Positions 1-64,000 of a DNA stretch of 64,000 nucleotides are shown here, piece by piece. This DNA comes from Coprobacter tertius (lineage in GTDB: Bacteria > Bacteroidota > Bacteroidia > Bacteroidales > Coprobacteraceae): contig NZ_JANDHW010000007.1 of the NCBI RefSeq assembly GCF_024330105.1, positions 1 through 64,000 of the forward strand, read 5' to 3'. The notes under the pieces are model-generated. The model did not search any database, was not told the origin of the DNA, and worked only from the letters and a program-made list of their open reading frames with translations. Position numbers and translations under genes: made by a program. Numbering within the stretch: position 1 is the first letter of the stretch; each line of letters opens with the position of its first letter.

Positions 1-45
1 CCCAACATTAAAAGTGTTGTGCTCTACCAGCTGAGCTAGCGAATC
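1..45 (-). tRNA. tRNA-Lys (UUU), 5' part only
   Basis: Read on the minus strand, this gives the acceptor 5' strand GATTCGC, a D-arm with GCTCAGCTGGTAGAGC, and an anticodon arm with 7-nt loop CTTTTAA, giving anticodon UUU (Lys). The T-arm and 3' acceptor strand lie beyond the left edge of the window. The 5' end at position 45 is set by the 7-nt acceptor strand. Confidence 0.93.
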
Positions 46-72
46 ATCGAGGTGCTTTTTTCAAAAGCGATG

Positions 73-103
73 CAAAGATAGTAATTTCATTTTATTGTTC
101 CAA
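73..103 (-). promoter_or_regulatory. promoter of tRNA-Lys
   Basis: Minus strand: TATCTTTG (-7 box, 73-80) with TTG at 101-103, 20 nt upstream. This fits the Bacteroidetes housekeeping promoter pattern and lies about 28 nt before the tRNA 5' end. Confidence 0.6.
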
Positions 104-202
104 ATTATCTTATTTATTTCTTTAAAAGAAAAAAAGTAATACTTGGTCGGTTAACATATTATATATATTTTGATGTTTTACCCAATTAGACAATTTATAT
201 AT

Positions 203-210
203 TATATTTG
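203..210 (+). promoter_or_regulatory. -7 box of the DUF2461 gene
   Basis: TATATTTG, 18 nt before the ATG at 229. No TTG is seen at the expected -33 distance, and the region is AT-rich, so a chance match is possible. Confidence 0.35.
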
Positions 211-228
211 TGAATCAAAATTTTTATT

Positions 229-888
229 ATGAAAGAAATTATCCAATTTCTGAGTGAACTCAGGAAAAATAATAACCGGGATTGGTTTAACGCACATAAA
301 GACGAATACAAAAAATTACAAACGTATTTTGAAACGCAGGTAGATGCATTGATACAACGTATGCAAGTTTATGATAAAGATTTATCGGGTCTCGATGCCA
401 AAAACTGTATGTATCGTATATATCGGGATATACGTTTTTCTTCTGATAAAACACCTTATAAAACTCATTTTGCAGCTTACATGGCGAAAGGTGGCCGTAG
501 CAGTTTACGTGCAGGGTATTATTTACATATCGAACCCGGGAACTGTTTAGTAAGTGGGGGAGTGTGGTGTCCCGAACCCAAATTACTGAAGGCTTTACGG
601 CAGTCGGTATTTGAGAATTATGAAGAATTTCTTTCTATTATAGAAAATAATAAATTTAAGAAGGTATATCCTCAATTTGAAGGTGAAACATTAAAGATAG
701 TACCTCGACCTTTTCCTAAGGATTTTATATATCCTGATTTACTGAAAAGAAAGGATTATGTCGTGCTTAGTTCTAAGCCAGATTCTCTTTTTTTACATTC
801 CGATTGGCAAGATGAAGTAATTGATAATTTTAGAGTATTGATGCCGTTTAATGAATTCCTGAATTATACGGTTGATGAATTAGTTTAA
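229..888 (+). CDS. DUF2461 family protein
   Basis: This 219-residue soluble protein has the hallmarks I know from the DUF2461/TIGR02453 family: an N-terminal FLSELRKNNNRDWF-like segment, a central YRIYRDIRFSSDKTPYKTHF block with the characteristic Arg-Asp and Lys-Thr-Pro residues, then an aromatic G-Y-Y-x-H-I-E-P segment. The length is normal for the family. Biochemical function is unknown. There is no signal peptide or membrane segment. It is a lone gene, facing mutS2 convergently across 65 bp that hold only a weak 5-bp stem (900-925). Confidence 0.85.
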   Translation: MKEIIQFLSELRKNNNRDWFNAHKDEYKKLQTYFETQVDALIQRMQVYDKDLSGLDAKNCMYRIYRDIRFSSDKTPYKTHFAAYMAKGGRSSLRAGYYLHIEPGNCLVSGGVWCPEPKLLKALRQSVFENYEEFLSIIENNKFKKVYPQFEGETLKIVPRPFPKDFIYPDLLKRKDYVVLSSKPDSLFLHSDWQDEVIDNFRVLMPFNEFLNYTVDELV

Positions 889-953
889 GTATAAAAAAAC
901 GCAATAATTTTGCTAAATCGTTGCGCCCTTTTATATTGTTCTATAAATAATTA

Positions 954-3425
954 TTATTCAAGCTCTACAATAGTGATGCCCGCACCTCCGAATTGAACAT
1001 GTTCGTCATGATAATTTTTAACTCCCGTAACTGTAGCCAAATATTGTCGTATTATTTGGCGCAAAGCTCCTGTTCCGGTACCATGTAAAATACGAACACG
1101 AGCACAACCTACCAAAATCGCATCATCGATAAAATAAGTTACAGCTTGTAATGCTTCGTCTCCGCGCATCCCTCGTATATCGATCTCTTGTTTGAAGTTC
1201 AATCTTTTTTCTCTCATATCATCAGTTGTCTGAACACTCACAAAGGTAGATTTTGCATTTCGGTCTTTCTTTAACTGATTTTTGCTTACTTTTTCAAGCC
1301 GATCCAATTTTACATTCGATTTGATGATTCCAAAAGCTACTAACACATTTTTTCCTTGTATTTCGAGTACTTCTCCGGCTGAACTTTGGCCTTTTAGTCT
1401 TACAGCATCACCTACTTCTATCGTATCTGGTTTAAATACTGTTTTAGTATCTTTTTCCCCATTACTTTTCTTTTTTTCTTCTCGCTCTTTTAGTTTTTGT
1501 ATTTTTCTGGATATTTTGTCATCGATTATAATATCTTTAGAAACTGAGTTTTTAAACTCCTCGAGCTGTTTTCTTATTGCTCTTGTTTTTTCCTTTTCTG
1601 CCTGAGCTTCTTTAATTTGGCGTATCGTATTTTCGATACGGGCATTTGCTTCAGAAAGTATTTTCTCAGCTTCAACTTTCGCATTTGTCAATACTTCTTT
1701 CCGTTGTTTTTCTAAAGTCTTAATTTCAATCTCGTAACGGGAAGTAAGTTCTTCTAGTTTTTTTTCTTGCTGACGTATATTTTGTCGTTTATTCTCCCAA
1801 TAACGTTTATCTCTTACTATATCTTGCAAATATTTATCCATATCGATATAATCAGAACCTACTTTCTGAGAAGCATCTGCTATTACATCTTCTGGTAACC
1901 CAATTTTACGAGCAATTTCAATTGCAAAAGAACTACCCGGATTTCCAATTGACAGTTTAAACAATGGTTGCATAATGTGTCTGTCATATAACATAGCTCC
2001 GTTAATAATACCAGAGTTATCTTCAGCAAAATGCTTTAAATTCTGATAATGAGTAGTTATTACACCATAAGCTCCCTTTTGGTTGAAACGATCGAGTAGA
2101 GTTTCGGCTATAGCTCCACCTATTTGAGGCTCGGTTCCGCCGCCAAATTCGTCGATGAGTAAAATCGTACCGGAATCACAGTTGCGGACAAAATATTTCA
2201 TATTGGTAAGATGTGAACTATAGGTACTTAGATCGTTTTCGATCGATTGTTCGTCGCCTATATCTATAAATATGTTTTTAAATATGCCGCAACGTGAATT
2301 TTCATAAAGAGGAATAAGCAACCCGCATTGCAACATATATTGCAACAATCCTACGGTTTTGAGACATACCGATTTACCTCCGGCATTGGGCCCGGAGATA
2401 AGCAATATTCTATTTTTTTCATCAAGAGTAATATCGAGTGGAACCACATCTTTTTGTTGTCTTATCAATGATAGATATAAGAGGGGATGTACAGCATGAT
2501 ACCAGTCAATTTGTCTGCAATCTTCTACAACAGGTAAAAGCCCATTTACTTGATTGGCAAATAAAGCTTTCGCTCTAATAAAATCTATATCAGCCAAAAA
2601 TTCATATGAAGAAAATATATCATCGATATACGGTCTTAATGTATCTGAAAAAGAGATGAGGATACGCATGATTTCCCGGCGTTCATCCCCCTCGAGTTCC
2701 CGTATTTTATTATTAGCTTCTACAACTTCTGCAGGTTCTATAAAAACGGTTTTTCCACTGGCAGATTCGTCATGAACGATTCCCCGTATTTTTCTTTTAA
2801 ATGCAGGAATTACCGGAATTACCAGTCGCCCATCCCGCATAGAAGGGGTAACATCTTTATCGACATAACCTTCACTTTGAGCAGTTCGTAATATATTATT
2901 AAGGCTACGTGATATTCCCGACAAGGTACTTGATATTTCACGCCTTATTTTTAATAATTCGGGAGAAGCATTATCTCTGATGCGTCCGAATTTATCGAGT
3001 ATTTTATCGATGTACCCAATAAGCTGCGGAAAAACCATAACGTTACCAGCTAACGTCGAAAGATAAGGGTAAACAGGAGGAAGATCTTCCTCCGTTTTAA
3101 AAAATTCTACAATAGATTTTATCGTGTCGAGTGAACGTCGAATATCAAAAAGCTCATTCTCTTCGATATATGTACCCTCTACATGTATTCTTTTCAATGC
3201 TTTCCGTACGTCGAAAAAATAACTTACCGGGAAATTATCTTCACTATCAAGAATAGAAGTAAACTCGTGCGTCTCATGTAATGTTCTGAGAACAGAATTA
3301 TAATCGGTTGAAAAACTCATATCATAAACCCGTTCTGTACCAAGCGTACTTAGGCATTTGGATGCAATGAGGTCCCTGACTTTATCGAATCCTATCTTCT
3401 GTTCGAAATTATGCGGATATATCAC
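954..3425 (-). CDS. mutS2: MutS2 family ATPase/endonuclease
   Basis: The 823-residue protein has the MutS2 order: an N-terminal clamp/lever region, an ABC-type ATPase with Walker A GPNAGGKS near residue 345 and Walker B LLIDEFGGGTEP near 420, a long charged coiled coil (about 520-640), and a C-terminal Smr nuclease domain from about 745 with DIRGMRGDEA and HGTGTGALR. It lacks the mismatch-recognition domain of MutS1. In other bacteria MutS2 acts on branched DNA or on collided ribosomes; which applies here cannot be read from sequence. Start: the ATG at 3425 follows a -7 box at 3451-3458. The gene stands alone. Confidence 0.95.
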   Translation of the reverse strand: MIYPHNFEQKIGFDKVRDLIASKCLSTLGTERVYDMSFSTDYNSVLRTLHETHEFTSILDSEDNFPVSYFFDVRKALKRIHVEGTYIEENELFDIRRSLDTIKSIVEFFKTEEDLPPVYPYLSTLAGNVMVFPQLIGYIDKILDKFGRIRDNASPELLKIRREISSTLSGISRSLNNILRTAQSEGYVDKDVTPSMRDGRLVIPVIPAFKRKIRGIVHDESASGKTVFIEPAEVVEANNKIRELEGDERREIMRILISFSDTLRPYIDDIFSSYEFLADIDFIRAKALFANQVNGLLPVVEDCRQIDWYHAVHPLLYLSLIRQQKDVVPLDITLDEKNRILLISGPNAGGKSVCLKTVGLLQYMLQCGLLIPLYENSRCGIFKNIFIDIGDEQSIENDLSTYSSHLTNMKYFVRNCDSGTILLIDEFGGGTEPQIGGAIAETLLDRFNQKGAYGVITTHYQNLKHFAEDNSGIINGAMLYDRHIMQPLFKLSIGNPGSSFAIEIARKIGLPEDVIADASQKVGSDYIDMDKYLQDIVRDKRYWENKRQNIRQQEKKLEELTSRYEIEIKTLEKQRKEVLTNAKVEAEKILSEANARIENTIRQIKEAQAEKEKTRAIRKQLEEFKNSVSKDIIIDDKISRKIQKLKEREEKKKSNGEKDTKTVFKPDTIEVGDAVRLKGQSSAGEVLEIQGKNVLVAFGIIKSNVKLDRLEKVSKNQLKKDRNAKSTFVSVQTTDDMREKRLNFKQEIDIRGMRGDEALQAVTYFIDDAILVGCARVRILHGTGTGALRQIIRQYLATVTGVKNYHDEHVQFGGAGITIVELE

Positions 3426-3450
3426 GTAAAATATTTTAAAATAAACTACA

Positions 3451-3458
3451 CAAAGGTA
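3451..3458 (-). promoter_or_regulatory. -7 box of mutS2
   Basis: Minus-strand TACCTTTG, 25 nt before the mutS2 ATG. It matches TAnnTTTG; no TTG is seen at the -33 distance. Confidence 0.4.
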
Positions 3459-3565
3459 CGTTTTTTCGAAGTTAAATAAAACAGATGATTAAAAACATAA
3501 TAAAACGTCTGAACAAAATACAAACAGGAATGTATTATTCTGAAAAGAAGTAAACTTATCATCGT

Positions 3566-4267
3566 ATGGGAAATGAATATGTGTCGAAAACACCAGCCTC
3601 CGAGGAAAAGCTATTGCAACAACGTTTCATGGTATGGGTGTATCGCTGGATGACTTTAGGACTTGCACTTACGGCTGTTATTGCTATGCTGGTGTTTTAT
3701 AATAAGACTTTGCTCACTTATATAAGCAACAGTAATTGGATATTTATGGGAATGATCTTAGCTGAGCTGGCTGTTGTTTTTATTTTGTCATTCAATATAC
3801 AACGTATGAGTATAAGTATGGCAATTATAATGTTTTTATTATACTCGATACTCAACGGTTTTACGGTATCGGTCATCATATCTCTTTACACTGCTGCATC
3901 AGTAGGGTATACGTTATTTATTGCAGCTTTAATGTTCGGCATAATGAGTATATACGGATATTTTACACAAAAAGATTTGACTCGTTTTGGGAATTTACTC
4001 ACTATGGGACTCATCGGACTTATTATCGCATTTATAATCAATATAATTTGGTTTAACAGTACGGTTTACTGGATATTATCGATTGTAGGAGTACTTATCT
4101 TCGTAGGACTTACCGCATTCGATACACAGCGTTTAAAACAAATAGGTGAGAGTGCTACGCCCGGTGAAGCGAGTATGAAACTGGGTGTAATAGGGGCTCT
4201 TACATTATATCTCGATTTTATAAATATCTTTTTTCTTCTATTGGGTATGAGTGCCCGCAGATCATAA
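3566..4267 (+). CDS. Bax inhibitor-1/YccA family membrane protein
   Basis: A 233-residue integral membrane protein with about seven hydrophobic segments. After a short cytosolic N-terminus come VWVYRWMTLGLALTA (first helix), later a YGYFTQKDLTRFGNLL loop and the late helix pair containing FVGLTAFDTQRLKQIG. That last motif, with its acidic residue, is typical of the BI-1/YccA/YbhL family (UPF0005), proposed pH-gated ion leak channels. The exact role in this organism is unknown. A small unknown gene follows 19 nt later, probably on the same transcript, and a terminator follows that. Confidence 0.9.
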   Translation: MGNEYVSKTPASEEKLLQQRFMVWVYRWMTLGLALTAVIAMLVFYNKTLLTYISNSNWIFMGMILAELAVVFILSFNIQRMSISMAIIMFLLYSILNGFTVSVIISLYTAASVGYTLFIAALMFGIMSIYGYFTQKDLTRFGNLLTMGLIGLIIAFIINIIWFNSTVYWILSIVGVLIFVGLTAFDTQRLKQIGESATPGEASMKLGVIGALTLYLDFINIFFLLLGMSARRS

Positions 4268-4286
4268 AATTAAATATCAAATTATT

Positions 4287-4655
4287 ATGGAAGTTGTAAA
4301 CGAAGCATTTAACGTACTAAAAGAACTGTTGTCATCTGTCGTTCCTCCATTTACGGCAACAATAGATGATAATTCACAGTATGAAGTTTGGGCAATAAAA
4401 CAAGAAGCCGGGAAATCTCAGGAAAACCATGTATTTTTCGGAAAAGTCATTAAACATGCCGATAGCATAACTGTTGAATTTAATGATCATCTTGGAAAAG
4501 ATAAACTAAAGGAACTTTTTTCTGCATATCTTTTACAAAAGATGAATCCGCACGGTCGTATTCGGATACACGAAATGAATCATCAGTTACATACCGATTT
4601 ACAAGGTGCAATAGACAGCATATGGAGATATTATAACAGTATGGGTTGGATATAA
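4287..4655 (+). CDS. small hypothetical protein
   Basis: This encodes 122 soluble residues starting MEVVNEAFNVLKEL. I do not recognise the family. The start at 4287 is preferred: the longer frame from 4251 would overlap the end of the upstream gene and add an unconvincing polar stretch, and A/T-rich sequence just before 4287 suits a Bacteroidetes start. The protein looks like a small alpha/beta fold, ending with predicted helix and aromatic residues (IDSIWRYYNSMGWI). A terminator hairpin follows at 4726. It is probably co-transcribed with the BI-1-like gene, 19 nt upstream. Confidence 0.75.
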   Translation: MEVVNEAFNVLKELLSSVVPPFTATIDDNSQYEVWAIKQEAGKSQENHVFFGKVIKHADSITVEFNDHLGKDKLKELFSAYLLQKMNPHGRIRIHEMNHQLHTDLQGAIDSIWRYYNSMGWI

Positions 4656-4725
4656 TGTTTGTAATGTCTAAAATTTAGGCATAGAAAGTTTATATATAAA
4701 TTTTTGTCAGAAATTGTCCGATTTA

Positions 4726-4760
4726 ATGGAGTTGAATATAAAATTTCAACTCCATTTTTC
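4726..4760 (+). terminator. terminator after the BI-1-like/small-protein pair
   Basis: Perfect 11-bp stem, ATGGAGTTGAA (4726-4736) with TTCAACTCCAT (4745-4755), 8-nt loop, followed by TTTT. It ends the transcript of the two preceding genes and lies inside, and argues against, a spurious 60-codon frame at 4704-4886. Confidence 0.8.
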
Positions 4761-4966
4761 GTATTTATTATTTCTCATTTTATAGATATTCAATTTATAG
4801 ATCAAAAAATAATTATTTATTCAGAGATAAGTGTCGAAAGTAAAGTTATAAATGAAATTATTATACGCAAAATAAAACTAAAATAATAATATTTTATATT
4901 ATATCCCATATAAAATTATTTATTTCGTCAAATATTTTAATATCAAAAACAGAAAATTACTTATTA

Positions 4967-6106
4967 ATGCTGAAAACACAAATTCCTACGGCTGCTTTTG
5001 CCGATACTAAACCACATTACGAAATACTCGATGGCTTACGAGGAATTGCAGCCATCACTGTTGTATGTTATCATATATTCGAAGCTTTCGCAACCAGCCA
5101 TTTAGATCAAGAAATAAATCATGGTTATTTAGCTGTAGATTTTTTCTTTATATTATCAGGATTTGTCATCGGCTATGCTTATGACGATCGCTGGGGAAAA
5201 ATGAAAATAACAGACTTTATTAAACGCAGAGTAATTCGTCTTCAACCTATGGTTGTAATAGGCGCTATCATCGGCGGGATTATGTTTTATTTTCAGGGAT
5301 GTTCAGTATGGGATGTGTCGAAAGTAACTATTTTTGCTTTATTCGTCGCTACTTTTGTAAACGCGATACTGATTCCTGTTACTCCAGGAACTGAAATTCG
5401 AGGATTGGGTGAAATGTATCCTTTAAATGGTCCGAGCTGGTCTCTATTTTTCGAGTATATCGGAAACATTCTTTATGCCTTGCTTATTCGTAGATTTTCG
5501 ACCAAAATTTTAGCTGGGCTTTCCTTTATTTCCGGTTGCAGTTTAGCAGCCTTTGCAATATTGGGGCCTTATGGCGATATATGTGCTGGATTTAAACTTA
5601 CGGGAATAGAATTTATCGGAGGATTTTTACGATTGTTGTTTTCCTTTACAGCCGGGCTCCTTCTTTTTCGAATTTTCAAGCCTGTTAAAATAAAAGGCGC
5701 TTTCTGGATATGTAGTTTATCAATTGTTGTTCTATTATCTGTTCCACGTATTGGAGGAGCAGAACATTTATGGATAAACGGAATATACGAAACTGTTTGC
5801 TTTGCTGTACTTTTCCCATTTATTGTTTACCTCGGTGCTTCAGGTAAAATTACCGATAAATATACAACCCGACTATGCCATTTTTTAGGAGAAATATCTT
5901 ATCCTTTATATATGGTGCACTATCCTTTTATTTATCTCTATTATGCATGGGTTAAAAATAATAATTTCACTTTTTTAGAATCTTTGCCCGGAGCAATAGG
6001 GGTTGTTGTAGGGAGTATTATTTTAGCCTATATTTGTTTGAAATTTTATGATGTCCCAGTTCGAAAATACTTAACATCTAAATTTTTAAAGAATAAAAAC
6101 AATTAA
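4967..6106 (+). CDS. acyltransferase 3 family membrane protein (OafA/YrhL type)
   Basis: The 379-residue protein has about ten membrane helices. The N-terminus carries the family signature: DGLRG at 22-26, the conserved catalytic-type histidine at 36 (CYHIFEAF), then FFFILSGFVIGY and a cytosolic KRRVIRLQP segment. Members transfer acetyl or succinyl groups to surface polysaccharides, peptidoglycan or antibiotics; the substrate here is unknown. No glycosyltransferases lie nearby, so it is not part of a visible polysaccharide cluster. It lacks a C-terminal SGNH domain, and the length is normal for the membrane-only form. Confidence 0.9.
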   Translation: MLKTQIPTAAFADTKPHYEILDGLRGIAAITVVCYHIFEAFATSHLDQEINHGYLAVDFFFILSGFVIGYAYDDRWGKMKITDFIKRRVIRLQPMVVIGAIIGGIMFYFQGCSVWDVSKVTIFALFVATFVNAILIPVTPGTEIRGLGEMYPLNGPSWSLFFEYIGNILYALLIRRFSTKILAGLSFISGCSLAAFAILGPYGDICAGFKLTGIEFIGGFLRLLFSFTAGLLLFRIFKPVKIKGAFWICSLSIVVLLSVPRIGGAEHLWINGIYETVCFAVLFPFIVYLGASGKITDKYTTRLCHFLGEISYPLYMVHYPFIYLYYAWVKNNNFTFLESLPGAIGVVVGSIILAYICLKFYDVPVRKYLTSKFLKNKNN

Positions 6107-6189
6107 TATTCCAACAAATATCATAATATAACATAGAATTTATATACAAATATTTTTTTAGATATATTTATTATTCGAAATTAAAAATT

Positions 6190-6197
6190 TATATTTG
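6190..6197 (+). promoter_or_regulatory. -7 box of queDE
   Basis: TATATTTG, 23 nt before the queD ATG at 6221. No clear -33 element. Confidence 0.4.
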
Positions 6198-6220
6198 AAT
6201 CAGAAAATCTGTTTTTAAAT

Positions 6221-6556
6221 ATGTACACTGTAAAAAAGACCATAGAAATATCTGCGTCACACAGCCTTAAGTTATCTTATCCGAGTAAATGTTGCGATTT
6301 GCATGGACATAACTGGATAATTTCGGTATATTGCAGATCGATGAATTTAAATGCTGACGGTATGGTTGTAGACTTCACGCATATCAAAACTCTTGTAAAA
6401 GAAAAATTGGATCATAAAAACCTAAATGAGATACTTCCTTTTAACTCTACCGCCGAAAATTTGGCAAAATGGATCTGTGATCAGATTCCACAATGCTATA
6501 AAGTAGAAGTTCAAGAATCGGAAGGTAATTTAGCTATTTATGAAAAAGATCAATGA
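6221..6556 (+). CDS. queD: 6-carboxytetrahydropterin synthase QueD
   Basis: This 111-residue protein converts dihydroneopterin triphosphate to 6-carboxytetrahydropterin, the second step to 7-deazaguanines (queuosine). Zinc ligands His14, His28 and His30 and catalytic Cys24 are visible in CxxxHGH; DHKNLNE and the C-terminal VEVQESEG glutamate motif complete the active site. The length fits the short bacterial form. It overlaps queE by 17 nt, so the two are translationally coupled. The other genes of the path (folE-type, queC, queF or queuine salvage) are not in this window. Confidence 0.95.
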   Translation: MYTVKKTIEISASHSLKLSYPSKCCDLHGHNWIISVYCRSMNLNADGMVVDFTHIKTLVKEKLDHKNLNEILPFNSTAENLAKWICDQIPQCYKVEVQESEGNLAIYEKDQ

Positions 6557-7094
6557 AATATTTTACAGTCTTCAAGGAGAAGGCTATTTTACTGGAACTC
6601 CAGCTGTTTTCGTTAGGTTTTCAGGATGTAATCTTTTTTGTCCGTTTTGTGATACCGAATTTCAGGATTATACAAATATGTCCGACGAAGAGATAATATC
6701 GGTCATAAAAAATTATCCTGCCCGTCATTTGGTACTTACGGGAGGAGAGCCTACTCTACAGATAAACGAACCATTTATGCGATTACTGAAAAAAGAAGGA
6801 TGGTATATACAGATAGAAACAAACGGTACCAAAACATCCGGGTTAGAAATCGCAGATCGTTGGGCCGACTGGATCACATGTAGCCCCAAGTCTGCATGTG
6901 TACGAAACAGTGCTGATGAACTCAAAGTGGTATATACAGGTCAAAATATGGAACCATATGAAAATTTTTATTGTAAATACCGTTTATTACAACCTTGTTC
7001 TATGGAGAATACGGATGAAGTAATCGACTATATAAAAAAACATCCTGAATGGCGATTGAGTCTGCAAACTCATAAGTTACTCGAAATCCGTTAA
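6540..7094 (+). CDS. queE: 7-carboxy-7-deazaguanine synthase QueE (radical SAM)
   Basis: The 184-residue protein has an N-terminal INEIFYSLQGEG substrate motif and the cluster-binding CxxxCxxC (Cys30, Cys34, Cys37) of the shorter QueE architecture, followed by LVLTGGEPTLQ, the GGE motif for SAM. It uses SAM and Mg2+ to contract 6-carboxytetrahydropterin to 7-carboxy-7-deazaguanine, the step after QueD. The ATG lies inside the end of queD. There is no downstream partner: glnS starts 112 nt later behind its own -7 box. Confidence 0.95.
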   Translation: MKKINEIFYSLQGEGYFTGTPAVFVRFSGCNLFCPFCDTEFQDYTNMSDEEIISVIKNYPARHLVLTGGEPTLQINEPFMRLLKKEGWYIQIETNGTKTSGLEIADRWADWITCSPKSACVRNSADELKVVYTGQNMEPYENFYCKYRLLQPCSMENTDEVIDYIKKHPEWRLSLQTHKLLEIR

Positions 7095-7157
7095 ATCCTA
7101 TACGAGTTATCTATAAGATTTTAATGTTGTTCATAGTCAAATATGCATTATTATTAA

Positions 7158-7165
7158 TATATTTG
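7158..7165 (+). promoter_or_regulatory. -7 box of glnS
   Basis: TATATTTG, 41 nt before the glnS ATG. The nearest TTG (7127-7129) is too far away to be a normal -33 element. Confidence 0.4.
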
Positions 7166-7206
7166 CATCCATTTATAAAATATACCGTCTTTTGAATTAA
7201 GCCTAT

Positions 7207-8907
7207 ATGACACAGATTGAAAATAACGAAGAAGAAAAAAGAAGCCTTAACTTTATTGAAGTCGCAGTCGAAAGCGATTTGGCTGCAGGTAAGAACGGGG
7301 GAAGATTGAATACTCGTTTCCCGCCTGAACCGAATGGTTACCTTCATATCGGCCATGCAAAAGCTATTTGTATGGATTTTGGAATAGCGCAAAAATATGG
7401 AGGTACCTGCAATCTGCGTTTCGATGATACTAATCCGGTAAAAGAAGATGTAGAATATGTCGACTCTATAAAGGAAGATATTCATTGGTTAGGTTTCGAT
7501 TGGGGAGACCGTTTATATTATGCGTCTGATTATTTCCCCAAATTATGGGACCTCGCTATTCGTCTGATAAAAGAAGGTAAAGCATATGTCGATGAGCAAT
7601 CGGCAGAAGAAATTGCTCGTCAAAAAGGAACTCCTACACAACCAGGGACCGATAGCCCTTATCGTAATCGAAGTATTGAGGAAAATCTTGATTTATTTGC
7701 CCGTATGAATCAAGGAGAATTTGAAGAAGGCTCTATGGTATTACGTGCAAAAATAGACATGGCGTCTCCTAATATGCATTTTCGAGATCCAATCATGTAC
7801 CGCATTATTAAACATCCTCACCATCGTACGGGTACAACTTGGAAAGTATATCCCATGTATGATTTCGCTCATGGACAATCAGATTATTTCGAAGGTGTAA
7901 CCCATTCTATATGTACTCTTGAGTTTGAGGTACATAGACCTCTTTACGATTGGTTTCTCGATCAATTTGCAGGTCCGGATTATCGTCCACGACAAATGGA
8001 ATTTAATCGATTGAATCTTACTTATACCGTAATGAGTAAGCGCAAATTGTTACAACTGGTACAAGAAAAGTTAGTATCTGGTTGGGATGATCCCCGTATG
8101 CCGACTATTTGCGGGTTGCGTCGTAGAGGATATACATCGACTTCTATAAAAAATTTCATAGACAAAATCGGTTACACTAAATATGACGGCCTTATCAGTG
8201 TGTCGCTTTTAGAACATAGCATACGCGAAGAATTAAATAAAACGGCAAATCGGGTTTCTGTGGTTATCGATCCTGTAAAATTAATTATAAAGAATTATCC
8301 GGAAGGAAAAACAGAAAATATGATCGCTGATAATAATCCGGAAGATACTGAAGCTGGAACTCATGAAATACCGTTTACCCGTGAGCTGTATATCGAAAGG
8401 GAAGATTTCATGGAAAATCCTCCGAAGAAATTTTTCCGTATGACTCCCGGGCAAGAAGTACGCCTTAAATCGGCCTATATAGTAAAATGTACGGGATGTA
8501 AAAAAGACGTGAATGGTAAAATAGAAGAGATATATTGCGAATACGACCCCTTAACCAAAAGCGGAATGCCCGAAAGTGGTCGCAAAGTAAAAGGAACGTT
8601 GCATTGGGTTTCGGCAGAATATAGTCAATCTGCTGAAGTCCGTTTATATGATCGTTTATTTAATGTAGAAAACCCGTCTGAAGAAAAAGAAAAAGATTTC
8701 AGGGAATTACTTAATCCAGAATCGTTGATTATCCGAAAAAATGCCCGTATTGAGCCTTATCTTGCAAAAACGGCTGAGATCGGAGATCGATATCAATTCC
8801 AACGTACGGGTTATTTCACTGTAGACCCAGACTCTACTGAAAATCATCTTGTATTTAACCGGACAGTTGCATTAAAGGATAGTTGGGAAAAAATTAAATC
8901 GAAGTAA
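7207..8907 (+). CDS. glnS: glutaminyl-tRNA synthetase
   Basis: A 566-residue class I synthetase that charges tRNA-Gln. The Rossmann fold carries PNGYLHIGH (HIGH at 47-50), and the KMSKS loop is MSKR at 276-279. Residues such as FDDTNP and the WLGFDWG segment are typical of GlnRS rather than discriminating GluRS, and the C-terminal anticodon-binding beta-barrels follow from about residue 350. The length matches bacterial GlnRS. Presence of GlnRS means Gln-tRNA can be made directly without the amidotransferase route. A terminator follows at 8928. Confidence 0.96.
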   Translation: MTQIENNEEEKRSLNFIEVAVESDLAAGKNGGRLNTRFPPEPNGYLHIGHAKAICMDFGIAQKYGGTCNLRFDDTNPVKEDVEYVDSIKEDIHWLGFDWGDRLYYASDYFPKLWDLAIRLIKEGKAYVDEQSAEEIARQKGTPTQPGTDSPYRNRSIEENLDLFARMNQGEFEEGSMVLRAKIDMASPNMHFRDPIMYRIIKHPHHRTGTTWKVYPMYDFAHGQSDYFEGVTHSICTLEFEVHRPLYDWFLDQFAGPDYRPRQMEFNRLNLTYTVMSKRKLLQLVQEKLVSGWDDPRMPTICGLRRRGYTSTSIKNFIDKIGYTKYDGLISVSLLEHSIREELNKTANRVSVVIDPVKLIIKNYPEGKTENMIADNNPEDTEAGTHEIPFTRELYIEREDFMENPPKKFFRMTPGQEVRLKSAYIVKCTGCKKDVNGKIEEIYCEYDPLTKSGMPESGRKVKGTLHWVSAEYSQSAEVRLYDRLFNVENPSEEKEKDFRELLNPESLIIRKNARIEPYLAKTAEIGDRYQFQRTGYFTVDPDSTENHLVFNRTVALKDSWEKIKSK

Positions 8908-8927
8908 AATATTACGATAATATACAG

Positions 8928-8981
8928 AGCCGAACGATTGGCAAGGCTTATATTTGGGCAATGCCTTTAGTTCGGCTTTTA
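8928..8981 (+). terminator. glnS terminator
   Basis: Outer stem AGCCGAAC (8928-8935) with GTTCGGCT (8970-8977), reinforced by an inner GGCA/TGCC pairing, followed by TTTT. It lies 20 nt after glnS and only 11-14 nt before the next ATG. Confidence 0.7.
8949..8956 (+). promoter_or_regulatory. candidate -7 box of the TPR gene, inside the terminator loop
   Basis: TATATTTG sits in the loop of the glnS terminator hairpin. A start site about 7 nt downstream would give a leader near 29 nt for the TPR gene at 8992. There is no TTG at the usual -33 distance. Confidence 0.4.
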
Positions 8982-8991
8982 TTATTTCAAT

Positions 8992-10395
8992 ATGTCAAAA
9001 AAAGAAAAGTCAGGATTGTTGGCTCGTTACGAATTCATGCTGGAACATGATGAGAGTTGTTATTTCGATACCGACGAATGGGAAGAAATAGCTTATCAGT
9101 ATGAAATCGACGATAAATATCAGGAAGCCTTAGAGGCGATAAACCGGGGATTATCGATGCATCCGGGTAATATTGCTTTAAATATAAAAAAATCCCGCTA
9201 TTTAATGAGTCTCGATAATATCGACGAAGCCGAAGAGTTGATATATTCTATTCCTCATGATTCTGAAGATGCTGTATTAATACGGGCTGAATTATGTTTT
9301 ATAAAAGCTAAACCGGAAGAAGCAGTAAGATTATTGCACGGACTATTAAAAAGTGATGAAATATCAGTAGAGCTCTGTTTCGAAATAATGGACATGTACA
9401 TTGATTTCGGATATTTCGAGGATTTGGTTACTTTTATATATGAAGCTGATAAAGTATTGAGCGACGGTTCTGAATTACTGCGAGAACTCGCATTAATGTA
9501 CGAAGATCGCCAAGAATTAGACAAAGCAGAAGAACTATATAATCTTCTTATCGATCGAAATCCTTATTCTGCCGTAGATTGGTTTAATTTAGCTAAGATA
9601 AACGCTATAAATAAGGAATATGAGAAAGCAATAGATGCCTGTGATTTTGCATTGACGGTAAACGATGGCGATGAGAATATTTTATCCTTTAAAGGGTATT
9701 GCCTATATGATTTAGGTGAATATGAGAAAGCGATAGAAGTATTCGATGAATATGCAAGAATATCAGATGAAAAAGCTGTTGCATACGAACTTATGTCCGA
9801 ATGCTATGTGAAACTTTTACATTATGATATTGGAATAGAATATTTGAAGAAAGCTTTAGAATATAGTCCCGACAATACAAATTTATATTATCAGTTGGCT
9901 ACCGATTATTATGATATCGGAAATCGAGAAAAAGCATTCGAGTGTTTATTAAAAGCAATTAAGCTAGAGCCGAATGATGCCGATGCTCTTTCTTTTATGG
10001 GCGAAATTCTAATCGATGAAAATAAGCTCGAACAGGCAGAATCGTTTTTGAGAAAGTCTATTGAAATAGATGCTACAAATGCCGAAGCATTTGTTTTACT
10101 CGGTGATATAATGGTTAGAGAAGAAAAGTACGAAGAATCAGTTTCTTGCTATGAAAAAGCTCGTAAAATTACTCCGTATGATGTAAAACTGATATTTAAA
10201 TTAACCTTATCATATTATAATATAGGTGCACAAGATAAAGCTGAAGAATTAATAAAATATCTTGAGGAAAGTACTTCCCATATTGATGAAATACCGGATA
10301 TACCCGAAGAAAATAAATCCGAGTTATTAGAAACAAAAGAAATGCTCGAACAATTACGAGAGATTTTAAAAAATAATTTAGGAGAAAATTTATAA
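8992..10395 (+). CDS. tetratricopeptide repeat protein
   Basis: A 467-residue acidic, helical, soluble protein built mostly of TPR units. Recognisable repeats include DKYQEALEAINRGLSMHPGN near residue 45, later AEELYNLLIDRNPYSAVDWFNLAKI, YEKAIEVFDEYARI, IEYLKKALEYSPDNTNLYYQLA, AFECLLKAIKLEPNDADAL and ESVSCYEKARKITPYD. There is no signal peptide, so it probably acts as a cytoplasmic scaffold. Such proteins are common in Bacteroidales; the partner is unknown. It starts just after the glnS terminator and probably has its own promoter. Confidence 0.88.
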   Translation: MSKKEKSGLLARYEFMLEHDESCYFDTDEWEEIAYQYEIDDKYQEALEAINRGLSMHPGNIALNIKKSRYLMSLDNIDEAEELIYSIPHDSEDAVLIRAELCFIKAKPEEAVRLLHGLLKSDEISVELCFEIMDMYIDFGYFEDLVTFIYEADKVLSDGSELLRELALMYEDRQELDKAEELYNLLIDRNPYSAVDWFNLAKINAINKEYEKAIDACDFALTVNDGDENILSFKGYCLYDLGEYEKAIEVFDEYARISDEKAVAYELMSECYVKLLHYDIGIEYLKKALEYSPDNTNLYYQLATDYYDIGNREKAFECLLKAIKLEPNDADALSFMGEILIDENKLEQAESFLRKSIEIDATNAEAFVLLGDIMVREEKYEESVSCYEKARKITPYDVKLIFKLTLSYYNIGAQDKAEELIKYLEESTSHIDEIPDIPEENKSELLETKEMLEQLREILKNNLGENL

Positions 10396-10499
10396 AAATA
10401 ATATATTTGAAATTTCATACATTCTTATCCTATTTTTTAAGTGCGAATGGAGTATATTTTTTTGTATAAAAGTAGCGTTCACTAAAAATAAATAACCTT

Positions 10500-12185
10500 A
10501 TGTCATTAAAAAACACTTGTTTAAAATTATTTTCGTTAGTCATTCTTATCAGTTTATCATCCAATCACGTTATGGCATCTCAAAAGGGAAAGGCTTCAAC
10601 CAATGCTTCTCCTAAAATTGTAAACATCATTAATTTTATACGTGAATGCGAGCCCAGAAGTAAAGAAATTACAAACGATGTATTATATGAAACAGTATAT
10701 AATCAAGTAAAACAGCTATCACAATATGACCTTCCGGGAACTTTCTTATTACAATATGATGCTCTTATAATTCCAAGATATCAAAAATTACTTAAAAATG
10801 AAATGGTACGAGGATCAGAAGTAGGAGCTTGGTGGGAAATAACACAGCCTCACGTAGAAGCTGCAGGACTTACCTGGCGTGGAAGATATTCTTGGGATTG
10901 GCACGCAAATGTAGGATTTTCTACAGGGTATTCCCCCGTAGAGCGGGAAAAACTGGTTGATGTATATATGGAAAAGTTTAAAGAAATATTTGGAAAATAT
11001 CCGGCATCAGTGGGTTCGTGGTTTATCGATGCTCATACATTATCATATATGTACGATAAGTATGGAATCGTTGCTTCCTGTAATTGTAAAGATCAATTAG
11101 GAACCGATGGGTATACATTATGGGGTGGCTATTGGAATCAGGCGTATTATCCCAGTAAAGAAAATGCTTATATGCCTGCACAAAATAAAAAAAATCAAAT
11201 TCCGGTTCCTATATTTCGTATGTTGGGAAGTGACCCGATAACTCAATACGATAATGGCATAGGAGGTCATATACAAGGTGTAGTTTCTTTAGAGCCAGTA
11301 TATCCCGAGAGTGGAGGAGACCGATGTTGGATAGAATGGTTTTTTGACGCAATATTTAATGAACCATGTCTCGCATTCAATTATACGCAAGCCGGACAGG
11401 AAAACTCGTTTACTTGGAATGCGATGAAAAAAGGGTTGAATGTCCAAATTCCATTATTAGATTCGTTGAGAAAAAAAGGGAAAATAAGAATCGAAACTTT
11501 AGAAGAATCGGGTAAATGGTTTAAAGAAAATTTCCGAGAAACCCCATCTACGGCTGTTACAGTAACAAAAGATTTTAAAAATAATGGTCGTAAAACAGTT
11601 TGGTTTAATAGTCGTTATTATCGTGCTAATTTATTATGGGATAACGGAACCTTTTATTTTCGGGATATTCATATTTTCGACGAACGCTATCCTTCTGACT
11701 ATTTTAAAAAGGCCGGCACATCTACTCAGTGTATTTATACCACTCTGCCTATTGTAGATGGATTTCAGTGGAGTAATTCGAAAATATTAGCCGGACTTTA
11801 TTTTCAGCATGTAGGTAGTAATGGAAAAGAAAAAAATATGTGTTTTAGTGATCCTGAAGTAAAAGAACTTTCGAAGGATGTGTTACAAGTGTCCTGTGAA
11901 GCAGAATCAGGAGAAAAAATCCATATTCTGTTTTATGAAGACCATTTTGAAATTACAAATACATCCAAAAGCAAAAATAATTCATGGGCGTTACAATTGA
12001 TAACTGCTCCGGACGCCCAATTACCTTTTACATCTTTAAATAAAAAAGAAATCAAGGCTGAATTAAAAGGTTTTCCTTATCAGCTAAAATGCAGTAAAGG
12101 AGATATTTATTGGCCGAATAATCACAATTATAGATTTATTCCACAAAATGAAACGATAAAAGTAGATTGTTCTATCCGGAAATAG
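10500..12185 (+). CDS. secreted protein resembling the DUF3863/DUF3864 family
   Basis: This 561-residue exported protein has a signal peptide of about 26 residues (basic start, hydrophobic ISLVILISLSS-like core, cut near VMA-SQ). The body looks like a two-domain protein: an N-terminal TIM/NodB-like barrel with WEITQPHVEAAGLTWRGR, SWFIDAHTLSYMYDKYG and CNCKDQLGTDGYTLWGGYW, and a C-terminal beta-rich domain from about residue 340. I recall this arrangement from Bacteroidales proteins of the DUF3863/DUF3864 type, which resemble polysaccharide deacetylases or glycosidases. The His/Asp-rich patches suggest a carbohydrate enzyme, but the substrate is unknown. No SusC/SusD pair adjoins it. Confidence 0.65.
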   Translation: MSLKNTCLKLFSLVILISLSSNHVMASQKGKASTNASPKIVNIINFIRECEPRSKEITNDVLYETVYNQVKQLSQYDLPGTFLLQYDALIIPRYQKLLKNEMVRGSEVGAWWEITQPHVEAAGLTWRGRYSWDWHANVGFSTGYSPVEREKLVDVYMEKFKEIFGKYPASVGSWFIDAHTLSYMYDKYGIVASCNCKDQLGTDGYTLWGGYWNQAYYPSKENAYMPAQNKKNQIPVPIFRMLGSDPITQYDNGIGGHIQGVVSLEPVYPESGGDRCWIEWFFDAIFNEPCLAFNYTQAGQENSFTWNAMKKGLNVQIPLLDSLRKKGKIRIETLEESGKWFKENFRETPSTAVTVTKDFKNNGRKTVWFNSRYYRANLLWDNGTFYFRDIHIFDERYPSDYFKKAGTSTQCIYTTLPIVDGFQWSNSKILAGLYFQHVGSNGKEKNMCFSDPEVKELSKDVLQVSCEAESGEKIHILFYEDHFEITNTSKSKNNSWALQLITAPDAQLPFTSLNKKEIKAELKGFPYQLKCSKGDIYWPNNHNYRFIPQNETIKVDCSIRK

Positions 12186-12540
12186 AATAGAATATTTATT
12201 AATCTAATATGTTTATTTCTATTATTATTACTTGCGTGTACATTAAATAATAAAAGTAAAAATGTTGAATTTATTTCGAATATCGATAGTAGTAAATGTG
12301 AACGAATAAATTTGTCATCTTTTTTAGCAATGTTGAACCTATTCTTTTAGAAACAATATTACTCCAAGTAATTTCACAATAGATACAGATAATGGATATG
12401 TATATATAATGGATTTTTCTACATAATATCTTAATAAATATAAGTAAACACTGGAGAATTTGTAGATCGTATTTTATGATACTCAAATGTATCATGCACA
12501 ATATACAAATGGACATTTATAATGAAGATGTATATTAATA
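12186..12540 (+). pseudogene. remnant of a lipoprotein, 6-bladed beta-propeller type
   Basis: No intact gene lies here, but plus-strand fragments read as a decayed lipoprotein. The frame in phase with the upstream gene gives a signal peptide and lipobox (FLLLLLACT, Cys at 12237-12239) without an ATG, then INLSSFLA. A shifted frame gives NVEPILLET, another DNGYVYIMDFST, another NTGEFVDRIL, and near 12575 LLKEFP. This order matches Bacteroidales 6-bladed beta-propeller lipoproteins (DUF4934-like), in which a short start domain is followed by PLET, the FILD-type blade strand and G-F/Y-hydrophobic repeats. Several frameshifts and stops make it non-functional, and most of the propeller is gone. 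Confidence 0.55.
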
Positions 12541-12615
12541 CTTATCTCTCAAATAAAAAATATTTATTAAAAGAATTTCCCTAATATATAATATCCCTGT
12601 AAAGACTTTAGTTAT

Positions 12616-13257
12616 TCAAAATTCGATTTCAGGAATTGTAATAAACCCCGATTGGGGATAAATATTTTGGGCATAACGTTTTATATATGACATTGTATCT
12701 TCAGCAATGATGGAATCAGTAACAGGGAAAAGATTATAGACGATATAACGTAGTTCTATATTTCGTCTTTTTAAAGCTTCCAGGCTTAATAAAGTATGAT
12801 TTATGCTCCCTAATCGGCCTGACGTAACAAGAATGACGGGATATTTTTTTTCGGCAATATAATCTATTGTAAGTAAATTTTCGGTGAGTGGTACCATAAG
12901 ACCACCGGCACCTTCAAGCAGCACGACATCATACTTTTTTTTAAGATTTTCGGTCGCTTTCGATATAACATTCATATCCAGTTCTCTTTTATCAAGACGG
13001 GCTGCCAGATGTGGAGAAGCCGGATATGTATATATAACAGGTGCTGTTAATCTATGTCTATCTTCGTCTAATAATTTTATACCCATTATTTTTCGATGCA
13101 ATTCAATGTCTTCAGAAAATTTCCTATTTCCAGTTTGAACCAACTTTTGGGTAATTACCTTTTTCCCTTTATTAATCAGTCCCCGAGCTATCCAGCCGGT
13201 TGCAACCGATTTACCGATATTCGTATCTATACCACTGATAAAATAAACTTTACTCAT
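12616..13257 (-). CDS. bioD: dethiobiotin synthase
   Basis: 213 residues from the ATG at 13257, two bases after the bioC stop; the longer frame from 13314 runs back into bioC and is rejected. BioD closes the ureido ring, turning 7,8-diaminopelargonate, CO2 and ATP into dethiobiotin. The P-loop is GIDTNIGKS (residues 9-17), and LLEGAGGLMVPL is the conserved E-G-A-G-G segment. It is the last gene of the bio operon. No clear terminator follows. Confidence 0.94.
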   Translation of the reverse strand: MSKVYFISGIDTNIGKSVATGWIARGLINKGKKVITQKLVQTGNRKFSEDIELHRKIMGIKLLDEDRHRLTAPVIYTYPASPHLAARLDKRELDMNVISKATENLKKKYDVVLLEGAGGLMVPLTENLLTIDYIAEKKYPVILVTSGRLGSINHTLLSLEALKRRNIELRYIVYNLFPVTDSIIAEDTMSYIKRYAQNIYPQSGFITIPEIEF

Positions 13258-13259
13258 AC

Positions 13260-14006
13260 TTACCGTTTTTTGCGTACAATAATATAAATCGGATGATACG
13301 TTAGCGGTACACATCCGTTTACTTCATATTTAATTTTATAATTTTTTATCAATCTATTTAGTTGTTCCCTCGTTTTTAATGTTGTTTTCGTACCATTCAC
13401 TCCCGTAAATTTCAGATGGTAAAAGACCTCTTCGGGAGACGAAAACCAAAGTGTATAATATTCTTCAGAAATATATAGTATATCATATACGGCAGATAAT
13501 TGCTGTTGCCATTGCGAAAGCGATATGTAGTTCAATGCGCGCTCTCCTATGGAATTGGATAGTTCATGCAGATTTTCGGGACCAAAAGTACTGAAAGCGA
13601 TTAAACCATTTTTTGAAATAGACGAATCGAGCCGAAGTATATAAGATATTGGATTATCGAACCACTGTAAAGAAGAACTGCTGACTATCATATCGAATAA
13701 CCCTGTTAAAGTCATCGTTTCTGCATCTCCCGGATAAAAAATTATGTTATCGGGGAGAAACTTAGAGACATCCGGACATATATCGATCGCAAAATATTCA
13801 CAATTACAAAAGAAGTGTAGTAACTTTCTGGTGAGCAAACCTGTTCCACAGCCAATTTCAAATATTCTTTTCCTTTCACTATTTTCAATTCCGATAATCT
13901 TTTCGGCCAATTTCTCCGCAACTTTTATTTGTATTTGAGCATGATCGTTATAACTGTTTAAAAAACGTCCGAAAGATTTTACAACCCTGTGTTTAGATGT
14001 ATTCAT
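13260..14006 (-). CDS. bioC: malonyl-ACP O-methyltransferase BioC
   Basis: A 248-residue class I SAM methyltransferase with EIGCGTG at 50-56, DICPD as the second acidic motif and DMIVSSSSLQWFDNP, which is typical of BioC. It methylates malonyl-ACP so that fatty-acid synthesis can build the pimeloyl chain. The start overlaps the bioG stop by 4 nt, and bioD follows after 2 nt. Assignment to BioC rather than another methyltransferase rests mainly on the operon and on the SSLQW motif. Confidence 0.92.
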   Translation of the reverse strand: MNTSKHRVVKSFGRFLNSYNDHAQIQIKVAEKLAEKIIGIENSERKRIFEIGCGTGLLTRKLLHFFCNCEYFAIDICPDVSKFLPDNIIFYPGDAETMTLTGLFDMIVSSSSLQWFDNPISYILRLDSSISKNGLIAFSTFGPENLHELSNSIGERALNYISLSQWQQQLSAVYDILYISEEYYTLWFSSPEEVFYHLKFTGVNGTKTTLKTREQLNRLIKNYKIKYEVNGCVPLTYHPIYIIVRKKR

Positions 14007-14650
14007 ATTTCTAACATAAGTTTAAAGAAATCGGTATAATGATATATCGGTTTTACAATTATATTATTACAATCATTTTCCCATGCTCTGAGTTGGCATT
14101 CATAAGGGAAAATATGATCATCACTGCCTATGATTACTTTATCCCAGGGATATTTGAATACCGGGGTTCTGTAAATTCGGTCTCCAATGACTTGAAGCTC
14201 TTTTTTAATATCTTCTATGCTCCGTTGTGGATGCAAAGAGTTATATACTGAGACTTTTTCCTTATTACCACACATACGAAGATTAAATTTTATCAGTGAA
14301 TTTTTATTTAACCCCTTTAAGGTTGCATCGAAGATATCAGCGGATATCCCTTTTTCGTTATCAATAGGGAACATGGTTCCGTTTATCGCTATTCTTTTTC
14401 TAACCGGTAAAGTAGAATTTCGTAAATATAGTGCAGCATGCCAAACCCCCAATGACCATGCGTATATATCGATATGAGTATAGGAATCGAATATTTCCGA
14501 ATTGAGATGCATGTCAGTATAATCATAACAAATACAACAATCATTAGTAATATTCCGCAACGAAATAAACGGATGTATATCCATTCCCCAACCGGCGAAA
14601 AATAAAGTTAGCCTAGGAGTATTATTTTTATTAATAAATGTGTATTTCAT
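14003..14650 (-). CDS. bioG: pimeloyl-ACP methyl ester esterase BioG (DUF452)
   Basis: A 215-residue alpha/beta-hydrolase-like protein of the DUF452/BioG type. The N-terminal LTLFFAGWGMD and the nucleophile segment YAWSLGVW (Ser66) are the usual signature. BioG removes the methyl group from pimeloyl-ACP methyl ester and so stops chain elongation, the job BioH does in E. coli. It overlaps bioF by 20 nt and bioC by 4 nt, so translation of the three is coupled. Confidence 0.9.
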   Translation of the reverse strand: MKYTFINKNNTPRLTLFFAGWGMDIHPFISLRNITNDCCICYDYTDMHLNSEIFDSYTHIDIYAWSLGVWHAALYLRNSTLPVRKRIAINGTMFPIDNEKGISADIFDATLKGLNKNSLIKFNLRMCGNKEKVSVYNSLHPQRSIEDIKKELQVIGDRIYRTPVFKYPWDKVIIGSDDHIFPYECQLRAWENDCNNIIVKPIYHYTDFFKLMLEI

Positions 14651-15797
14651 TTTTATCTAAATTTTTCATTAGCGATAACAATTTATCTATTTCATTTTCT
14701 GTACAGGCGGCCGTTAAAGATATCCGTAATCTCGACGTACCTTCGGGCACAGTAGGAGGTCTAACCGGTAATATATAAAATCCTTCTTTTTGAATTTCTT
14801 TTGCATACAAGGAACAGCGATGGGAATCTCCGATTATAAAAGGGATTATGTGAGAAAAACTACAATTATTTTCTACACATTCATTAAATACGGTGTGTAC
14901 TTTTATACTTAGATTATTCAAATACATTCTTTCTTGTTTCATTTCAACTGCTTTATTCAACATATATAGGCTCCATCGTAAATTTACAGATGGCAATGCA
15001 GTTGAAAATATAAATGAACGTGCTGTATTAATTAGAAAGTTACGTTTTTTTTCATCACAAACAACATAAGCTCCGTAAGAAGCGAGGGCTTTACCAAAAG
15101 TCCCAATTAAAAAATCAATATTCGGAATTACATTTTGCTCTTCTGCGCATCCTAATCCATTTTTTCCTCTTACACCCACAGCATGAGCTTCATCAACATA
15201 TAGAACAATGTTATCATATTTATTTTTTAATTTCACTAAAGCTTTGAGATCAGAAATGTCTCCATCCATGCTATAAATACTTTCGACAACAATTACAATA
15301 ATATCATAATTATTAAATTCCCGTTCCACAATGCTATTTAAATGATTCAGATCATTATGTTTAAATCGAATACATTTAGCTTCGGATAAACGTATGCCGT
15401 CGATAATACTGGCGTGCACGAGTTTATCTGCTAAAATCAAAGACCTACGAGTTGTTATAGCTGGTAAAATTCCGATATTAGCATGATATCCACTGTTAAA
15501 TAATAGAACCGCACGAGAATAATATAATTCAGATAACCTGTTTTCCAGCTGTCTATATTCTATAGAATTACCGGTAAGTAAACGAGATGACGAAGATGCA
15601 AATTTAGTTTCCTTCCGATCAAAATCTTTGTTCGAATAAAAAGATGAAGCCAGTCCGAGATAATCATTCGATGAAAGATTTAACATACATCTGTTTTCTA
15701 CATAAACATATTTTCCCTCTATTTTCAATTCAGGAAGCACTCGTAAATTCCCTTTTTTTTCTATTTTATTTAAGCGGTCGGCTAAAAAATCAATCAT
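14631..15797 (-). CDS. bioF: 8-amino-7-oxononanoate synthase
   Basis: A 388-residue fold-type I PLP enzyme that joins pimeloyl-ACP and alanine to give 8-amino-7-oxononanoate. Conserved features are NDYLGLA near 44-50, VDEAHAVG at 201-208, and the PLP lysine Lys236 in GTFGKALASYG. The length is normal. It begins one base after the bioA stop and overlaps bioG at its end. The operon position separates it from the related 2-amino-3-ketobutyrate ligase. Confidence 0.95.
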   Translation of the reverse strand: MIDFLADRLNKIEKKGNLRVLPELKIEGKYVYVENRCMLNLSSNDYLGLASSFYSNKDFDRKETKFASSSSRLLTGNSIEYRQLENRLSELYYSRAVLLFNSGYHANIGILPAITTRRSLILADKLVHASIIDGIRLSEAKCIRFKHNDLNHLNSIVEREFNNYDIIVIVVESIYSMDGDISDLKALVKLKNKYDNIVLYVDEAHAVGVRGKNGLGCAEEQNVIPNIDFLIGTFGKALASYGAYVVCDEKKRNFLINTARSFIFSTALPSVNLRWSLYMLNKAVEMKQERMYLNNLSIKVHTVFNECVENNCSFSHIIPFIIGDSHRCSLYAKEIQKEGFYILPVRPPTVPEGTSRLRISLTAACTENEIDKLLSLMKNLDKNEIHIY

Positions 15798-15798
15798 A

Positions 15799-17082
15799 TT
15801 ATTTTTGCTTTTTTACTACACATAATAAGGCATTCGTAAGAATAGAAAGCTGTTCGGACGTAATAATATAGGGAGGCATTACATATACCAATTTGCCAAA
15901 AGGCCGAACCCAAACACCCAGCTCTACAAATTGTTTTTGTATCGTTGCCATATCTACGGATTCTTTCATCTCTACAACGCCAATAGCACCCAAGACACGA
16001 ACATCGGCAACTTGAGGGAATTTTGCGATGGGGGCTAACTCATTCCATAATTGAGTTTCAATAGATTTTATTTTCGATTTCCAATCATAAGAAAGCAATT
16101 CTTCTATCGATGCTTTTGCGATAGCACAAGCTAAAGGATTCGCCATAAATGTAGGTCCGTGCATAAATACTCCAGGTACTCCCTGAGATAAAGCTGTGGC
16201 AATATTGTCGGTTGCCAATGTCGCTGCCATTGTCAGATACCCTCCGGTGAGTGCTTTACCGATACACATAATATCAGGAGTAATGCCAGCGTGTTCACAC
16301 GCAAACATCTTTCCCGTGCGGCCAAAGCCTGTAGCAATTTCATCTACAATTAGTAACACTCCAAATCTATCACATAATTCACGCGCTTTTACCAGAAACT
16401 CAGGATGATAAAAACGCATACCACCTGCACCCTGTACAATTGGTTCTAAAATAAGAGCAGCTAATGTATCAGCATTTTGTTCGAAACATTCTGTTAAAGG
16501 CTCGATACAATCTTTTTCCCAAATATCTACATAACGACAAGAAGGAGATGGAATAAAAAAACGTTGGGGTAGTGTGTTACCAAAAATCGAATGCATTCCT
16601 GTTACAGGATCGCAAACAGACATCGCATTCCATGTATCACCATGATACCCGGAGCGAATAGTCACAAAGTTCTGCTTTTTATACTTTTTTTTACTGTACC
16701 AATATTGTATAGCCATTTTAAGTGCAACTTCAACCGAAACAGAACCCGAGTCACAATAGAAAATTTTTTCAAGTCCCAGAGGTACAAGAGACAGGATAAG
16801 TTTACCCAACTCCACTGCCGGACGATGGGTTATGCCACCAAACATCACATGTGACATACTTTTAAGCTGGACATTTGCAGCCTTATTCAGACGAGGATTA
16901 TTATAACCATGAATAGCGGCCCACCAAGACGACATCCCGTCTATTAAACGTTTTCCATTCGATAATTCAAGATAAACTCCTTCTGCCCGTATGATCTCAT
17001 AAACCGGTAGAGGCTGTTCTGTCGATGTATAAGGATGCCACAAATGTTCTCTATCGAAATATAAAATAGCTTCGTTTGTCAT
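15799..17082 (-). CDS. bioA: adenosylmethionine-8-amino-7-oxononanoate aminotransferase
   Basis: A 427-residue class III aminotransferase that makes 7,8-diaminopelargonate with SAM as amino donor. HLWHPYTS at 13-20 and [13 protein letters not shown] at 48-60 are BioA signatures; [12 protein letters not shown] (246-257) and Lys276 in [12 protein letters not shown] hold PLP. The ATG overlaps the bioB stop by 4 nt (ATGA). Confidence 0.96.
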
Positions 17083-18053
17083 ATTTCATCTGTTAAAATG
17101 TAACCAGCATGCTGAAATAGCTTTTTATCTTCCTCTACTTTAGAACTTATCGTAGTAAGCATATCTCCTGTAATGGCCGAATTTATTCCGATCTTTAAAG
17201 CCTTTTCCTGTAGTGATTTTGACATAATTCCTCGTCCACCGGCAAAACGTAATTTTGCCATAGGATGTATAAAACGAAAAACGGCGATAGTAGTAAGAAC
17301 ATCTTCTTCGCTCAGAGGTGGCATATTTTCAAGTGGTGTCCCAGAAATAGGTTGTAACACATTTATAGGAATAGAAGTCACATTTAATTCTCTTAAACTG
17401 AAAGCCAATTCGATTCTTTGTATCATAGTTTCACCCATGCCTATAATTCCTCCCGAACATATTTCCATACCCGTTGCACGGGCTGCACGAATCGTTTCAA
17501 TTTTTTCTTCTTGAGAATGAGTTGTACAAAGTGTTGGAAAATAAGAAGCTGCTGTTTCGAGATTACAATGATAACGGGTTACTCCCGAATCGTATAATTT
17601 TTGTAATTCTTCTTTATTTAATAATCCCAAAGATGCGCACAACGAGAGCTTGGTTTGTTTGCCTATAACACGATATATATTACAGATTTCATTTAAAGTT
17701 CTTCCAGATACTTTACGTCCGCTCGTTACTAAAGAGAATCGTTTAATACCAATATTTTCATTGTGAATAGCCTGGCGTAAGCATGTTTGAATATCGAGTA
17801 GAGGATACGTCTCAATTTTTGTATTATGATGTGCCGACTGAGCACACCATTTACAATTTTCGGGACAGCTTCCCGAACGAGCATTAATAATTGAACAGGT
17901 ATCAAAAAATCTGGATCCGAAATGTCTGGTGATTTCACCTGAAGCTTGGTATAACTTATCTTTATCCGTTGTTTCTGATAATTGAACTGCTTGGTCGAAT
18001 GTAATGCATTTTCCTTCAAGTACCAATTTCTTAAATTTTTCTATCATAAGCAT
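17079..18053 (-). CDS. bioB: biotin synthase (radical SAM)
   Basis: 324 residues from the ATG at 18053 (MLMIEKF). An ATG two codons later at 18047 is equally possible. The longer frame from 18161 is rejected because it would read through a terminator hairpin and give a non-homologous N-terminus. Cys63, Cys67 and Cys70 in CPENCKWC bind the SAM 4Fe-4S cluster; [17 protein letters not shown]-type and later motifs provide ligands for the 2Fe-2S cluster that donates sulfur. It is the first enzyme gene of the operon, 16 nt after the leader hairpin. Confidence 0.96.
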
Positions 18054-18068
18054 TTTATTAAAATAAAA

Positions 18069-18110
18069 AGCGACAGATGATTGATTTCTAATTATCAAGC
18101 ATCTGTCGCT
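18069..18110 (-). terminator. terminator/attenuator hairpin ahead of bioB
   Basis: Minus-strand perfect 11-bp stem AGCGACAGATG / CATCTGTCGCT (arms 18100-18110 and 18069-18079), 20-nt loop, then TTTTTATTTT. It starts one base after the stop codon of the upstream small gene and ends 15 nt before the bioB ATG. In form it is an intrinsic terminator lying inside the bio transcript. Confidence 0.75.
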
Positions 18111-18111
18111 T

Positions 18112-18438
18112 CTAAAAAATATAAAAATATTTGCATAAACAAACATCCTTGGAAATATCAAATCTCGTAATTATTTCAGATTTTTCTTCCAGAATAATTA
18201 TTTCCGGACAGAAAAAAGCCGGATCGGTAAATTCTGAGTTTTCTTCAGTAAAACAAGTAAACGTAATATACTTTAAAGAAATACTTATCGGTTGCTTTCT
18301 TAATGAAGCTTCGATAATACTTTTACAGACAGTCCCTATATTTACACACTTTCCGATACTGCAGAATGCCGCAAAACGACTACGACTCCATCTGCGAAAT
18401 CTTAATTTATAATATGTAAATAATATTTTATTTTGCAT
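18112..18438 (-). CDS. small leader gene of the biotin operon, function unknown
   Basis: A 108-residue basic, Cys-rich protein (about eight Cys). Its N-terminal half reads LRFRRWSRSRFAAFCSIGKCVNIG. I recall similar R-W-S-R-x-x-(Y/F)-A-x-F-x-S-(L/I)-G-x-x-V-x-I-G motifs in short Bacteroidetes proteins near vitamin-related genes, but I know no function. The gene has a good -7 box 24 nt upstream, the minus strand continues straight into bioB, and its TAG stop touches the hairpin at 18110. It could act as a leader peptide, a biotin-linked small protein, or both. The opposite-strand frame 18131-18412 lacks such a motif. Confidence 0.6.
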   Translation of the reverse strand: MQNKILFTYYKLRFRRWSRSRFAAFCSIGKCVNIGTVCKSIIEASLRKQPISISLKYITFTCFTEENSEFTDPAFFCPEIIILEEKSEIITRFDISKDVCLCKYFYIF

Positions 18439-18446
18439 TATCTGTT

Positions 18447-18460
18447 AGTAGTTACCTACT
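18447..18460. repeat. inverted repeat at the bio operon start site
   Basis: AGTAG-TTAC-CTACT, 5-bp arms, directly downstream of the -7 box, so it spans the expected transcription start of the leader gene. It could be an operator or a 5'-end hairpin. Confidence 0.35.
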
Positions 18461-18461
18461 G

Positions 18462-18469
18462 CAAATATA
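18462..18469 (-). promoter_or_regulatory. -7 box of the leader gene/bio operon
   Basis: Minus-strand TATATTTG, 24 nt before the leader gene ATG. This is the only good -7 match upstream of bioB; none is seen between the leader gene and bioB. Confidence 0.55.
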
Positions 18470-18546
18470 TAGAAATAAAGCTAAAGATAACTAATATATT
18501 GATGAAGAATTAATAAAACTTATCATTCATTTTAGTACAATCTTAG

Positions 18547-18554
18547 TATATTTG
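18547..18554 (+). promoter_or_regulatory. -7 box of the BamE-like gene
   Basis: TATATTTG, 36 nt before the ATG at 18591. No TTG at -33. It is divergent from the bio promoter, about 80 bp apart. Confidence 0.4.
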
Positions 18555-18590
18555 GCGAAGAAAATTTATTTCTAAATAAAGTAAGAGTTT

Positions 18591-19532
18591 ATGAAATTAT
18601 TTCGCAATATTATTACTTTTATCATTACTTTTTTGTTTCTCTCTCAGGGAGTCGAAGCTGCTTCTCCATCTGATTTTTTTAAAAAGAAAAATGAAAACAC
18701 AGAAAACGAGGAACTTTCAGTTGAAGAAATTTTTATGCGGACTAATTTTAGTACAGAAAATTGTCTTTTATGGCCAATAGGAAAAACATTTATTCATGTA
18801 GGAAATAAATTGGGGTTAACTTTACGCCCCGATACTTTACTACCTGATAAGGAAATATCTTATAAAGATAAAATATTTACTTATAAAGGATCCCGAGATG
18901 AGTTGATATTCGGATATATGCCCTCTGTAAATCTTATTTTTGAGTGTGATGGGATTATATATAAATATGAAAGCAGAAAAAAACGTCAGGAGATGGAACG
19001 ATCGACATACCGCCCATTGATTCCGGATTTAGTGCCTGTTTCAGAAATCGAACTTGCTAAAAAATTACTCATCGGAAAAACATTATATATAAAAACATCT
19101 TTATGGTATAATGCGAATGGTAAAGAAATAAACGGATTTAAAATGGTTCCCGTCGTCATAACCGACATATTACCTGGAACAAATGTTCTTCCCATACAAT
19201 TTGTATTTAAAACAACTGATGAAAATGAAGGTCGTGTTTTCGGAGTTTTGTCTCCGGACGGCATTGCTGGGGAATTTATAACATTCGATCAATTATTTAC
19301 ATTTGAAGATCCTAAAAACAAATATAAAGATATATCAGAAGAAATGTGGGATTCGATTACCCAATCTAAAGTTAAAAAAGGGATGACTCAACAAGAGTGT
19401 CGTTTGGCTATCGGGAAACCGGCTGATATAAGACAATATCTCACGACAATGGGACTCCGGGAAGAATGGTTTTATAAAACCGGTGCATATTTATTATTTG
19501 AAGACGGCATATTGAAAAATTTTAGACAATAA
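18591..19532 (+). CDS. exported protein with a C-terminal BamE/SmpA-like domain
   Basis: A 313-residue protein with a signal peptide (MKLFRNIITF core, cut near VEA-AS at about residue 24), so it is exported. The middle is beta-rich and not recognised. The last 65 residues contain VKKGMTQQECRLAIGKPADIR, then EEWFYKTGAYLLFEDGILKNF: the pattern of BamE/SmpA domains, where a helix pair with GMT and GKP precedes a beta-sheet. Without a lipobox Cys it is probably periplasmic rather than a lipoprotein. murB starts 16 nt downstream on the same strand. Confidence 0.7.
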   Translation: MKLFRNIITFIITFLFLSQGVEAASPSDFFKKKNENTENEELSVEEIFMRTNFSTENCLLWPIGKTFIHVGNKLGLTLRPDTLLPDKEISYKDKIFTYKGSRDELIFGYMPSVNLIFECDGIIYKYESRKKRQEMERSTYRPLIPDLVPVSEIELAKKLLIGKTLYIKTSLWYNANGKEINGFKMVPVVITDILPGTNVLPIQFVFKTTDENEGRVFGVLSPDGIAGEFITFDQLFTFEDPKNKYKDISEEMWDSITQSKVKKGMTQQECRLAIGKPADIRQYLTTMGLREEWFYKTGAYLLFEDGILKNFRQ

Positions 19533-19548
19533 ATAAACTGCGGATTAA

Positions 19549-20562
19549 ATGATTATTCACGAAAATATACAATTAAAAGACAAGCATACTTTCCATATTC
19601 CTGCCATAGCAAAATGGTTTGTCGAATATGACTCTGTAGAAGAATTAAAAGAATTGTTGGCATCGGAATGGATAAAAGATAAGAGATTTTTGCACATTGG
19701 TAGTGGTAGTAATCTTCTTTTCCTCGGAAATTATGACGGTGCGATCTTACATTCCCGCATTAAAACAATCACCATTAAAGATGAAACGGAAAGATGTGTA
19801 AAAATAAAAGTCGGATCGGGTGTAATATGGGATGATTTTGTAGCTTATTGTATTGATCGAGGATGGTATGGCACCGAAAATCTTTCGAAGATTCCCGGAG
19901 AAGTAGGAGCGAGTGCTGTTCAAAACATAGGTGCATACGGTAGTGAGGTAAAAGATATTATAGATACTGTTGAAACGATTGAGATCGAATCGGGAGAACA
20001 TCATGTCTTTAATTGTATAGATTGTAAATACGGTTACAGAAATAGTATTTTTAAAAATGAATTAAAGGAAAAACACATCGTTACATTTGTTACGTATTGT
20101 TTGAGTAAACAACCGATATACAATCTAAGTTACGGAAATCTGAAAACTGCAGTCGAAACTAAAGGAACTATAAATTTGAGAAATATTAGGAACGCGGTTA
20201 TTGAGATTAGAGAAAACAAATTGCCTGATCCGGAAATAACAGGTAATGCAGGGAGTTTTTTTATGAATCCTGTTATTCCTCTGTTTCAATATTCTTTGTT
20301 AAAAGAAAAATACCCTGATATACCCCATTATCCGATAGATAATGAAAAAGTTAAAGTGCCGGCTGCTTGGTTGATAGACCGGTGTGGATGGAAAGGGAAA
20401 ATACACGGAGGTGCAGCTGTTCACGACAAACAATGTTTAGTCCTCATTAATAAAAACAATGCAACTTCCGACGATGTTGTCGAGCTTTCTGAGGAAATAA
20501 AACAGTCGGTAAAATCTAATTTTAATATAACGATTACTCCTGAAGTAAATTTCATTAGATGA
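19549..20562 (+). CDS. murB: UDP-N-acetylenolpyruvoylglucosamine reductase
   Basis: A 337-residue FAD enzyme that reduces UDP-GlcNAc-enolpyruvate to UDP-MurNAc in peptidoglycan synthesis. FAD-binding motifs are LHIGSGSNLLF and GTENLSKIPGEVGASAVQNIGAYG; YGYRNS, the loop with GSFFMNPV (active-site Ser) and the C-terminal AAWLIDRCGWKGK and TPEV(N)F segments are the E. coli-like type I MurB. The stop is directly followed by the next ATG (no gap), suggesting coupling. Confidence 0.96.
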   Translation: MIIHENIQLKDKHTFHIPAIAKWFVEYDSVEELKELLASEWIKDKRFLHIGSGSNLLFLGNYDGAILHSRIKTITIKDETERCVKIKVGSGVIWDDFVAYCIDRGWYGTENLSKIPGEVGASAVQNIGAYGSEVKDIIDTVETIEIESGEHHVFNCIDCKYGYRNSIFKNELKEKHIVTFVTYCLSKQPIYNLSYGNLKTAVETKGTINLRNIRNAVIEIRENKLPDPEITGNAGSFFMNPVIPLFQYSLLKEKYPDIPHYPIDNEKVKVPAAWLIDRCGWKGKIHGGAAVHDKQCLVLINKNNATSDDVVELSEEIKQSVKSNFNITITPEVNFIR

Positions 20563-21330
20563 ATGGATCATATGATGAAAATTGAATTTTTAGGAACAGG
20601 AACTTCCACCGGAATCCCACAGATAGGATGCAAATGCGAAGTATGTACGTCGATTGATAATAAAGATAAAAGGTTACGTACTTCAGCTCTAATTTCTGTC
20701 AACAATAAAAATATTTTAATTGATTGTGGCCCTGATTTCAGACAGCAAATACTCAGAACAGGTGTTACGTCTCTCGATGCAGTGCTAATTACCCATGCTC
20801 ATTATGACCATACTGCCGGTTTTGACGATCTGAGACCATTTTGTAATAATCGTCCAGTTCCGATTTATTTGGAAACCTCGGTTGCTCAAGCTATACGAAC
20901 CCGAATGCCATATTGCTTCACAGAAAAGAAATATCCGGGTGTACCCAATTTACAATTAAAAGAAATAAGTATCGCCCCTTTCAGTATAAACGGAATACAA
21001 ATTATTCCTATACGGGCAATGCATTATAAATTGCCGATATTAGGATATAGAATAGGAGATATGGCCTATATAACTGATATGCTTACTCTTCCAGAAGAAG
21101 AATATCAAAAGCTTTCAGGATTAAAGATATTAGTTGTAAATGCCTTACGTATTACCGAACATATATCGCACCAAAGTCTATCACAGGCATTGAATGTAAT
21201 TGAACGAGTTTCACCTCAAAAAGCGTATCTTATTCATATGAGTCATCAAATGGGTTTACATGAGCATGTTGCACCCCAATTACCTGATAATGTATATTTA
21301 TCTTACGACGGCCTTACCGTTGAATATTAA
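20563..21330 (+). CDS. MBL-fold metal-dependent hydrolase (PhnP-like)
   Basis: 255 residues if started at 20563. ATGs at 20572 and 20575 (MKIEFLGTGTSTG) are equally good, and the family usually starts there. The N-terminal GTGTSTGIPQIGCKCEVC includes the structural zinc site of PhnP-like enzymes; the active site has HAHYDH (His78, His80, Asp82, His83) and later His residues (AMHYKLPILGYRIGD, MSHQMGLHEH). PhnP is a phosphodiesterase acting on cyclic ribose phosphates, but no phn genes lie nearby, so the substrate is open. It is coupled to murB. Confidence 0.87.
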   Translation: MDHMMKIEFLGTGTSTGIPQIGCKCEVCTSIDNKDKRLRTSALISVNNKNILIDCGPDFRQQILRTGVTSLDAVLITHAHYDHTAGFDDLRPFCNNRPVPIYLETSVAQAIRTRMPYCFTEKKYPGVPNLQLKEISIAPFSINGIQIIPIRAMHYKLPILGYRIGDMAYITDMLTLPEEEYQKLSGLKILVVNALRITEHISHQSLSQALNVIERVSPQKAYLIHMSHQMGLHEHVAPQLPDNVYLSYDGLTVEY

Positions 21331-21387
21331 ATTGAACTTATTGATTTTACCATTTGTTTTATAAGTAGTATTTGTAAACAAAAAATT

Positions 21388-22149
21388 ATGGCAAAATCAA
21401 AAAAAATTCCGGTAGAAGTCGGTTCTAAAGCGGCTCCAGAAACATTTTACATTAAAATTACAGATCAAGGTCCTTATCTTGTGTACGGAAATCCACCTAT
21501 CGATCAGGAAATAATTATGCCTAACGAAGAAGGGAGTTCGTGGGTATATCGTAAAGGGACACACTTTAAAAGTGAAGGAGAGCCTATTTCATTATGCCGA
21601 TGCGGAGAGTCCAAACACAAACCTTTCTGCGACGGTTCTCATCAGCATGCTCACTGGAACCCCAAAGAAACAAATGACAAAACACCTTTACTAGAAAATG
21701 CAGAAGAATTTGAAGGACCGACTATGATTTTGGCTGATAATCAGGATTACTGTGCTTTCGCACGTTTTTGTGATGCATATGGCCGTATCTGGAATTTGGT
21801 TCAAGAGGCTCAGTCAGAAAAAGAAAAGGAACTCGTAAGACACGAAGCCGGTCATTGCCCTGCCGGTCGATTAGTATTATGGGACAAAGAAAAAGAAGAA
21901 GTATTCGAGCCTCCATTTTTGCCTTCAATCGGTATTATCGAAGACCCGGGAATACACGTTAGCGGTCCCATATGGGTAAAAGGAGGTATTCGTATCGAAA
22001 GTGCCGACGGAACAAGCTATGAAATAAGGAATAGGGTAACTCTCTGCCGGTGCGGACAGTCCTCGAACAAACCATTTTGTGACGGGACACATGCCCAAAT
22101 GAAATTTCAAGATCACCTGCCCTTAGAAGATGCTGAGAAAGAATGGTAA
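21388..22149 (+). CDS. double CDGSH iron-sulfur protein with a ferredoxin-like 4Fe-4S domain
   Basis: A 253-residue soluble protein. The first CDGSH motif is CRCGESKHKPFCDGSH (Cys70, Cys72, Cys81, His85, the usual 3Cys-1His 2Fe-2S site). The second is CRCGQSSNKPFCDGTH near residues 222-237. Between them, DYCAFARFC, HEAGHCPAGRLVL and flanking residues match the Fer4_19/DUF1271 type domain, suggesting a further cluster. No signal peptide is present. It is presumably an electron carrier or redox sensor; the partner is unknown. A terminator follows at once. Confidence 0.88.
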   Translation: MAKSKKIPVEVGSKAAPETFYIKITDQGPYLVYGNPPIDQEIIMPNEEGSSWVYRKGTHFKSEGEPISLCRCGESKHKPFCDGSHQHAHWNPKETNDKTPLLENAEEFEGPTMILADNQDYCAFARFCDAYGRIWNLVQEAQSEKEKELVRHEAGHCPAGRLVLWDKEKEEVFEPPFLPSIGIIEDPGIHVSGPIWVKGGIRIESADGTSYEIRNRVTLCRCGQSSNKPFCDGTHAQMKFQDHLPLEDAEKEW

Positions 22150-22176
22150 TGGTATTTATAAAATAATAGATATAAA

Positions 22177-22206
22177 AACAGAGGATAAATATAGCCTCTG
22201 TTTTTT
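22177..22206 (+). terminator. terminator after the CDGSH gene
   Basis: AACAGAGG (22177-22184) pairs with CCTCTGTT (22195-22202), 10-nt loop, T-run to 22206. Confidence 0.8.
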
Positions 22207-22267
22207 GCATTTTTATGACTACATTTAAAATACGGTACAGATAAATGAAAAGTTTTGGCAACATAAA

Positions 22268-22297
22268 TTGCAGAATAAAAAAATAGCGCTATATTTG
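22268..22297 (+). promoter_or_regulatory. promoter of tRNA-Pro
   Basis: TTG (22268-22270), 19 nt, then TATATTTG (22290-22297), about 20 nt before the tRNA. One of the best Bacteroidetes promoter matches in the window. Confidence 0.7.
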
Positions 22298-22317
22298 TAC
22301 CCGCAAAAGAGAAAGAT

Positions 22318-22392
22318 CGGGGTGTAGCGCAGTCCGGTTAGCGCACCTGCTTTGGGAGCAGGGGGTCGTGGGTTCGAATCCCGCTACCCCGA
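22318..22392 (+). tRNA. tRNA-Pro (UGG)
   Basis: A 75-nt cloverleaf: acceptor CGGGGTG pairs with TACCCCG (one G-U), D-arm GCGCAGTCCGGTTAGCGC, anticodon arm CCTGC-TTTGGGA-GCAGG with anticodon UGG, and T-arm with GGTTCGAATCC. Discriminator base A; CCA is not encoded. Confidence 0.95.
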
Positions 22393-22398
22393 CACTGA

Positions 22399-22433
22399 AA
22401 AGAGGAAGTTAAGTAAGATTAGCCTCCTCTTTT
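22399..22433. terminator. bidirectional terminator between tRNA-Pro and xpt
   Basis: AAAGAGGA (22399-22406) pairs with TCCTCTTT (22425-22432), with T on either flank. It serves tRNA-Pro on the plus strand and can serve xpt on the minus strand. Confidence 0.65.
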
Positions 22434-22458
22434 TATCTATAAATAAGTCTATTCAAAA

Positions 22459-23025
22459 TTATTCGAACGATATTCTACAATCGTCAAGGCTTTTTATTAT
22501 AGCTAAAGATTCAACTCTAATACCTTTTCGACGTAAAACTTCACCTCCATTCTGAAATTTTTTTTCTATTATAAATCCCATTCCCGAAAGGTGAGCTCCG
22601 GCCTGTTGTATAAGATCATACATTCCCAAAGCAGCATTACCATTTGCCAAAAAATCATCGATACAAAGAATATGATCTTTAGAATTGAGATATTCTCCGC
22701 TAATGCTTACCGGGTATTCTCTATCTTTAGTAAAAGAATGAACGGTCGTAGTAAGCGCATGTCGCATGGTTTTTGGCTCTTTCTTCTTAGCAAATACAAC
22801 CGGTAGTTGCATAAGGTAGCCAACCATAATAGCAGGAGCTATACCACTCGCTTCTATTGTCATAATTTTATTTATTTCTACATCAGAGAATCGTTTTACA
22901 AATTCTTCGGCTATCAAACGCATTAGCATAGGGTCCATCTGATGGTTGATAAAACTATCTACTTTAAGGATTCCCCCTTCGAAACATACGCCATCCTGCA
23001 ATATTCTTTTCTTCAATATTTCCAT
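22459..23025 (-). CDS. xpt: xanthine phosphoribosyltransferase
   Basis: A 188-residue PRTase that salvages xanthine to XMP. The PRPP loop is [13 protein letters not shown] (119-131), and [19 protein letters not shown] is the Xpt-type N-terminal substrate region. The length and the [10 protein letters not shown] segment are characteristic of Gram-positive-type Xpt. It is the last gene of a minus-strand group that follows the ACT-domain gene by 8 nt. There is no sign of a purine riboswitch directly before it. Confidence 0.93.
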
Positions 23026-23033
23026 ATTTCCTT

Positions 23034-23459
23034 TTATAAAGCGAGCAATTCCTTTTCGGAAATCAATTCAAGGCCAAACTGTATCGCGACTTTCTTTGCT
23101 TTCAGTACATTATCTGTTTTTAATATCAAAAATGCCTTTTCAGCTATCGAGAAACAATACATATATTCTATACTAATCCCATTTTCTGAGAAATATCTTA
23201 ACTGCTTGGCAAACGTACCCGCACGAGAATCACAGGATATAGCGATAACTTCACTCATATTGGCACTTACTTTTTTTTCTCTCAGTGTCGTACAAGCTTT
23301 TTGAGTGTCGGTGGTTATCAATCTCAAAATGCCATATTCAGAAGTATCAGCGACCGTAGCGGCTATAATACGAATATTTACTTGCCCCAACATTTCAAGA
23401 ATTTCATTTAATCGCCCCGATTTATTTTCAAGAAACACTGATAATTGTTGTATGATCAT
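23034..23459 (-). CDS. tandem ACT-domain protein
   Basis: 141 residues forming two ACT-like beta-alpha-beta-beta-alpha-beta units: [23 protein letters not shown] (first) and [24 protein letters not shown]-like (second). Such proteins bind amino acids and are commonly encoded beside phenylacetate-CoA ligase in Bacteroidetes and Archaea. It is probably an allosteric sensor for an amino acid or aromatic ligand, but no enzyme domain is attached. It lies 19 nt after the ligase gene and 8 nt before xpt. Confidence 0.88.
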
Positions 23460-23478
23460 GATATCTGTATTTTAATTT

Positions 23479-24789
23479 TTATTTTTTTCTTAAATCTTTT
23501 ACTCTAATAGCCTTTCCATCGCTTTGCGGCAGACTCCCTTTATCCACTAAAGTTACTTTCGGAGTAAGCAATATTTCATCTTTTAAACGCCGTGTAATTT
23601 CGCGGGTAAGTTGCTGCAACTTGGAATAATCATCAGTAAAAAGTTCACCAAGTTCAACTTCAACCATCATTTCATCATTATTACCTACCGTATCAATTGT
23701 AATCAGATAATTAGTCCCTAATTCGCTAAATTGCATCAGTATTTTCTCAATTTGCATAGGAAAAATATTTACCCCCTTCACAATAAACATATCGTCACTG
23801 CGTCCTTTTATCCGATCAATTCTACGATGTGTTCGTCCGCAAGGACATTTACCGGGAATTATGCGGGTGAGATCTCTTGTCCTATACCGTATCAGAGGCA
23901 TTGCATCTCTATCGAGAGTTGTAAGTACCAGTTCTCCAATTTCTCCCTCGGGCACAGGTTGTAAAGTTTCAGGATCGATTATTTCCATAATAAAGCAATC
24001 TTCCCAAAGATGAAGCCCATTCTGATAAGTACATTCAAATGCGACGCCCGGACCACTCATTTCAGACATTCCGAAGCAATTATACGCCTTTACACCTAAT
24101 AATTTTTCAATCTTTTTACGTTGTTCTTCGGTATGAGGTTCGGCTCCAATAATTAAAGTATGTAATTGGGTATCTTTATAGGGGTCTATTCCTACTTCCT
24201 GCATGACTTCAGCCAAACGTGTAGCATAACTGGGAATGGCATGTACTGCGGTAGTTCCAAAATCGGTAATAAACTTAATTTGCCTTAAACTATTACCGGC
24301 AGCGGCAGGTACTGTGAGAGCTCCTAATCTTTCTGCAGCGTATTGTATCCCTAATCCACCGGTAAACATTCCATAACCCGATGTGTTCTGAAATACATCG
24401 GTATTTCGTAATCCGACCATATACATACAACGTGCCAAACGATTTGACCATTGGTCGAGATCGTGCTGAGAATGGCATATAACAGTCGGATTTCCTGTAG
24501 TACCACTTGAAGAATGTAATCTTACCACATTCTTCATGTCTGTCGCAATTAACCCGAAAGGATAATTATCTCTTAAATCAGATTTTGTTGTAAATGGCAA
24601 TTTTTTTAAGTCATCGATACAACCAACCGACTCATGAGTAATTTTATTATCAGAAAATAATTTTGCATAAAAAGGAGCATTTGATGCAATCCTTATCGTT
24701 TCTTTTAATCGGGCTAACTGTAGTTTTTCAAGTTCTCCCCGTTCTATGGTTTCAATTTCCGGCTGATAATAGATAGATTCTTCTTTCAT
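23479..24789 (-). CDS. phenylacetate-CoA ligase
   Basis: A 436-residue AMP-forming ligase of the PaaK family. The phosphate loop is SSSGTTGNPT (93-102); later come NCFGMSEMSGPG, YRTRDLTRI and CPCGRTHRRIDRIKGRSDDMFIVKGVNIFP, including the zinc-like CPCGRTH segment. It activates phenylacetate or other aryl acids to CoA thioesters. No downstream phenylacetate catabolism genes are present. In Bacteroidetes it is often linked to 2-oxoacid:ferredoxin oxidoreductases that make aryl-CoA from amino acids, but those are absent here. It overlaps the upstream acyl-CoA synthetase by 4 nt. Confidence 0.92.
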   Translation of the reverse strand: MKEESIYYQPEIETIERGELEKLQLARLKETIRIASNAPFYAKLFSDNKITHESVGCIDDLKKLPFTTKSDLRDNYPFGLIATDMKNVVRLHSSSGTTGNPTVICHSQHDLDQWSNRLARCMYMVGLRNTDVFQNTSGYGMFTGGLGIQYAAERLGALTVPAAAGNSLRQIKFITDFGTTAVHAIPSYATRLAEVMQEVGIDPYKDTQLHTLIIGAEPHTEEQRKKIEKLLGVKAYNCFGMSEMSGPGVAFECTYQNGLHLWEDCFIMEIIDPETLQPVPEGEIGELVLTTLDRDAMPLIRYRTRDLTRIIPGKCPCGRTHRRIDRIKGRSDDMFIVKGVNIFPMQIEKILMQFSELGTNYLITIDTVGNNDEMMVEVELGELFTDDYSKLQQLTREITRRLKDEILLTPKVTLVDKGSLPQSDGKAIRVKDLRKK

Positions 24790-26441
24790 GTGTTTTGATA
24801 TAAATATCGTTTGATACTTCTTTTGGGTGTTTTTTCAAATTCTTCGTAAAATATTTTTATTTGACTAATTTGACTATATGCGGGTAACTCTTTATTAATA
24901 ACGATACGATTTTCCTCCATTTGATCCTCGATTTTATCTTTGGTAATTCCTTCTTTTTCAGCATTATCAAAATCAGGATAAATAAGAGCTACCAATTTGC
25001 CGTCTTTATCGATAACTACCGATTCATTTACATACGGCATATTATTAAGTTTTCCTTCTATTTCTTCAGGATATATATTTTGTCCTGAAGGTCCGAGAAT
25101 CATACTTTTACTTCGACCTTTCAGATAGATATAATTATCTTTATCAAGAAGGGCAAGATCTCCAGTATTCATCCACCCGTCTTTTTTCAAGACCTGATGA
25201 GTCGCTTCATCATTTTTATAATACCCTAACATTACATTATCGCCTTTTACCCACAATTCTCCAACTATGTTTTGTGGGTCTGCAGATTCAATTTTAGCTT
25301 TCATACGTTGAACTACCTTTCCGCAAGATGTAAGTCGGGTTTCAGTCCAAGGGGCATAGGAGATAAGGGGGCCACATTCCGTCATACCATATCCCACAGT
25401 AAAAGGAAATTCTATTTTTCTCAAAAAATCCTCTACTTCTTTATTCAGAGCTGCTCCGCCGATAATTAGTTCCTGTAGATTTCCTCCAAAAGTTTCAGTA
25501 AGTTTATTCTTTATCTTCGATAACAATTGAGTATCGAGAAAAGGAACCATCATCATTAACCTCATAATAGGCTTTTCTAAAAGCGGAAAAACTTTTGTTT
25601 TTATGATTTTTTCTATAATCAAAGGTACAGCAACAATCATTTTCGGTTTAATCTCAGCAAACGCATCCATTATGACTTTGGGAGAAGGAACTCTAGTAAG
25701 AAAATGAATGTGACATCCTTTAGCGAAGGGATTCATCAACTCTATCGCCAAACCGTACATATGTGCCATCGGTAACATAGATACTGTTCCATCACCCGCC
25801 TGCAAAAAGTCGAGGTTCTCATTACAAAACTTCAGGTTAGACCAAATACTTCTATACGATAACATAACTCCTTTTGAAAAACCGGTAGATCCAGAAGTAT
25901 AATTGATAAGAGCCAGCTCATCGAGTGAATCTTCATGATATTTCACATCCTCTTTTGTAAACCGGCTCGGATACTTTTTACCAAAAAATTCATTTAAATG
26001 TTCTCGAGCCGTAATCAATTCTTTTTTGTCAGTTTTTAAAACAGAAAAATCGTTGATTAGAATAATTGCGTTAAGATCGGGCATTTGCTGGTCATTGAGA
26101 TTTTCCCATACAACATCTCCAACAAACAATACTTTTGCATCTGAGTGATTTACGATATGATGTACATTATCGGCTTTAAATTCGTGTAATATCGGAACAG
26201 CAACCGCACCATAAGTAAGAGTCGCAAAAAAAGAGACAGCCCAATGAGAGGAGTTTCGTCCGCAAATAGCTACTTTATCCCCCTTTTTTATACCTGATGC
26301 CTCAAGAAGTATGTGTAATTTTGCAATTTTACGAGCGATATCTTTATAGCTATACGATACCCCATTAAAATCAGATAACGCTATTCGTTCCCAATTTTCG
26401 ATAATTGCATTTTCTATATAACGGTTAAAACTTGTCTGCAT
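24786..26441 (-). CDS. long-chain acyl-CoA synthetase-like AMP-binding protein
   Basis: 551 residues from MQTSFNRYI at 26441. The longer frame adds a hydrophobic run (VFVIILLIKL) that reads like AT-rich upstream DNA and is not chosen. Motifs: YTSGSTGFSKG (181-191), GYGMTECGPL, TGDLALLDKDNYIYLKGRSKSMI and LGPSGQNIYPEEIE near the C-terminus. It activates fatty acids to acyl-CoA. The pairing with PaaK (ATGA overlap) suggests joint use of carboxylates. A medium- or long-chain preference cannot be read. Confidence 0.9.
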   Translation of the reverse strand: MQTSFNRYIENAIIENWERIALSDFNGVSYSYKDIARKIAKLHILLEASGIKKGDKVAICGRNSSHWAVSFFATLTYGAVAVPILHEFKADNVHHIVNHSDAKVLFVGDVVWENLNDQQMPDLNAIILINDFSVLKTDKKELITAREHLNEFFGKKYPSRFTKEDVKYHEDSLDELALINYTSGSTGFSKGVMLSYRSIWSNLKFCNENLDFLQAGDGTVSMLPMAHMYGLAIELMNPFAKGCHIHFLTRVPSPKVIMDAFAEIKPKMIVAVPLIIEKIIKTKVFPLLEKPIMRLMMMVPFLDTQLLSKIKNKLTETFGGNLQELIIGGAALNKEVEDFLRKIEFPFTVGYGMTECGPLISYAPWTETRLTSCGKVVQRMKAKIESADPQNIVGELWVKGDNVMLGYYKNDEATHQVLKKDGWMNTGDLALLDKDNYIYLKGRSKSMILGPSGQNIYPEEIEGKLNNMPYVNESVVIDKDGKLVALIYPDFDNAEKEGITKDKIEDQMEENRIVINKELPAYSQISQIKIFYEEFEKTPKRSIKRYLYQNT

Positions 26442-26543
26442 AATTACTTTCAATTTGATTAATAAAATAATAACAAACACTATCAGCAATAAATTAATAT
26501 CAAAGTCTCATTATTACAAATAAGATCGTAATATTAATTATTA

Positions 26544-26900
26544 TTACAGTTTATGTTGAATTTCCTTTAATACGCTCAGAAATTCTTCGTTAGAAAGCCC
26601 GAAATCAATATTATCCCTATAATGGGCATAATCTTCGAAATAATCACTGGCAATATCTGCCATTAAGTTTTCTCCATCGAGCGAAAGATTGTTCAGAAAT
26701 TCTTTAAGCTTATTTTGATAATAATGAATAATCTCAATTTTTTGTTCCCATTGATCATTTTTATCAAGAGAAGTAAGATGTTCGTTCTTCGCAATAAGAT
26801 AGGCGGTTTTATAAAACATTTCGGGATTTCCGAAAACCTGGGCAAAAGCATCCTTTAAATTCGAGGATAACTCTACAAAGTATTTTTCAGTCTGTGTCAT
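26544..26900 (-). CDS. small hypothetical protein
   Basis: 118 residues from MTQTEKYF at 26900. A longer frame from 26960 would add a signal-like MIIWLKLYICLLL stretch, but a good promoter (-7 box 26932-26939) lies inside that stretch, so the start at 26900 is preferred. The protein is acidic, helical and soluble (KDAFAQVFGNPEMFYKTAYLIA, IIHYYQNKLKEFLNNLSL, ADIASDYFEDYAHYRD). I do not recognise the family. It lies between the acyl-CoA synthetase and the sensor kinase, all on the minus strand. Confidence 0.72.
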   Translation of the reverse strand: MTQTEKYFVELSSNLKDAFAQVFGNPEMFYKTAYLIAKNEHLTSLDKNDQWEQKIEIIHYYQNKLKEFLNNLSLDGENLMADIASDYFEDYAHYRDNIDFGLSNEEFLSVLKEIQHKL

Positions 26901-26931
26901 GTCGGCATTCGATTCCGGGATTAATAACAGA

Positions 26932-26960
26932 CAAATGTACAATTTTAACCAGATTATCAA
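26932..26960 (-). promoter_or_regulatory. promoter of the small gene at 26544
   Basis: Minus-strand TACATTTG (26932-26939) with TTTTG ending at 26958, 18 nt upstream. The start site would lie near 26925, so translation from 26900 leaves a leader near 25 nt and a start at 26960 is not possible from this promoter. Confidence 0.55.
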
Positions 26961-27035
26961 AAATAATGACTTCTGAAAATCAAATGTAGCGACTCTTATT
27001 TCATTAAAACTCTTAATTTCAGGGAAATGAGATTC

Positions 27036-28802
27036 TCATTTTTTCAATGTAAAAAGAAACTCGAGGCCCCCATCAAGCTTGTTTTTAGCCAATATTTCTC
27101 CTTTATGAAAAATGACTGCATTTTTTACAATAGCTAATCCAAGCCCTGTACCTCCCAACTTACGCGAACGACCTTTATCAACACGATAAAAACGTTCGAA
27201 TAATCGATTCAGATGCTCCTCCGATACACCTGGACCATTATCAGAGAAAGAAAAATAATAGTAATTGGCATCCTGCAAATAACAATTGATCGAAACCTGA
27301 GTATTCTCTCCAGCATAAGCAATTGTATTATCGGTAAGATTGCGAAATATCGAATACAACAAAGAATGATTTCCATTGATAATTGCATTTTCAGGGACAG
27401 ATATTTCTACCCTCATATGCTTTTCTTCTAATTGTACAATCGTATCATTAATTACTTCATTAATTATGAGTCCGAGATCGATACTTTCCATATCAAAAAG
27501 ATCATTCGACTCATCGATCCGGTTCAAAATAGAAATATCCTGAAGAAGACCGGTTAACCTGATTGTTTGGGCGTAACAACGTTCTAGGAAAATTACTCTT
27601 TTTTCATTACTCAAAGATGGATTGGATATAATAGTTTCCATATATCCCTGTATACTACTAACCGGAGTTTTTAATTCATGAGCAATATTTTGTGTAAGTT
27701 GTTTTTTCAAACGACTTTCTTCTTCTTGTTGTGTTATATTATTCAAAGATATTTCAAAAGTTCTGTCTTGAAAAATTATACATTCTATAAGAAACGATTT
27801 ACCGTTTTTTGTAACGGTCATCGAGTCTGAAATATACTCTTCGGTTTTATTGGCTCTCCAAAGATTATTATCGATAAATACAGTAATTTTTTTAAATTCG
27901 GAAAGAGAGAAAACATCATCTGTCGATGTCAACTGATCATCGGAAATAAGATTTACATATTGTATAAAAAGATTATTGGCTATAATCGCTTTTTTATCTG
28001 TAGAAAAAACAGCAAGACCTTCTTTTGAAAATTGAAGGTGAGTAATCAGCTTTTCCTTCTCTATGGACAATTCATTTTTAGTCGCTCTTAAATTTTTATA
28101 TATCCTAATTATATTATGAGTAATATCCCCTATATCATTTTTAGCGACTTTTACATGTAAGTCTACAGGTTGATCTTGTTCTGCTTTTTGAGAAAACTCC
28201 TGCAAAATAGAAATTGACCGACTCAATTTATTACAAAAATAATAAAGCAAAAGAATTACTAAAATAGAGATAGCGAATAAAAAATAAGTGAATTTATTAT
28301 CAGCCTTTAACATGCTCATTGTCGATACATCGAATGGGAGGGAAGACCGTACAATAATATCTCCATATCGCCTTGTTGAATAAAAGAAATCTTTACCCAA
28401 TGTGGCCGATTCTCTTTGGGCATATCCTAATCCGTTTTGTAAAGCCTCCATTACTTCAGGACGAGTCGAATGACTGGGCAATGGTATCGAATCGTTATGG
28501 CCACTATCGGTAAGGACTTTACCATTAGTAGTCATAATGGTTACGCGTAAATTTTTATCAGTTATTCCCTTAATAATCGAATCCAGGCGTGCTTCTGTCA
28601 TTTTAGATGAAGAATATTCCCTATAAATTAGATTATTGTAATCTTGGAGGATGGAGTTAAGCATCTCTTTTTTGGATTCTCGTTCGAGATTGAATTGAAA
28701 AAAGAAAATAACCAATACGAATAGTACAAATAATGAAGCGATCGAAATGAACAGCTCTTTATAAAAAGGTAATTTATAGTTAGTTTTATCAGAATTTCCC
28801 AT
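27036..28802 (-). CDS. membrane sensor histidine kinase (PhoR-like)
   Basis: 588 residues. Two membrane helices (about 17-36 and 176-196) bound a periplasmic sensor domain of about 140 residues. A HAMP-like linker, then a PAS-like region (GLAVFSTDKKAIIANN), HisKA with NIAHELKTPVSS (phospho-acceptor His near 375), and HATPase_c with NLTDNTIAYA, FSDNGPGVSEEHL, RFYRVDKGRSRKLGGTGLGL follow. The kinase passes phosphate to the regulator encoded 23 nt upstream. The order of genes and domain layout resemble PhoR/RprX-type kinases, but the signal is unknown. Confidence 0.93.
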   Translation of the reverse strand: MGNSDKTNYKLPFYKELFISIASLFVLFVLVIFFFQFNLERESKKEMLNSILQDYNNLIYREYSSSKMTEARLDSIIKGITDKNLRVTIMTTNGKVLTDSGHNDSIPLPSHSTRPEVMEALQNGLGYAQRESATLGKDFFYSTRRYGDIIVRSSLPFDVSTMSMLKADNKFTYFLFAISILVILLLYYFCNKLSRSISILQEFSQKAEQDQPVDLHVKVAKNDIGDITHNIIRIYKNLRATKNELSIEKEKLITHLQFSKEGLAVFSTDKKAIIANNLFIQYVNLISDDQLTSTDDVFSLSEFKKITVFIDNNLWRANKTEEYISDSMTVTKNGKSFLIECIIFQDRTFEISLNNITQQEEESRLKKQLTQNIAHELKTPVSSIQGYMETIISNPSLSNEKRVIFLERCYAQTIRLTGLLQDISILNRIDESNDLFDMESIDLGLIINEVINDTIVQLEEKHMRVEISVPENAIINGNHSLLYSIFRNLTDNTIAYAGENTQVSINCYLQDANYYYFSFSDNGPGVSEEHLNRLFERFYRVDKGRSRKLGGTGLGLAIVKNAVIFHKGEILAKNKLDGGLEFLFTLKK

Positions 28803-28825
28803 CCTCCTTCATATTAATATACCGC

Positions 28826-29518
28826 TTATGCTATCTCAAAACAGTATCCATATCCTAAACGTGTTACAATATTTTTTCCGTATTTACCGATTTTCTTTCT
28901 TAGGCGAGTAATATTCACATCTATTGTACGGTCCAATACATATACTTCATCACTCCAAACCCTGCTTAAAATTTCTTCTCGGGAAAAAACATGACCCTGA
29001 TGTTCGAGTAACAATTTAAGTATTTCAAATTCTTTCTTGGTAAGAGTTATTTCTTCATTATCGATAGTAACTTTTTTCTTTGGGAGATCGATTTTTAATG
29101 TTTCGAACAGAAGCAATTCCGGCTCTACATCACTTTGTTTGACAGCCGTACGGCGTATTACAGCTTTAACTCTTGCTATCACTTCCCTAATTGAAAAAGG
29201 CTTGGAGATATAATCGTCCGCACCCAAATTAAAACCGGTAAGACGGTCATTTTCAGCATCTTTTGCTGTAAGAAAAATAATGGGAATTTTAGCTTTAGCT
29301 TCGTCTTTCCTGATTAGGTTAGCCATTTTAAAACCGCTTATTTCACCCATCATCACATCAAGCATTAACAACTGATATATCGACAAATCTTTTTTTAAAG
29401 CTTCTTCAGCAGAATTTGCCGTATCTACTTCAAATCCTTCAATCTCGAGATTAAATTTTAGTATTTCGCATAAGTCTTCTTCGTCGTCAACTACAAGAAT
29501 ACGAGCATTTGTTGTCAT
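28826..29518 (-). CDS. OmpR/PhoB-type response regulator
   Basis: 230 residues. Receiver domain with acidic pair Asp11/Asp12, phospho-acceptor Asp54 (MLDVMMGE), Thr in FLTAKD and Lys in YISKPFS, then a winged-helix DNA-binding domain (about 130-228) with LTKKEFEILKLLLEHQGHVFSREEIL and YVLDRTIDVNITRLRKKIG. Together with the kinase it forms a two-component system. A -7 box lies at 29586. Targets are not seen in the window; the divergent lepA is a housekeeping gene. Confidence 0.94.
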   Translation of the reverse strand: MTTNARILVVDDEEDLCEILKFNLEIEGFEVDTANSAEEALKKDLSIYQLLMLDVMMGEISGFKMANLIRKDEAKAKIPIIFLTAKDAENDRLTGFNLGADDYISKPFSIREVIARVKAVIRRTAVKQSDVEPELLLFETLKIDLPKKKVTIDNEEITLTKKEFEILKLLLEHQGHVFSREEILSRVWSDEVYVLDRTIDVNITRLRKKIGKYGKNIVTRLGYGYCFEIA

Positions 29519-29585
29519 AGCTTTTATTTTTTAATACAATGCGAAGTTCTTATTTATTTATTTCAATCTTATGAAACAAGTATTA

Positions 29586-29593
29586 CAAATATA
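29586..29593 (-). promoter_or_regulatory. -7 box of the two-component operon
   Basis: Minus-strand TATATTTG, 67 nt before the regulator ATG. The nearest TTG is 25 nt upstream, longer than usual. Confidence 0.4.
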
Positions 29594-29721
29594 TTTCATT
29601 TTTTGTTATATATCATTACAATAAACAATTTATATCGCAATTCCTGCAAACGATAATCCGGTCGGCTTCGTTATTTGTTTGTAAACGTATTAATCCCCAT
29701 TTTTAAGAACCAAAAAAGTGT

Positions 29722-29729
29722 TATATTTG
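29722..29729 (+). promoter_or_regulatory. -7 box of lepA
   Basis: TATATTTG, 24 nt before the lepA ATG at 29754. No clear TTG at -33. Confidence 0.5.
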
Positions 29730-29753
29730 CATTTGAAAAAGAAAAAACAATAA

Positions 29754-31541
29754 ATGAAGAATATACGCAACTTTTGTATAATCGCACACATCGATCATGG
29801 TAAAAGTACCTTGGCAGATCGCTTACTCGAATTTACAAATACTGTCGCAGGAAAAGATTTGCAAGATCAAGTATTAGATAATATGGATCTGGAAAGGGAA
29901 AGGGGGATAACAATAAAAAGTCATGCGATACAGATGGAATATATATATAACAATGAAAAATATATTCTGAATCTGATCGATACCCCGGGGCATGTCGATT
30001 TTTCATATGAAGTATCGCGTTCAATTGCAGCCTGTGAAGGAGCTCTTCTTATCGTAGATGCTTCACAGGGAATACAGGCTCAAACAATTTCCAATCTGTA
30101 CATGGCTATCGAGAATGATCTGGAGATCATTCCGGTTGTTAATAAGGTTGATCTTCCGAGTGCTATGCCCGATGAAGTAGAAGACCAGATTATAGAACTT
30201 ATCGGATGCAAGCGAGAAGATATTATACGAGCCAGCGGAAAAACCGGTGAAGGTGTGGAATCTATTCTTAATGCAATCATCGAAAGGATAAAACCTCCTA
30301 TGGGTGATCCTGAAGCTCCGCTGCAAGCCCTAATTTTCGACTCCGTATTTAATTCTTTTCGTGGTATTATCGCTTATTTCAAAATCGCCAACGGAACAAT
30401 ACGAAAAGGTGATAAAGTAAAGTTTGTCGCAACGGGGAAAGAATACGAGGCCGATGAAATTGGCGTTTTAAAACTCGACATGTCTCCGAGAGAAAAATTG
30501 CAAACGGGTGATGTAGGCTATATTATTTCGGGTATAAAAACATCTCGTGAGGTAAAAGTCGGGGATACGATAACACATGTAGCACGTCCCTGTACAAAAG
30601 CCATTGAGGGATTTGAAGAAGTTAAACCAATGGTTTTTGCCGGTGTTTATCCGATCGAAAGCGAAGATTTTGAAAATCTGAGAGCTTCTCTGGAAAAACT
30701 TCAACTGAATGATGCATCTTTGACATTTCAACCGGAATCATCCGTGGCACTCGGGTTCGGATTCCGATGCGGTTTTTTGGGCCTTTTGCATATGGAAATT
30801 ATCCAAGAAAGGCTCGATAGAGAATTTAATATGGATGTAATCACGACTGTTCCGAATGTTTCATACAGAATATTCGATAAAAAAGGAGGAATGACCGAAG
30901 TCCATAATCCTTCGGGATTACCCGATCCTACACTAATCGAACATATTGAAGAACCTTATATACGGGCTTCCGTTATTACTAATACCGATTTTATCGGCCC
31001 TATAATGACTTTATGTTTGGGGAAAAGAGGAGAACTCGTTAAACAAGAATATATATCGGGAAATCGCGTAGAACTTATATACGACCTTCCTTTAGGGGAG
31101 ATTGTAATAGACTTTTATGATAAACTAAAAAGTATATCTAAAGGTTATGCTTCATTCGACTATCATATTCATGATTTTCGTCCGTCGAAATTGGTAAAAC
31201 TCGATATACTGCTTAACGGAGAACCGGTAGATGCTCTTTCGACACTAACACATTTCGATAATGCGGTAACATTCGGGCGTAGGATGTGTGAAAAGCTTAA
31301 AGAACTTATTCCCAGACAACAATTTGATATTGCCATACAAGCTGCAATCGGGTCGAAAATTATTGCTCGGGAAACAATTAAAGCCGTAAGAAAAGATGTA
31401 ACTGCCAAATGTTACGGAGGGGATATCAGTCGAAAACGTAAATTATTAGAAAAACAGAAAAAAGGTAAAAAACGAATGAAGCAAATCGGATCGGTAGAGG
31501 TACCTCAAAAAGCATTTTTAGCTGTACTTAAATTAGATTGA
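29754..31541 (+). CDS. lepA: elongation factor 4 (LepA)
   Basis: A 595-residue translational GTPase that promotes back-translocation or biogenesis of ribosomes. GTPase motifs: [16 protein letters not shown] near residue 10, [25 protein letters not shown], and NKVDLPSA. The EF-G-like domains II, III and V follow, with the LepA-specific C-terminal domain ([18 protein letters not shown] near 565-582). Length fits exactly. Gene position next to nhaA, across a 20-bp stem hairpin, has no obvious functional meaning. Confidence 0.97.
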
Positions 31542-31550
31542 TAATATATA

Positions 31551-31614
31551 AACAACAAACGACCCTTTATTTGCACATATAAAAGATTTCAAACATAAAG
31601 GGCCGTTTGTTGTT
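31551..31614. terminator. long inverted repeat after lepA
   Basis: 20-bp arms (31551-31570 and 31595-31614) with one mismatch, 24-nt loop, directly after lepA. No T-run on the plus side, so it may work as an RNA-stabilising hairpin or a weak terminator. Confidence 0.55.
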
Positions 31615-31643
31615 CTAATAAAAATATGTATACTCAATAAAAG

Positions 31644-33002
31644 ATGAAAGATACTATTTTTGCATTACGAAAATCGTTACAAAATTATGCAAACGGAGGC
31701 TATGTATTAATCGCAGTCACGGCTTTAGCCCTGATTATGGCTAATTCTCCGTTAAATACATTTTATTTTTCTTGGTGGAATTATCCAATCTCATTACAGA
31801 TCGGGAATTTTAATCTTTTCAGCCATCATGGCGAATCTATGTCGCTAATGCAATTCATTAATGATGCTCTTATGGCTATTTTCTTTTTTTCAGTCGGCCT
31901 CGAAATAAAAAGAGAAGTTTTAGTCGGAGAACTTTCTTCTATAAAGAAAGCTCTTTTGCCGGTCATAGCAGCAATCGGAGGTATTATATTGCCTATATTG
32001 ATATTTCGTTTTATAGCGACCGGAGAAGCCGAATTACGAGGCAGTGCTATTCCCATGGCTACGGATATTGCCTTTTCATTGGGGATATTAAGTATGTTGG
32101 GAAAACGAGTACCTATCGGATTGAAAATATTTTTGGCAACATTAGCGGTAGTAGACGATATAGGAGGAATTCTTGCAATTGCATTGTTTTATTCCGATAG
32201 TATAACTTTCACCTATCTGTTATATGCTGCTGGACTTTTAATAATAATGGGGTTAGGAGGTTATGTTCTCAGAATTAATAGCAAAATGTTCTATATTCTC
32301 ATCGGAATAGCTGTTTGGTTCCTTTTTTTGAATTCTGGAATACATCCGACAATAGCCGGTGTATTGGTCGCATTCTGTATTCCTGCCCATCCACGTATCC
32401 CTACGGCCCGATTTATCGAAAAAATAAGAGAAGAAATTGCTAAATTCCCTGTAAACGAGACTCAAGTTAAAGGCCAAACCAACATTTTATCAAAAGAACA
32501 ATTGAATATGCTAAAATGTGTCGAATCCGCTTCAGATAAAGTAATAAGTCCTCTTCAAGACCTCGAAGATACATTACATCCTATTGTTAATTACCTGGTA
32601 ATTCCTCTATTCGCATTTGCAAATGCTGGAATTGCATTACAAAGTTTACAAATGAATGATATATTTCACGGAGTGAGTCTGGCTGTATTTTTAGGTTTAG
32701 TAATCGGTAAGTTTATTGGGATTTTCCTATTTTCATATGTGGCTGTAAAATTAAAAATTGTTGCAATGCCGAAAGGTACTACCTGGAAAATGATTGCCGG
32801 TATATCAGCCTTGGGGGGTATCGGATTTACAGTATCCATGTTTATTGCAAATTTATCTTATGGAAATATGGAAAGTATAGGCGATACGTTATTGAATCAA
32901 TCAAAAATCGGTATTCTTTTGGGATCTTTATTGTCAGGAATAGTAGGATATATATTGCTTAATTTATTTTTGCCAAAACATATACCTGAAGAAGAATTGT
33001 AA
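31644..33002 (+). CDS. nhaA: Na+/H+ antiporter NhaA
   Basis: A 452-residue inner-membrane antiporter. Conserved segments: MQFINDALMAIFFFSVGLEIKREVLVGEL near the N-terminus, IPMATDIAFSLGILSMLGKR, LATLAVVDDIGGILAIALFYS with the acidic pair (Asp-Asp) that exchanges protons for Na+, then IHPTIAGVLVAF and LSALGGIGFTVSMFI near the end. It has about 12 helices. It exports Na+ in exchange for protons at alkaline pH. A hydrophilic insert near residues 250-310 (FIEKIREEIAKFP to DTLHPIVN) makes it slightly longer than the E. coli protein. A terminator follows. Confidence 0.95.
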   Translation: MKDTIFALRKSLQNYANGGYVLIAVTALALIMANSPLNTFYFSWWNYPISLQIGNFNLFSHHGESMSLMQFINDALMAIFFFSVGLEIKREVLVGELSSIKKALLPVIAAIGGIILPILIFRFIATGEAELRGSAIPMATDIAFSLGILSMLGKRVPIGLKIFLATLAVVDDIGGILAIALFYSDSITFTYLLYAAGLLIIMGLGGYVLRINSKMFYILIGIAVWFLFLNSGIHPTIAGVLVAFCIPAHPRIPTARFIEKIREEIAKFPVNETQVKGQTNILSKEQLNMLKCVESASDKVISPLQDLEDTLHPIVNYLVIPLFAFANAGIALQSLQMNDIFHGVSLAVFLGLVIGKFIGIFLFSYVAVKLKIVAMPKGTTWKMIAGISALGGIGFTVSMFIANLSYGNMESIGDTLLNQSKIGILLGSLLSGIVGYILLNLFLPKHIPEEEL

Positions 33003-33013
33003 GATATACATAC

Positions 33014-33048
33014 AAAAATATCTCTGAAAATTATTCAGGGATATTTTT
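33014..33048. terminator. bidirectional terminator between nhaA and asnB
   Basis: AAAAATATCTCTGAA (33014-33028) pairs with TTCAGGGATATTTTT (33034-33048) with one wobble; A/T runs on both flanks suit convergent genes. Confidence 0.7.
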
Positions 33049-33059
33049 TATAGTAGAAA

Positions 33060-34724
33060 TCAATAACCGTGATTATGTATATTTTTTACTGCACGACCTG
33101 AAGGATCATTCATATTCTGAAATGAAGCATCCCAAGCTAAAGCTTCTGCCGTACTACAAGCAACAGAAGGAATTGACGGTACTGTTTTTGCCGCGGTACG
33201 AGAGGGGAAAAGTTCTTCGAAAATAGTACGATAGTAATATTCTTCTTTATTCATGGGCGGATTTACCGGAAATCGTTCTGGGGCACGAGACATTTGTTCG
33301 TCGCTCACTTTTTCCGAAGTAATTCTTTTCAAGGTATCTATCCAACCATAACCTACACCATCAGAAAATTGCTCTTTCTGTCTCCAGGCAATACTTTCGG
33401 GCACCATATCTTCAAAAGCTTTTCTCAATACCCATTTTTCTATTTTCCCATTTTTCGACATTTTGGTATCAGGATTCATTCTCATTGCCACATCGATAAA
33501 TTTTTTTTCAAGAAATGGGACACGTCCTTCAACTCCCCAAGCTGCCAATGATTTATTTGCACGCAAACAATCATAAAGATATAATTTACTTAATTTTCTA
33601 ACGGTTTCTTCATGAAAAGCTTTAGCATCAGGAGCTTTATGAAAATAAAGATATCCTCCGAATATCTCATCGGCACCTTCACCCGATAAAACCATTTTTA
33701 TACCCATTGATTTTATAACACGTGCCAACAGATACATAGGGGTAGATGCCCGAACGGTAGTAACGTCATAGGTTTCTATATAATAAATAACATCACGCAA
33801 AGCATCGAGGCCTTCTTGTATTGTATAATTTATTTCATGATGTACTGTACCGATATAATCAGCGACTTTTCGTGCAGCTATAAGATCAGGGGCACCTTTT
33901 AAACCTACGGCAAATGAATGTAATTGAGGCCACCATGCATCTTTCTGACCATCCGATTCAACTCTTTTGGCAGAATATTTTTTAGCAATTGCCGAAATAA
34001 TAGAAGAATCCAGCCCACCCGAAAGTAGTACCCCGTACGGCACGTCTGACATAAGCTGTTGTTTTACCGCTTCTTCCAAAGCATTTTTCAATTCGGATAT
34101 ATCGGCTTTATTATCTTTTACACTATCGTATTTTTCCCAATCTCTTCTATACCAGCGTACAAGGCCAGGTGCTTTACTATACCAGTAATGTCCGGGCAAG
34201 AAAGGTTCGATGTGTGAGCATATTCCCTCCAAAGCCTTTAATTCGGATGCAATATAGAATTGGCCTTTATTATCCCGTCCCATATAAAGAGAAATAACCC
34301 CAATCGGATCTCGTGCAATAAAATAAGCATCATTTTCTTCATCATATAGTGCAAACGCGAAAATACCGTCTATATCTTCCAAGAAATCAATTCCTTTTTC
34401 TTTATATAAAGCTAGAATAACTTCACAATCAGATCCTGTAAGAAACTCATATTTCAATCCCAACCGTGCACGTATGTCTCTGTGGTTATATATCTCACCA
34501 TTAACAGACAGAATGAGCTTCCCGTCTTTACTCTTTAACGGCTGACCTCCCGATTCGGGATCTACAATAGATAATCTTTCATGTGCAAGTATCGCTCTAT
34601 TTCCACAATAAATTCCCGACCAATCTGGTCCGCGATGTCTTATTTTTTTAGACATTTTTAATACTTGTTCCCTTAAATCATCCGATTTTACTTTTAAATC
34701 AAATACACCTACAATTCCACACAT
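33060..34724 (-). CDS. asnB: asparagine synthase B (glutamine-hydrolysing)
   Basis: 554 residues. Cys2 (MCGIVGVF) is the glutaminase nucleophile after Met removal, followed by RHRGPDWSG. The synthetase domain has GVLLSGGLDSSIISAIAKK (ATP pyrophosphate loop near 230) and LSGEGADEIFGGYLYF. It converts aspartate, glutamine and ATP to asparagine. Length and motifs match E. coli AsnB rather than actinobacterial types. It has a -7 box of its own, TATCTTTG at 34759. It is transcribed convergently with nhaA. Confidence 0.96.
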   Translation of the reverse strand: MCGIVGVFDLKVKSDDLREQVLKMSKKIRHRGPDWSGIYCGNRAILAHERLSIVDPESGGQPLKSKDGKLILSVNGEIYNHRDIRARLGLKYEFLTGSDCEVILALYKEKGIDFLEDIDGIFAFALYDEENDAYFIARDPIGVISLYMGRDNKGQFYIASELKALEGICSHIEPFLPGHYWYSKAPGLVRWYRRDWEKYDSVKDNKADISELKNALEEAVKQQLMSDVPYGVLLSGGLDSSIISAIAKKYSAKRVESDGQKDAWWPQLHSFAVGLKGAPDLIAARKVADYIGTVHHEINYTIQEGLDALRDVIYYIETYDVTTVRASTPMYLLARVIKSMGIKMVLSGEGADEIFGGYLYFHKAPDAKAFHEETVRKLSKLYLYDCLRANKSLAAWGVEGRVPFLEKKFIDVAMRMNPDTKMSKNGKIEKWVLRKAFEDMVPESIAWRQKEQFSDGVGYGWIDTLKRITSEKVSDEQMSRAPERFPVNPPMNKEEYYYRTIFEELFPSRTAAKTVPSIPSVACSTAEALAWDASFQNMNDPSGRAVKNIHNHGY

Positions 34725-34758
34725 ATGCTTTGTATTTTTTAGTGATATTATCTATTTG

Positions 34759-34766
34759 CAAAGATA
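34759..34766 (-). promoter_or_regulatory. -7 box of asnB
   Basis: Minus-strand TATCTTTG, 34 nt before the asnB ATG. Confidence 0.45.
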
Positions 34767-34933
34767 AAAATAAAAATATCATAATGATTAAATATAAGCA
34801 TTTAATAAATCACATTTCTTTATATATTTACAAATATAAATCATATATCTATTTAATACATTATATTAATATTCAAAATGATATTTTTAATATTAAATAG
34901 AAAGAATGATAAAAATATAATAGGTAATCTTGT

Positions 34934-34941
34934 TAACTTTG
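34934..34941 (+). promoter_or_regulatory. -7 box of the TlpA-like lipoprotein gene
   Basis: TAACTTTG, 26 nt before the ATG at 34968; no TTG at the usual distance. The 160 bp between the two divergent -7 boxes is nearly pure A/T and holds nothing else I can see. Confidence 0.4.
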
Positions 34942-34967
34942 TACATAAATCAAAACAATATTGAAAA

Positions 34968-36068
34968 ATGGAAAGGAATAAGATTATATTATTATTAATA
35001 ATACTACTATCTACTGCCTGTAATCACATACCAACATCCTATTCTATATATGGTGAATGTTCGAAATTAAATGGTAAAATGGTTTATATATCAAAAGTAT
35101 CGGAAAAACAACTGATAGATATCGATAGTGTATTAATAGAAAATAATAAATTTATTATAAAAGGGATACAAGATGCACCGGCAGTTTATTATATAAGAGT
35201 AGGGGATGACCATAATTTACATACTCCTTTTGTTCTCGAAAATGGTAATTTATTATTAGATTATAACACTACGCTTACAGTATCGGGTACATTTTTAAAC
35301 GATGTTTTACAGAAATATTTACAATATAAAAAAAATATAGATTATTCGTTGCTTAAGGTAGAAGAAAGATATATGAAATCATTAAAGGACAGTACTATAA
35401 ATCCCTCTTTGGAAAACTTATTGTCTCTTCGCTACGATTCACTAACCGATGTGAGAAAAAAAGAAATAAAAAAAATGATATTAAATAATTCGGATAATGT
35501 AGTAGGTGCATTTATTTTAGGAAGAAATTGTAATATATTTACCAATAACGAACTATCATCGATACTGGATAAGGTTGAACTTATATTCAAAAATGAAGCA
35601 GATATAAAAACTCTACAATCCCGTTTGAAAAATCAGTCGAAAGTTTCGGTAGGACGATATTTCGAGGATTTGGTATTAAAATATCCTAATGGAAAAAAAG
35701 GAAATCTTTCGGATTGCGTTGGGAAAGGAAAATTTCTGATAGTAAATTTTTGGGCGTCATGGTGCCCTGCATGTAATCGGCTGTTTCCTGAATTAAAGCA
35801 ACTATATTATGAAAATAAATATAAAGGTGTAGATATTGTCGGTATATCTCTCGATAGAGATTCTTTATCATGGAGAACATCAATTTCGCAGAATGAACTA
35901 CCTTGGGAACAGTTTTCCGATCCCAAAGGTTGGGATTCAGAAACGGTAGAAAAATATGGAATTTATCGCATTCCGTCTTTCATGATTTTTACTCCTGACG
36001 GAACAATAGCCGCAAGAGACTTATCAATAATAAACTTAAAGGAAAAATTAACCGAATTAATTCAATAA
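34968..36068 (+). CDS. thioredoxin-fold lipoprotein (TlpA/ResA-like with a DUF4369-type N-terminal domain)
   Basis: 366 residues. A lipobox signal peptide ends LLSTAC with Cys18, so the mature protein is membrane-anchored outside the cytoplasm. The N-terminal part (GECSKLNGKMVYISKVSEK, IDSVLIENNKFIIKG) is the DUF4369-like beta-sandwich often fused to thioredoxin domains in Bacteroidetes. The C-terminal thioredoxin fold has WASWCPACNRL (Cys266, Cys269) and a cis-proline region (YRIPSFMIF). Probably a thiol-disulfide reductase. The stop lies 4 bp from that of the convergent permease gene. Confidence 0.9.
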   Translation: MERNKIILLLIILLSTACNHIPTSYSIYGECSKLNGKMVYISKVSEKQLIDIDSVLIENNKFIIKGIQDAPAVYYIRVGDDHNLHTPFVLENGNLLLDYNTTLTVSGTFLNDVLQKYLQYKKNIDYSLLKVEERYMKSLKDSTINPSLENLLSLRYDSLTDVRKKEIKKMILNNSDNVVGAFILGRNCNIFTNNELSSILDKVELIFKNEADIKTLQSRLKNQSKVSVGRYFEDLVLKYPNGKKGNLSDCVGKGKFLIVNFWASWCPACNRLFPELKQLYYENKYKGVDIVGISLDRDSLSWRTSISQNELPWEQFSDPKGWDSETVEKYGIYRIPSFMIFTPDGTIAARDLSIINLKEKLTELIQ

Positions 36069-36072
36069 TATT

Positions 36073-37317
36073 CTATTCATATTTTATAGATTTTGCCGGT
36101 CTAATCAAAGACACAAGATAAGAAGGCCCTATAAGCATTAAAACCGAAATAATCAAAGAGGATATATTCAGTAATAACCAATACCAAAAATTAAATTCAA
36201 TAGGTACTGAAGTAATATAATATACTTCAGGGTCTAATTTGATAATCTTAAAAAAATACTGAACGGCACATAACCCTAATCCGATAACATTCCCCCAAAG
36301 CATACCTTTACCTACCAAAAATACAGCAACATATAAGAAAATTTTTCTTATCGTGATATTATTGGCTCCTAGTGCCTTTAATATTCCGATCATATTGGTA
36401 TGTTCGAGAATAATTATCAATAACCCGGAGATCATTGTAAAACCAGCAACCAATGACATAAGTATAAGAATAACCCATACATTAGTATCTAAAAAATCGA
36501 GCCAACTAAATAATTGAGAGTTCTGTTCTTTAACAGATCTTACATAATAATTTTCACCGTATTTATCAGTTTTATCGATATATTTAAAATACAACGTCTC
36601 AGTCATAAAATTAAGCTGATCAAAATTTTTTAACCGTATTTCTAAACCGCTATACTGATCTTTCTTCCAATTATTTAGTCGCTGTACCTGCTTAATATCA
36701 CCGATAATAAATATCTTATCATAATCGGTATAATAAGTTTGATAAATACCTGTAATCTTAAATTTACGAGCCCTGATGTTATCTTGTACAAAATAACACA
36801 ATATCTGATCACCAACACCGAGATGTAATTTATCTGCAATATTTTTTGAAATAAGTATTTCGTTAGAAATTACAGAATCGTTGATCTGAGGTATAGATTC
36901 AGATACAAGATACTCTTTAAAAAAATCCCAGTTATATTGGCTGTCGACTCCTTTAATTGCTACGCCAAGAAAAGCATCATCGGTCTTTAATATTCCGGGT
37001 TTTGTCGCAAATGGTTCAACATCTTTTATTTCAGGATATAAACATAAAGAGTCTCTCATCTCTTGTGAAATGGCGATAGGATGTGTTTCGTAAGACTGAT
37101 TATTATCAAATGTCGCTATTTGTATGTGAGAACCAAACCCAATTACTTTATTACGAACTTCTTCTTTGAAACCGATAACGATAGCTACAGCCAATATCAT
37201 TACCGCTAAACCTAAAGTTACCCCCGTTATAGCTATACGTATGGCAGGAGGCGAAACCTTACGAGTTTCGTCTTTTTCAAAATGTATTTTACGGGCTATG
37301 AAAAGCTCTAAATTCAT
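36073..37317 (-). CDS. FtsX/LolE-type ABC transporter permease
   Basis: A 414-residue membrane protein with the LolC/E plan: one N-terminal helix (AIRIAITGVTLGLAVMILAVAIVIGFKEE), a periplasmic domain of about 220 residues, then three helices near 280-310, 330-350 and 375-400 in an FtsX domain (MIGILKALGANNITIRKIFL). Members move lipoproteins or act as mechanotransmitters; the ATPase gene is not adjacent. It overlaps the aminotransferase gene by 4 nt (ATGA), so the two are coupled although functionally unrelated by any visible logic. Confidence 0.88.
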   Translation of the reverse strand: MNLELFIARKIHFEKDETRKVSPPAIRIAITGVTLGLAVMILAVAIVIGFKEEVRNKVIGFGSHIQIATFDNNQSYETHPIAISQEMRDSLCLYPEIKDVEPFATKPGILKTDDAFLGVAIKGVDSQYNWDFFKEYLVSESIPQINDSVISNEILISKNIADKLHLGVGDQILCYFVQDNIRARKFKITGIYQTYYTDYDKIFIIGDIKQVQRLNNWKKDQYSGLEIRLKNFDQLNFMTETLYFKYIDKTDKYGENYYVRSVKEQNSQLFSWLDFLDTNVWVILILMSLVAGFTMISGLLIIILEHTNMIGILKALGANNITIRKIFLYVAVFLVGKGMLWGNVIGLGLCAVQYFFKIIKLDPEVYYITSVPIEFNFWYWLLLNISSLIISVLMLIGPSYLVSLIRPAKSIKYE

Positions 37318-38513
37318 ATTATTCTTCCCGGATAAGCCTCAAGTGCTTTTGCTAACACTGTTAAAGCATTTGCCAAATCTTCTTTTTTAAGCACATACGC
37401 AATTCTGACCTCATTTTTCCCTAATCCAGGTGTTGTATAAAACCCTGAACATGGAGCCATAAATATGGTTTGTCCTTCATATTGGAAATTACTAAGGCAC
37501 CAGGCGCAAAATTTATCGGCATCGTCGACAGGCAACTTAGCCACTGTGTAAAAAGCTCCCATGGGTATGGGTGAATAGCAACCCGGTATGCGGTTAATAC
37601 CATCAATTAGGAACTTTCGTCTTTCAACATATTCATTATATGTATCCAAAAGATATTCTTCGGGAGCTTCGAGAGAAGCTTCTGCAACCAATTGCCCGAT
37701 TAAAGGAGGACTCAAACGCGCTTGGCAGAACTTCATAATATTCTTTTTCAGCTCTTTATGTTTTGTAATAAGTGCGCCAATACGTATGCCGCATTCACTA
37801 TAACGCTTAGAAACAGAGTCTATAAGAATAACATGATCTTCAATACCTTTTAAATGAAATGCTGATATATAAGGTGCTCCTGTATAACAAAATTCACGAT
37901 ATACTTCATCTGAAAATAAGAACAAATCATATTTACTTACCAGATCACGTATCTGGTTCATTTCTTTTTGAGTATATAAATATCCTGTCGGATTGTTCGG
38001 ATTACATATAAGTATGCCTTTCGTGCGTTTTGTAATCAATTCTTCGAATTTTTCAACAGAAGGCAAAGCGAATCCTTCTTCGATAGAAGAGGGTATTGTC
38101 TTTATTACGGCACCGGCAGATATTGCAAAAGCCATATAATTTGCGTAAGCCGGTTCGGGTACGATTATTTCATCACCTGGGTCAAGACATGCCATAAATG
38201 AGAATAATACAGCTTCAGATCCACCTGTCGTTATAATTATATCGTCTGCCGTAACATCAATATTAAATTTAGCATAATATTTAACAAGTTTCTCTCTGAA
38301 ACTTCTAATTCCATCACTGGGACTATATTCGAGGACCTTACGATCGAGATTACGTGCCGCAGCTAAACCAATTTCCGGTGTTGGTAAATCAGGCTGTCCG
38401 ATATTCAGATGATAGACCTTAATTCCTTTTTTTTTGGCTTCATTTGCCAAAGGTACTAATTTCCGGATAGGGGATGCGGGCATAATTTCTCCGCGGTACG
38501 ATAATTTAGGCAT
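37314..38513 (-). CDS. class I/II aminotransferase, aspartate aminotransferase-like
   Basis: A 399-residue fold-type I PLP enzyme. HLNIGQPDLPTP near 35-46, LICNPNNPTGYLYT (168-181), SDEVYREF (201-208) and Lys236 in DSVSKRYSECGIRIG are the active-site motifs, and the arginine in NEVRIAYVL binds the substrate carboxylate. It belongs with the aspartate/LL-DAP-type group; the exact substrate cannot be told. The start MPKLSYRGEI is the only sensible Met. It is the first gene of a two-gene transcript with the permease. Confidence 0.9.
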   Translation of the reverse strand: MPKLSYRGEIMPASPIRKLVPLANEAKKKGIKVYHLNIGQPDLPTPEIGLAAARNLDRKVLEYSPSDGIRSFREKLVKYYAKFNIDVTADDIIITTGGSEAVLFSFMACLDPGDEIIVPEPAYANYMAFAISAGAVIKTIPSSIEEGFALPSVEKFEELITKRTKGILICNPNNPTGYLYTQKEMNQIRDLVSKYDLFLFSDEVYREFCYTGAPYISAFHLKGIEDHVILIDSVSKRYSECGIRIGALITKHKELKKNIMKFCQARLSPPLIGQLVAEASLEAPEEYLLDTYNEYVERRKFLIDGINRIPGCYSPIPMGAFYTVAKLPVDDADKFCAWCLSNFQYEGQTIFMAPCSGFYTTPGLGKNEVRIAYVLKKEDLANALTVLAKALEAYPGRII

Positions 38514-38601
38514 TCTCGGTATTCAGTTTAATTTATAAATCTCTTACAAAGTTAGAATTCTTTGTACGATTTCACAAGTATTTTTATCATTATCACAATT
38601 A

Positions 38602-38634
38602 TTGTACTTAATACGAATTTAATTATTATTTTTG
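38602..38634 (+). promoter_or_regulatory. promoter of the small membrane protein gene
   Basis: TTG (38602-38604), 22 nt, TATTTTTG (38627-38634). A start site near 38641 favours the ATG at 38664 over 38643 or 38562. Confidence 0.5.
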
Positions 38635-38663
38635 TCAGGTTAATGAACTGGAACATTCCCAAA

Positions 38664-39227
38664 ATGATAAAAAATATACTATCCCGAATTTTTTTTCTGA
38701 TAGTAGCACCCGGTAAGACATGGGCAGAAATCAAGGAAAAGGATGAATCTACAGACCATTTTCTGAATAATTTCCTGTATCCGGTTATGGGTGTTACCGC
38801 ATTATCAGTTTTCGGAGGATTTTTCGGCTCGGATTTTACTTTGGAAAAAGGAATAAAATTAGGGACTATCTGTTTCGTTAAATATTTCGTAGGTTTTTAT
38901 CTATGTGCCTTTTTAATTGAAGAAATGAGCCTACGTATTTTTGAAATGCCGAAAAATATTAAAAAGAGCCGAATATTTTCAGGATATCTATTGAGCATTT
39001 CCATGGTTATTACTTTTGCAATGAACTTGTTGCCGAACAATTTTTCATTTCTCGCGTTTGCACCTTTATACATTGTATATGTCGTATGGGAAGGAATTAA
39101 AAATTATTTTGAAGTCCCCGAAACGAAAAAAATGTTGTCAACCATATTTATATCGATCGTCGTATTACTTTCACCGATGATTATCGAACGTATCATGTAT
39201 ATGCTCATGCCTGGAATCAAAGGATGA
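38664..39227 (+). CDS. Yip1-like small membrane protein
   Basis: 187 residues from MIKNILSRI at 38664, chosen because the promoter lies at 38602-38634; ATGs at 38643 and 38562 give longer forms, the last reading through the promoter. The protein opens [18 protein letters not shown], the typical short amphipathic start of Bacteroidetes Yip1-domain proteins, then has about five membrane helices. Function unknown. smpB starts 16 nt after the stop, so they are probably co-transcribed. Confidence 0.75.
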
Positions 39228-39243
39228 TAGATATTTATTAATT

Positions 39244-39696
39244 ATGAAATTACCGCAAATTAATATAAAAAATAAAAGAGCATCATTCGACTATGAATTG
39301 CTCGATACCTATACAGCAGGAATTGTGCTTACCGGAACCGAAATAAAATCTATCAGGCTCGGTAAAGCCAGTCTTGTCGATACATTCTGCTATTTCAATA
39401 ACGGTGAATTATGGATAAAAAATATGTATGTAGCCGAATATTTTTACGGGACATATAATAATCATTCTGCTCGCCGAGATCGAAAATTATTACTCACAGC
39501 AAAAGAATTACAAAAAATTCAACGTCTTACCAAAGAGGCCGGTTTTTCTGTAATACCGACTAAAGTATTTATCAGTGAAAAAGGTCTGGCAAAAATTGTT
39601 ATCGCTGTAGCTAAAGGTAAAAAAGCCTATGATAAACGGGAATCTATTAAAGAAAGAGAAGATAAACGACAGATTGACCGGGCTTTTAAACGATAA
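39244..39696 (+). CDS. smpB: SsrA-binding protein SmpB
   Basis: A 150-residue RNA-binding protein that brings tmRNA to stalled ribosomes. Core motifs are [29 protein letters not shown] near residues 10-40, [10 protein letters not shown], and the basic C-terminal tail [24 protein letters not shown], which senses the empty mRNA channel. Length is normal. Its last 11 bp overlap the 3' end of the convergent methyltransferase gene. The ssrA gene is not in this window. Confidence 0.96.
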
Positions 39697-40897
39697 TACG
39701 TTTAGCGATAATCAGTATTTTTTTCTGAGGAAATAATGTTGTTGCAAACAAATATAATTCTCCACCATCTTTAATATTCGATCTTTTTCGTATTTCTTCA
39801 GGTGATAAAGGAAAATTTCTCGTCGAAATGAGTAAACGGTCGTACTTATGCGATAAAGTTTTAAGTATTTTACCCGAGAAAACAATAACATCCAAAACCT
39901 CAAAAATCTTTCCTGGAAAATCTTTAATCCATCGGTCCTCTGTATATAAATGACTGCTTGCATCCAATTTATTCAAACCATAAGTTTCTGCAATAGATTT
40001 AAACGCACCGCCTTTTAAAACAGAAGAGTTAGGTTCATATAAATATCTTTGCATACACTCGGCATATGTAGAGGAGGGTAGGGAACGCTCTGCTTTTAAG
40101 TTAAAGCAATAAACGTTTTTGGTATAATCCGAAAAAATATTTGTACAATAAATAGGGATAACATCATTTGAATTATATTTATCAATGTAAAACAAAATTT
40201 CTTTACATTCATTCTGTACCGAAACGATATATACTTCTGAAACATCCTTTAATTGGCTGATTGCTAAATTAATATCAATCATCGGAGAAGCTTTGATCAT
40301 CATTTTATCCGAAAATTTCAATATTTCGGGAATCATTGATAAAACATTAGGCTCACAACTCTCAAAAGCAAAAACTCTTTTATTATTAATACTTCGTCTG
40401 GCTGGATCTATGTAACAAAAATCGAATTTTTCTTTGTTTCGATGACAAAAACTATCCGAATCGGTATTTAAAATATAGATATTTTCGGCATTTAACACAT
40501 TAAAATTATGTTTGGCAATCTTGCAATAATCAGGAAAACGCTCAATATATAAAACCTTTTTAGCTTTTAAAGAAAAATAATAACTATCGATACCTAAACC
40601 TCCGGTAAGATCACATATCGAAAATTGAGAATGTGATTTTCCGGCTATTATATCGGCTTTATATCGAGCTGTATATTCTGAAGAAGATTGTTCCGAAGAA
40701 ATAACAGAAGGAAAAAGCAATGTGTGATTATTATACCATAACGGTAACTTGTTTTTTATTTTTTTCCTTGATTCGATTTGGTCGATAGCAAAAGAAATAT
40801 CAAAACTGTTATTTTTATTTTTTTTCAATCGTAATGCTGTGATATCGCTACTGTTATGAGTAAAAATAAATTGATATAGTTCTTCGTTTATCTCCAT
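39686..40897 (-). CDS. SAM-dependent methyltransferase with a THUMP-like domain
   Basis: A 403-residue protein. The methyltransferase core has [16 protein letters not shown] (93-108), YIERFPDY as the acidic SAM ribose contact, and [15 protein letters not shown], a (D/N)PP(Y/F)-like motif in the form DPAR. The C-terminal third ([18 protein letters not shown] to IIAKRIIV) matches the THUMP-like domain that follows such cores in Bacteroidetes. Probably modifies RNA, but no substrate is known. It overlaps the smpB end by 11 bp on the opposite strand. Confidence 0.85.
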
Positions 40898-40920
40898 ATA
40901 TATATTATTATATTATTCTA

Positions 40921-40928
40921 CAAAAGTA
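40921..40928 (-). promoter_or_regulatory. -7 box of the THUMP-like methyltransferase gene
   Basis: Minus-strand TACTTTTG, 23 nt before the ATG at 40897. No -33 element is seen. Confidence 0.4.
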
Positions 40929-41011
40929 TTCAAAAAAAATAATATATTAATTACTCTATATCAAATCTGCCTTAATTGTGCTATAATTAAGATTATGTTA
41001 AATACAATAGA

Positions 41012-41019
41012 TAACTTTG
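41012..41019 (+). promoter_or_regulatory. possible plus-strand -7 box in an intergenic region
   Basis: TAACTTTG with no gene downstream on the plus strand before the terminator at 41093-41127. It may start a short RNA of about 100 nt or be a chance match. Confidence 0.2.
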
Positions 41020-41092
41020 CTAAAATTGAGATTAATCAAGACTAAACAGTAAGCATTAAGAGAACACCCTATTTATTAAAACAAAAGATAAT

Positions 41093-41127
41093 AAATAAGG
41101 TCATACTCTTTGGGTATGACCTTATTT
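41093..41127. terminator. strong hairpin, terminator of the gyrA-TPR transcript
   Basis: Perfect 14-bp stem AAATAAGGTCATAC (41093-41106) / GTATGACCTTATTT (41114-41127), 7-nt loop. It lies 24 nt after the TPR gene stop (minus strand), and can also act on the plus strand. Confidence 0.8.
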
Positions 41128-41151
41128 TATTACTTAAAGAACTTATATCTT

Positions 41152-42405
41152 TTACATTTCAGATTCTATGCGTTTAAGATTTGCTTCATCTTCAAGATTG
41201 TAATAAATACCTCTCAAAGCAATTTTATACATGCTTTCATCAGGTTTCATTTTATGAGCTTTCTCAAGTAAAGGCATAGCTAATTTATAATAAGGAACGA
41301 CCTTTTCATTACGAGCCTGTATATAAGCCTTATCTTCTTTTATTGTACTTATTTCACTGGTCATTTCAATCGCTTTATTATAATACAAACGGCCGAGTTC
41401 TCCAATTGCATCGACATAATCAGGGTTAATCTCGATTGCTTTCTTCATACACTCTATTGCTTTATCATCATCTTTAAGTTCAGAATAAAGGCTACCTTTA
41501 ACTTTCCAATATTCAGCATTCTGAGGATCTGTTTCGAGAGCTTTATCAAGATAAGCGATAGCTCTTTGGGCCTGATCAGAATAAATATAATAGTTTATTA
41601 ATTTCAAAAGAAATTGATAATCATCTTTATTAGCATCTTTACCGAATTTTGTTACAGCTTCTTCTAAAGTTTTTACCAATGAGGTTGTATCCTTCATGGT
41701 TTCATACTCATAAGTAAGAAATTTATATACATCCATTTCATTATACTTGCTATCTTTTAAGCCCTCGAGAGTTTTTATGGCTACCTCATGTACTGCCTTA
41801 TCGTCTTTCCCCTGTCCTTCGATAACAGCAGCAATAGCACGATTATATTTTATCTGAGTATAAGTCGTATCTTTTTTTATATCCATAGATTTCATAAAAT
41901 CGATATCAGGAATATCAAGATATGTTTGCCACATTTCTCCAGCTTTATTATAATCTTTTTGATTGTAATAATACGCTCCTGCATTCATGAAAAAAGCCTG
42001 ATTATTTTTCAAAATAGTTTTAATATCACGCAGATATTTGGGTTTTACTTTACCTTTTTCATTCGGTACAGTATCGTATTTAGCCGCCACACGGAAATAT
42101 TTATATGTATTATACAATGCATTATACATATCGTTTTCTTTCACTTCCTGATTGATCATCATTTTTTTCTGATCATTCTCAAAAGCTTTATTTTCAACAA
42201 AACCACCTACATACCAAGTTTTGGCAACTTCTTTAGTTTCGGGATTTTCCATTGCCTCCTTAATCGCATTCCGGGCGGCATTGAAATCGGGATTTTCCAT
42301 TTTTGCTTCGCTAAACGCGCGATTTACCATCTTCATTTGGGCAAATGAAGCACTGGCGAACAAGCAACATGCTGCGGTTAAAAATATTTTTCTCATCTTA
42401 CTCAT
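41152..42405 (-). CDS. exported TPR protein linked to gyrA
   Basis: 417 residues with a signal peptide (MRKIFLTAACCLFASASFA, cut near residue 22; start at M1 or at M4), so periplasmic. TPR units are seen mid-protein and at the end, such as AIAYLDKALETDPQNAEYWKVKGSLYSEL and AIECMKKAIEINPDYVDAIGELGRLYYNKA. The first half (AFSEAKMENPDFNAARNAIKEAMENPETK) suits a helical repeat as well. In many Bacteroidales this TPR gene follows gyrA, as here, 29 nt downstream, for unknown reasons. Confidence 0.88.
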   Translation of the reverse strand: MSKMRKIFLTAACCLFASASFAQMKMVNRAFSEAKMENPDFNAARNAIKEAMENPETKEVAKTWYVGGFVENKAFENDQKKMMINQEVKENDMYNALYNTYKYFRVAAKYDTVPNEKGKVKPKYLRDIKTILKNNQAFFMNAGAYYYNQKDYNKAGEMWQTYLDIPDIDFMKSMDIKKDTTYTQIKYNRAIAAVIEGQGKDDKAVHEVAIKTLEGLKDSKYNEMDVYKFLTYEYETMKDTTSLVKTLEEAVTKFGKDANKDDYQFLLKLINYYIYSDQAQRAIAYLDKALETDPQNAEYWKVKGSLYSELKDDDKAIECMKKAIEINPDYVDAIGELGRLYYNKAIEMTSEISTIKEDKAYIQARNEKVVPYYKLAMPLLEKAHKMKPDESMYKIALRGIYYNLEDEANLKRIESEM

Positions 42406-42434
42406 GTTTTAGTTAGAGATATTTATTTATTTAA

Positions 42435-44942
42435 TTATTCTACATCGTTTACAGATTCCTCTGGTGATTCTTCTTCTACGGTTTCAGACAATACTTTACA
42501 AACAGATGCGATTTCGTCGTTACGTTTTTCAAGATTAATCAATTTCACACCTTGTGTCGCACGCCCCATAATTCTTACATCGGCCACCTTCATACGTAAA
42601 GTGATACCCGATTTATTAATAATTACGAGATCATTATCATCTGTGACACTCTTAATGGATACTAAATTACCTGTTTTTTCTGTAATATTCAAGGTTTTCA
42701 CCCCTTTCCCACCACGATTTGTTATACGGTAATCTTCCACTTTAGAACGTTTTCCATAACCTTGTTCAGAAACGACCATCACAGTTTCTTTTTCAACATC
42801 TTTTATACAAATCATTCCTACGACCTCATCACTACCACCGTCGAGAGTCATTCCTCTTACACCGGTAGCCATACGGCCCATTTCCCGAACGGCACTTTCG
42901 TGGAAGCGTATAGCACGTCCAAATTTGTTCGCCATGATAATCTGGCTGTCTCCATTTGTAAGGCGTACTTGTATTACCTGGTCATCTTCTCGTATAGTGA
43001 TTGCATTTACCCCATTTTGTCGAGGTCGAGAATATGCCTCGAGTTGAGTTTTCTTTATAACACCTTTTTTCGTACAAAATACCAGATAATGTTTTGTATT
43101 ATAATCAGGATCCTGTAATTGTTTCACCCGTATAAAGGCATTTACTTTATCATCGGCATCTATATTAAGCATATTCTGAATAGCACGGCCTTTCGAATTT
43201 TTTGTACCTTCGGGGATTTCATATACTTTCAGCCAATAACAACGTCCTTTTTGCGTGAAAAACAACATGTAATTGTGCATCGAAGCCGGATAAATATACT
43301 CTATGAAATCTTCATCTCTGGTATCACTACCTTTCGCCCCTACTCCGCCTCGGTTCTGAGCTCGAAATTCGGTTAAAGGCGTACGTTTAATATACCCCAT
43401 ATGAGATATGGTTATAATCATTTCATCATCTGCATAAAAATCTTCAGCATTAAATTCTTCCGATGCATATATGATCTCGGTTTTACGATCATCGCCGTAT
43501 TTTTCTTTAATTTCGGACAATTCATCTTTTACAACTTGCATACACAAACCATCATCTGATAAAATACGATTGAAATAATCGATTTGTTCCATAAGATTCT
43601 TATAATCGGCACGCAACTTATCTTGCTCGAGACCAGTTAACTGTCTCAAGCGCATTTCCACAATAGCCCTCGACTGAGCTTCACTAAGATTAAATGTAGA
43701 CATTAAACGTTCACGAGCTTCATCAGGACTTTTAGAAGAACGAATGATTTGTATTACCTCATCGATATGATCACAAGCAATAATAAGGCCCTCCAATATA
43801 TGCGCTTTTTTCTCCGCCTCAGCCAGTTCATAACGGGTACGTCTAACCACAACGTCATGTCTATGCTCTACAAATGCCTCGAGCAATTGTTTTAAGTTTA
43901 ATAATTGAGGGTGCCCGGGATTTCCGTCGATACTTCCCACCAAAGCAATATTATTAACACTGAAAGAAGATTGCAGAGCTGTAAGTTTATATAATTTATT
44001 CAAAACGACACTCGAATTGGCATCTTTCTTTATATCGATAACAATACGCATGCCGGTTCGGTCCGATTCGTCATTAATATTTGATATACCTTCTATCCTT
44101 TTATCTTCAACCAGATCGGCAATATTTTTTATCAGTTCGGCTTTATTTACAAGATAAGGAATTTCGGTAACTACGATTTTCTCTCTATTACCATCAGCTT
44201 CAATTTCAGCTTTAGCCCTTATTACAATACGCCCCCTTCCAGTTTCAAACGCATCCCTTACACCAGAATATCCATAAATATAACCTCCAGTAGGGAAATC
44301 AGGAGCTTTAATGTATTGCATCAAATCAGAAACCTCCATATTACGATTATCGATAAGAGCAATCGTCCCATCAATTACTTCCGACAAATTATGAGGAGGC
44401 ATATTTGTTGCCATACCCACAGCAATACCAGATGCTCCGTTTACCAAAAGGTTCGGAATACGTGTAGGCAATACAGTCGGCTCACGTAATGTATCATCAA
44501 AGTTATTTCGAAAAGTGACCGTATCCTTATCGATATCCCGCAACATTTCTTCAGCAAGTTTAGACAAACGAGCTTCGGTATAACGCATTGCGGCAGGACT
44601 ATCACCATCTACGGATCCGAAATTACCCTGTCCGTCGACCAACGGATAACGGAGTGACCATTCCTGAGCCATACGTACCATAGCAAAATATACCGAAGAA
44701 TCGCCATGAGGGTGATATTTACCTAATACTTCACCCACGATTCTGGCCGATTTCTTATACGGCTTATCAGAAGTATTTCCTAACTCGTTCATCCCGAATA
44801 ATACACGGCGGTGCACCGGTTTGAAACCGTCTCTAACATCCGGCAATGCACGGGCGACAATCACCGACATCGAATAATCGATGTAGGCAGATTTCATCTT
44901 GTTTTCGATATTTACTTTTATAATTCTGTCTTGGTCAACCAT
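42435..44942 (-). CDS. gyrA: DNA gyrase subunit A
   Basis: An 835-residue type IIA topoisomerase subunit. Catalytic Tyr121 lies in [10 protein letters not shown]; the quinolone-determining region reads [10 protein letters not shown] with the wild-type-like Ser82. After the winged-helix/tower domain come the coiled-coil gate (about 420-470) and the six-bladed C-terminal domain with the GyrA box-like [10 protein letters not shown] near 530. It ends in an acidic tail. Length and motifs favour GyrA over ParC. The two-gene unit with the TPR protein is read on the minus strand. Confidence 0.96.
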
Positions 44943-45079
44943 TTATATTAAGATTGGTTATACGATTATTAATTTGGCATAAAAACCGCACTAAATTACG
45001 ACTTTCTTTCCGATTATAAAAAATTTTCAACTTATTTTTGAAGTGATAAAAACACAATACGATTCTATAAATACACCTT

Positions 45080-45097
45080 TTTATAACCGGTTATAAA
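45080..45097. repeat. 18-bp perfect palindrome between gyrA and clpC
   Basis: TTTATAACCGGTTATAAA, self-complementary over all 18 bp. It lies 138 bp from the gyrA ATG and about 100 bp before the clpC promoter. A likely binding site for a dimeric regulator. The 319-bp gap holds no other gene. Confidence 0.6.
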
Positions 45098-45193
45098 CAT
45101 AAACACACTTATTTACCCACACTCAAGAATAAGACTCGTAAACAAAAAACGGCACAGTATTTGTTATGTATGTTATATAAATAAAAGAATAGC

Positions 45194-45221
45194 TTGTTAT
45201 AAAGGTATATTCGTATATTTG
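45194..45221 (+). promoter_or_regulatory. promoter of clpC
   Basis: TTG (45194-45196), 17 nt, TATATTTG (45214-45221), followed 20 nt later by an AAGGAAG that may assist ribosome binding at the ATG 45262. Confidence 0.6.
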
Positions 45222-45261
45222 TATAGCATTAATTAAGGATTTAAGAAAGGAAGATCATTAT

Positions 45262-47805
45262 ATGGAAAGAAATTTTTCACAAAGAGTGAAAGATGTATTG
45301 GGATATAGCCGCGAAGAGGCCGAACGGATGCAAAATAATTTCATCGGTCCGGAACATCTTTTATTGGGCATTCTCAGAGACGGAACCGGCAGAGCCATCG
45401 ATGCTTTGCGATTTCTGGGTGCTAAACCGGGTATCATAAAGTCGTCACTCGAAGATATGTTGCGAGCAACGGCTGAACATCACCAACCGGGAGATGAATT
45501 AATTATTAGCAAAAGCACCGATAAAGTTTTAAAAATGAGTATTTTAGAAGCAAGACTTTTAAAAAGCAACGTTACCGATACCGAACATTTATTATTGGCT
45601 ATTTTGAAAGAAAATGAAACGAAAGCAGCCATGATTTTAATGGATAATGAAGTTAATTACGCGGATGTTATGGGATTCTTGAAAAAAGAACCCGAACAAA
45701 CTTCCGATCCTTCTATGGGTGCTGAATTTGCTGATGACGATGACGATATGGATGATGAAAAAAATTATCGTAGCGAACAAGGCAAACAAGCAACAGGTAG
45801 TTATACTAAAACGACAAACGACACCCCTGTTCTTGACAATTTCGGTACCGATATGACAAAAGCCGCCGAAGAAAACAGGCTCGATCCGGTTGTAGGGCGA
45901 GAAAAAGAAATTGAGCGTCTTGCTCAGGTGCTAAGTCGTAGAAAGAAAAATAATCCGGTACTTATCGGAGAACCCGGCGTAGGTAAATCTGCCATTGTTG
46001 AAGGATTGGCACTGAGGATAATACAGCGGAAAGTATCTCGCGTTCTTTTCGATAAACGTGTTGTTTCACTCGATATGGCCTCGATTGTTGCAGGAACTAA
46101 ATATCGAGGACAATTCGAAGAAAGGATAAAAGCAATCCTGAATGAATTATCGAAAAATCCGAATGTCATCTTGTTTATAGATGAAATACATACTATTGTA
46201 GGTGCCGGAGGTGCAACAGGCACTCTCGATGCTGCCAATATGTTAAAACCGGCTTTAGCTCGCGGCGAAATACAATGTATCGGTGCGACTACTCTCGATG
46301 AATACCGAAAAAATATCGAAAAAGACGGTGCACTCGAACGTCGTTTCCAAAAAATTATGGTAGATCCGACTACCCCTGAAGAAACCTTGCAGATATTAAA
46401 TAATATCAAAGGACGGTACGAAGATCATCATAATGTCACCTATACACCCGAAGCTCTCGAAGCCTGCGTTAAGCTGACCGAAAGATACATCAGTGACCGA
46501 AATTTTCCGGATAAAGCGATAGACGCTCTTGATGAAGCCGGTTCGAGAGTACATATTTCGAACATTGTCGTTCCGAAAGAAATAGAAGAACTCGAAAAAA
46601 AGATCGCAGCGACAAGTGAAGATAAAATGAAAGCTGTAAAATCTCAGAACTACGAACTGGCAGCAAGTTTCAGAGATAAAACAAAAGAGTATCAAATAGA
46701 ACTCGACGATGCAAAAAGGCGCTGGGAAGAACAAATACAAGAACAACGTGAAATTGTCGATGCGGAACAAATAGCCGAAGTCGTTGCAATGATGTCCGGT
46801 GTTCCGGTTCAAAGAATTGCCCAAGCCGAAGGAAGCAAATTGCTACAAATGGCCGACATCCTAAAAAGTGAGGTTATCGGACAAGATGAAGCCGTAAATA
46901 AAATCGTAAAGGCAATTCAGCGTAATAGAGTCGGACTAAAAGATCCCAATAAGCCCATTGGCACTTTTATGTTTCTGGGGCCTACCGGAGTAGGTAAAAC
47001 ACATTTGGCAAAGATGTTGGCCGAATATCTTTTCGATTCTAAAGATACTCTTATACGAGTAGATATGAGTGAATATATGGAGAAATTTACGGTATCTCGT
47101 CTCGTAGGAGCTCCTCCGGGATATGTAGGCTATGAAGAAGGAGGCCAATTAACTGAAAAAGTACGTCGACGCCCCTATTCTGTCGTATTGCTCGACGAAA
47201 TAGAAAAAGCACATCCGGACGTGTTCAACCTATTACTACAGGTAATGGACGAAGGACGTCTTACCGATAGCTTGGGCCGTCGTGTCGACTTTAAAAATAC
47301 GATACTGATCATGACATCGAATATCGGTACTCGTCAATTAAAAGATTTCGGGCATGGAGTCGGATTCGCGACATCCAATGCAGATAATAAAGATTTTTCG
47401 AGAGGTGTTATACAAAAGGCGCTTAATCGGGCTTTTTCTCCTGAATTTTTAAATCGTGTAGATGATATCGTAATGTTCGATCAGCTTGATAAAGATGCGA
47501 TTTATAAAATTATCGACCTCGAACTTAAAGGGTTTTACCATCGTGTCGAGACACTGGGTTATAAACTCATTATAACCGACGAGGCTAAAGATTTTATCGC
47601 ATCTAAAGGATATGATGTTCAATTCGGTGCAAGACCTTTAAAACGAGCTATACAAAAATATCTCGAAGATGAAATGGCCGAAATGATTATTCGGGCTACA
47701 GTAAACGAAGGCGATACAATTATCGTAGAATTTAATAAAGATGAACAAAAAATTGTCACTCGTATCGAAAACTCAAAAGATAAAAAGAAAAACAAAGAGT
47801 CATAA
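45262..47805 (+). CDS. clpC: ATP-dependent Clp protease ATPase subunit ClpC
   Basis: An 847-residue double-AAA+ unfoldase. Two N-terminal Clp_N repeats (RNFSQRVKDVLGYSREEAERM; HLLLAILKENETKAAMILM), an acidic linker (about 152-190), AAA1 with GEPGVGKSAIVEGLA near 236, a UVR-like middle domain (about 430-490) and AAA2 with GPTGVGKTHLAKMLAEYLF near 574, sensor SPEFLNRVDDIVMF near 740. The middle domain marks ClpC rather than ClpA, and it lacks the long ClpB insert. It feeds proteins to ClpP, not encoded here. htpG follows after a terminator. Confidence 0.95.
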   Translation: MERNFSQRVKDVLGYSREEAERMQNNFIGPEHLLLGILRDGTGRAIDALRFLGAKPGIIKSSLEDMLRATAEHHQPGDELIISKSTDKVLKMSILEARLLKSNVTDTEHLLLAILKENETKAAMILMDNEVNYADVMGFLKKEPEQTSDPSMGAEFADDDDDMDDEKNYRSEQGKQATGSYTKTTNDTPVLDNFGTDMTKAAEENRLDPVVGREKEIERLAQVLSRRKKNNPVLIGEPGVGKSAIVEGLALRIIQRKVSRVLFDKRVVSLDMASIVAGTKYRGQFEERIKAILNELSKNPNVILFIDEIHTIVGAGGATGTLDAANMLKPALARGEIQCIGATTLDEYRKNIEKDGALERRFQKIMVDPTTPEETLQILNNIKGRYEDHHNVTYTPEALEACVKLTERYISDRNFPDKAIDALDEAGSRVHISNIVVPKEIEELEKKIAATSEDKMKAVKSQNYELAASFRDKTKEYQIELDDAKRRWEEQIQEQREIVDAEQIAEVVAMMSGVPVQRIAQAEGSKLLQMADILKSEVIGQDEAVNKIVKAIQRNRVGLKDPNKPIGTFMFLGPTGVGKTHLAKMLAEYLFDSKDTLIRVDMSEYMEKFTVSRLVGAPPGYVGYEEGGQLTEKVRRRPYSVVLLDEIEKAHPDVFNLLLQVMDEGRLTDSLGRRVDFKNTILIMTSNIGTRQLKDFGHGVGFATSNADNKDFSRGVIQKALNRAFSPEFLNRVDDIVMFDQLDKDAIYKIIDLELKGFYHRVETLGYKLIITDEAKDFIASKGYDVQFGARPLKRAIQKYLEDEMAEMIIRATVNEGDTIIVEFNKDEQKIVTRIENSKDKKKNKES

Positions 47806-47834
47806 AAGGTGACAGAATAACCTTATAAAGCCAA

Positions 47835-47867
47835 AATGTCAGACCTTGGGGTCTGGCATTTTTTTTG
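47835..47867 (+). terminator. clpC terminator
   Basis: AATGTCAGACC (47835-47845) pairs with GGTCTGGCATT (47850-47860) with one G-U; T-run of eight follows. Confidence 0.85.
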
Positions 47868-47916
47868 TGCTTATAAATCAAGAAAATTAAGAACAATTAA
47901 AATATTATATTGAGCT

Positions 47917-49974
47917 ATGCAAAAAGGAAAAATCGGGGTTACAACGGATAATATATTCCCCATTATTAAGAAATTTTTGTACAGTGATCATGAAATTTTC
48001 CTTCGTGAACTGGTTTCGAACGCCGTGGATGCTACCCAAAAATTAAAAACACTCTCTTCTTTCGGCGATTTTAAAGGAGAAGTGGGTGATATGAAAGTAT
48101 GGGTTTCGATTGACAAAGAGAATGGAACTCTTACTATCTCTGACCACGGTGTAGGTATGACATCTGAAGAAATTGAAAAGTATATCAACCAAATTGCATT
48201 TTCAGGAGCGGAAGAATTCCTTAGCAAATATAAAAATGATGCAAATGCGATTATCGGACATTTCGGATTAGGATTCTATTCGTCATTTATGGTGGCTAAA
48301 AAAGTCGAAATAAGAACTCTTTCTTATCAAGAAAATGCAAAAGCCGTAATGTGGACTTGCGATGGTTCTCCTGAATTCGAAATGAGCGAAATTGATAAAA
48401 AAGAACGAGGCACAGATATAATTCTGTATATTGACGATGAAAATAAAGAATTTCTCGAAACATCTAAAATAGAATCTTTATTACGTAAATATTGCCGGTT
48501 TTTGCCTGTTCCGGTCGTTTTCGGAAAAGAACAAGAATGGAAAGACGGGAAATATGTCGATACCGATAAAGATAAAATCATTAACGATACTGAGCCGGCA
48601 TGGACCAAAAAGCCGACTGAACTTACAAACGAAGACTATAAGAAATTTTACAGTGACCTATTTCCGGCATCCGACGAGCCTCTATTCTGGATTCATCTCA
48701 ATGTAGATTATCCTTTTAAACTTACAGGAATTCTTTATTTCCCCAAAATAAAAAATAATTTCGATCTGAACAGAAATAAAATTCAGCTATATTCCAATCA
48801 AGTATTCGTCACCGATTCTGTAGAAGGAATTGTCCCTGAATTTTTGATGTTATTACAAGGAGTTATCGATTCACCGGATATACCTCTTAATGTTTCACGT
48901 TCATATCTCCAAAGCGACTCCAACGTAAAGAAGATATCTACCTATATTACCAAAAAAGTAGCGGATCGTCTGCAGGAATTATTTAATTCTGAACGAAAGC
49001 AATTTGAGGAAAAATGGGATGACATAAAATTGTTTATAGAATATGGTATGTTAACCGACGAAAAATTTTATGAACGCGCCCAAAAGTTTGTACTGTTAAA
49101 AGATACAGCAGGAAAATATTATACGCTCGAAGAATATAAAACACTTATAGAAGCAAATCAGACTGATAAATCCGGTTCTCTCGTATATATATATGCAACT
49201 GATCGTGTAGCCCAGTATAATTATATAGAGATGGCCCAGTCAAAAGGTTATAGCGTTTTATTAATGGACGGGCAATTAGATATTCACTTTATCGGACTTC
49301 TAGAACAAAAGCTTGAAAAGAGCCGTTTTGTAAGAGTAGATAGTGATGTAGTCGAAAATCTGGTACAAAAGGAGGATAAAGATAAAGGAGATGTTTCGTT
49401 AGACACTTTTCAACGTAATATGATGACAACCGTATTTAAATCACAAATTCCCACTGTCGAAAAATCAGAATTTATGGTGATGTTCGAATCGGTTGGTGAG
49501 TCAGCTCAGCCTGTCATGATTACTCAAAACGAATTTATGAGGCGTATGAAAGAAATGTCGGCAATGCAACAAGGAATGAATTTTTATGGAGAATTGCCCG
49601 ACAGCTACAATTTAATAATAAATACCGATCATCCTCTCTCTAAAAAAGTAATAGAAGAAACCGAGTCTGCCTGTGAAAGTGAAGTAAAGCCAATTCAGAC
49701 AGAAATAGACTCTCTTAATGAAAGTATTACGAAATTAAAAGACGGACATAAAGATAAAAAAGAGGATGAAATACCTGTCGCAGAAAAAGAAGAGATAAAA
49801 AATAAGCAGTCTCAGGTTGAAGATCTGAAAAAGAAAGAAAACCAGATTCTTTCTGAATATGCCGGACAAAATAAACTCGTAAAACAATTAGTCGACTTGG
49901 CACTTCTCTCTAATAATATGTTGAAAGGAGAAGCTCTCAGTCAGTTTATCAGACGTTCGATAGAAATGTTGTAA
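47917..49974 (+). CDS. htpG: Hsp90-family chaperone HtpG
   Basis: 685 residues. The GHKL ATPase domain has LRELVSNAVDATQKL, DHGVGMTSEEI and IGHFGLGFYSSFMVAKKV; the middle domain has NRNKIQLYSNQVFV and LPLNVSRSYLQ (client/ATP arginine in SRSYLQ). A coiled, charged C-terminal dimer domain (about 590-685) shows DSLNESITKLKDGHKDKKEDE, longer than in E. coli HtpG. No MEEVD tail, as expected for bacteria. It has its own short intergenic region, with no good TAnnTTTG seen. Confidence 0.96.
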   Translation: MQKGKIGVTTDNIFPIIKKFLYSDHEIFLRELVSNAVDATQKLKTLSSFGDFKGEVGDMKVWVSIDKENGTLTISDHGVGMTSEEIEKYINQIAFSGAEEFLSKYKNDANAIIGHFGLGFYSSFMVAKKVEIRTLSYQENAKAVMWTCDGSPEFEMSEIDKKERGTDIILYIDDENKEFLETSKIESLLRKYCRFLPVPVVFGKEQEWKDGKYVDTDKDKIINDTEPAWTKKPTELTNEDYKKFYSDLFPASDEPLFWIHLNVDYPFKLTGILYFPKIKNNFDLNRNKIQLYSNQVFVTDSVEGIVPEFLMLLQGVIDSPDIPLNVSRSYLQSDSNVKKISTYITKKVADRLQELFNSERKQFEEKWDDIKLFIEYGMLTDEKFYERAQKFVLLKDTAGKYYTLEEYKTLIEANQTDKSGSLVYIYATDRVAQYNYIEMAQSKGYSVLLMDGQLDIHFIGLLEQKLEKSRFVRVDSDVVENLVQKEDKDKGDVSLDTFQRNMMTTVFKSQIPTVEKSEFMVMFESVGESAQPVMITQNEFMRRMKEMSAMQQGMNFYGELPDSYNLIINTDHPLSKKVIEETESACESEVKPIQTEIDSLNESITKLKDGHKDKKEDEIPVAEKEEIKNKQSQVEDLKKKENQILSEYAGQNKLVKQLVDLALLSNNMLKGEALSQFIRRSIEML

Positions 49975-49992
49975 TCAAATTCAATCCGAATA

Positions 49993-50027
49993 AAAAGATT
50001 CCGGTCGAAAATCGATCGGAATCTTTT
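49993..50027 (+). terminator. htpG terminator
   Basis: AAAAGATTCCGGTCGA (49993-50008) pairs with TCGATCGGAATCTTTT (50012-50027), one wobble, followed by T/A. Confidence 0.8.
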
Positions 50028-50054
50028 TTATAAATAATACAAAAATCTTCCTTT

Positions 50055-50084
50055 TTGTTACTTAAAGCAAAAAACGTATATTTG
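50055..50084 (+). promoter_or_regulatory. promoter of the sulfhydrylase gene
   Basis: TTG (50055-50057), 19 nt, TATATTTG (50077-50084), 43 nt before the ATG. A near-consensus promoter. No SAM riboswitch could be recognised in the short leader. Confidence 0.6.
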
Positions 50085-50127
50085 CAGCCATAATTAACGA
50101 CAAAAAAAACGACAATCAATAACCGAA

Positions 50128-51408
50128 ATGAGTAAAAAAGTAAATCCGGCAACAATATGTGTCCAGGCCGGATGGACTCCTAAAAAAGGTGAACCGCGCG
50201 TTTTACCTATATATCAAAGTACGACTTTTAAATACGAAACCAGCGAGCAAATGGCTCGTCTTTTCGACCTTGAAGACAGCGGTTATTTCTATACCCGGTT
50301 ACAAAATCCGACTAACGATGCAGTTGCCACAAAAATTGCCCAACTCGAGGGAGGAGTTTCGGCTATGCTTACATCTTCCGGACAGGCTGCTAATTTTTAT
50401 GCTATATTTAATATTTGTTCATCTGGAGACCATTTTGTAAGTGCATCGGCCATTTATGGAGGTACATTCAATTTATTCGGAGTTACAATGAAAAAACTCG
50501 GGATTGAGGTCACTTTTGTCGATCCAGATGCTAGTGAAGAAGAAATCTCTACAGCTTTTCGCCCTAATACAAAAGCACTATTTGGAGAAACACTCTCAAA
50601 TCCGGGACTTAATGTTCTCGACATCGAAAAATTCGCACGCATAGCACACTCTCATGGTGTACCTTTAATTGTAGACAATACATTTGCAACTCCTATTAAC
50701 TGTCGTCCTTTCGAATGGGGGGCCGATATTGTTACTCACTCGACGACAAAATATATGGACGGACATGCGACTTCTGTGGGAGGTGCAATTATAGACAGTG
50801 GCAATTTCGACTGGGATGCACATGCAGATAAATTTCCGGGATTGACCCGTCCGGATGAATCTTACCATGGGCTCACTTATACTAAAAGCTTCGGTAAGAA
50901 TGCATATATAACTAAAGCAACAGCACAGGTTATGAGAGATTTAGGATCGATACAATCTCCGTTCAACGCTTTTTTACTGAATTTGGGATTAGAAACTCTC
51001 CACCTTAGAATGCCACAACATTGTAAAAATGCCCAAACCATTGCCGAATATCTCGAAAAGAATGAAAAAGTAGCATGGGTAAATTATTGTGGGCTGAAAA
51101 ACAATAAATATTATGATTTGGCTCAGAAATATTTATCTAATGGATCATGCGGGGTAATTGCATTTGGATTAAAGGGAGGCAGAGATACTTCGATTCGCTT
51201 TATGGATAATCTGAAATTAGTTGCTATCGTAACACACGTAGCAGATGCACGTACTTGCGTTTTACACCCGGCAAGTCACACTCATCGCCAACTAACTGAC
51301 GAGCAACTGGTTGAAGCTGGTGTCGCACCAGACTTAATTCGCTTATCCGTGGGGATCGAATGTGTAGACGATATCATCGACGATATAGAACAAGCACTAA
51401 ATAAATAA
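50128..51408 (+). CDS. metY: O-acetylhomoserine sulfhydrylase (MetY-type)
   Basis: A 426-residue PLP enzyme of the Cys/Met metabolism family. Motifs: GEPRVLPIYQSTTF, SGYFYTRLQNPTNDAVA, SSGQAANFYAI, VDNTFATPINCRP, and the PLP lysine near 207 in THSTTKYMDGHATSVGG. The length exceeds that of MetB/MetC and CysK and matches O-acetylhomoserine aminocarboxypropyltransferase. It makes homocysteine from sulfide, or cysteine from O-acetylserine, as a single-step route. It stands alone, flanked by terminators. Confidence 0.9.
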   Translation: MSKKVNPATICVQAGWTPKKGEPRVLPIYQSTTFKYETSEQMARLFDLEDSGYFYTRLQNPTNDAVATKIAQLEGGVSAMLTSSGQAANFYAIFNICSSGDHFVSASAIYGGTFNLFGVTMKKLGIEVTFVDPDASEEEISTAFRPNTKALFGETLSNPGLNVLDIEKFARIAHSHGVPLIVDNTFATPINCRPFEWGADIVTHSTTKYMDGHATSVGGAIIDSGNFDWDAHADKFPGLTRPDESYHGLTYTKSFGKNAYITKATAQVMRDLGSIQSPFNAFLLNLGLETLHLRMPQHCKNAQTIAEYLEKNEKVAWVNYCGLKNNKYYDLAQKYLSNGSCGVIAFGLKGGRDTSIRFMDNLKLVAIVTHVADARTCVLHPASHTHRQLTDEQLVEAGVAPDLIRLSVGIECVDDIIDDIEQALNK

Positions 51409-51450
51409 AATAACGGGGAACTAAAAAAATATTCAGTTCCCCGTTATTTT
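51407..51450. terminator. bidirectional terminator between metY and pyrD
   Basis: Perfect 16-bp stem: AAAATAACGGGGAACT (51407-51422) with AGTTCCCCGTTATTTT (51435-51450), 12-nt loop; A/T runs on both flanks suit the convergent pair. Confidence 0.9.
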
Positions 51451-51467
51451 ATTGTCGAAATATAAAA

Positions 51468-52379
51468 CTATACAACAAGACCACCGATAATTTCAGATAC
51501 CGATTTACATCCATTTCTATCGAGATATTCATTAATACCGTCGACTACTTTTGTCGTAATTTGAGGATCGATAAAATTAGCAGTGCCTATTTGTATTGCA
51601 GTAGCACCGGCCAGTAAAAATTCGATAGCGTCAGTTGCATTCATAATCCCCCCTAAACCAATTACCGGGATCTTTACAGCTTTACAGGTTTGCCAAACCA
51701 TACGTAATGCGATCGGTTTCACGCAAGGACCGGATAATCCCCCCGTAATTGTTGAAAGTATAGGACGACGCGTACGAGAATCGATTGCCATTCCCAGTAA
51801 CGTATTTATCAATGAAACACTGTCAGCTCCCTCGGCTTCAACCGAACGTGCTATTTCGGTAATATCGGTAACATTTGGCGAGAGCTTCACAATGAGCGTC
51901 TTTGTATAAACTTTTCTAACTGCCTTTACTACTGCTGCAGCACTCTTACAACTTGTCCCGAACGCCATTCCTCCCTCTTTTACATTGGGACAAGATATAT
52001 TTAATTCTATCGCAGGTATTTTCTCTAAAGCAGCAATCTTTTCGGCTGTTATTGCATAATCATCGATACAAGATCCCGAAACGTTTACTAACATATTCGT
52101 ATCAACTTCTTTGATACGAGGATATATTTCTTTTACAAAATAATCTACTCCTTTATTTTGTAAACCGACTGCATTAAGCATTCCAGAAGGAGTTTCGGCC
52201 ATACGAGGATAAGGATTACCCTCTCGATGACGCAAAGTCGTACCTTTCACTATTATGCCTCCGAGGCACGAAAGATCGATAAAATCGGCAAATTCTTCAC
52301 CATAACCGAATGTCCCAGACGCTGTCATAACGGGATTTTTCATTACCATCCCGCCTATATTTACTCTTAAATCTGCCAT
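51468..52379 (-). CDS. pyrD: dihydroorotate dehydrogenase B, catalytic subunit
   Basis: A 303-residue FMN-barrel enzyme of class 1B that oxidises dihydroorotate to orotate in pyrimidine synthesis. [34 protein letters not shown] and [12 protein letters not shown] and [21 protein letters not shown] carry FMN and substrate residues; the active-site base Cys lies in the ELNISCPN segment as in DHODB. It overlaps pyrK by 13 nt and needs its electron-transfer subunit. Confidence 0.95.
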
Positions 52380-53146
52380 TTTAATTTTTCAATATTAAAT
52401 ACCGGACCTTCTTTACAAACACATAAATGGCCTTCTTGCGTATCTTCTACACAGCACAAACAAGCACCGATACCACATGCCATCATATTTTCAAGGGAAG
52501 CCTCGCACACTATTCCTTTAGCTTTTGCATAAGCGGCGACAGCAATCATCATCGGTTTCGGCCCGCATGTGTAAATACGATCAAAATGTCGATCTATAAG
52601 TACAGAATGCTGAGTCACATACCCTTTTTCCCCTGCCGAACCATCTTCAGTTGTAATTAATACCTCACCGTTTTTCTGAAAATCAGAAACTTGTAATACA
52701 TCTTTTGAAGACCTGGCTCCCAATAAAAATACAGGTTCAAAACCTTTTTCTCTCAAAGATTGTCCCAGAAATAACATCGGAGCAGTTCCTACACCTCCAC
52801 CGATCAGCAAAATTTTTTCTCCCGGATTCGGATTAGAAAACGTATTACCTAAAGGCAAAACCATATTAACTGTATTTCCTTCTCGCTTTTCGGAAAGTTT
52901 ACGGGTTCCAACACCAACTAATTGAATCAGAAGCCATAATTCGTTTTTTGATTTATCTATATAGTTTACCGAAATCGGACGACGGAGAAAAGTATTAGGC
53001 GAACCGTCTATCCTTACCTCTGCAAATTGCCCGGGTAGCATTTCTGGTAAAACTTCATCATTTAAAGTCGTGAATTTCAGCAATACATAATTATCATTCA
53101 GCTTTATGTTCGCTGTCACTTTCAGATCAAGAACGTATTTTTTCAT
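52367..53146 (-). CDS. pyrK: dihydroorotate dehydrogenase electron-transfer subunit
   Basis: 259 residues. The FAD-binding domain has [11 protein letters not shown], the NAD domain has [16 protein letters not shown] and YTCGPKPMM, and the C-terminal 2Fe-2S site has Cys residues in [28 protein letters not shown] (four ligand cysteines). It passes electrons from the PyrD FMN to NAD+. The 13-nt overlap with pyrD supports equal expression. A -7 box at 53171 starts this two-gene operon. Confidence 0.94.
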
Positions 53147-53170
53147 TTATAATAGATTTGCAAACTCTCG

Positions 53171-53178
53171 CAAAGATA
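53171..53178 (-). promoter_or_regulatory. -7 box of pyrKD
   Basis: Minus-strand TATCTTTG, 25 nt before the pyrK ATG. Confidence 0.45.
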
Positions 53179-53340
53179 GAGATAAAAACTGAAACAGACT
53201 TAAGGTTACAATAAGATAAGTTTACAGGAACAGTATAATGAATACCAGTCATCAGTAACATTATGAGTTTTTGTGATTTCTCGGGTACTTGTATATTTTG
53301 TACGTAAATAAATTACAGGATAGAAAACATCAAAAATATT

Positions 53341-53805
53341 TTATCGTTTCGTATCGGATGAAAAAGTATCAAAAGTGTTATCTGAGTAAAATACCATTAT
53401 TTTTATGACCTTTTTAGCCGGCGTATTCTCAAAAGAAGAGCTAGCATTCTCTTTTTTTTCCTGAATCGGTATTTTAGGTTCTGTTATATATTCGTCCACT
53501 TGCATGTCTTCTTTTGCATTAGAACGATTGGTAGGGGTTTCTGGAAAAAACGATATTTCATCAAATAAAGTACCTTCATTTTTACCTATTGTTTTTTCGG
53601 GATATGCTTCTCCCTCGCCAAACATCAGCCAGTTCATCGAAATGCGAGGAAATGTTTCATGTATTTTCTTTATAATATTTATGCTTACCTGGTTTCTACC
53701 TCTCAAAGCGTTTGAAAGCGTAGAACGATCAATACCTACTTTATCGGCGAATTCCGCTTGGGTCAACCCCAAATTTTCTATTAGTTGTCTAATTCTTACA
53801 TCCAT
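53341..53805 (-). CDS. XRE-family transcriptional regulator
   Basis: A 154-residue protein. A 60-residue HTH_XRE domain at the N-terminus (LTQAEFADKVGIDRSTLSNALRGR at 13-36) is followed by the Bacteroidetes-typical ISMNWLMFGEGEAY segment and then a disordered, Ser/Glu-rich linker (to about 130) ending in a short strand (IKIMVFYSDNTFDTF). There is no recognisable sensor domain. Conserved in the group but target unknown; no phage genes surround it, so a phage-type repressor role is unlikely. A -7 box lies at 53871. Confidence 0.88.
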   Translation of the reverse strand: MDVRIRQLIENLGLTQAEFADKVGIDRSTLSNALRGRNQVSINIIKKIHETFPRISMNWLMFGEGEAYPEKTIGKNEGTLFDEISFFPETPTNRSNAKEDMQVDEYITEPKIPIQEKKENASSSFENTPAKKVIKIMVFYSDNTFDTFSSDTKR

Positions 53806-53870
53806 AGTTTAAATAAATAATTAAAAGTAGGGCAAAAAAAATCTGCATATTTATTTCCTTTTGCAATTTA

Positions 53871-53878
53871 CAAATATA
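53871..53878 (-). promoter_or_regulatory. -7 box of the XRE regulator gene
   Basis: Minus-strand TATATTTG, 66 nt before the ATG at 53805. It lies in a 16-bp sequence (53869-53884) repeated at 54211-54226. Confidence 0.35.
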
Positions 53879-54360
53879 AATATTTTATTTACATAATCAA
53901 ATTTCAAATATACACATATGAATTTTCAGATGTAATCTTCTTATAATTTACATTTGTATTAAGCAACTTAACTGCATAGCCATACATTAAAGCATTAGAT
54001 TATATCTATATATATAAATATATGATATTAAGTAGTATATAAATATCAAGATCAAGAAAATATCAAAAAAAACGAAGACAATGTTTGATTAACTACAATT
54101 ATATTAAACTAAAAATATAGATTAGTACAAATATACGACTGATTATCAATTGAATAATCTTATATATTAGATATTAATCAGATTAAATTCACAGTGTGGT
54201 TATTGTAAATTACAAATATAAATATTAAAATGTAGGGATGAAAATTCGATTAAAATTTTTCTTTTTAATATACAAAACAATATCCATCTATCTATATTTC
54301 AAATGAAATCTAATATAATATTTAAGAAAAATGGACAAATGAAAAATAAAAAATAAAAAA
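53879..54360. other. gene-free A/T-rich stretch between the XRE gene and holA
   Basis: No coding frame is credible. It holds two further minus-strand TATATTTG matches (54129-54136 and 54213-54220), the second inside a copy of the 16-bp sequence also found at 53869-53884, and one plus-strand TACATTTG (53950-53957). No hairpin, RNA gene or insertion sequence is recognised apart from the holA terminator at its right end. Confidence 0.6.
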
Positions 54361-54394
54361 TCCGGCAAATACTTTTATATTACGTATTGCCGGA
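54361..54394 (-). terminator. holA terminator
   Basis: TCCGGCAA (54361-54368) pairs with TTGCCGGA (54387-54394), extended by ATAC/GTA with a bulge; on the minus strand a T-rich tract (TTTTTTATTTTTTA) follows. Confidence 0.8.
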
Positions 54395-54422
54395 AAAAAC
54401 TCAAGAAAATATTGAAAAGAAA

Positions 54423-55448
54423 TCAATGAATAATTTTATATACTAATTCTCGCAAAAGGTCTGAATCGGCAGTTAAAGGAGCCCTTTTTATCCCCTTTGA
54501 ACGCGTATCGTAAATTCTAATCTGAGAAATAATTTCAATACATTTAAACGCATTATAATTACGTAAAGCAGTTATATAGTCTTTAGTCTGAAAACTACTT
54601 TTTAATTTTAAAACACTCATGATACCTGTAGGAGATTTATCAGGAATAAAATATAACAGCATTAAATTGGCATAAAAATTAAATAATACACTAATCGTAA
54701 CTACCAACGGATTTGTTTTCGGATTCTTTTCGAAATATTGTATAATCAAATTAGCTTTTGCTGCGTCACGTACAATTATAGCTTTTAGTAATTCAAAATT
54801 ATTAAAATCTTTACTTATACCGATATTTTTTTCAATATCAGCTGCCGTGATTCTTTTCTCATTTTCGGGCAGAGTTAATAATAATTTATCGATTTCACTG
54901 GTAAGACGACTAAGATCTGCACCGATAGAATCACATAACATTGCAGATTCTTTAGCCTCGATGCTTATGCCTTTATGTAATAAGTAAGTAGAAACAAAAC
55001 CAGGAATTTCACTATCATATAATTTTCTCGATTCATAAACAACGCCAGCTTTTTCAATTTCTGATATTATTTTTTTATTTTTCAGGGTATTATATTTATA
55101 ATTTATAACCAGTACCGTACTCGTTAAAGGCTTTTGTACATAATACAACAAATCATCGAATTTATCGATTAATTGAGCTTCTTTTACCACGACAAGTTGC
55201 CTCGGTGCCATCATCGGATATCGTTTAGCAGCATTTATAATCACCGAAATATCAGAAACATCTGCACCGTAAACAATAGTTTGATTAAAATCTCTATCAG
55301 CATCTTCAAGTGCATTTGCTATTATTTCATCTGTAATCATATCAATAAAATACGGTTCACTTCCCATAAGTAAATATATGGGTTTGAAATTCTTTTTACG
55401 AATATCAGAAATGATTTGCAAATGCCGGTCGACTTCTTTTTTTGCCAT
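54423..55448 (-). CDS. holA: DNA polymerase III delta subunit
   Basis: A 341-residue clamp-loader subunit that opens the beta clamp. N-terminal FKPIYLLMGSEPYFIDMITDEI is the usual degenerate P-loop region, followed by YGADVSDISVIINAAKRYPMMAPRQLVVVKEAQ; helical domains II and III include LSRLTSEIDKLLLTLPENEKRIT. Sequence divergence from E. coli HolA is normal in Bacteroidetes. It ends the minus-strand pair with AMP nucleosidase, 35 nt after it, and is followed by a terminator. Confidence 0.92.
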   Translation of the reverse strand: MAKKEVDRHLQIISDIRKKNFKPIYLLMGSEPYFIDMITDEIIANALEDADRDFNQTIVYGADVSDISVIINAAKRYPMMAPRQLVVVKEAQLIDKFDDLLYYVQKPLTSTVLVINYKYNTLKNKKIISEIEKAGVVYESRKLYDSEIPGFVSTYLLHKGISIEAKESAMLCDSIGADLSRLTSEIDKLLLTLPENEKRITAADIEKNIGISKDFNNFELLKAIIVRDAAKANLIIQYFEKNPKTNPLVVTISVLFNFYANLMLLYFIPDKSPTGIMSVLKLKSSFQTKDYITALRNYNAFKCIEIISQIRIYDTRSKGIKRAPLTADSDLLRELVYKIIH

Positions 55449-55483
55449 AGTAATATTTAGATCGGTGACCTGTTCAAAAAACT

Positions 55484-56263
55484 TTATTCTTCTTCAAACC
55501 GCAAATGTTTAACAGTCGTACGTTTATCGATAAGCATTTTAAGAGAATCAAAACCTATCATAACATGTTCATCGACGTATTTTTGCGTTATTTTGCGATC
55601 GCTTTCTTCTGTTTTTACTCCTGTAGATATCATCGGCTGATCGGTGACTAGTAATAAAGCTCCGGTCGGTATCTGATTAGCAAAACCAACTGTAAACAAC
55701 GTGGCAGTTTCCATATCGATGGCCATACTACGGGTTTTTCGCAGATATTCTTTAAAGATATCATCATATTCCCAGACACGCCGATTAGTGGTATAAACAG
55801 TACCAGTCCAATAATCTTTATGATGATTTCTGATAGTAGTAGAAACGGCTCGTTGAAGACTAAAAGCCGGTAAAGCCGGGACCTCAGGAGGAAAATAGTC
55901 ATTAGAAGTACCTTCACCTCTTATAGCAGCAATAGGAAGTATAAAATCTCCAAGTTGATTTACTTTTTTCAATCCCCCGCATTTCCCTAAAAACAGAACC
56001 GCTTTAGGCTGCACAGCACTCAACAAATCCATAACGGTCGCAGCATTTGCGCTACCCATACCAAAATTAATAATCGTAACACCCTCAGCAGAGGCATTAG
56101 GCATATTCCCATCTTCTCCCAGTATAGGTACATTAAAATGCTGCGCAAATATCTCAACATACTTCGAAAAATTCGTTAGTAATATATGCTTTGAGAAATC
56201 GTTTATCTGCCGTTTGGTATATCGAGGTAACCAATTTTCGACAATCTCTTGCTTTGTCTTCAT
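55484..56263 (-). CDS. amn: AMP nucleosidase
   Basis: A 259-residue nucleoside-phosphorylase-fold enzyme that cleaves AMP to adenine and ribose 5-phosphate. TIINFGMGSANAATVMDLL, FLGKCGGLKK, IAAIRGEGTSNDYFPPEVPALPAF and SMAIDMETATLF (purine-site Glu/Asp region) match the short Bacteroidetes AMN-like form without the long N-terminal domain of E. coli Amn. It balances adenylate pools. It is 35 nt before holA on the same strand. Confidence 0.92.
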   Translation of the reverse strand: MKTKQEIVENWLPRYTKRQINDFSKHILLTNFSKYVEIFAQHFNVPILGEDGNMPNASAEGVTIINFGMGSANAATVMDLLSAVQPKAVLFLGKCGGLKKVNQLGDFILPIAAIRGEGTSNDYFPPEVPALPAFSLQRAVSTTIRNHHKDYWTGTVYTTNRRVWEYDDIFKEYLRKTRSMAIDMETATLFTVGFANQIPTGALLLVTDQPMISTGVKTEESDRKITQKYVDEHVMIGFDSLKMLIDKRTTVKHLRFEEE

Positions 56264-56325
56264 TTTTCAGTAATTTTGAAGTAAAAGTACGGAATTATCG
56301 TATTAAGAACAAATTAATTTGAGTT

Positions 56326-56775
56326 ATGACAGGATTAAATTTACCGTCATTCGATTTTCATATCAAAAAAAATAACGATAAATATCTTATTTTTGATAAT
56401 ATACGAAAAAAATACATTACTCTCACTCCTGAAGAGTGGGTAAGGCAACATTTCGTTTGTTTTCTGACAAAATACAAATCATATCCGGCCGGTAGATTAG
56501 GAAATGAAATATCTCTTGTTTTAAACGGACGTAAAAGACGATGCGATACGATTGTTTATGACAAAAATGGGAAACCCTTGGTAATTATCGAATACAAAGC
56601 TCCTGAAATAATACTTACACAGGAAGTCTTCGACCAGATTATAAGATATAATATAGCATTAAAAGTCAAATATTTAATGGTATCTAACGGCCTAAACCAT
56701 TATTGTTGCAAGCTCGATTATGAAACTATGCAACCGGTCTTTTTGCCTGATATACCCTTTTACGATGAATTATAA
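56326..56775 (+). CDS. orphan type I restriction enzyme R-type N-terminal nuclease domain protein
   Basis: A 149-residue protein made of little more than the HSDR_N_2-like PD-(D/E)xK domain: Asp74 (RRCDTIVYD) and Glu89-x-Lys91 (LVIIEYKAP) are the catalytic residues; TPEEWVRQHFVCFL is the usual helix before the core. The full length equals a known Bacteroidetes stand-alone family, so it does not look like a truncated hsdR. No methylase, helicase or specificity gene is near. Function is unknown; it may act on DNA ends or be a regulator. Confidence 0.88.
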   Translation: MTGLNLPSFDFHIKKNNDKYLIFDNIRKKYITLTPEEWVRQHFVCFLTKYKSYPAGRLGNEISLVLNGRKRRCDTIVYDKNGKPLVIIEYKAPEIILTQEVFDQIIRYNIALKVKYLMVSNGLNHYCCKLDYETMQPVFLPDIPFYDEL

Positions 56776-56777
56776 AA

Positions 56778-56809
56778 AAGAGCGTTTGTAACTCAATACA
56801 AACGCTCTT
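56778..56809. terminator. bidirectional terminator between the nuclease-domain and zinc-ribbon genes
   Basis: Perfect 13-bp stem AAGAGCGTTTGTA (56778-56790) / TACAAACGCTCTT (56797-56809), 6-nt loop; the A-run to the left serves as a T-run for the minus strand. Confidence 0.85.
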
Positions 56810-56833
56810 AGAAGAATATAAATAGTTTATTTT

Positions 56834-57595
56834 TTATTCTACACCGGCTAATTCAGGATCGATCATTATACGGCCACAATATTCGCAAACGATAATTTTC
56901 TTACGCAATTTTATATCAAGTTGTCTTTGGGGTGGGATTTTATTAAAACATCCTCCACAAGCATCCCGTTGAATATATACTACAGCTAACCCGTTTCTTG
57001 CATTTTTACGAATACGTTTAAATGCAGCCAAAAGACGAGGTTCGATATGTTGTTCGAGTTTTTTTACCTTTTCTCTCAGTTTTTCTTCATCCTGTTTCGT
57101 TTCTGAAACAATTTCATCGAGCTCGCTTTTCTTTTCTTGAAGATCGTGTTGCCTGTCTTCTAAAAGAGCCTGGCAGTTCTCTACTTCTTCTTTCTTAGTT
57201 TTTTCCTGAGCCGTAAATTCACGTATTCTTTTTTCGCACAATTCGATTTCGAGAGTCTGAAATTCTATTTCTTTGGTTAAAAAATCAAATTCCCGATTAT
57301 TCCGTACATTGTCCTGTTGTGCAGAATATTTATCGATCAGATTTTGAGAATTTTGTATCTCCACTTTCTTTGCAGCAATTGCGGCATGGAGTTCATCGAT
57401 TTCCGTATGGAAGTTTTGGATTCTGGTTTCAAGGCCTGCAATTTCATCTTCAAGGTCTTGAACTTCCAAAGGAAGTTCACCCCTTAGAGTTTTTATGCGA
57501 TCCACTTCAGAAAGCATGGTTTGCAATTCATACAGGGCTTTCAATCTTTCTTCCACTGTATATTCTTTTTCAACTTTTGTCTTATCAGTAGCCAT
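56834..57595 (-). CDS. C4-type zinc-ribbon coiled-coil protein (CT398-like/DUF164)
   Basis: A 253-residue protein. A long coiled-coil hairpin (about 15-185) precedes a C-terminal zinc ribbon with CGGC (213, 216) and CEYC (237, 240). Such proteins (CT398, HP0958/FlgZ types) connect RNA polymerase, RNA or secretion proteins in other bacteria; the role in Bacteroidetes is unknown. It lies 4 nt after the Nif3-like gene, a pairing seen in many bacteria. A terminator follows. Confidence 0.9.
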   Translation of the reverse strand: MATDKTKVEKEYTVEERLKALYELQTMLSEVDRIKTLRGELPLEVQDLEDEIAGLETRIQNFHTEIDELHAAIAAKKVEIQNSQNLIDKYSAQQDNVRNNREFDFLTKEIEFQTLEIELCEKRIREFTAQEKTKKEEVENCQALLEDRQHDLQEKKSELDEIVSETKQDEEKLREKVKKLEQHIEPRLLAAFKRIRKNARNGLAVVYIQRDACGGCFNKIPPQRQLDIKLRKKIIVCEYCGRIMIDPELAGVE

Positions 57596-57599
57596 ATGC

Positions 57600-58694
57600 T
57601 TACAAATAATTTATCGGGTTTGTTTCTACCTTTGTATAATAAGTTGCAAATGTAGGGAATTTTTTTGTAATAATATCAGAAAAAATATCTTTTGTATATT
57701 GTTCACTCTCATAATGCCCCAACTCTGCTAATAAAATATTTTCATCATTTCCAAAATAATCATGATACTTTATTTCGCCCGTAATAAATACGTCGGCATT
57801 CGAATTTATCGCATCTTTCATCAAAAAAGAACCAGCGCCTCCACATAAAGCAATACGCCTAACAGTCGGTTTTAATATGCGAGAGTGTTTGAGACAAGTT
57901 AGCGAAAACAGTGTTTTTAGTTTTTTCAAAAACTGAATAGTATCCATTTCTTCTGGCAAATCACCGATTACACCACTCCCGGCTTTTTGCCATGAATTCT
58001 GTAATTCAATAATATCGAAAGCCGGTTCTTCATAAGGATGAGAAGATAGTAAGGCCTTAATTACCGTTGTTTTCTTAAAGTCAGGCAATATCATTTCTAA
58101 CCTTACCTCTTTCTCGGTATGCTCTGTTCCTATATAACCACAAAAAGGATGACTACTCTCTCCCGCCCTAAATGTACCATATCCCTCACTTGTAAAGCTG
58201 CATCGATCATAATTACCTATCGATCCCGCACCGGCGTCATACATTGCATTTTTTACCTGATCGACCTGTTCTAACGGGACAAAAGTAACGATCTTCAATA
58301 ATCGATTTTCTAAAGGAGATAATATTTTATTATTAGTAAGGCCTATTTTCTCCGCAATTTTATCGTTTACCCCATAAAAAGCATTATCAAGATTGGTATG
58401 AGCCGCATAAATGGTAATATCATTCTTAATCGCTTTTATAACGATTCTTTCGATATATCCGTTACCCGTTATTGCTTTCAATCCTTTGAACAATAACGGA
58501 TGATGAGATATAACCAAATTTATCCCTAACGAAATCGCTTCATCTATTACCTCTTCGGTAACATCGATACATAGCAAAGCACTGTTACATTCTCGATTAA
58601 CACTTCCTATCTGAACGCCAGCATTATCATAATTTTCTTGCAACGAACGAGGCGCGACTTCTTCTATCGAATTTATTATTTCAGAAACTTTCAT
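57600..58694 (-). CDS. Nif3-like dinuclear metal-centre protein (YbgI/YqfO type)
   Basis: A 364-residue protein. Two Nif3 halves flank an inserted CutA1-like/PII-like domain (about 130-230, KIVTFVPLEQVDQVKNAMYDAGAGSIG), the YqfO form. Metal ligands lie in VISHHPLLFKGLK, AAHTNLDNA and AELGHYESEQY. Forms hexamers with a di-metal centre; enzymatic role uncertain (GTP cyclohydrolase I type 2 is an old label of weak standing). It starts 4 nt after aspS ends and is followed by the zinc-ribbon gene after 4 nt: a tight three-gene operon. Confidence 0.93.
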   Translation of the reverse strand: MKVSEIINSIEEVAPRSLQENYDNAGVQIGSVNRECNSALLCIDVTEEVIDEAISLGINLVISHHPLLFKGLKAITGNGYIERIVIKAIKNDITIYAAHTNLDNAFYGVNDKIAEKIGLTNNKILSPLENRLLKIVTFVPLEQVDQVKNAMYDAGAGSIGNYDRCSFTSEGYGTFRAGESSHPFCGYIGTEHTEKEVRLEMILPDFKKTTVIKALLSSHPYEEPAFDIIELQNSWQKAGSGVIGDLPEEMDTIQFLKKLKTLFSLTCLKHSRILKPTVRRIALCGGAGSFLMKDAINSNADVFITGEIKYHDYFGNDENILLAELGHYESEQYTKDIFSDIITKKFPTFATYYTKVETNPINYL

Positions 58695-58698
58695 CCGT

Positions 58699-60459
58699 TT
58701 ATTTTGCGTCTTTCAGGTCGAGTTTCAACTGCAATTCTTCAAGTTGCGAATCGTCGATAATAGATGGCGCTCCACTCATAACATCCCTACCTGAATTATT
58801 TTTGGGAAATGCAATACAATCACGAATAGAATCAAGCCCTGCAAACAAAGATACAAAACGGTCGAGACCGAAAGCCAGTCCTCCATGAGGAGGTGCCCCA
58901 TATTTGAAAGCATCCATTAAGAACCCAAACTGATAATGAGCTTTTTCTTCAGTAAATCCTAATACCTTGAACATCTTATCCTGAAGTTCACCATCGTGAA
59001 TACGAATCGATCCACCACCCAATTCTACACCATTGAATACCATGTCGTATGCGTTTGCTCTTACTTTACCGGGATCGGTATCAAGTAAAGGTATATCTTC
59101 TTCTTTTGGAGACGTAAAAGGATGATGCATAGCATAATAGCGTTGTGTATCTTCATCCCACTCAAGTAATGGAAAATCAACCACCCATAAAGGTGCGAAT
59201 TTATTTTTATCCCGTAATCCCAAACGACTTCCCATCTCAAGACGAAGCTCACCTAAAGCTTTTTGTGTCTTCAACCTATTTCCAGCAAGAATCAGCATAA
59301 GATCTCCCGGTTTTGCTCCGAAACGGTCTGCCCAGGATTTCAACTCTTCTTGCGTATAAAATTTATCAACAGATGATTTAAGTGTCCCATCGGCATCATA
59401 ACGCACATATACTAACCCTTTTGCCCCTATTTGAGGACGTTTTACAAAATCGGTCAATCCATCGATTTGTTTACGGGTATAATTAGCACATCCTTCGGCA
59501 CATATTCCTGCAACATATTCGGAACTATCAAATACGACAAAATCTTTACCGGAAGTCAAATCCTTTATTTCCACAAACTTCATTCCGAAACGAATATCCG
59601 GTTTATCGCTTCCGTAATATTTCATCGCATCTGCCCAAGTCATACGTGGGAAAGGTTCTGTAAAGTCTATATTTTTTATTTGTTTAAACAGATGCTTAGT
59701 CATTCCTTCGAATATATTCAGCACATCTTCTTGTTCGACAAAAGACATTTCACAATCGATCTGTGTAAATTCTGGCTGGCGATCGGCCCTTAAATCTTCA
59801 TCTCGAAAACATTTCGCAATCTGGAAGTAACGGTCGAATCCGGCTACCATAAGCAATTGTTTGAATGTTTGCGGTGACTGAGGCAATGCATAGAATTCCC
59901 CCGGATTCATTCTCGATGGAACGACAAAATCCCTTGCCCCTTCAGGTGTGGACTTTATTAAAATCGGCGTCTCAATTTCTAAGAAGTTATGTTCGTCAAG
60001 ATAGCGACGTACTTCAAAAGTCATTTTATGACGTAATTCGATATTCTTCTTTACACAGTTTCTTCTCAAATCAAGGTACCGGTATTGCATTCTCAAATCA
60101 TCCCCCCCGTCACTTTCATCTTCTATAGTAAATGGTGGTATTTCAGCAGAATGAAGTATATTTAACCCAGTAACTATAATCTCTATCTCACCAGTAGGGA
60201 TATGAGCATTCTTATTGGATCGTTCTTTCACAACTCCGGTCGTTTGAATTACATATTCGCGGCCCAGTTTATTAGCTTTTTCGCATAATTCAGCATTAAC
60301 ATCCTGATTAAAAACCAACTGTGTTATTCCATAACGATCGCGAATATCCACAAATGTCATTCCTCCCATTTTACGGGTACGTTGTACCCACCCTGCTAAA
60401 GTAACGGTTTTATTTACATCCGAAAGACGTAATTCGCCGCAAGTTTGTGTTCTGAACAT
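58699..60459 (-). CDS. aspS: aspartyl-tRNA synthetase
   Basis: A 586-residue class II synthetase. An OB-fold anticodon domain ([26 protein letters not shown]), motif 2 region [23 protein letters not shown], the bacterial GAD insert (about 290-410), and motif 3 [16 protein letters not shown] near 530 are clear. The size marks the bacterial type. Whether it also charges tRNA-Asn cannot be determined from sequence alone. First gene of the operon with the Nif3-like and zinc-ribbon genes. Confidence 0.96.
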
Positions 60460-60667
60460 TATGTATTCTTTTAGTTTTATTCAATAAATTCTGATTTAAA
60501 AATGAGCAAATATTTCGCAAAATTAAAACAAAAGATCATTAATACAACAATGTTAAGACAGATTTTTACATTATATATTCACAATAATCAAATGCCAAAA
60601 CCAATGTGATTTTTATTTTACAAAAATACATGTTTATGCCTTTTAATAGCATAAAAAATTAGGCATT

Positions 60668-61258
60668 TTATTTTTCGAGCATTATCATATAAAAATCATC
60701 ATTTTCTACGGCTTCATATACACTCAATCCGAAAGCCCTAAAAATACGACATTGCTCGTTGACCTCGATTAAAACATCTGATGCGACCCTTTCATCGATA
60801 TTTTTATGCATTTTGTTGAGTTCATTCCTACTCTGAGAATGAGCTATGAGTAACCGCCCTCCCTCTTTTAAATTTTTTCTTACCAACCTACGCATAGTTT
60901 CAGACTTACGCTGTAAATGCGGGAAGACCGAATATAAAATAATATGATCGAAAATACCTTCGATAACATCCCGTTCGATGTCAGCAATACAAAAATTCGT
61001 AAATTTATCAGCCTTAAATTTTTCTCGGGCAACAGATATCATTCCTGAAGAATTATCTATCCCTAATATTTTCCCTCGTGCATTAATTTCCCGAATAAAA
61101 GGGATCAGTACGCCTGTACCTGTACCTACATCGAGAATTTTGTCACCAGGACTCATATCGAGGTATCCAAGTAAAGAGCGTATTTTCCCGGCGTCATGTT
61201 CACACATCTGATCCCATTGGTGACATACCGAATCAAAAAAATATCTTTTCTCAGACAT
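60668..61258 (-). CDS. class I SAM-dependent methyltransferase next to hyp genes
   Basis: A 196-residue protein with ILDVGTGTGVL (41-51), GIDNSSGMI as SAM acidic loop, and a UbiE-type fold. The start overlaps hypB by 8 nt, so it belongs to the hyp operon. N-terminal HQWDQMCEHDAGKIRSLL is typical of the UbiE/COQ5-like Methyltransf_11 group. In some bacteria such a gene sits beside nickel maturation or metal-uptake genes; the substrate is unknown. A weak stem (60636-60666) lies after its end. Confidence 0.82.
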   Translation of the reverse strand: MSEKRYFFDSVCHQWDQMCEHDAGKIRSLLGYLDMSPGDKILDVGTGTGVLIPFIREINARGKILGIDNSSGMISVAREKFKADKFTNFCIADIERDVIEGIFDHIILYSVFPHLQRKSETMRRLVRKNLKEGGRLLIAHSQSRNELNKMHKNIDERVASDVLIEVNEQCRIFRAFGLSVYEAVENDDFYMIMLEK

Positions 61259-62009
61259 AATTTTTTTTCATTAAATGCTGTAAATAATCACACCATTCTT
61301 CCATTCCATCACCTTTAGAAGCTGAAATTTCAAAAAACTTCAGCCTTGGATTTATTTTTAAAGCATTATTTCTAATTCTTTCAATATCACTGTCCACATA
61401 AGGAAGTAGATCGATTTTATTGATGATGCAAATATCTGCACTTTCAAACATATAAGGATATTTAAGCGGTTTATCATCTCCTTCGGTAACACTAATTACC
61501 ACAATGCGTTCTTTTTCACCCAGATCAAATAATGCCGGGCATACAAGATTTCCCACATTCTCGATAAACAACAAGGACCTTCCCTGTGGATTAAGTTCAT
61601 GAAGAGCTTTATGCACCATAGAAGCATCGAGATGGCAACCGTTTTGAGTATTAATTTGTAAACAAGGTACTCCTGTCGCTTTTATTCGGTCGGTATCATT
61701 TGTCGTTTGCTGATCTCCTTCTATAACATATAAAGGCAATTTATCCTTTAACAACATAAATGTACGTTCAAGCAAAGTTGTTTTACCCGAACCCGGCGAA
61801 CTGACCAAATTAAAGCAAATAATCTCTTTTGCTTCAAAATAACCTCTATTTCGTTCAGCGGCAAGATTATTTTTTGATAATATATCCTGCTCTACTCTAT
61901 GTATTCTTTCATGCTCGTGATGATGATCATGGGCTATTCCCATACGATGCATTTCTTCGTGACTCAATCCCTCATGGGAATCATGGTCGCAACCACATGT
62001 TGTACACAT
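61251..62009 (-). CDS. hypB: hydrogenase nickel insertion GTPase HypB
   Basis: 252 residues. The N-terminus carries the high-affinity nickel motif CTTCGC (Cys2, Cys5, Cys7) and a His-rich stretch HDHHHEHERIH (27-37), which can store nickel. The GTPase has P-loop VSSPGSGKTT (69-78), a metal-site Cys-His pair in TQNGCHLDASM, and NKIDLLPY. With HypA it inserts Ni into [NiFe]-hydrogenase. It is 20 nt after hypA; the methyltransferase gene overlaps its end. Confidence 0.95.
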   Translation of the reverse strand: MCTTCGCDHDSHEGLSHEEMHRMGIAHDHHHEHERIHRVEQDILSKNNLAAERNRGYFEAKEIICFNLVSSPGSGKTTLLERTFMLLKDKLPLYVIEGDQQTTNDTDRIKATGVPCLQINTQNGCHLDASMVHKALHELNPQGRSLLFIENVGNLVCPALFDLGEKERIVVISVTEGDDKPLKYPYMFESADICIINKIDLLPYVDSDIERIRNNALKINPRLKFFEISASKGDGMEEWCDYLQHLMKKNYV

Positions 62010-62029
62010 TTCTTTTCTTAATTATATTA

Positions 62030-62371
62030 TTATTCTACTAATAAAGATTTCACTCTCATTTCACGTCCCTTTATCAATTCTGATCCATAAGAATGGCATT
62101 TCGGACAAGCTGAAAACAGTGTGTCGGGAACATATTCGTTATGGCACGCTCTACAATAAGCTAAAGGAACAATCTCTTTCAGTTCTATCCGGGCTCCATC
62201 CAGCACACTGTTTTTCATGGCAATATTTAATGAAAATAACAACGCATCTTTATCGACACCGGACATTTTCCCAATTTCGAGTTCTATTTCTTTTATGGTT
62301 TCAGCATTGCTTTTTTTAGCTTCTTCCTTTGCTATATCCACAATACTCAAGGCAATAGATAATTCGTGCAT
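62030..62371 (-). CDS. hypA: hydrogenase nickel insertion protein HypA
   Basis: A 113-residue protein. MHELSIALSI with His2 is the nickel site; zinc binds Cys73, Cys76, Cys89, Cys92 (CRAC, CPKC). It delivers Ni to the hydrogenase large subunit with HypB. Its start lies 25 nt inside hypF, suggesting translational coupling. Confidence 0.95.
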   Translation of the reverse strand: MHELSIALSIVDIAKEEAKKSNAETIKEIELEIGKMSGVDKDALLFSLNIAMKNSVLDGARIELKEIVPLAYCRACHNEYVPDTLFSACPKCHSYGSELIKGREMRVKSLLVE

Positions 62372-64000
62372 AATTTATTAAAATTAGTATTATTAACTGC
62401 CGATGCAATCGCCAACTGACCTACAGGAATACCTGCATCATTACAAGGCACCGAGGAAGGCAAATAAACCTTAATATTACAATTCTTTATCTTTTTAAGT
62501 AACAGGTCGCACAAAATTTTGTTCTGAAAAACCCCTCCGCTTAACACAACCGTACTAATATTTTCTTTTTGAGAAATTCGTAATATATTTATATTCAATA
62601 CTTTTGTTAAAGTATTATGAAACATTGATGCTAACATTTTTTCAGAAATACCTTTTTCATAGTCTTCACATAATCGCTTTATCAACCACCGAAAATCAAA
62701 ACCCGATTCAGTATTATCGATATGATAACTTGCATTACAATTTGCGTCAGCCACCTGCTCAAGGGATATTGCCGCCTCGGACGAATAGCTATTCATATCA
62801 CAAATGCCAAGCAATGAAGATACTGCATCGAATAATCTTCCTGCACCAGAAGAAAGAGGACAATTCACATTATGATCTATCATATTTTCCATAAAAGCTA
62901 TTCGATCGCGTCCTATCCTCCTTACAAATTTTTCTGGATAACAAGTTCCTTTTTCACCGGGAATATGCAACATGGAAACAACCATTCTCCAAGGTTCTCG
63001 TATAGCTGCGTCCCCTCCAGGTAAAGGAAGATACGAAAAATGAGACAAACGTTCGTAACTTATTCGATCGCATTTCATGATTTCTCCTCCCCATACACAT
63101 CCGTCATCTCCATATCCGGTACCATCAAGGCATACCGATAATACAGGATTCTTCAATCTGTATTCAACCATTACGCTTACTGCATGAGCATGATGATGTT
63201 GAATTTTTATAATAGGAATATTCATTTGAGATGCCATATTTTCAGCCCATTGTGTCGATGCATAATCGGGGTGCATATCAGCAGCTATACAACGAGGCGA
63301 AAATTTAAATAGTTGTTGAAAATGACTAAAAGCCTCGTCCCTAAAATCTCGATTTGCAATACGTTTCTGATCACCAAGATACTGGCTCAAGATAATTTCT
63401 TTTCCTTTTCCTATGGCAAATGCCCCTATCTGCTCAGCTCCAGTAGCCAGTATACCCTCGGTTTCATTAATATTCTCCAATGGTTCGGGAGTATACCCCC
63501 TCGCTCTTCTTATTATACGTGGCATACCATCTATTACATGGGTAACCGAATCATCGGAACGATTAAATATTTTTCTGTTATGGTCGAGAATAAAATCACA
63601 TTTTCCTATAAAATCAGAAAAAGCTTTATCATTATCTTTAACAATAGGTTCACCGTAAAGATTCCCACTTGTAACCACAATTGCACGAGATGGCAACTTA
63701 GATAGTAAGTCGTAGTGTATAAGCATATAAGGAAGCATTACTCCCAGCGTACTATAAGTACCATTTATTTCTGTGGTCAATTTCTTTTTTTCCGATAACA
63801 ATACAATTGGTCTTCTCCACGATTTCAACAAGCTCTGTTCTTCCTTGTTAACCCACACAAATTTTTCAAGAATAGAATCATCTCCAATCATCACTATAAA
63901 AGGTTTACGGGGCCTATTCTTTAATTTTCTCAATTTTACGATTGCTTTCTTATGTAGAGCATCACAAATAATACTATAACCACCGATTCCTTTTAAAGCT
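62347..64000 (-). CDS. hypF: carbamoyltransferase HypF (5' end beyond the window)
   Basis: The frame stays open to the right edge (LKGIGGYSIICDALHKKAIVKLRKLK before the first internal Met), so the start is outside; about 550 residues of roughly 750 are present. Seen here: part of the YrdC-like domain (KNRPRKPFIVMIGD, RPIVLLSEKK, VVTSGNLYGEPIV) and the Kae1-like carbamoyltransferase with IKIQHHHAHAVSVM (metal His), CLDGTGYGDDGCVWGGE and VVLSGGVFQNKIL. The acylphosphatase and zinc-finger domains lie outside. HypF makes the cyanide ligand of [NiFe]-hydrogenase from carbamoyl phosphate; HypE, HypC and HypD are not in the window. Confidence 0.94.
   Translation of the reverse strand, partial: ALKGIGGYSIICDALHKKAIVKLRKLKNRPRKPFIVMIGDDSILEKFVWVNKEEQSLLKSWRRPIVLLSEKKKLTTEINGTYSTLGVMLPYMLIHYDLLSKLPSRAIVVTSGNLYGEPIVKDNDKAFSDFIGKCDFILDHNRKIFNRSDDSVTHVIDGMPRIIRRARGYTPEPLENINETEGILATGAEQIGAFAIGKGKEIILSQYLGDQKRIANRDFRDEAFSHFQQLFKFSPRCIAADMHPDYASTQWAENMASQMNIPIIKIQHHHAHAVSVMVEYRLKNPVLSVCLDGTGYGDDGCVWGGEIMKCDRISYERLSHFSYLPLPGGDAAIREPWRMVVSMLHIPGEKGTCYPEKFVRRIGRDRIAFMENMIDHNVNCPLSSGAGRLFDAVSSLLGICDMNSYSSEAAISLEQVADANCNASYHIDNTESGFDFRWLIKRLCEDYEKGISEKMLASMFHNTLTKVLNINILRISQKENISTVVLSGGVFQNKILCDLLLKKIKNCNIKVYLPSSVPCNDAGIPVGQLAIASAVNNTNFNKLCTNYLLP

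Follow-up and report, generated by a model that had tools for sequence, protein, structure and literature searches.

A probable nascent-peptide transcription attenuator shared by biotin synthesis genes and a TonB receptor family in Bacteroidales

Why should an intrinsic terminator stand a few bases ahead of bioB, directly behind a small gene that is read in the same direction? This question is raised by a locus of Coprobacter tertius within the first 64,000 nucleotides of contig NZ_JANDHW010000007.1, the whole stretch of DNA that was analysed and is referred to here as the window. The first-pass annotation had described the arrangement as the layout of translation-coupled attenuation, in which a ribosome finishing the small gene would keep the terminator from forming. 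The locus was compared with its relatives throughout the Bacteroidales. Its features, in coordinates of the window, are as follows.

13260..14006, minus strand: bioC (TIGR02072, above cut-off)
14003..14650, minus strand: open reading frame between bioF and bioC, BioG-like by eye, no NCBIfam match
14631..15797, minus strand: bioF-like gene (best NCBIfam match TIGR00858, 364 bits, cut-off of 426 not reached)
15799..17082, minus strand: bioA (TIGR00508, above cut-off)
17079..18053, minus strand: bioB, biotin synthase (TIGR00433, 397 bits, cut-off 225)
18068..18111, minus strand: intrinsic terminator hairpin with a 12-bp stem (folding, comparison with relatives)
18112..18438, minus strand: leader gene of 108 codons encoding an RWSR-type peptide (open reading frame; relatives at the same place)
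18211..18252, minus strand: leader residues 63-76, an acidic stretch, FTEENSEFTDPAFF (charge profile of 59 leaders)
18325..18402, minus strand: leader residues 13-38, the basic core that is conserved, RFRRWSRSRFAAFCSIGKCVNIGTVC (alignments, codon analysis)
18462..18469, minus strand: candidate -7 element of a Bacteroidales promoter serving leader and biotin operon, TATATTTG (match to TAnnTTTG)

The open reading frame between bioF and bioC possibly encodes a pimeloyl-ester hydrolase. For bioB, homologues favour the start codon at 18047 over that at 18053 (MIEKFKKLV.. vs MIKKLKDKV..). A divergent gene of 313 aa with no Pfam match lies at 18591-19532 on the plus strand; its position next to the leader is conserved within the genus and also in genome G025 (L002-L005).

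The leader starts at ATG 18438 and stops at TAG 18114-18112. The 5' arm of the hairpin, AAGCGACAGATG (18111-18100), abuts this stop codon with zero gap and is followed by a loop of 20 nt (18099-18080) with an inner TTGAT/ATCAA stem, by the 3' arm CATCTGTCGCTT (18079-18068) and, after the stem, by the T-rich tail TTTATTTTAATAAA (18054-18067). The first-pass annotation had correctly placed a perfect stem and a T-run beside the TAG, but had read 11 bp at one base from it, where we find 12 bp. The closeness of bioB was likewise seen correctly; the distance, given as 15 nt, measures 14 nt to ATG 18053 or 20 nt to ATG 18047. On folding, the region 18130-18040 reached -27.1 kcal/mol, compared to -11.9 ± 2.6 for shuffled sequences (z -5.9). 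Our terminator scan was limited to loops of 3-8 nt and missed this 20-nt-loop hairpin. A repeat element was considered and rejected, as the exact sequence of the arm is found nowhere else in this genome.

The sequence TAnnTTTG has been reported as the -7 consensus of Bacteroidales promoters (PMC7366714). Between 18030 and 18900 on the minus strand it occurs only at 18469-18462, upstream of the leader, in agreement with the earlier view that the leader is preceded by the only good promoter; with about one match per 1.2 kb expected by chance, the promoter call is a tentative one. The 14-20 nt between the hairpin and bioB contain no -7 element and are too few to hold a second promoter; the first-pass annotation had likewise seen none there. 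No family for the leader was found in Pfam, NCBIfam or Rfam. A match to ATP-synt_C (E 0.07) was under the cut-off and was taken as chance, and the Rfam scan of the window returned a tRNA only, with no known riboswitch or RNA family at the leader.

Within the genus, three genomes yielded a copy of the leader reading frame, in each case ahead of bioB. Each of these leaders carries a terminator at its 3' end, and the hairpin sequences are unrelated. In two of them the reading frame spans the entire hairpin and its stop codon overlaps the bioB start (ATGA), while in the third the stop comes after the T-run; the species of the window, with its stop just upstream of the hairpin, is atypical. Identity within the genus is 65-81% in the core of the leader and 28-49% in the tail.

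The core has the consensus FRRWSRKxYAxFxSLGxxVxIG. Two profiles built on it matched 120 (A2) and 136 (A3) of 295 Bacteroidales genomes, which bears out the earlier impression that the R-W-S-R gene is conserved; these genomes are related, so such counts are not independent events. Across the phylum, 9 of 392 genomes were matched, six of them Bacteroidales, with one other strong match. We classified the next gene for 93 matches, corresponding to 91 distinct loci once two re-fetched ones were removed. In all 91, the peptide is either encoded immediately upstream of bioB, bioA or a member of one TonB receptor family, or forms an in-frame fusion with it. A second set, collected by peptide patterns and partly overlapping the first, comprised 42 named loci, 22 at bioB, 20 at the TonB receptor and none elsewhere, in genera including Parabacteroides, Phocaeicola, Odoribacter, Butyricimonas and Breznakibacter. 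No orphan copy was found among the 91 classified loci or in the second set. The peptide thus occupies the cis position of regulatory nascent peptides, which is a statement about position and not about action. Its presence ahead of bioA and TonB receptor genes and its fusion to proteins (53 TonB and 10 BioB fusions in the pooled set) extend the picture beyond the first-pass annotation.

A leader at bioB or bioA is found in 40 of the 295 Bacteroidales genomes, and in four genomes both the bio genes and the receptor have a copy of their own. In G025, G109, G193 and G259 the leader precedes bioA, and bioB lies elsewhere without one. G250 (L206:3036-5473) carries tandem copies at one TonB receptor, a separate leader and then a fused one, with no strong terminator between the two. 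At L138 (G183), the RWSR-TonB gene is seemingly broken by a stop codon. A link to riboflavin or murB at L007 was discarded, the next gene on the same strand being the TonB receptor (locus classified as L021). The peptide was not detectable in 25 of the 66 genomes encoding BioB (for 16 of these, inspection of the sequence upstream of bioB also revealed no core), nor in about 40 members of the TonB family, and the module is therefore dispensable.

In the first set, a terminator with ΔG ≤ -12 was found at 38 of 44 separate leader ends. The corresponding counts were 8 among 264 dinucleotide shuffles, 1 among 32 junctions between bioB and bioA within these operons, and 2 among 46 genes with a fused peptide. 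In the enlarged set, 53 of 59 distinct separate leaders had a terminator of ΔG ≤ -10 overlapping or abutting the end of the reading frame, as in pyrBI of E. coli, and in the remaining six none was detected by this measure. Nearly all separate leaders thus end in a strong intrinsic terminator whose 5' arm has to be covered by any ribosome that reads as far as the stop, and the attenuation layout proposed earlier holds well beyond the window. Two of the gaps between terminator and gene are long (240-270 nt).

The distance from residue I34 of the core to the start of the hairpin is 228 ± 21 nt (MAD 11), whereas the standard deviation is 61 nt from I34 to the stop codon and 56 nt to the target gene. 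The hairpin distance is less variable than either (Brown-Forsythe p = 2e-5 for the stop and 1e-3 for the target), and the same holds for 49 non-redundant leaders. It is 226 ± 23 nt at bioB, 239 ± 6 nt at bioA (three loci) and 235 ± 10 nt at the TonB receptor (eight loci). The comparison of regions upstream of bioB suggested in the first-pass annotation therefore confirmed that the leader is kept, but the constant spacing is that from core to hairpin, not that from stop to hairpin. Relative to the stop codon, hairpins start between -305 and +13 nt, so that all 53 begin no more than 13 nt past the stop, a distance within the leading edge of the footprint of a terminating ribosome. In 34 of 53 cases, even the T-tract starts no further downstream than the leader stop. 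Most hairpins lie within the leader frame, which had not been noticed before, and their sequences differ among leaders. An ordinary gene-end terminator would not be placed in this manner. Upstream of the hairpin, pairing with the 5' arm did not exceed chance (mean z -0.3), giving no sign of an antiterminator.

We then consider what the targets have in common. BioB is encoded in 66 of the 295 Bacteroidales genomes, including all 40 with a leader at bio genes (one BioB is cut by a contig end). Where the peptide lies at the TonB receptor, BioB is absent from 93 of 99 genomes. The mostly single-copy TonB family is present in 12 of 66 genomes with BioB and in 125 of 229 without it (Fisher p = 1e-7, without phylogeny correction). 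In G019 and G089, RWSR-TonB and bioB share one locus. The receptor is BtuB-like, but reaches only 134.7 bits with TIGR01779 (cut-off 599.7), and does not qualify as the vitamin B12 receptor BtuB by this measure. BioY was found in 1 of the 295 genomes. Because the family is rarer where BioB is present, shares loci with bioB and scores far below the B12 cut-off in an order where BioY is rare, we regard it as a candidate outer-membrane receptor for biotin; this ligand is the likeliest, and BtuB-like homology by itself does not point to a ligand.

A linked inner-membrane biotin transporter was not found as a rule: BioY is nearly absent, and sodium/solute symporter genes adjoin RWSR-TonB in two genomes only (L182:5726-7180, between bioB and the receptor, and L186:2080-3429). 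These symporters are not general neighbours and are possibly inner-membrane biotin transporters. At L196:5058-5570 (reverse), a small membrane protein encoded after RWSR-TonB resembles by eye the S component of a vitamin transporter. The BirA protein of the window genome has 242 aa and is catalytic only, without a DNA-binding domain. None of the 66 genomes with BioB has a BirA repressor domain above cut-off, and the domain was therefore dropped as a feature dividing genomes with and without leaders.

Taken together, we consider it probable that leader and hairpin form a cis-acting, translation-controlled attenuator of transcription, working through a nascent peptide and serving biotin supply throughout the order. 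RNA polymerase would start upstream of the leader. A ribosome reaching the end of the leader would unfold the terminator's 5' arm or cover it, allowing polymerase to continue into bioB. If the ribosome halted, slowed or dropped off past the core, which would act as a nascent peptide, the terminator about 76 codons further on would fold and transcription would stop. Where the core is fused to the TonB receptor or BioB, halted translation would itself shut off the target; fused forms would need no terminator, since interrupted translation would block the target directly, and 44 of 46 fused genes have none. The signal is likely to be biotin or a biotin-derived molecule, with abundance meaning off; the sign, translation interrupted when biotin is abundant, is one that we infer from physiology.

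The same attenuator might answer to another signal, such as a different vitamin, or a state of secretion or of the ribosome common to these genes. The ligand that homology leaves open and the position of the fused peptide ahead of a signal peptide would suit this reading. However, bioA and bioB are targets in different genomes, which makes the biotin pathway the common factor, and both the depletion of the receptor family in genomes with BioB and its low score as a B12 receptor speak for biotin. We therefore rate a different signal as rather unlikely.

In an attenuator of the pyrBI style, the closeness of ribosome and polymerase, set by translation or the nucleotide state, would decide alone and the sequence of the peptide would be irrelevant. 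This explanation calls for terminators that lie within the leader frame or at its close, and precisely this was found. However, conserved residues of the core are encoded by all synonymous codons, with mixing equal to the background (codon entropy). Selection therefore acts on the peptide, as in regulatory nascent peptides, rather than on a hidden RNA. Moreover, the core is kept at the N-terminus of BioB and TonB proteins with no terminator behind it. Attenuation without peptide sensing is thus improbable. We give no better prospects to a small protein acting in trans, as a repressor or membrane regulator co-transcribed with its targets, with the terminator setting its ratio to BioB. A conserved gene of 95-150 aa in many genomes is what such a protein would lead one to expect, but the classified loci include no orphans, genomes with two targets can hold two copies (G089, G202, G279, G295), the peptide is fused ahead of TonB signal peptides and BioB, and the distance from core to hairpin is kept although the tail is unconserved. 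AlphaFold gave no confident fold for the leader (pLDDT 39, from an alignment of six sequences only), a result of little weight. An ordinary gene end, with bioB under its own promoter, is hardly tenable: hairpins after genes are common and that of the window does come after the stop, but no promoter fits into the gap before bioB, the T-tract so often starts at or before the stop, and the hairpin tracks the peptide core instead of the stop.

The attenuator that we favour, based on a nascent peptide, combines traits of several known systems. In pyrBI of E. coli, the leader frame ahead of the first gene likewise contains an intrinsic terminator or ends in one; there, UTP is the signal, a closely following ribosome prevents the hairpin, and sensing does not depend on the sequence of the leader peptide. 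In contrast, the RWSR core is conserved, has its hairpin at a fixed distance and also forms the N-terminal part of fusion proteins. Attenuators of the his/trp type have a series of codons for the amino acid under control, together with a competing antiterminator hairpin; in the RWSR module, no antiterminator pairing was detected and the product is a vitamin, not an amino acid. Arrest on TnaC relieves Rho termination, whereas RWSR leaders have intrinsic terminators, which would be overcome once translation is completed. Both TnaC, which senses tryptophan (PMC8429421), and ErmBL, which senses macrolides (PMC4935803), resemble RWSR in being leader peptides conserved in amino acids ahead of genes tied to the sensed compound; the RWSR core, however, lies at residues 13-48 with 50-100 residues to follow. 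MgtL is a leader with acidic residues (an EPDP motif at its start), and whether termination occurs before the nutrient gene behind it depends on its translation; it senses Mg2+, is Rho-dependent, and drop-off turns the gene on (PMC11282234), while drop-off in RWSR would switch the target off. Arrest peptides of the Sec/YidC pathway, including Bacteroidota uORFs before secDF, also control the next gene through a conserved motif (PMC10987492, where biotin is not mentioned). In the secDF uORFs, the motif is C-terminal and the genes concern secretion, whereas RWSR has its core near the N-terminus, biotin genes and an intrinsic terminator behind. BirA, BioR and BioQ, the only three repressors of biotin genes named in a review (PMC11089781), govern synthesis or uptake genes as RWSR would, but are DNA-binding proteins.

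It is quite possible, though somewhat less likely than not, that the RWSR chain itself is the biotin sensor. It would then halt the ribosome in response to ample biotin, or to a molecule derived from it, would be portable among leaders, BioB and the outer-membrane receptor, and would replace protein repressors in Bacteroidales. The core is rich in K and R and nearly devoid of acidic residues, and a stretch with 34-38% D/E follows 30-40 residues past I34, equally placed in separate leaders and in TonB fusions; in the latter, it may be part of the mature N-terminus of the receptor. The ribosomal tunnel holds about 30-40 residues. This matches the distance between core and acidic stretch, and the core would therefore emerge from the ribosome while the acidic stretch is being made. 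As described for MgtL (PMC11282234), such stretches are able to make ribosomes slower or less stable; by analogy, this one is a lead for a ribosome-slowing element.

Attenuation by a terminator in the leader (pyrBI) and sensing by nascent peptides (TnaC, Erm leaders) are already known. In the open-licence literature, we found no description of an RWSR peptide or a biotin attenuator, and no system combining a nascent peptide with an intrinsic terminator at a fixed distance from its core. A module common to genes of vitamin synthesis and probable uptake, and occurring as an N-terminal fusion as well, appears to be new. Bacteroidales are a dominant order of the gut, and control of their genes for biotin (vitamin B7) was undescribed in the open-licence papers found. 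The RWSR module would give nearly half of the sampled Bacteroidales genomes a predicted repressor-free biotin switch, and names a candidate outer-membrane biotin receptor for an order almost wholly without BioY. With dozens of natural leaders at hand, peptide, terminator and spacing can be separated for testing.
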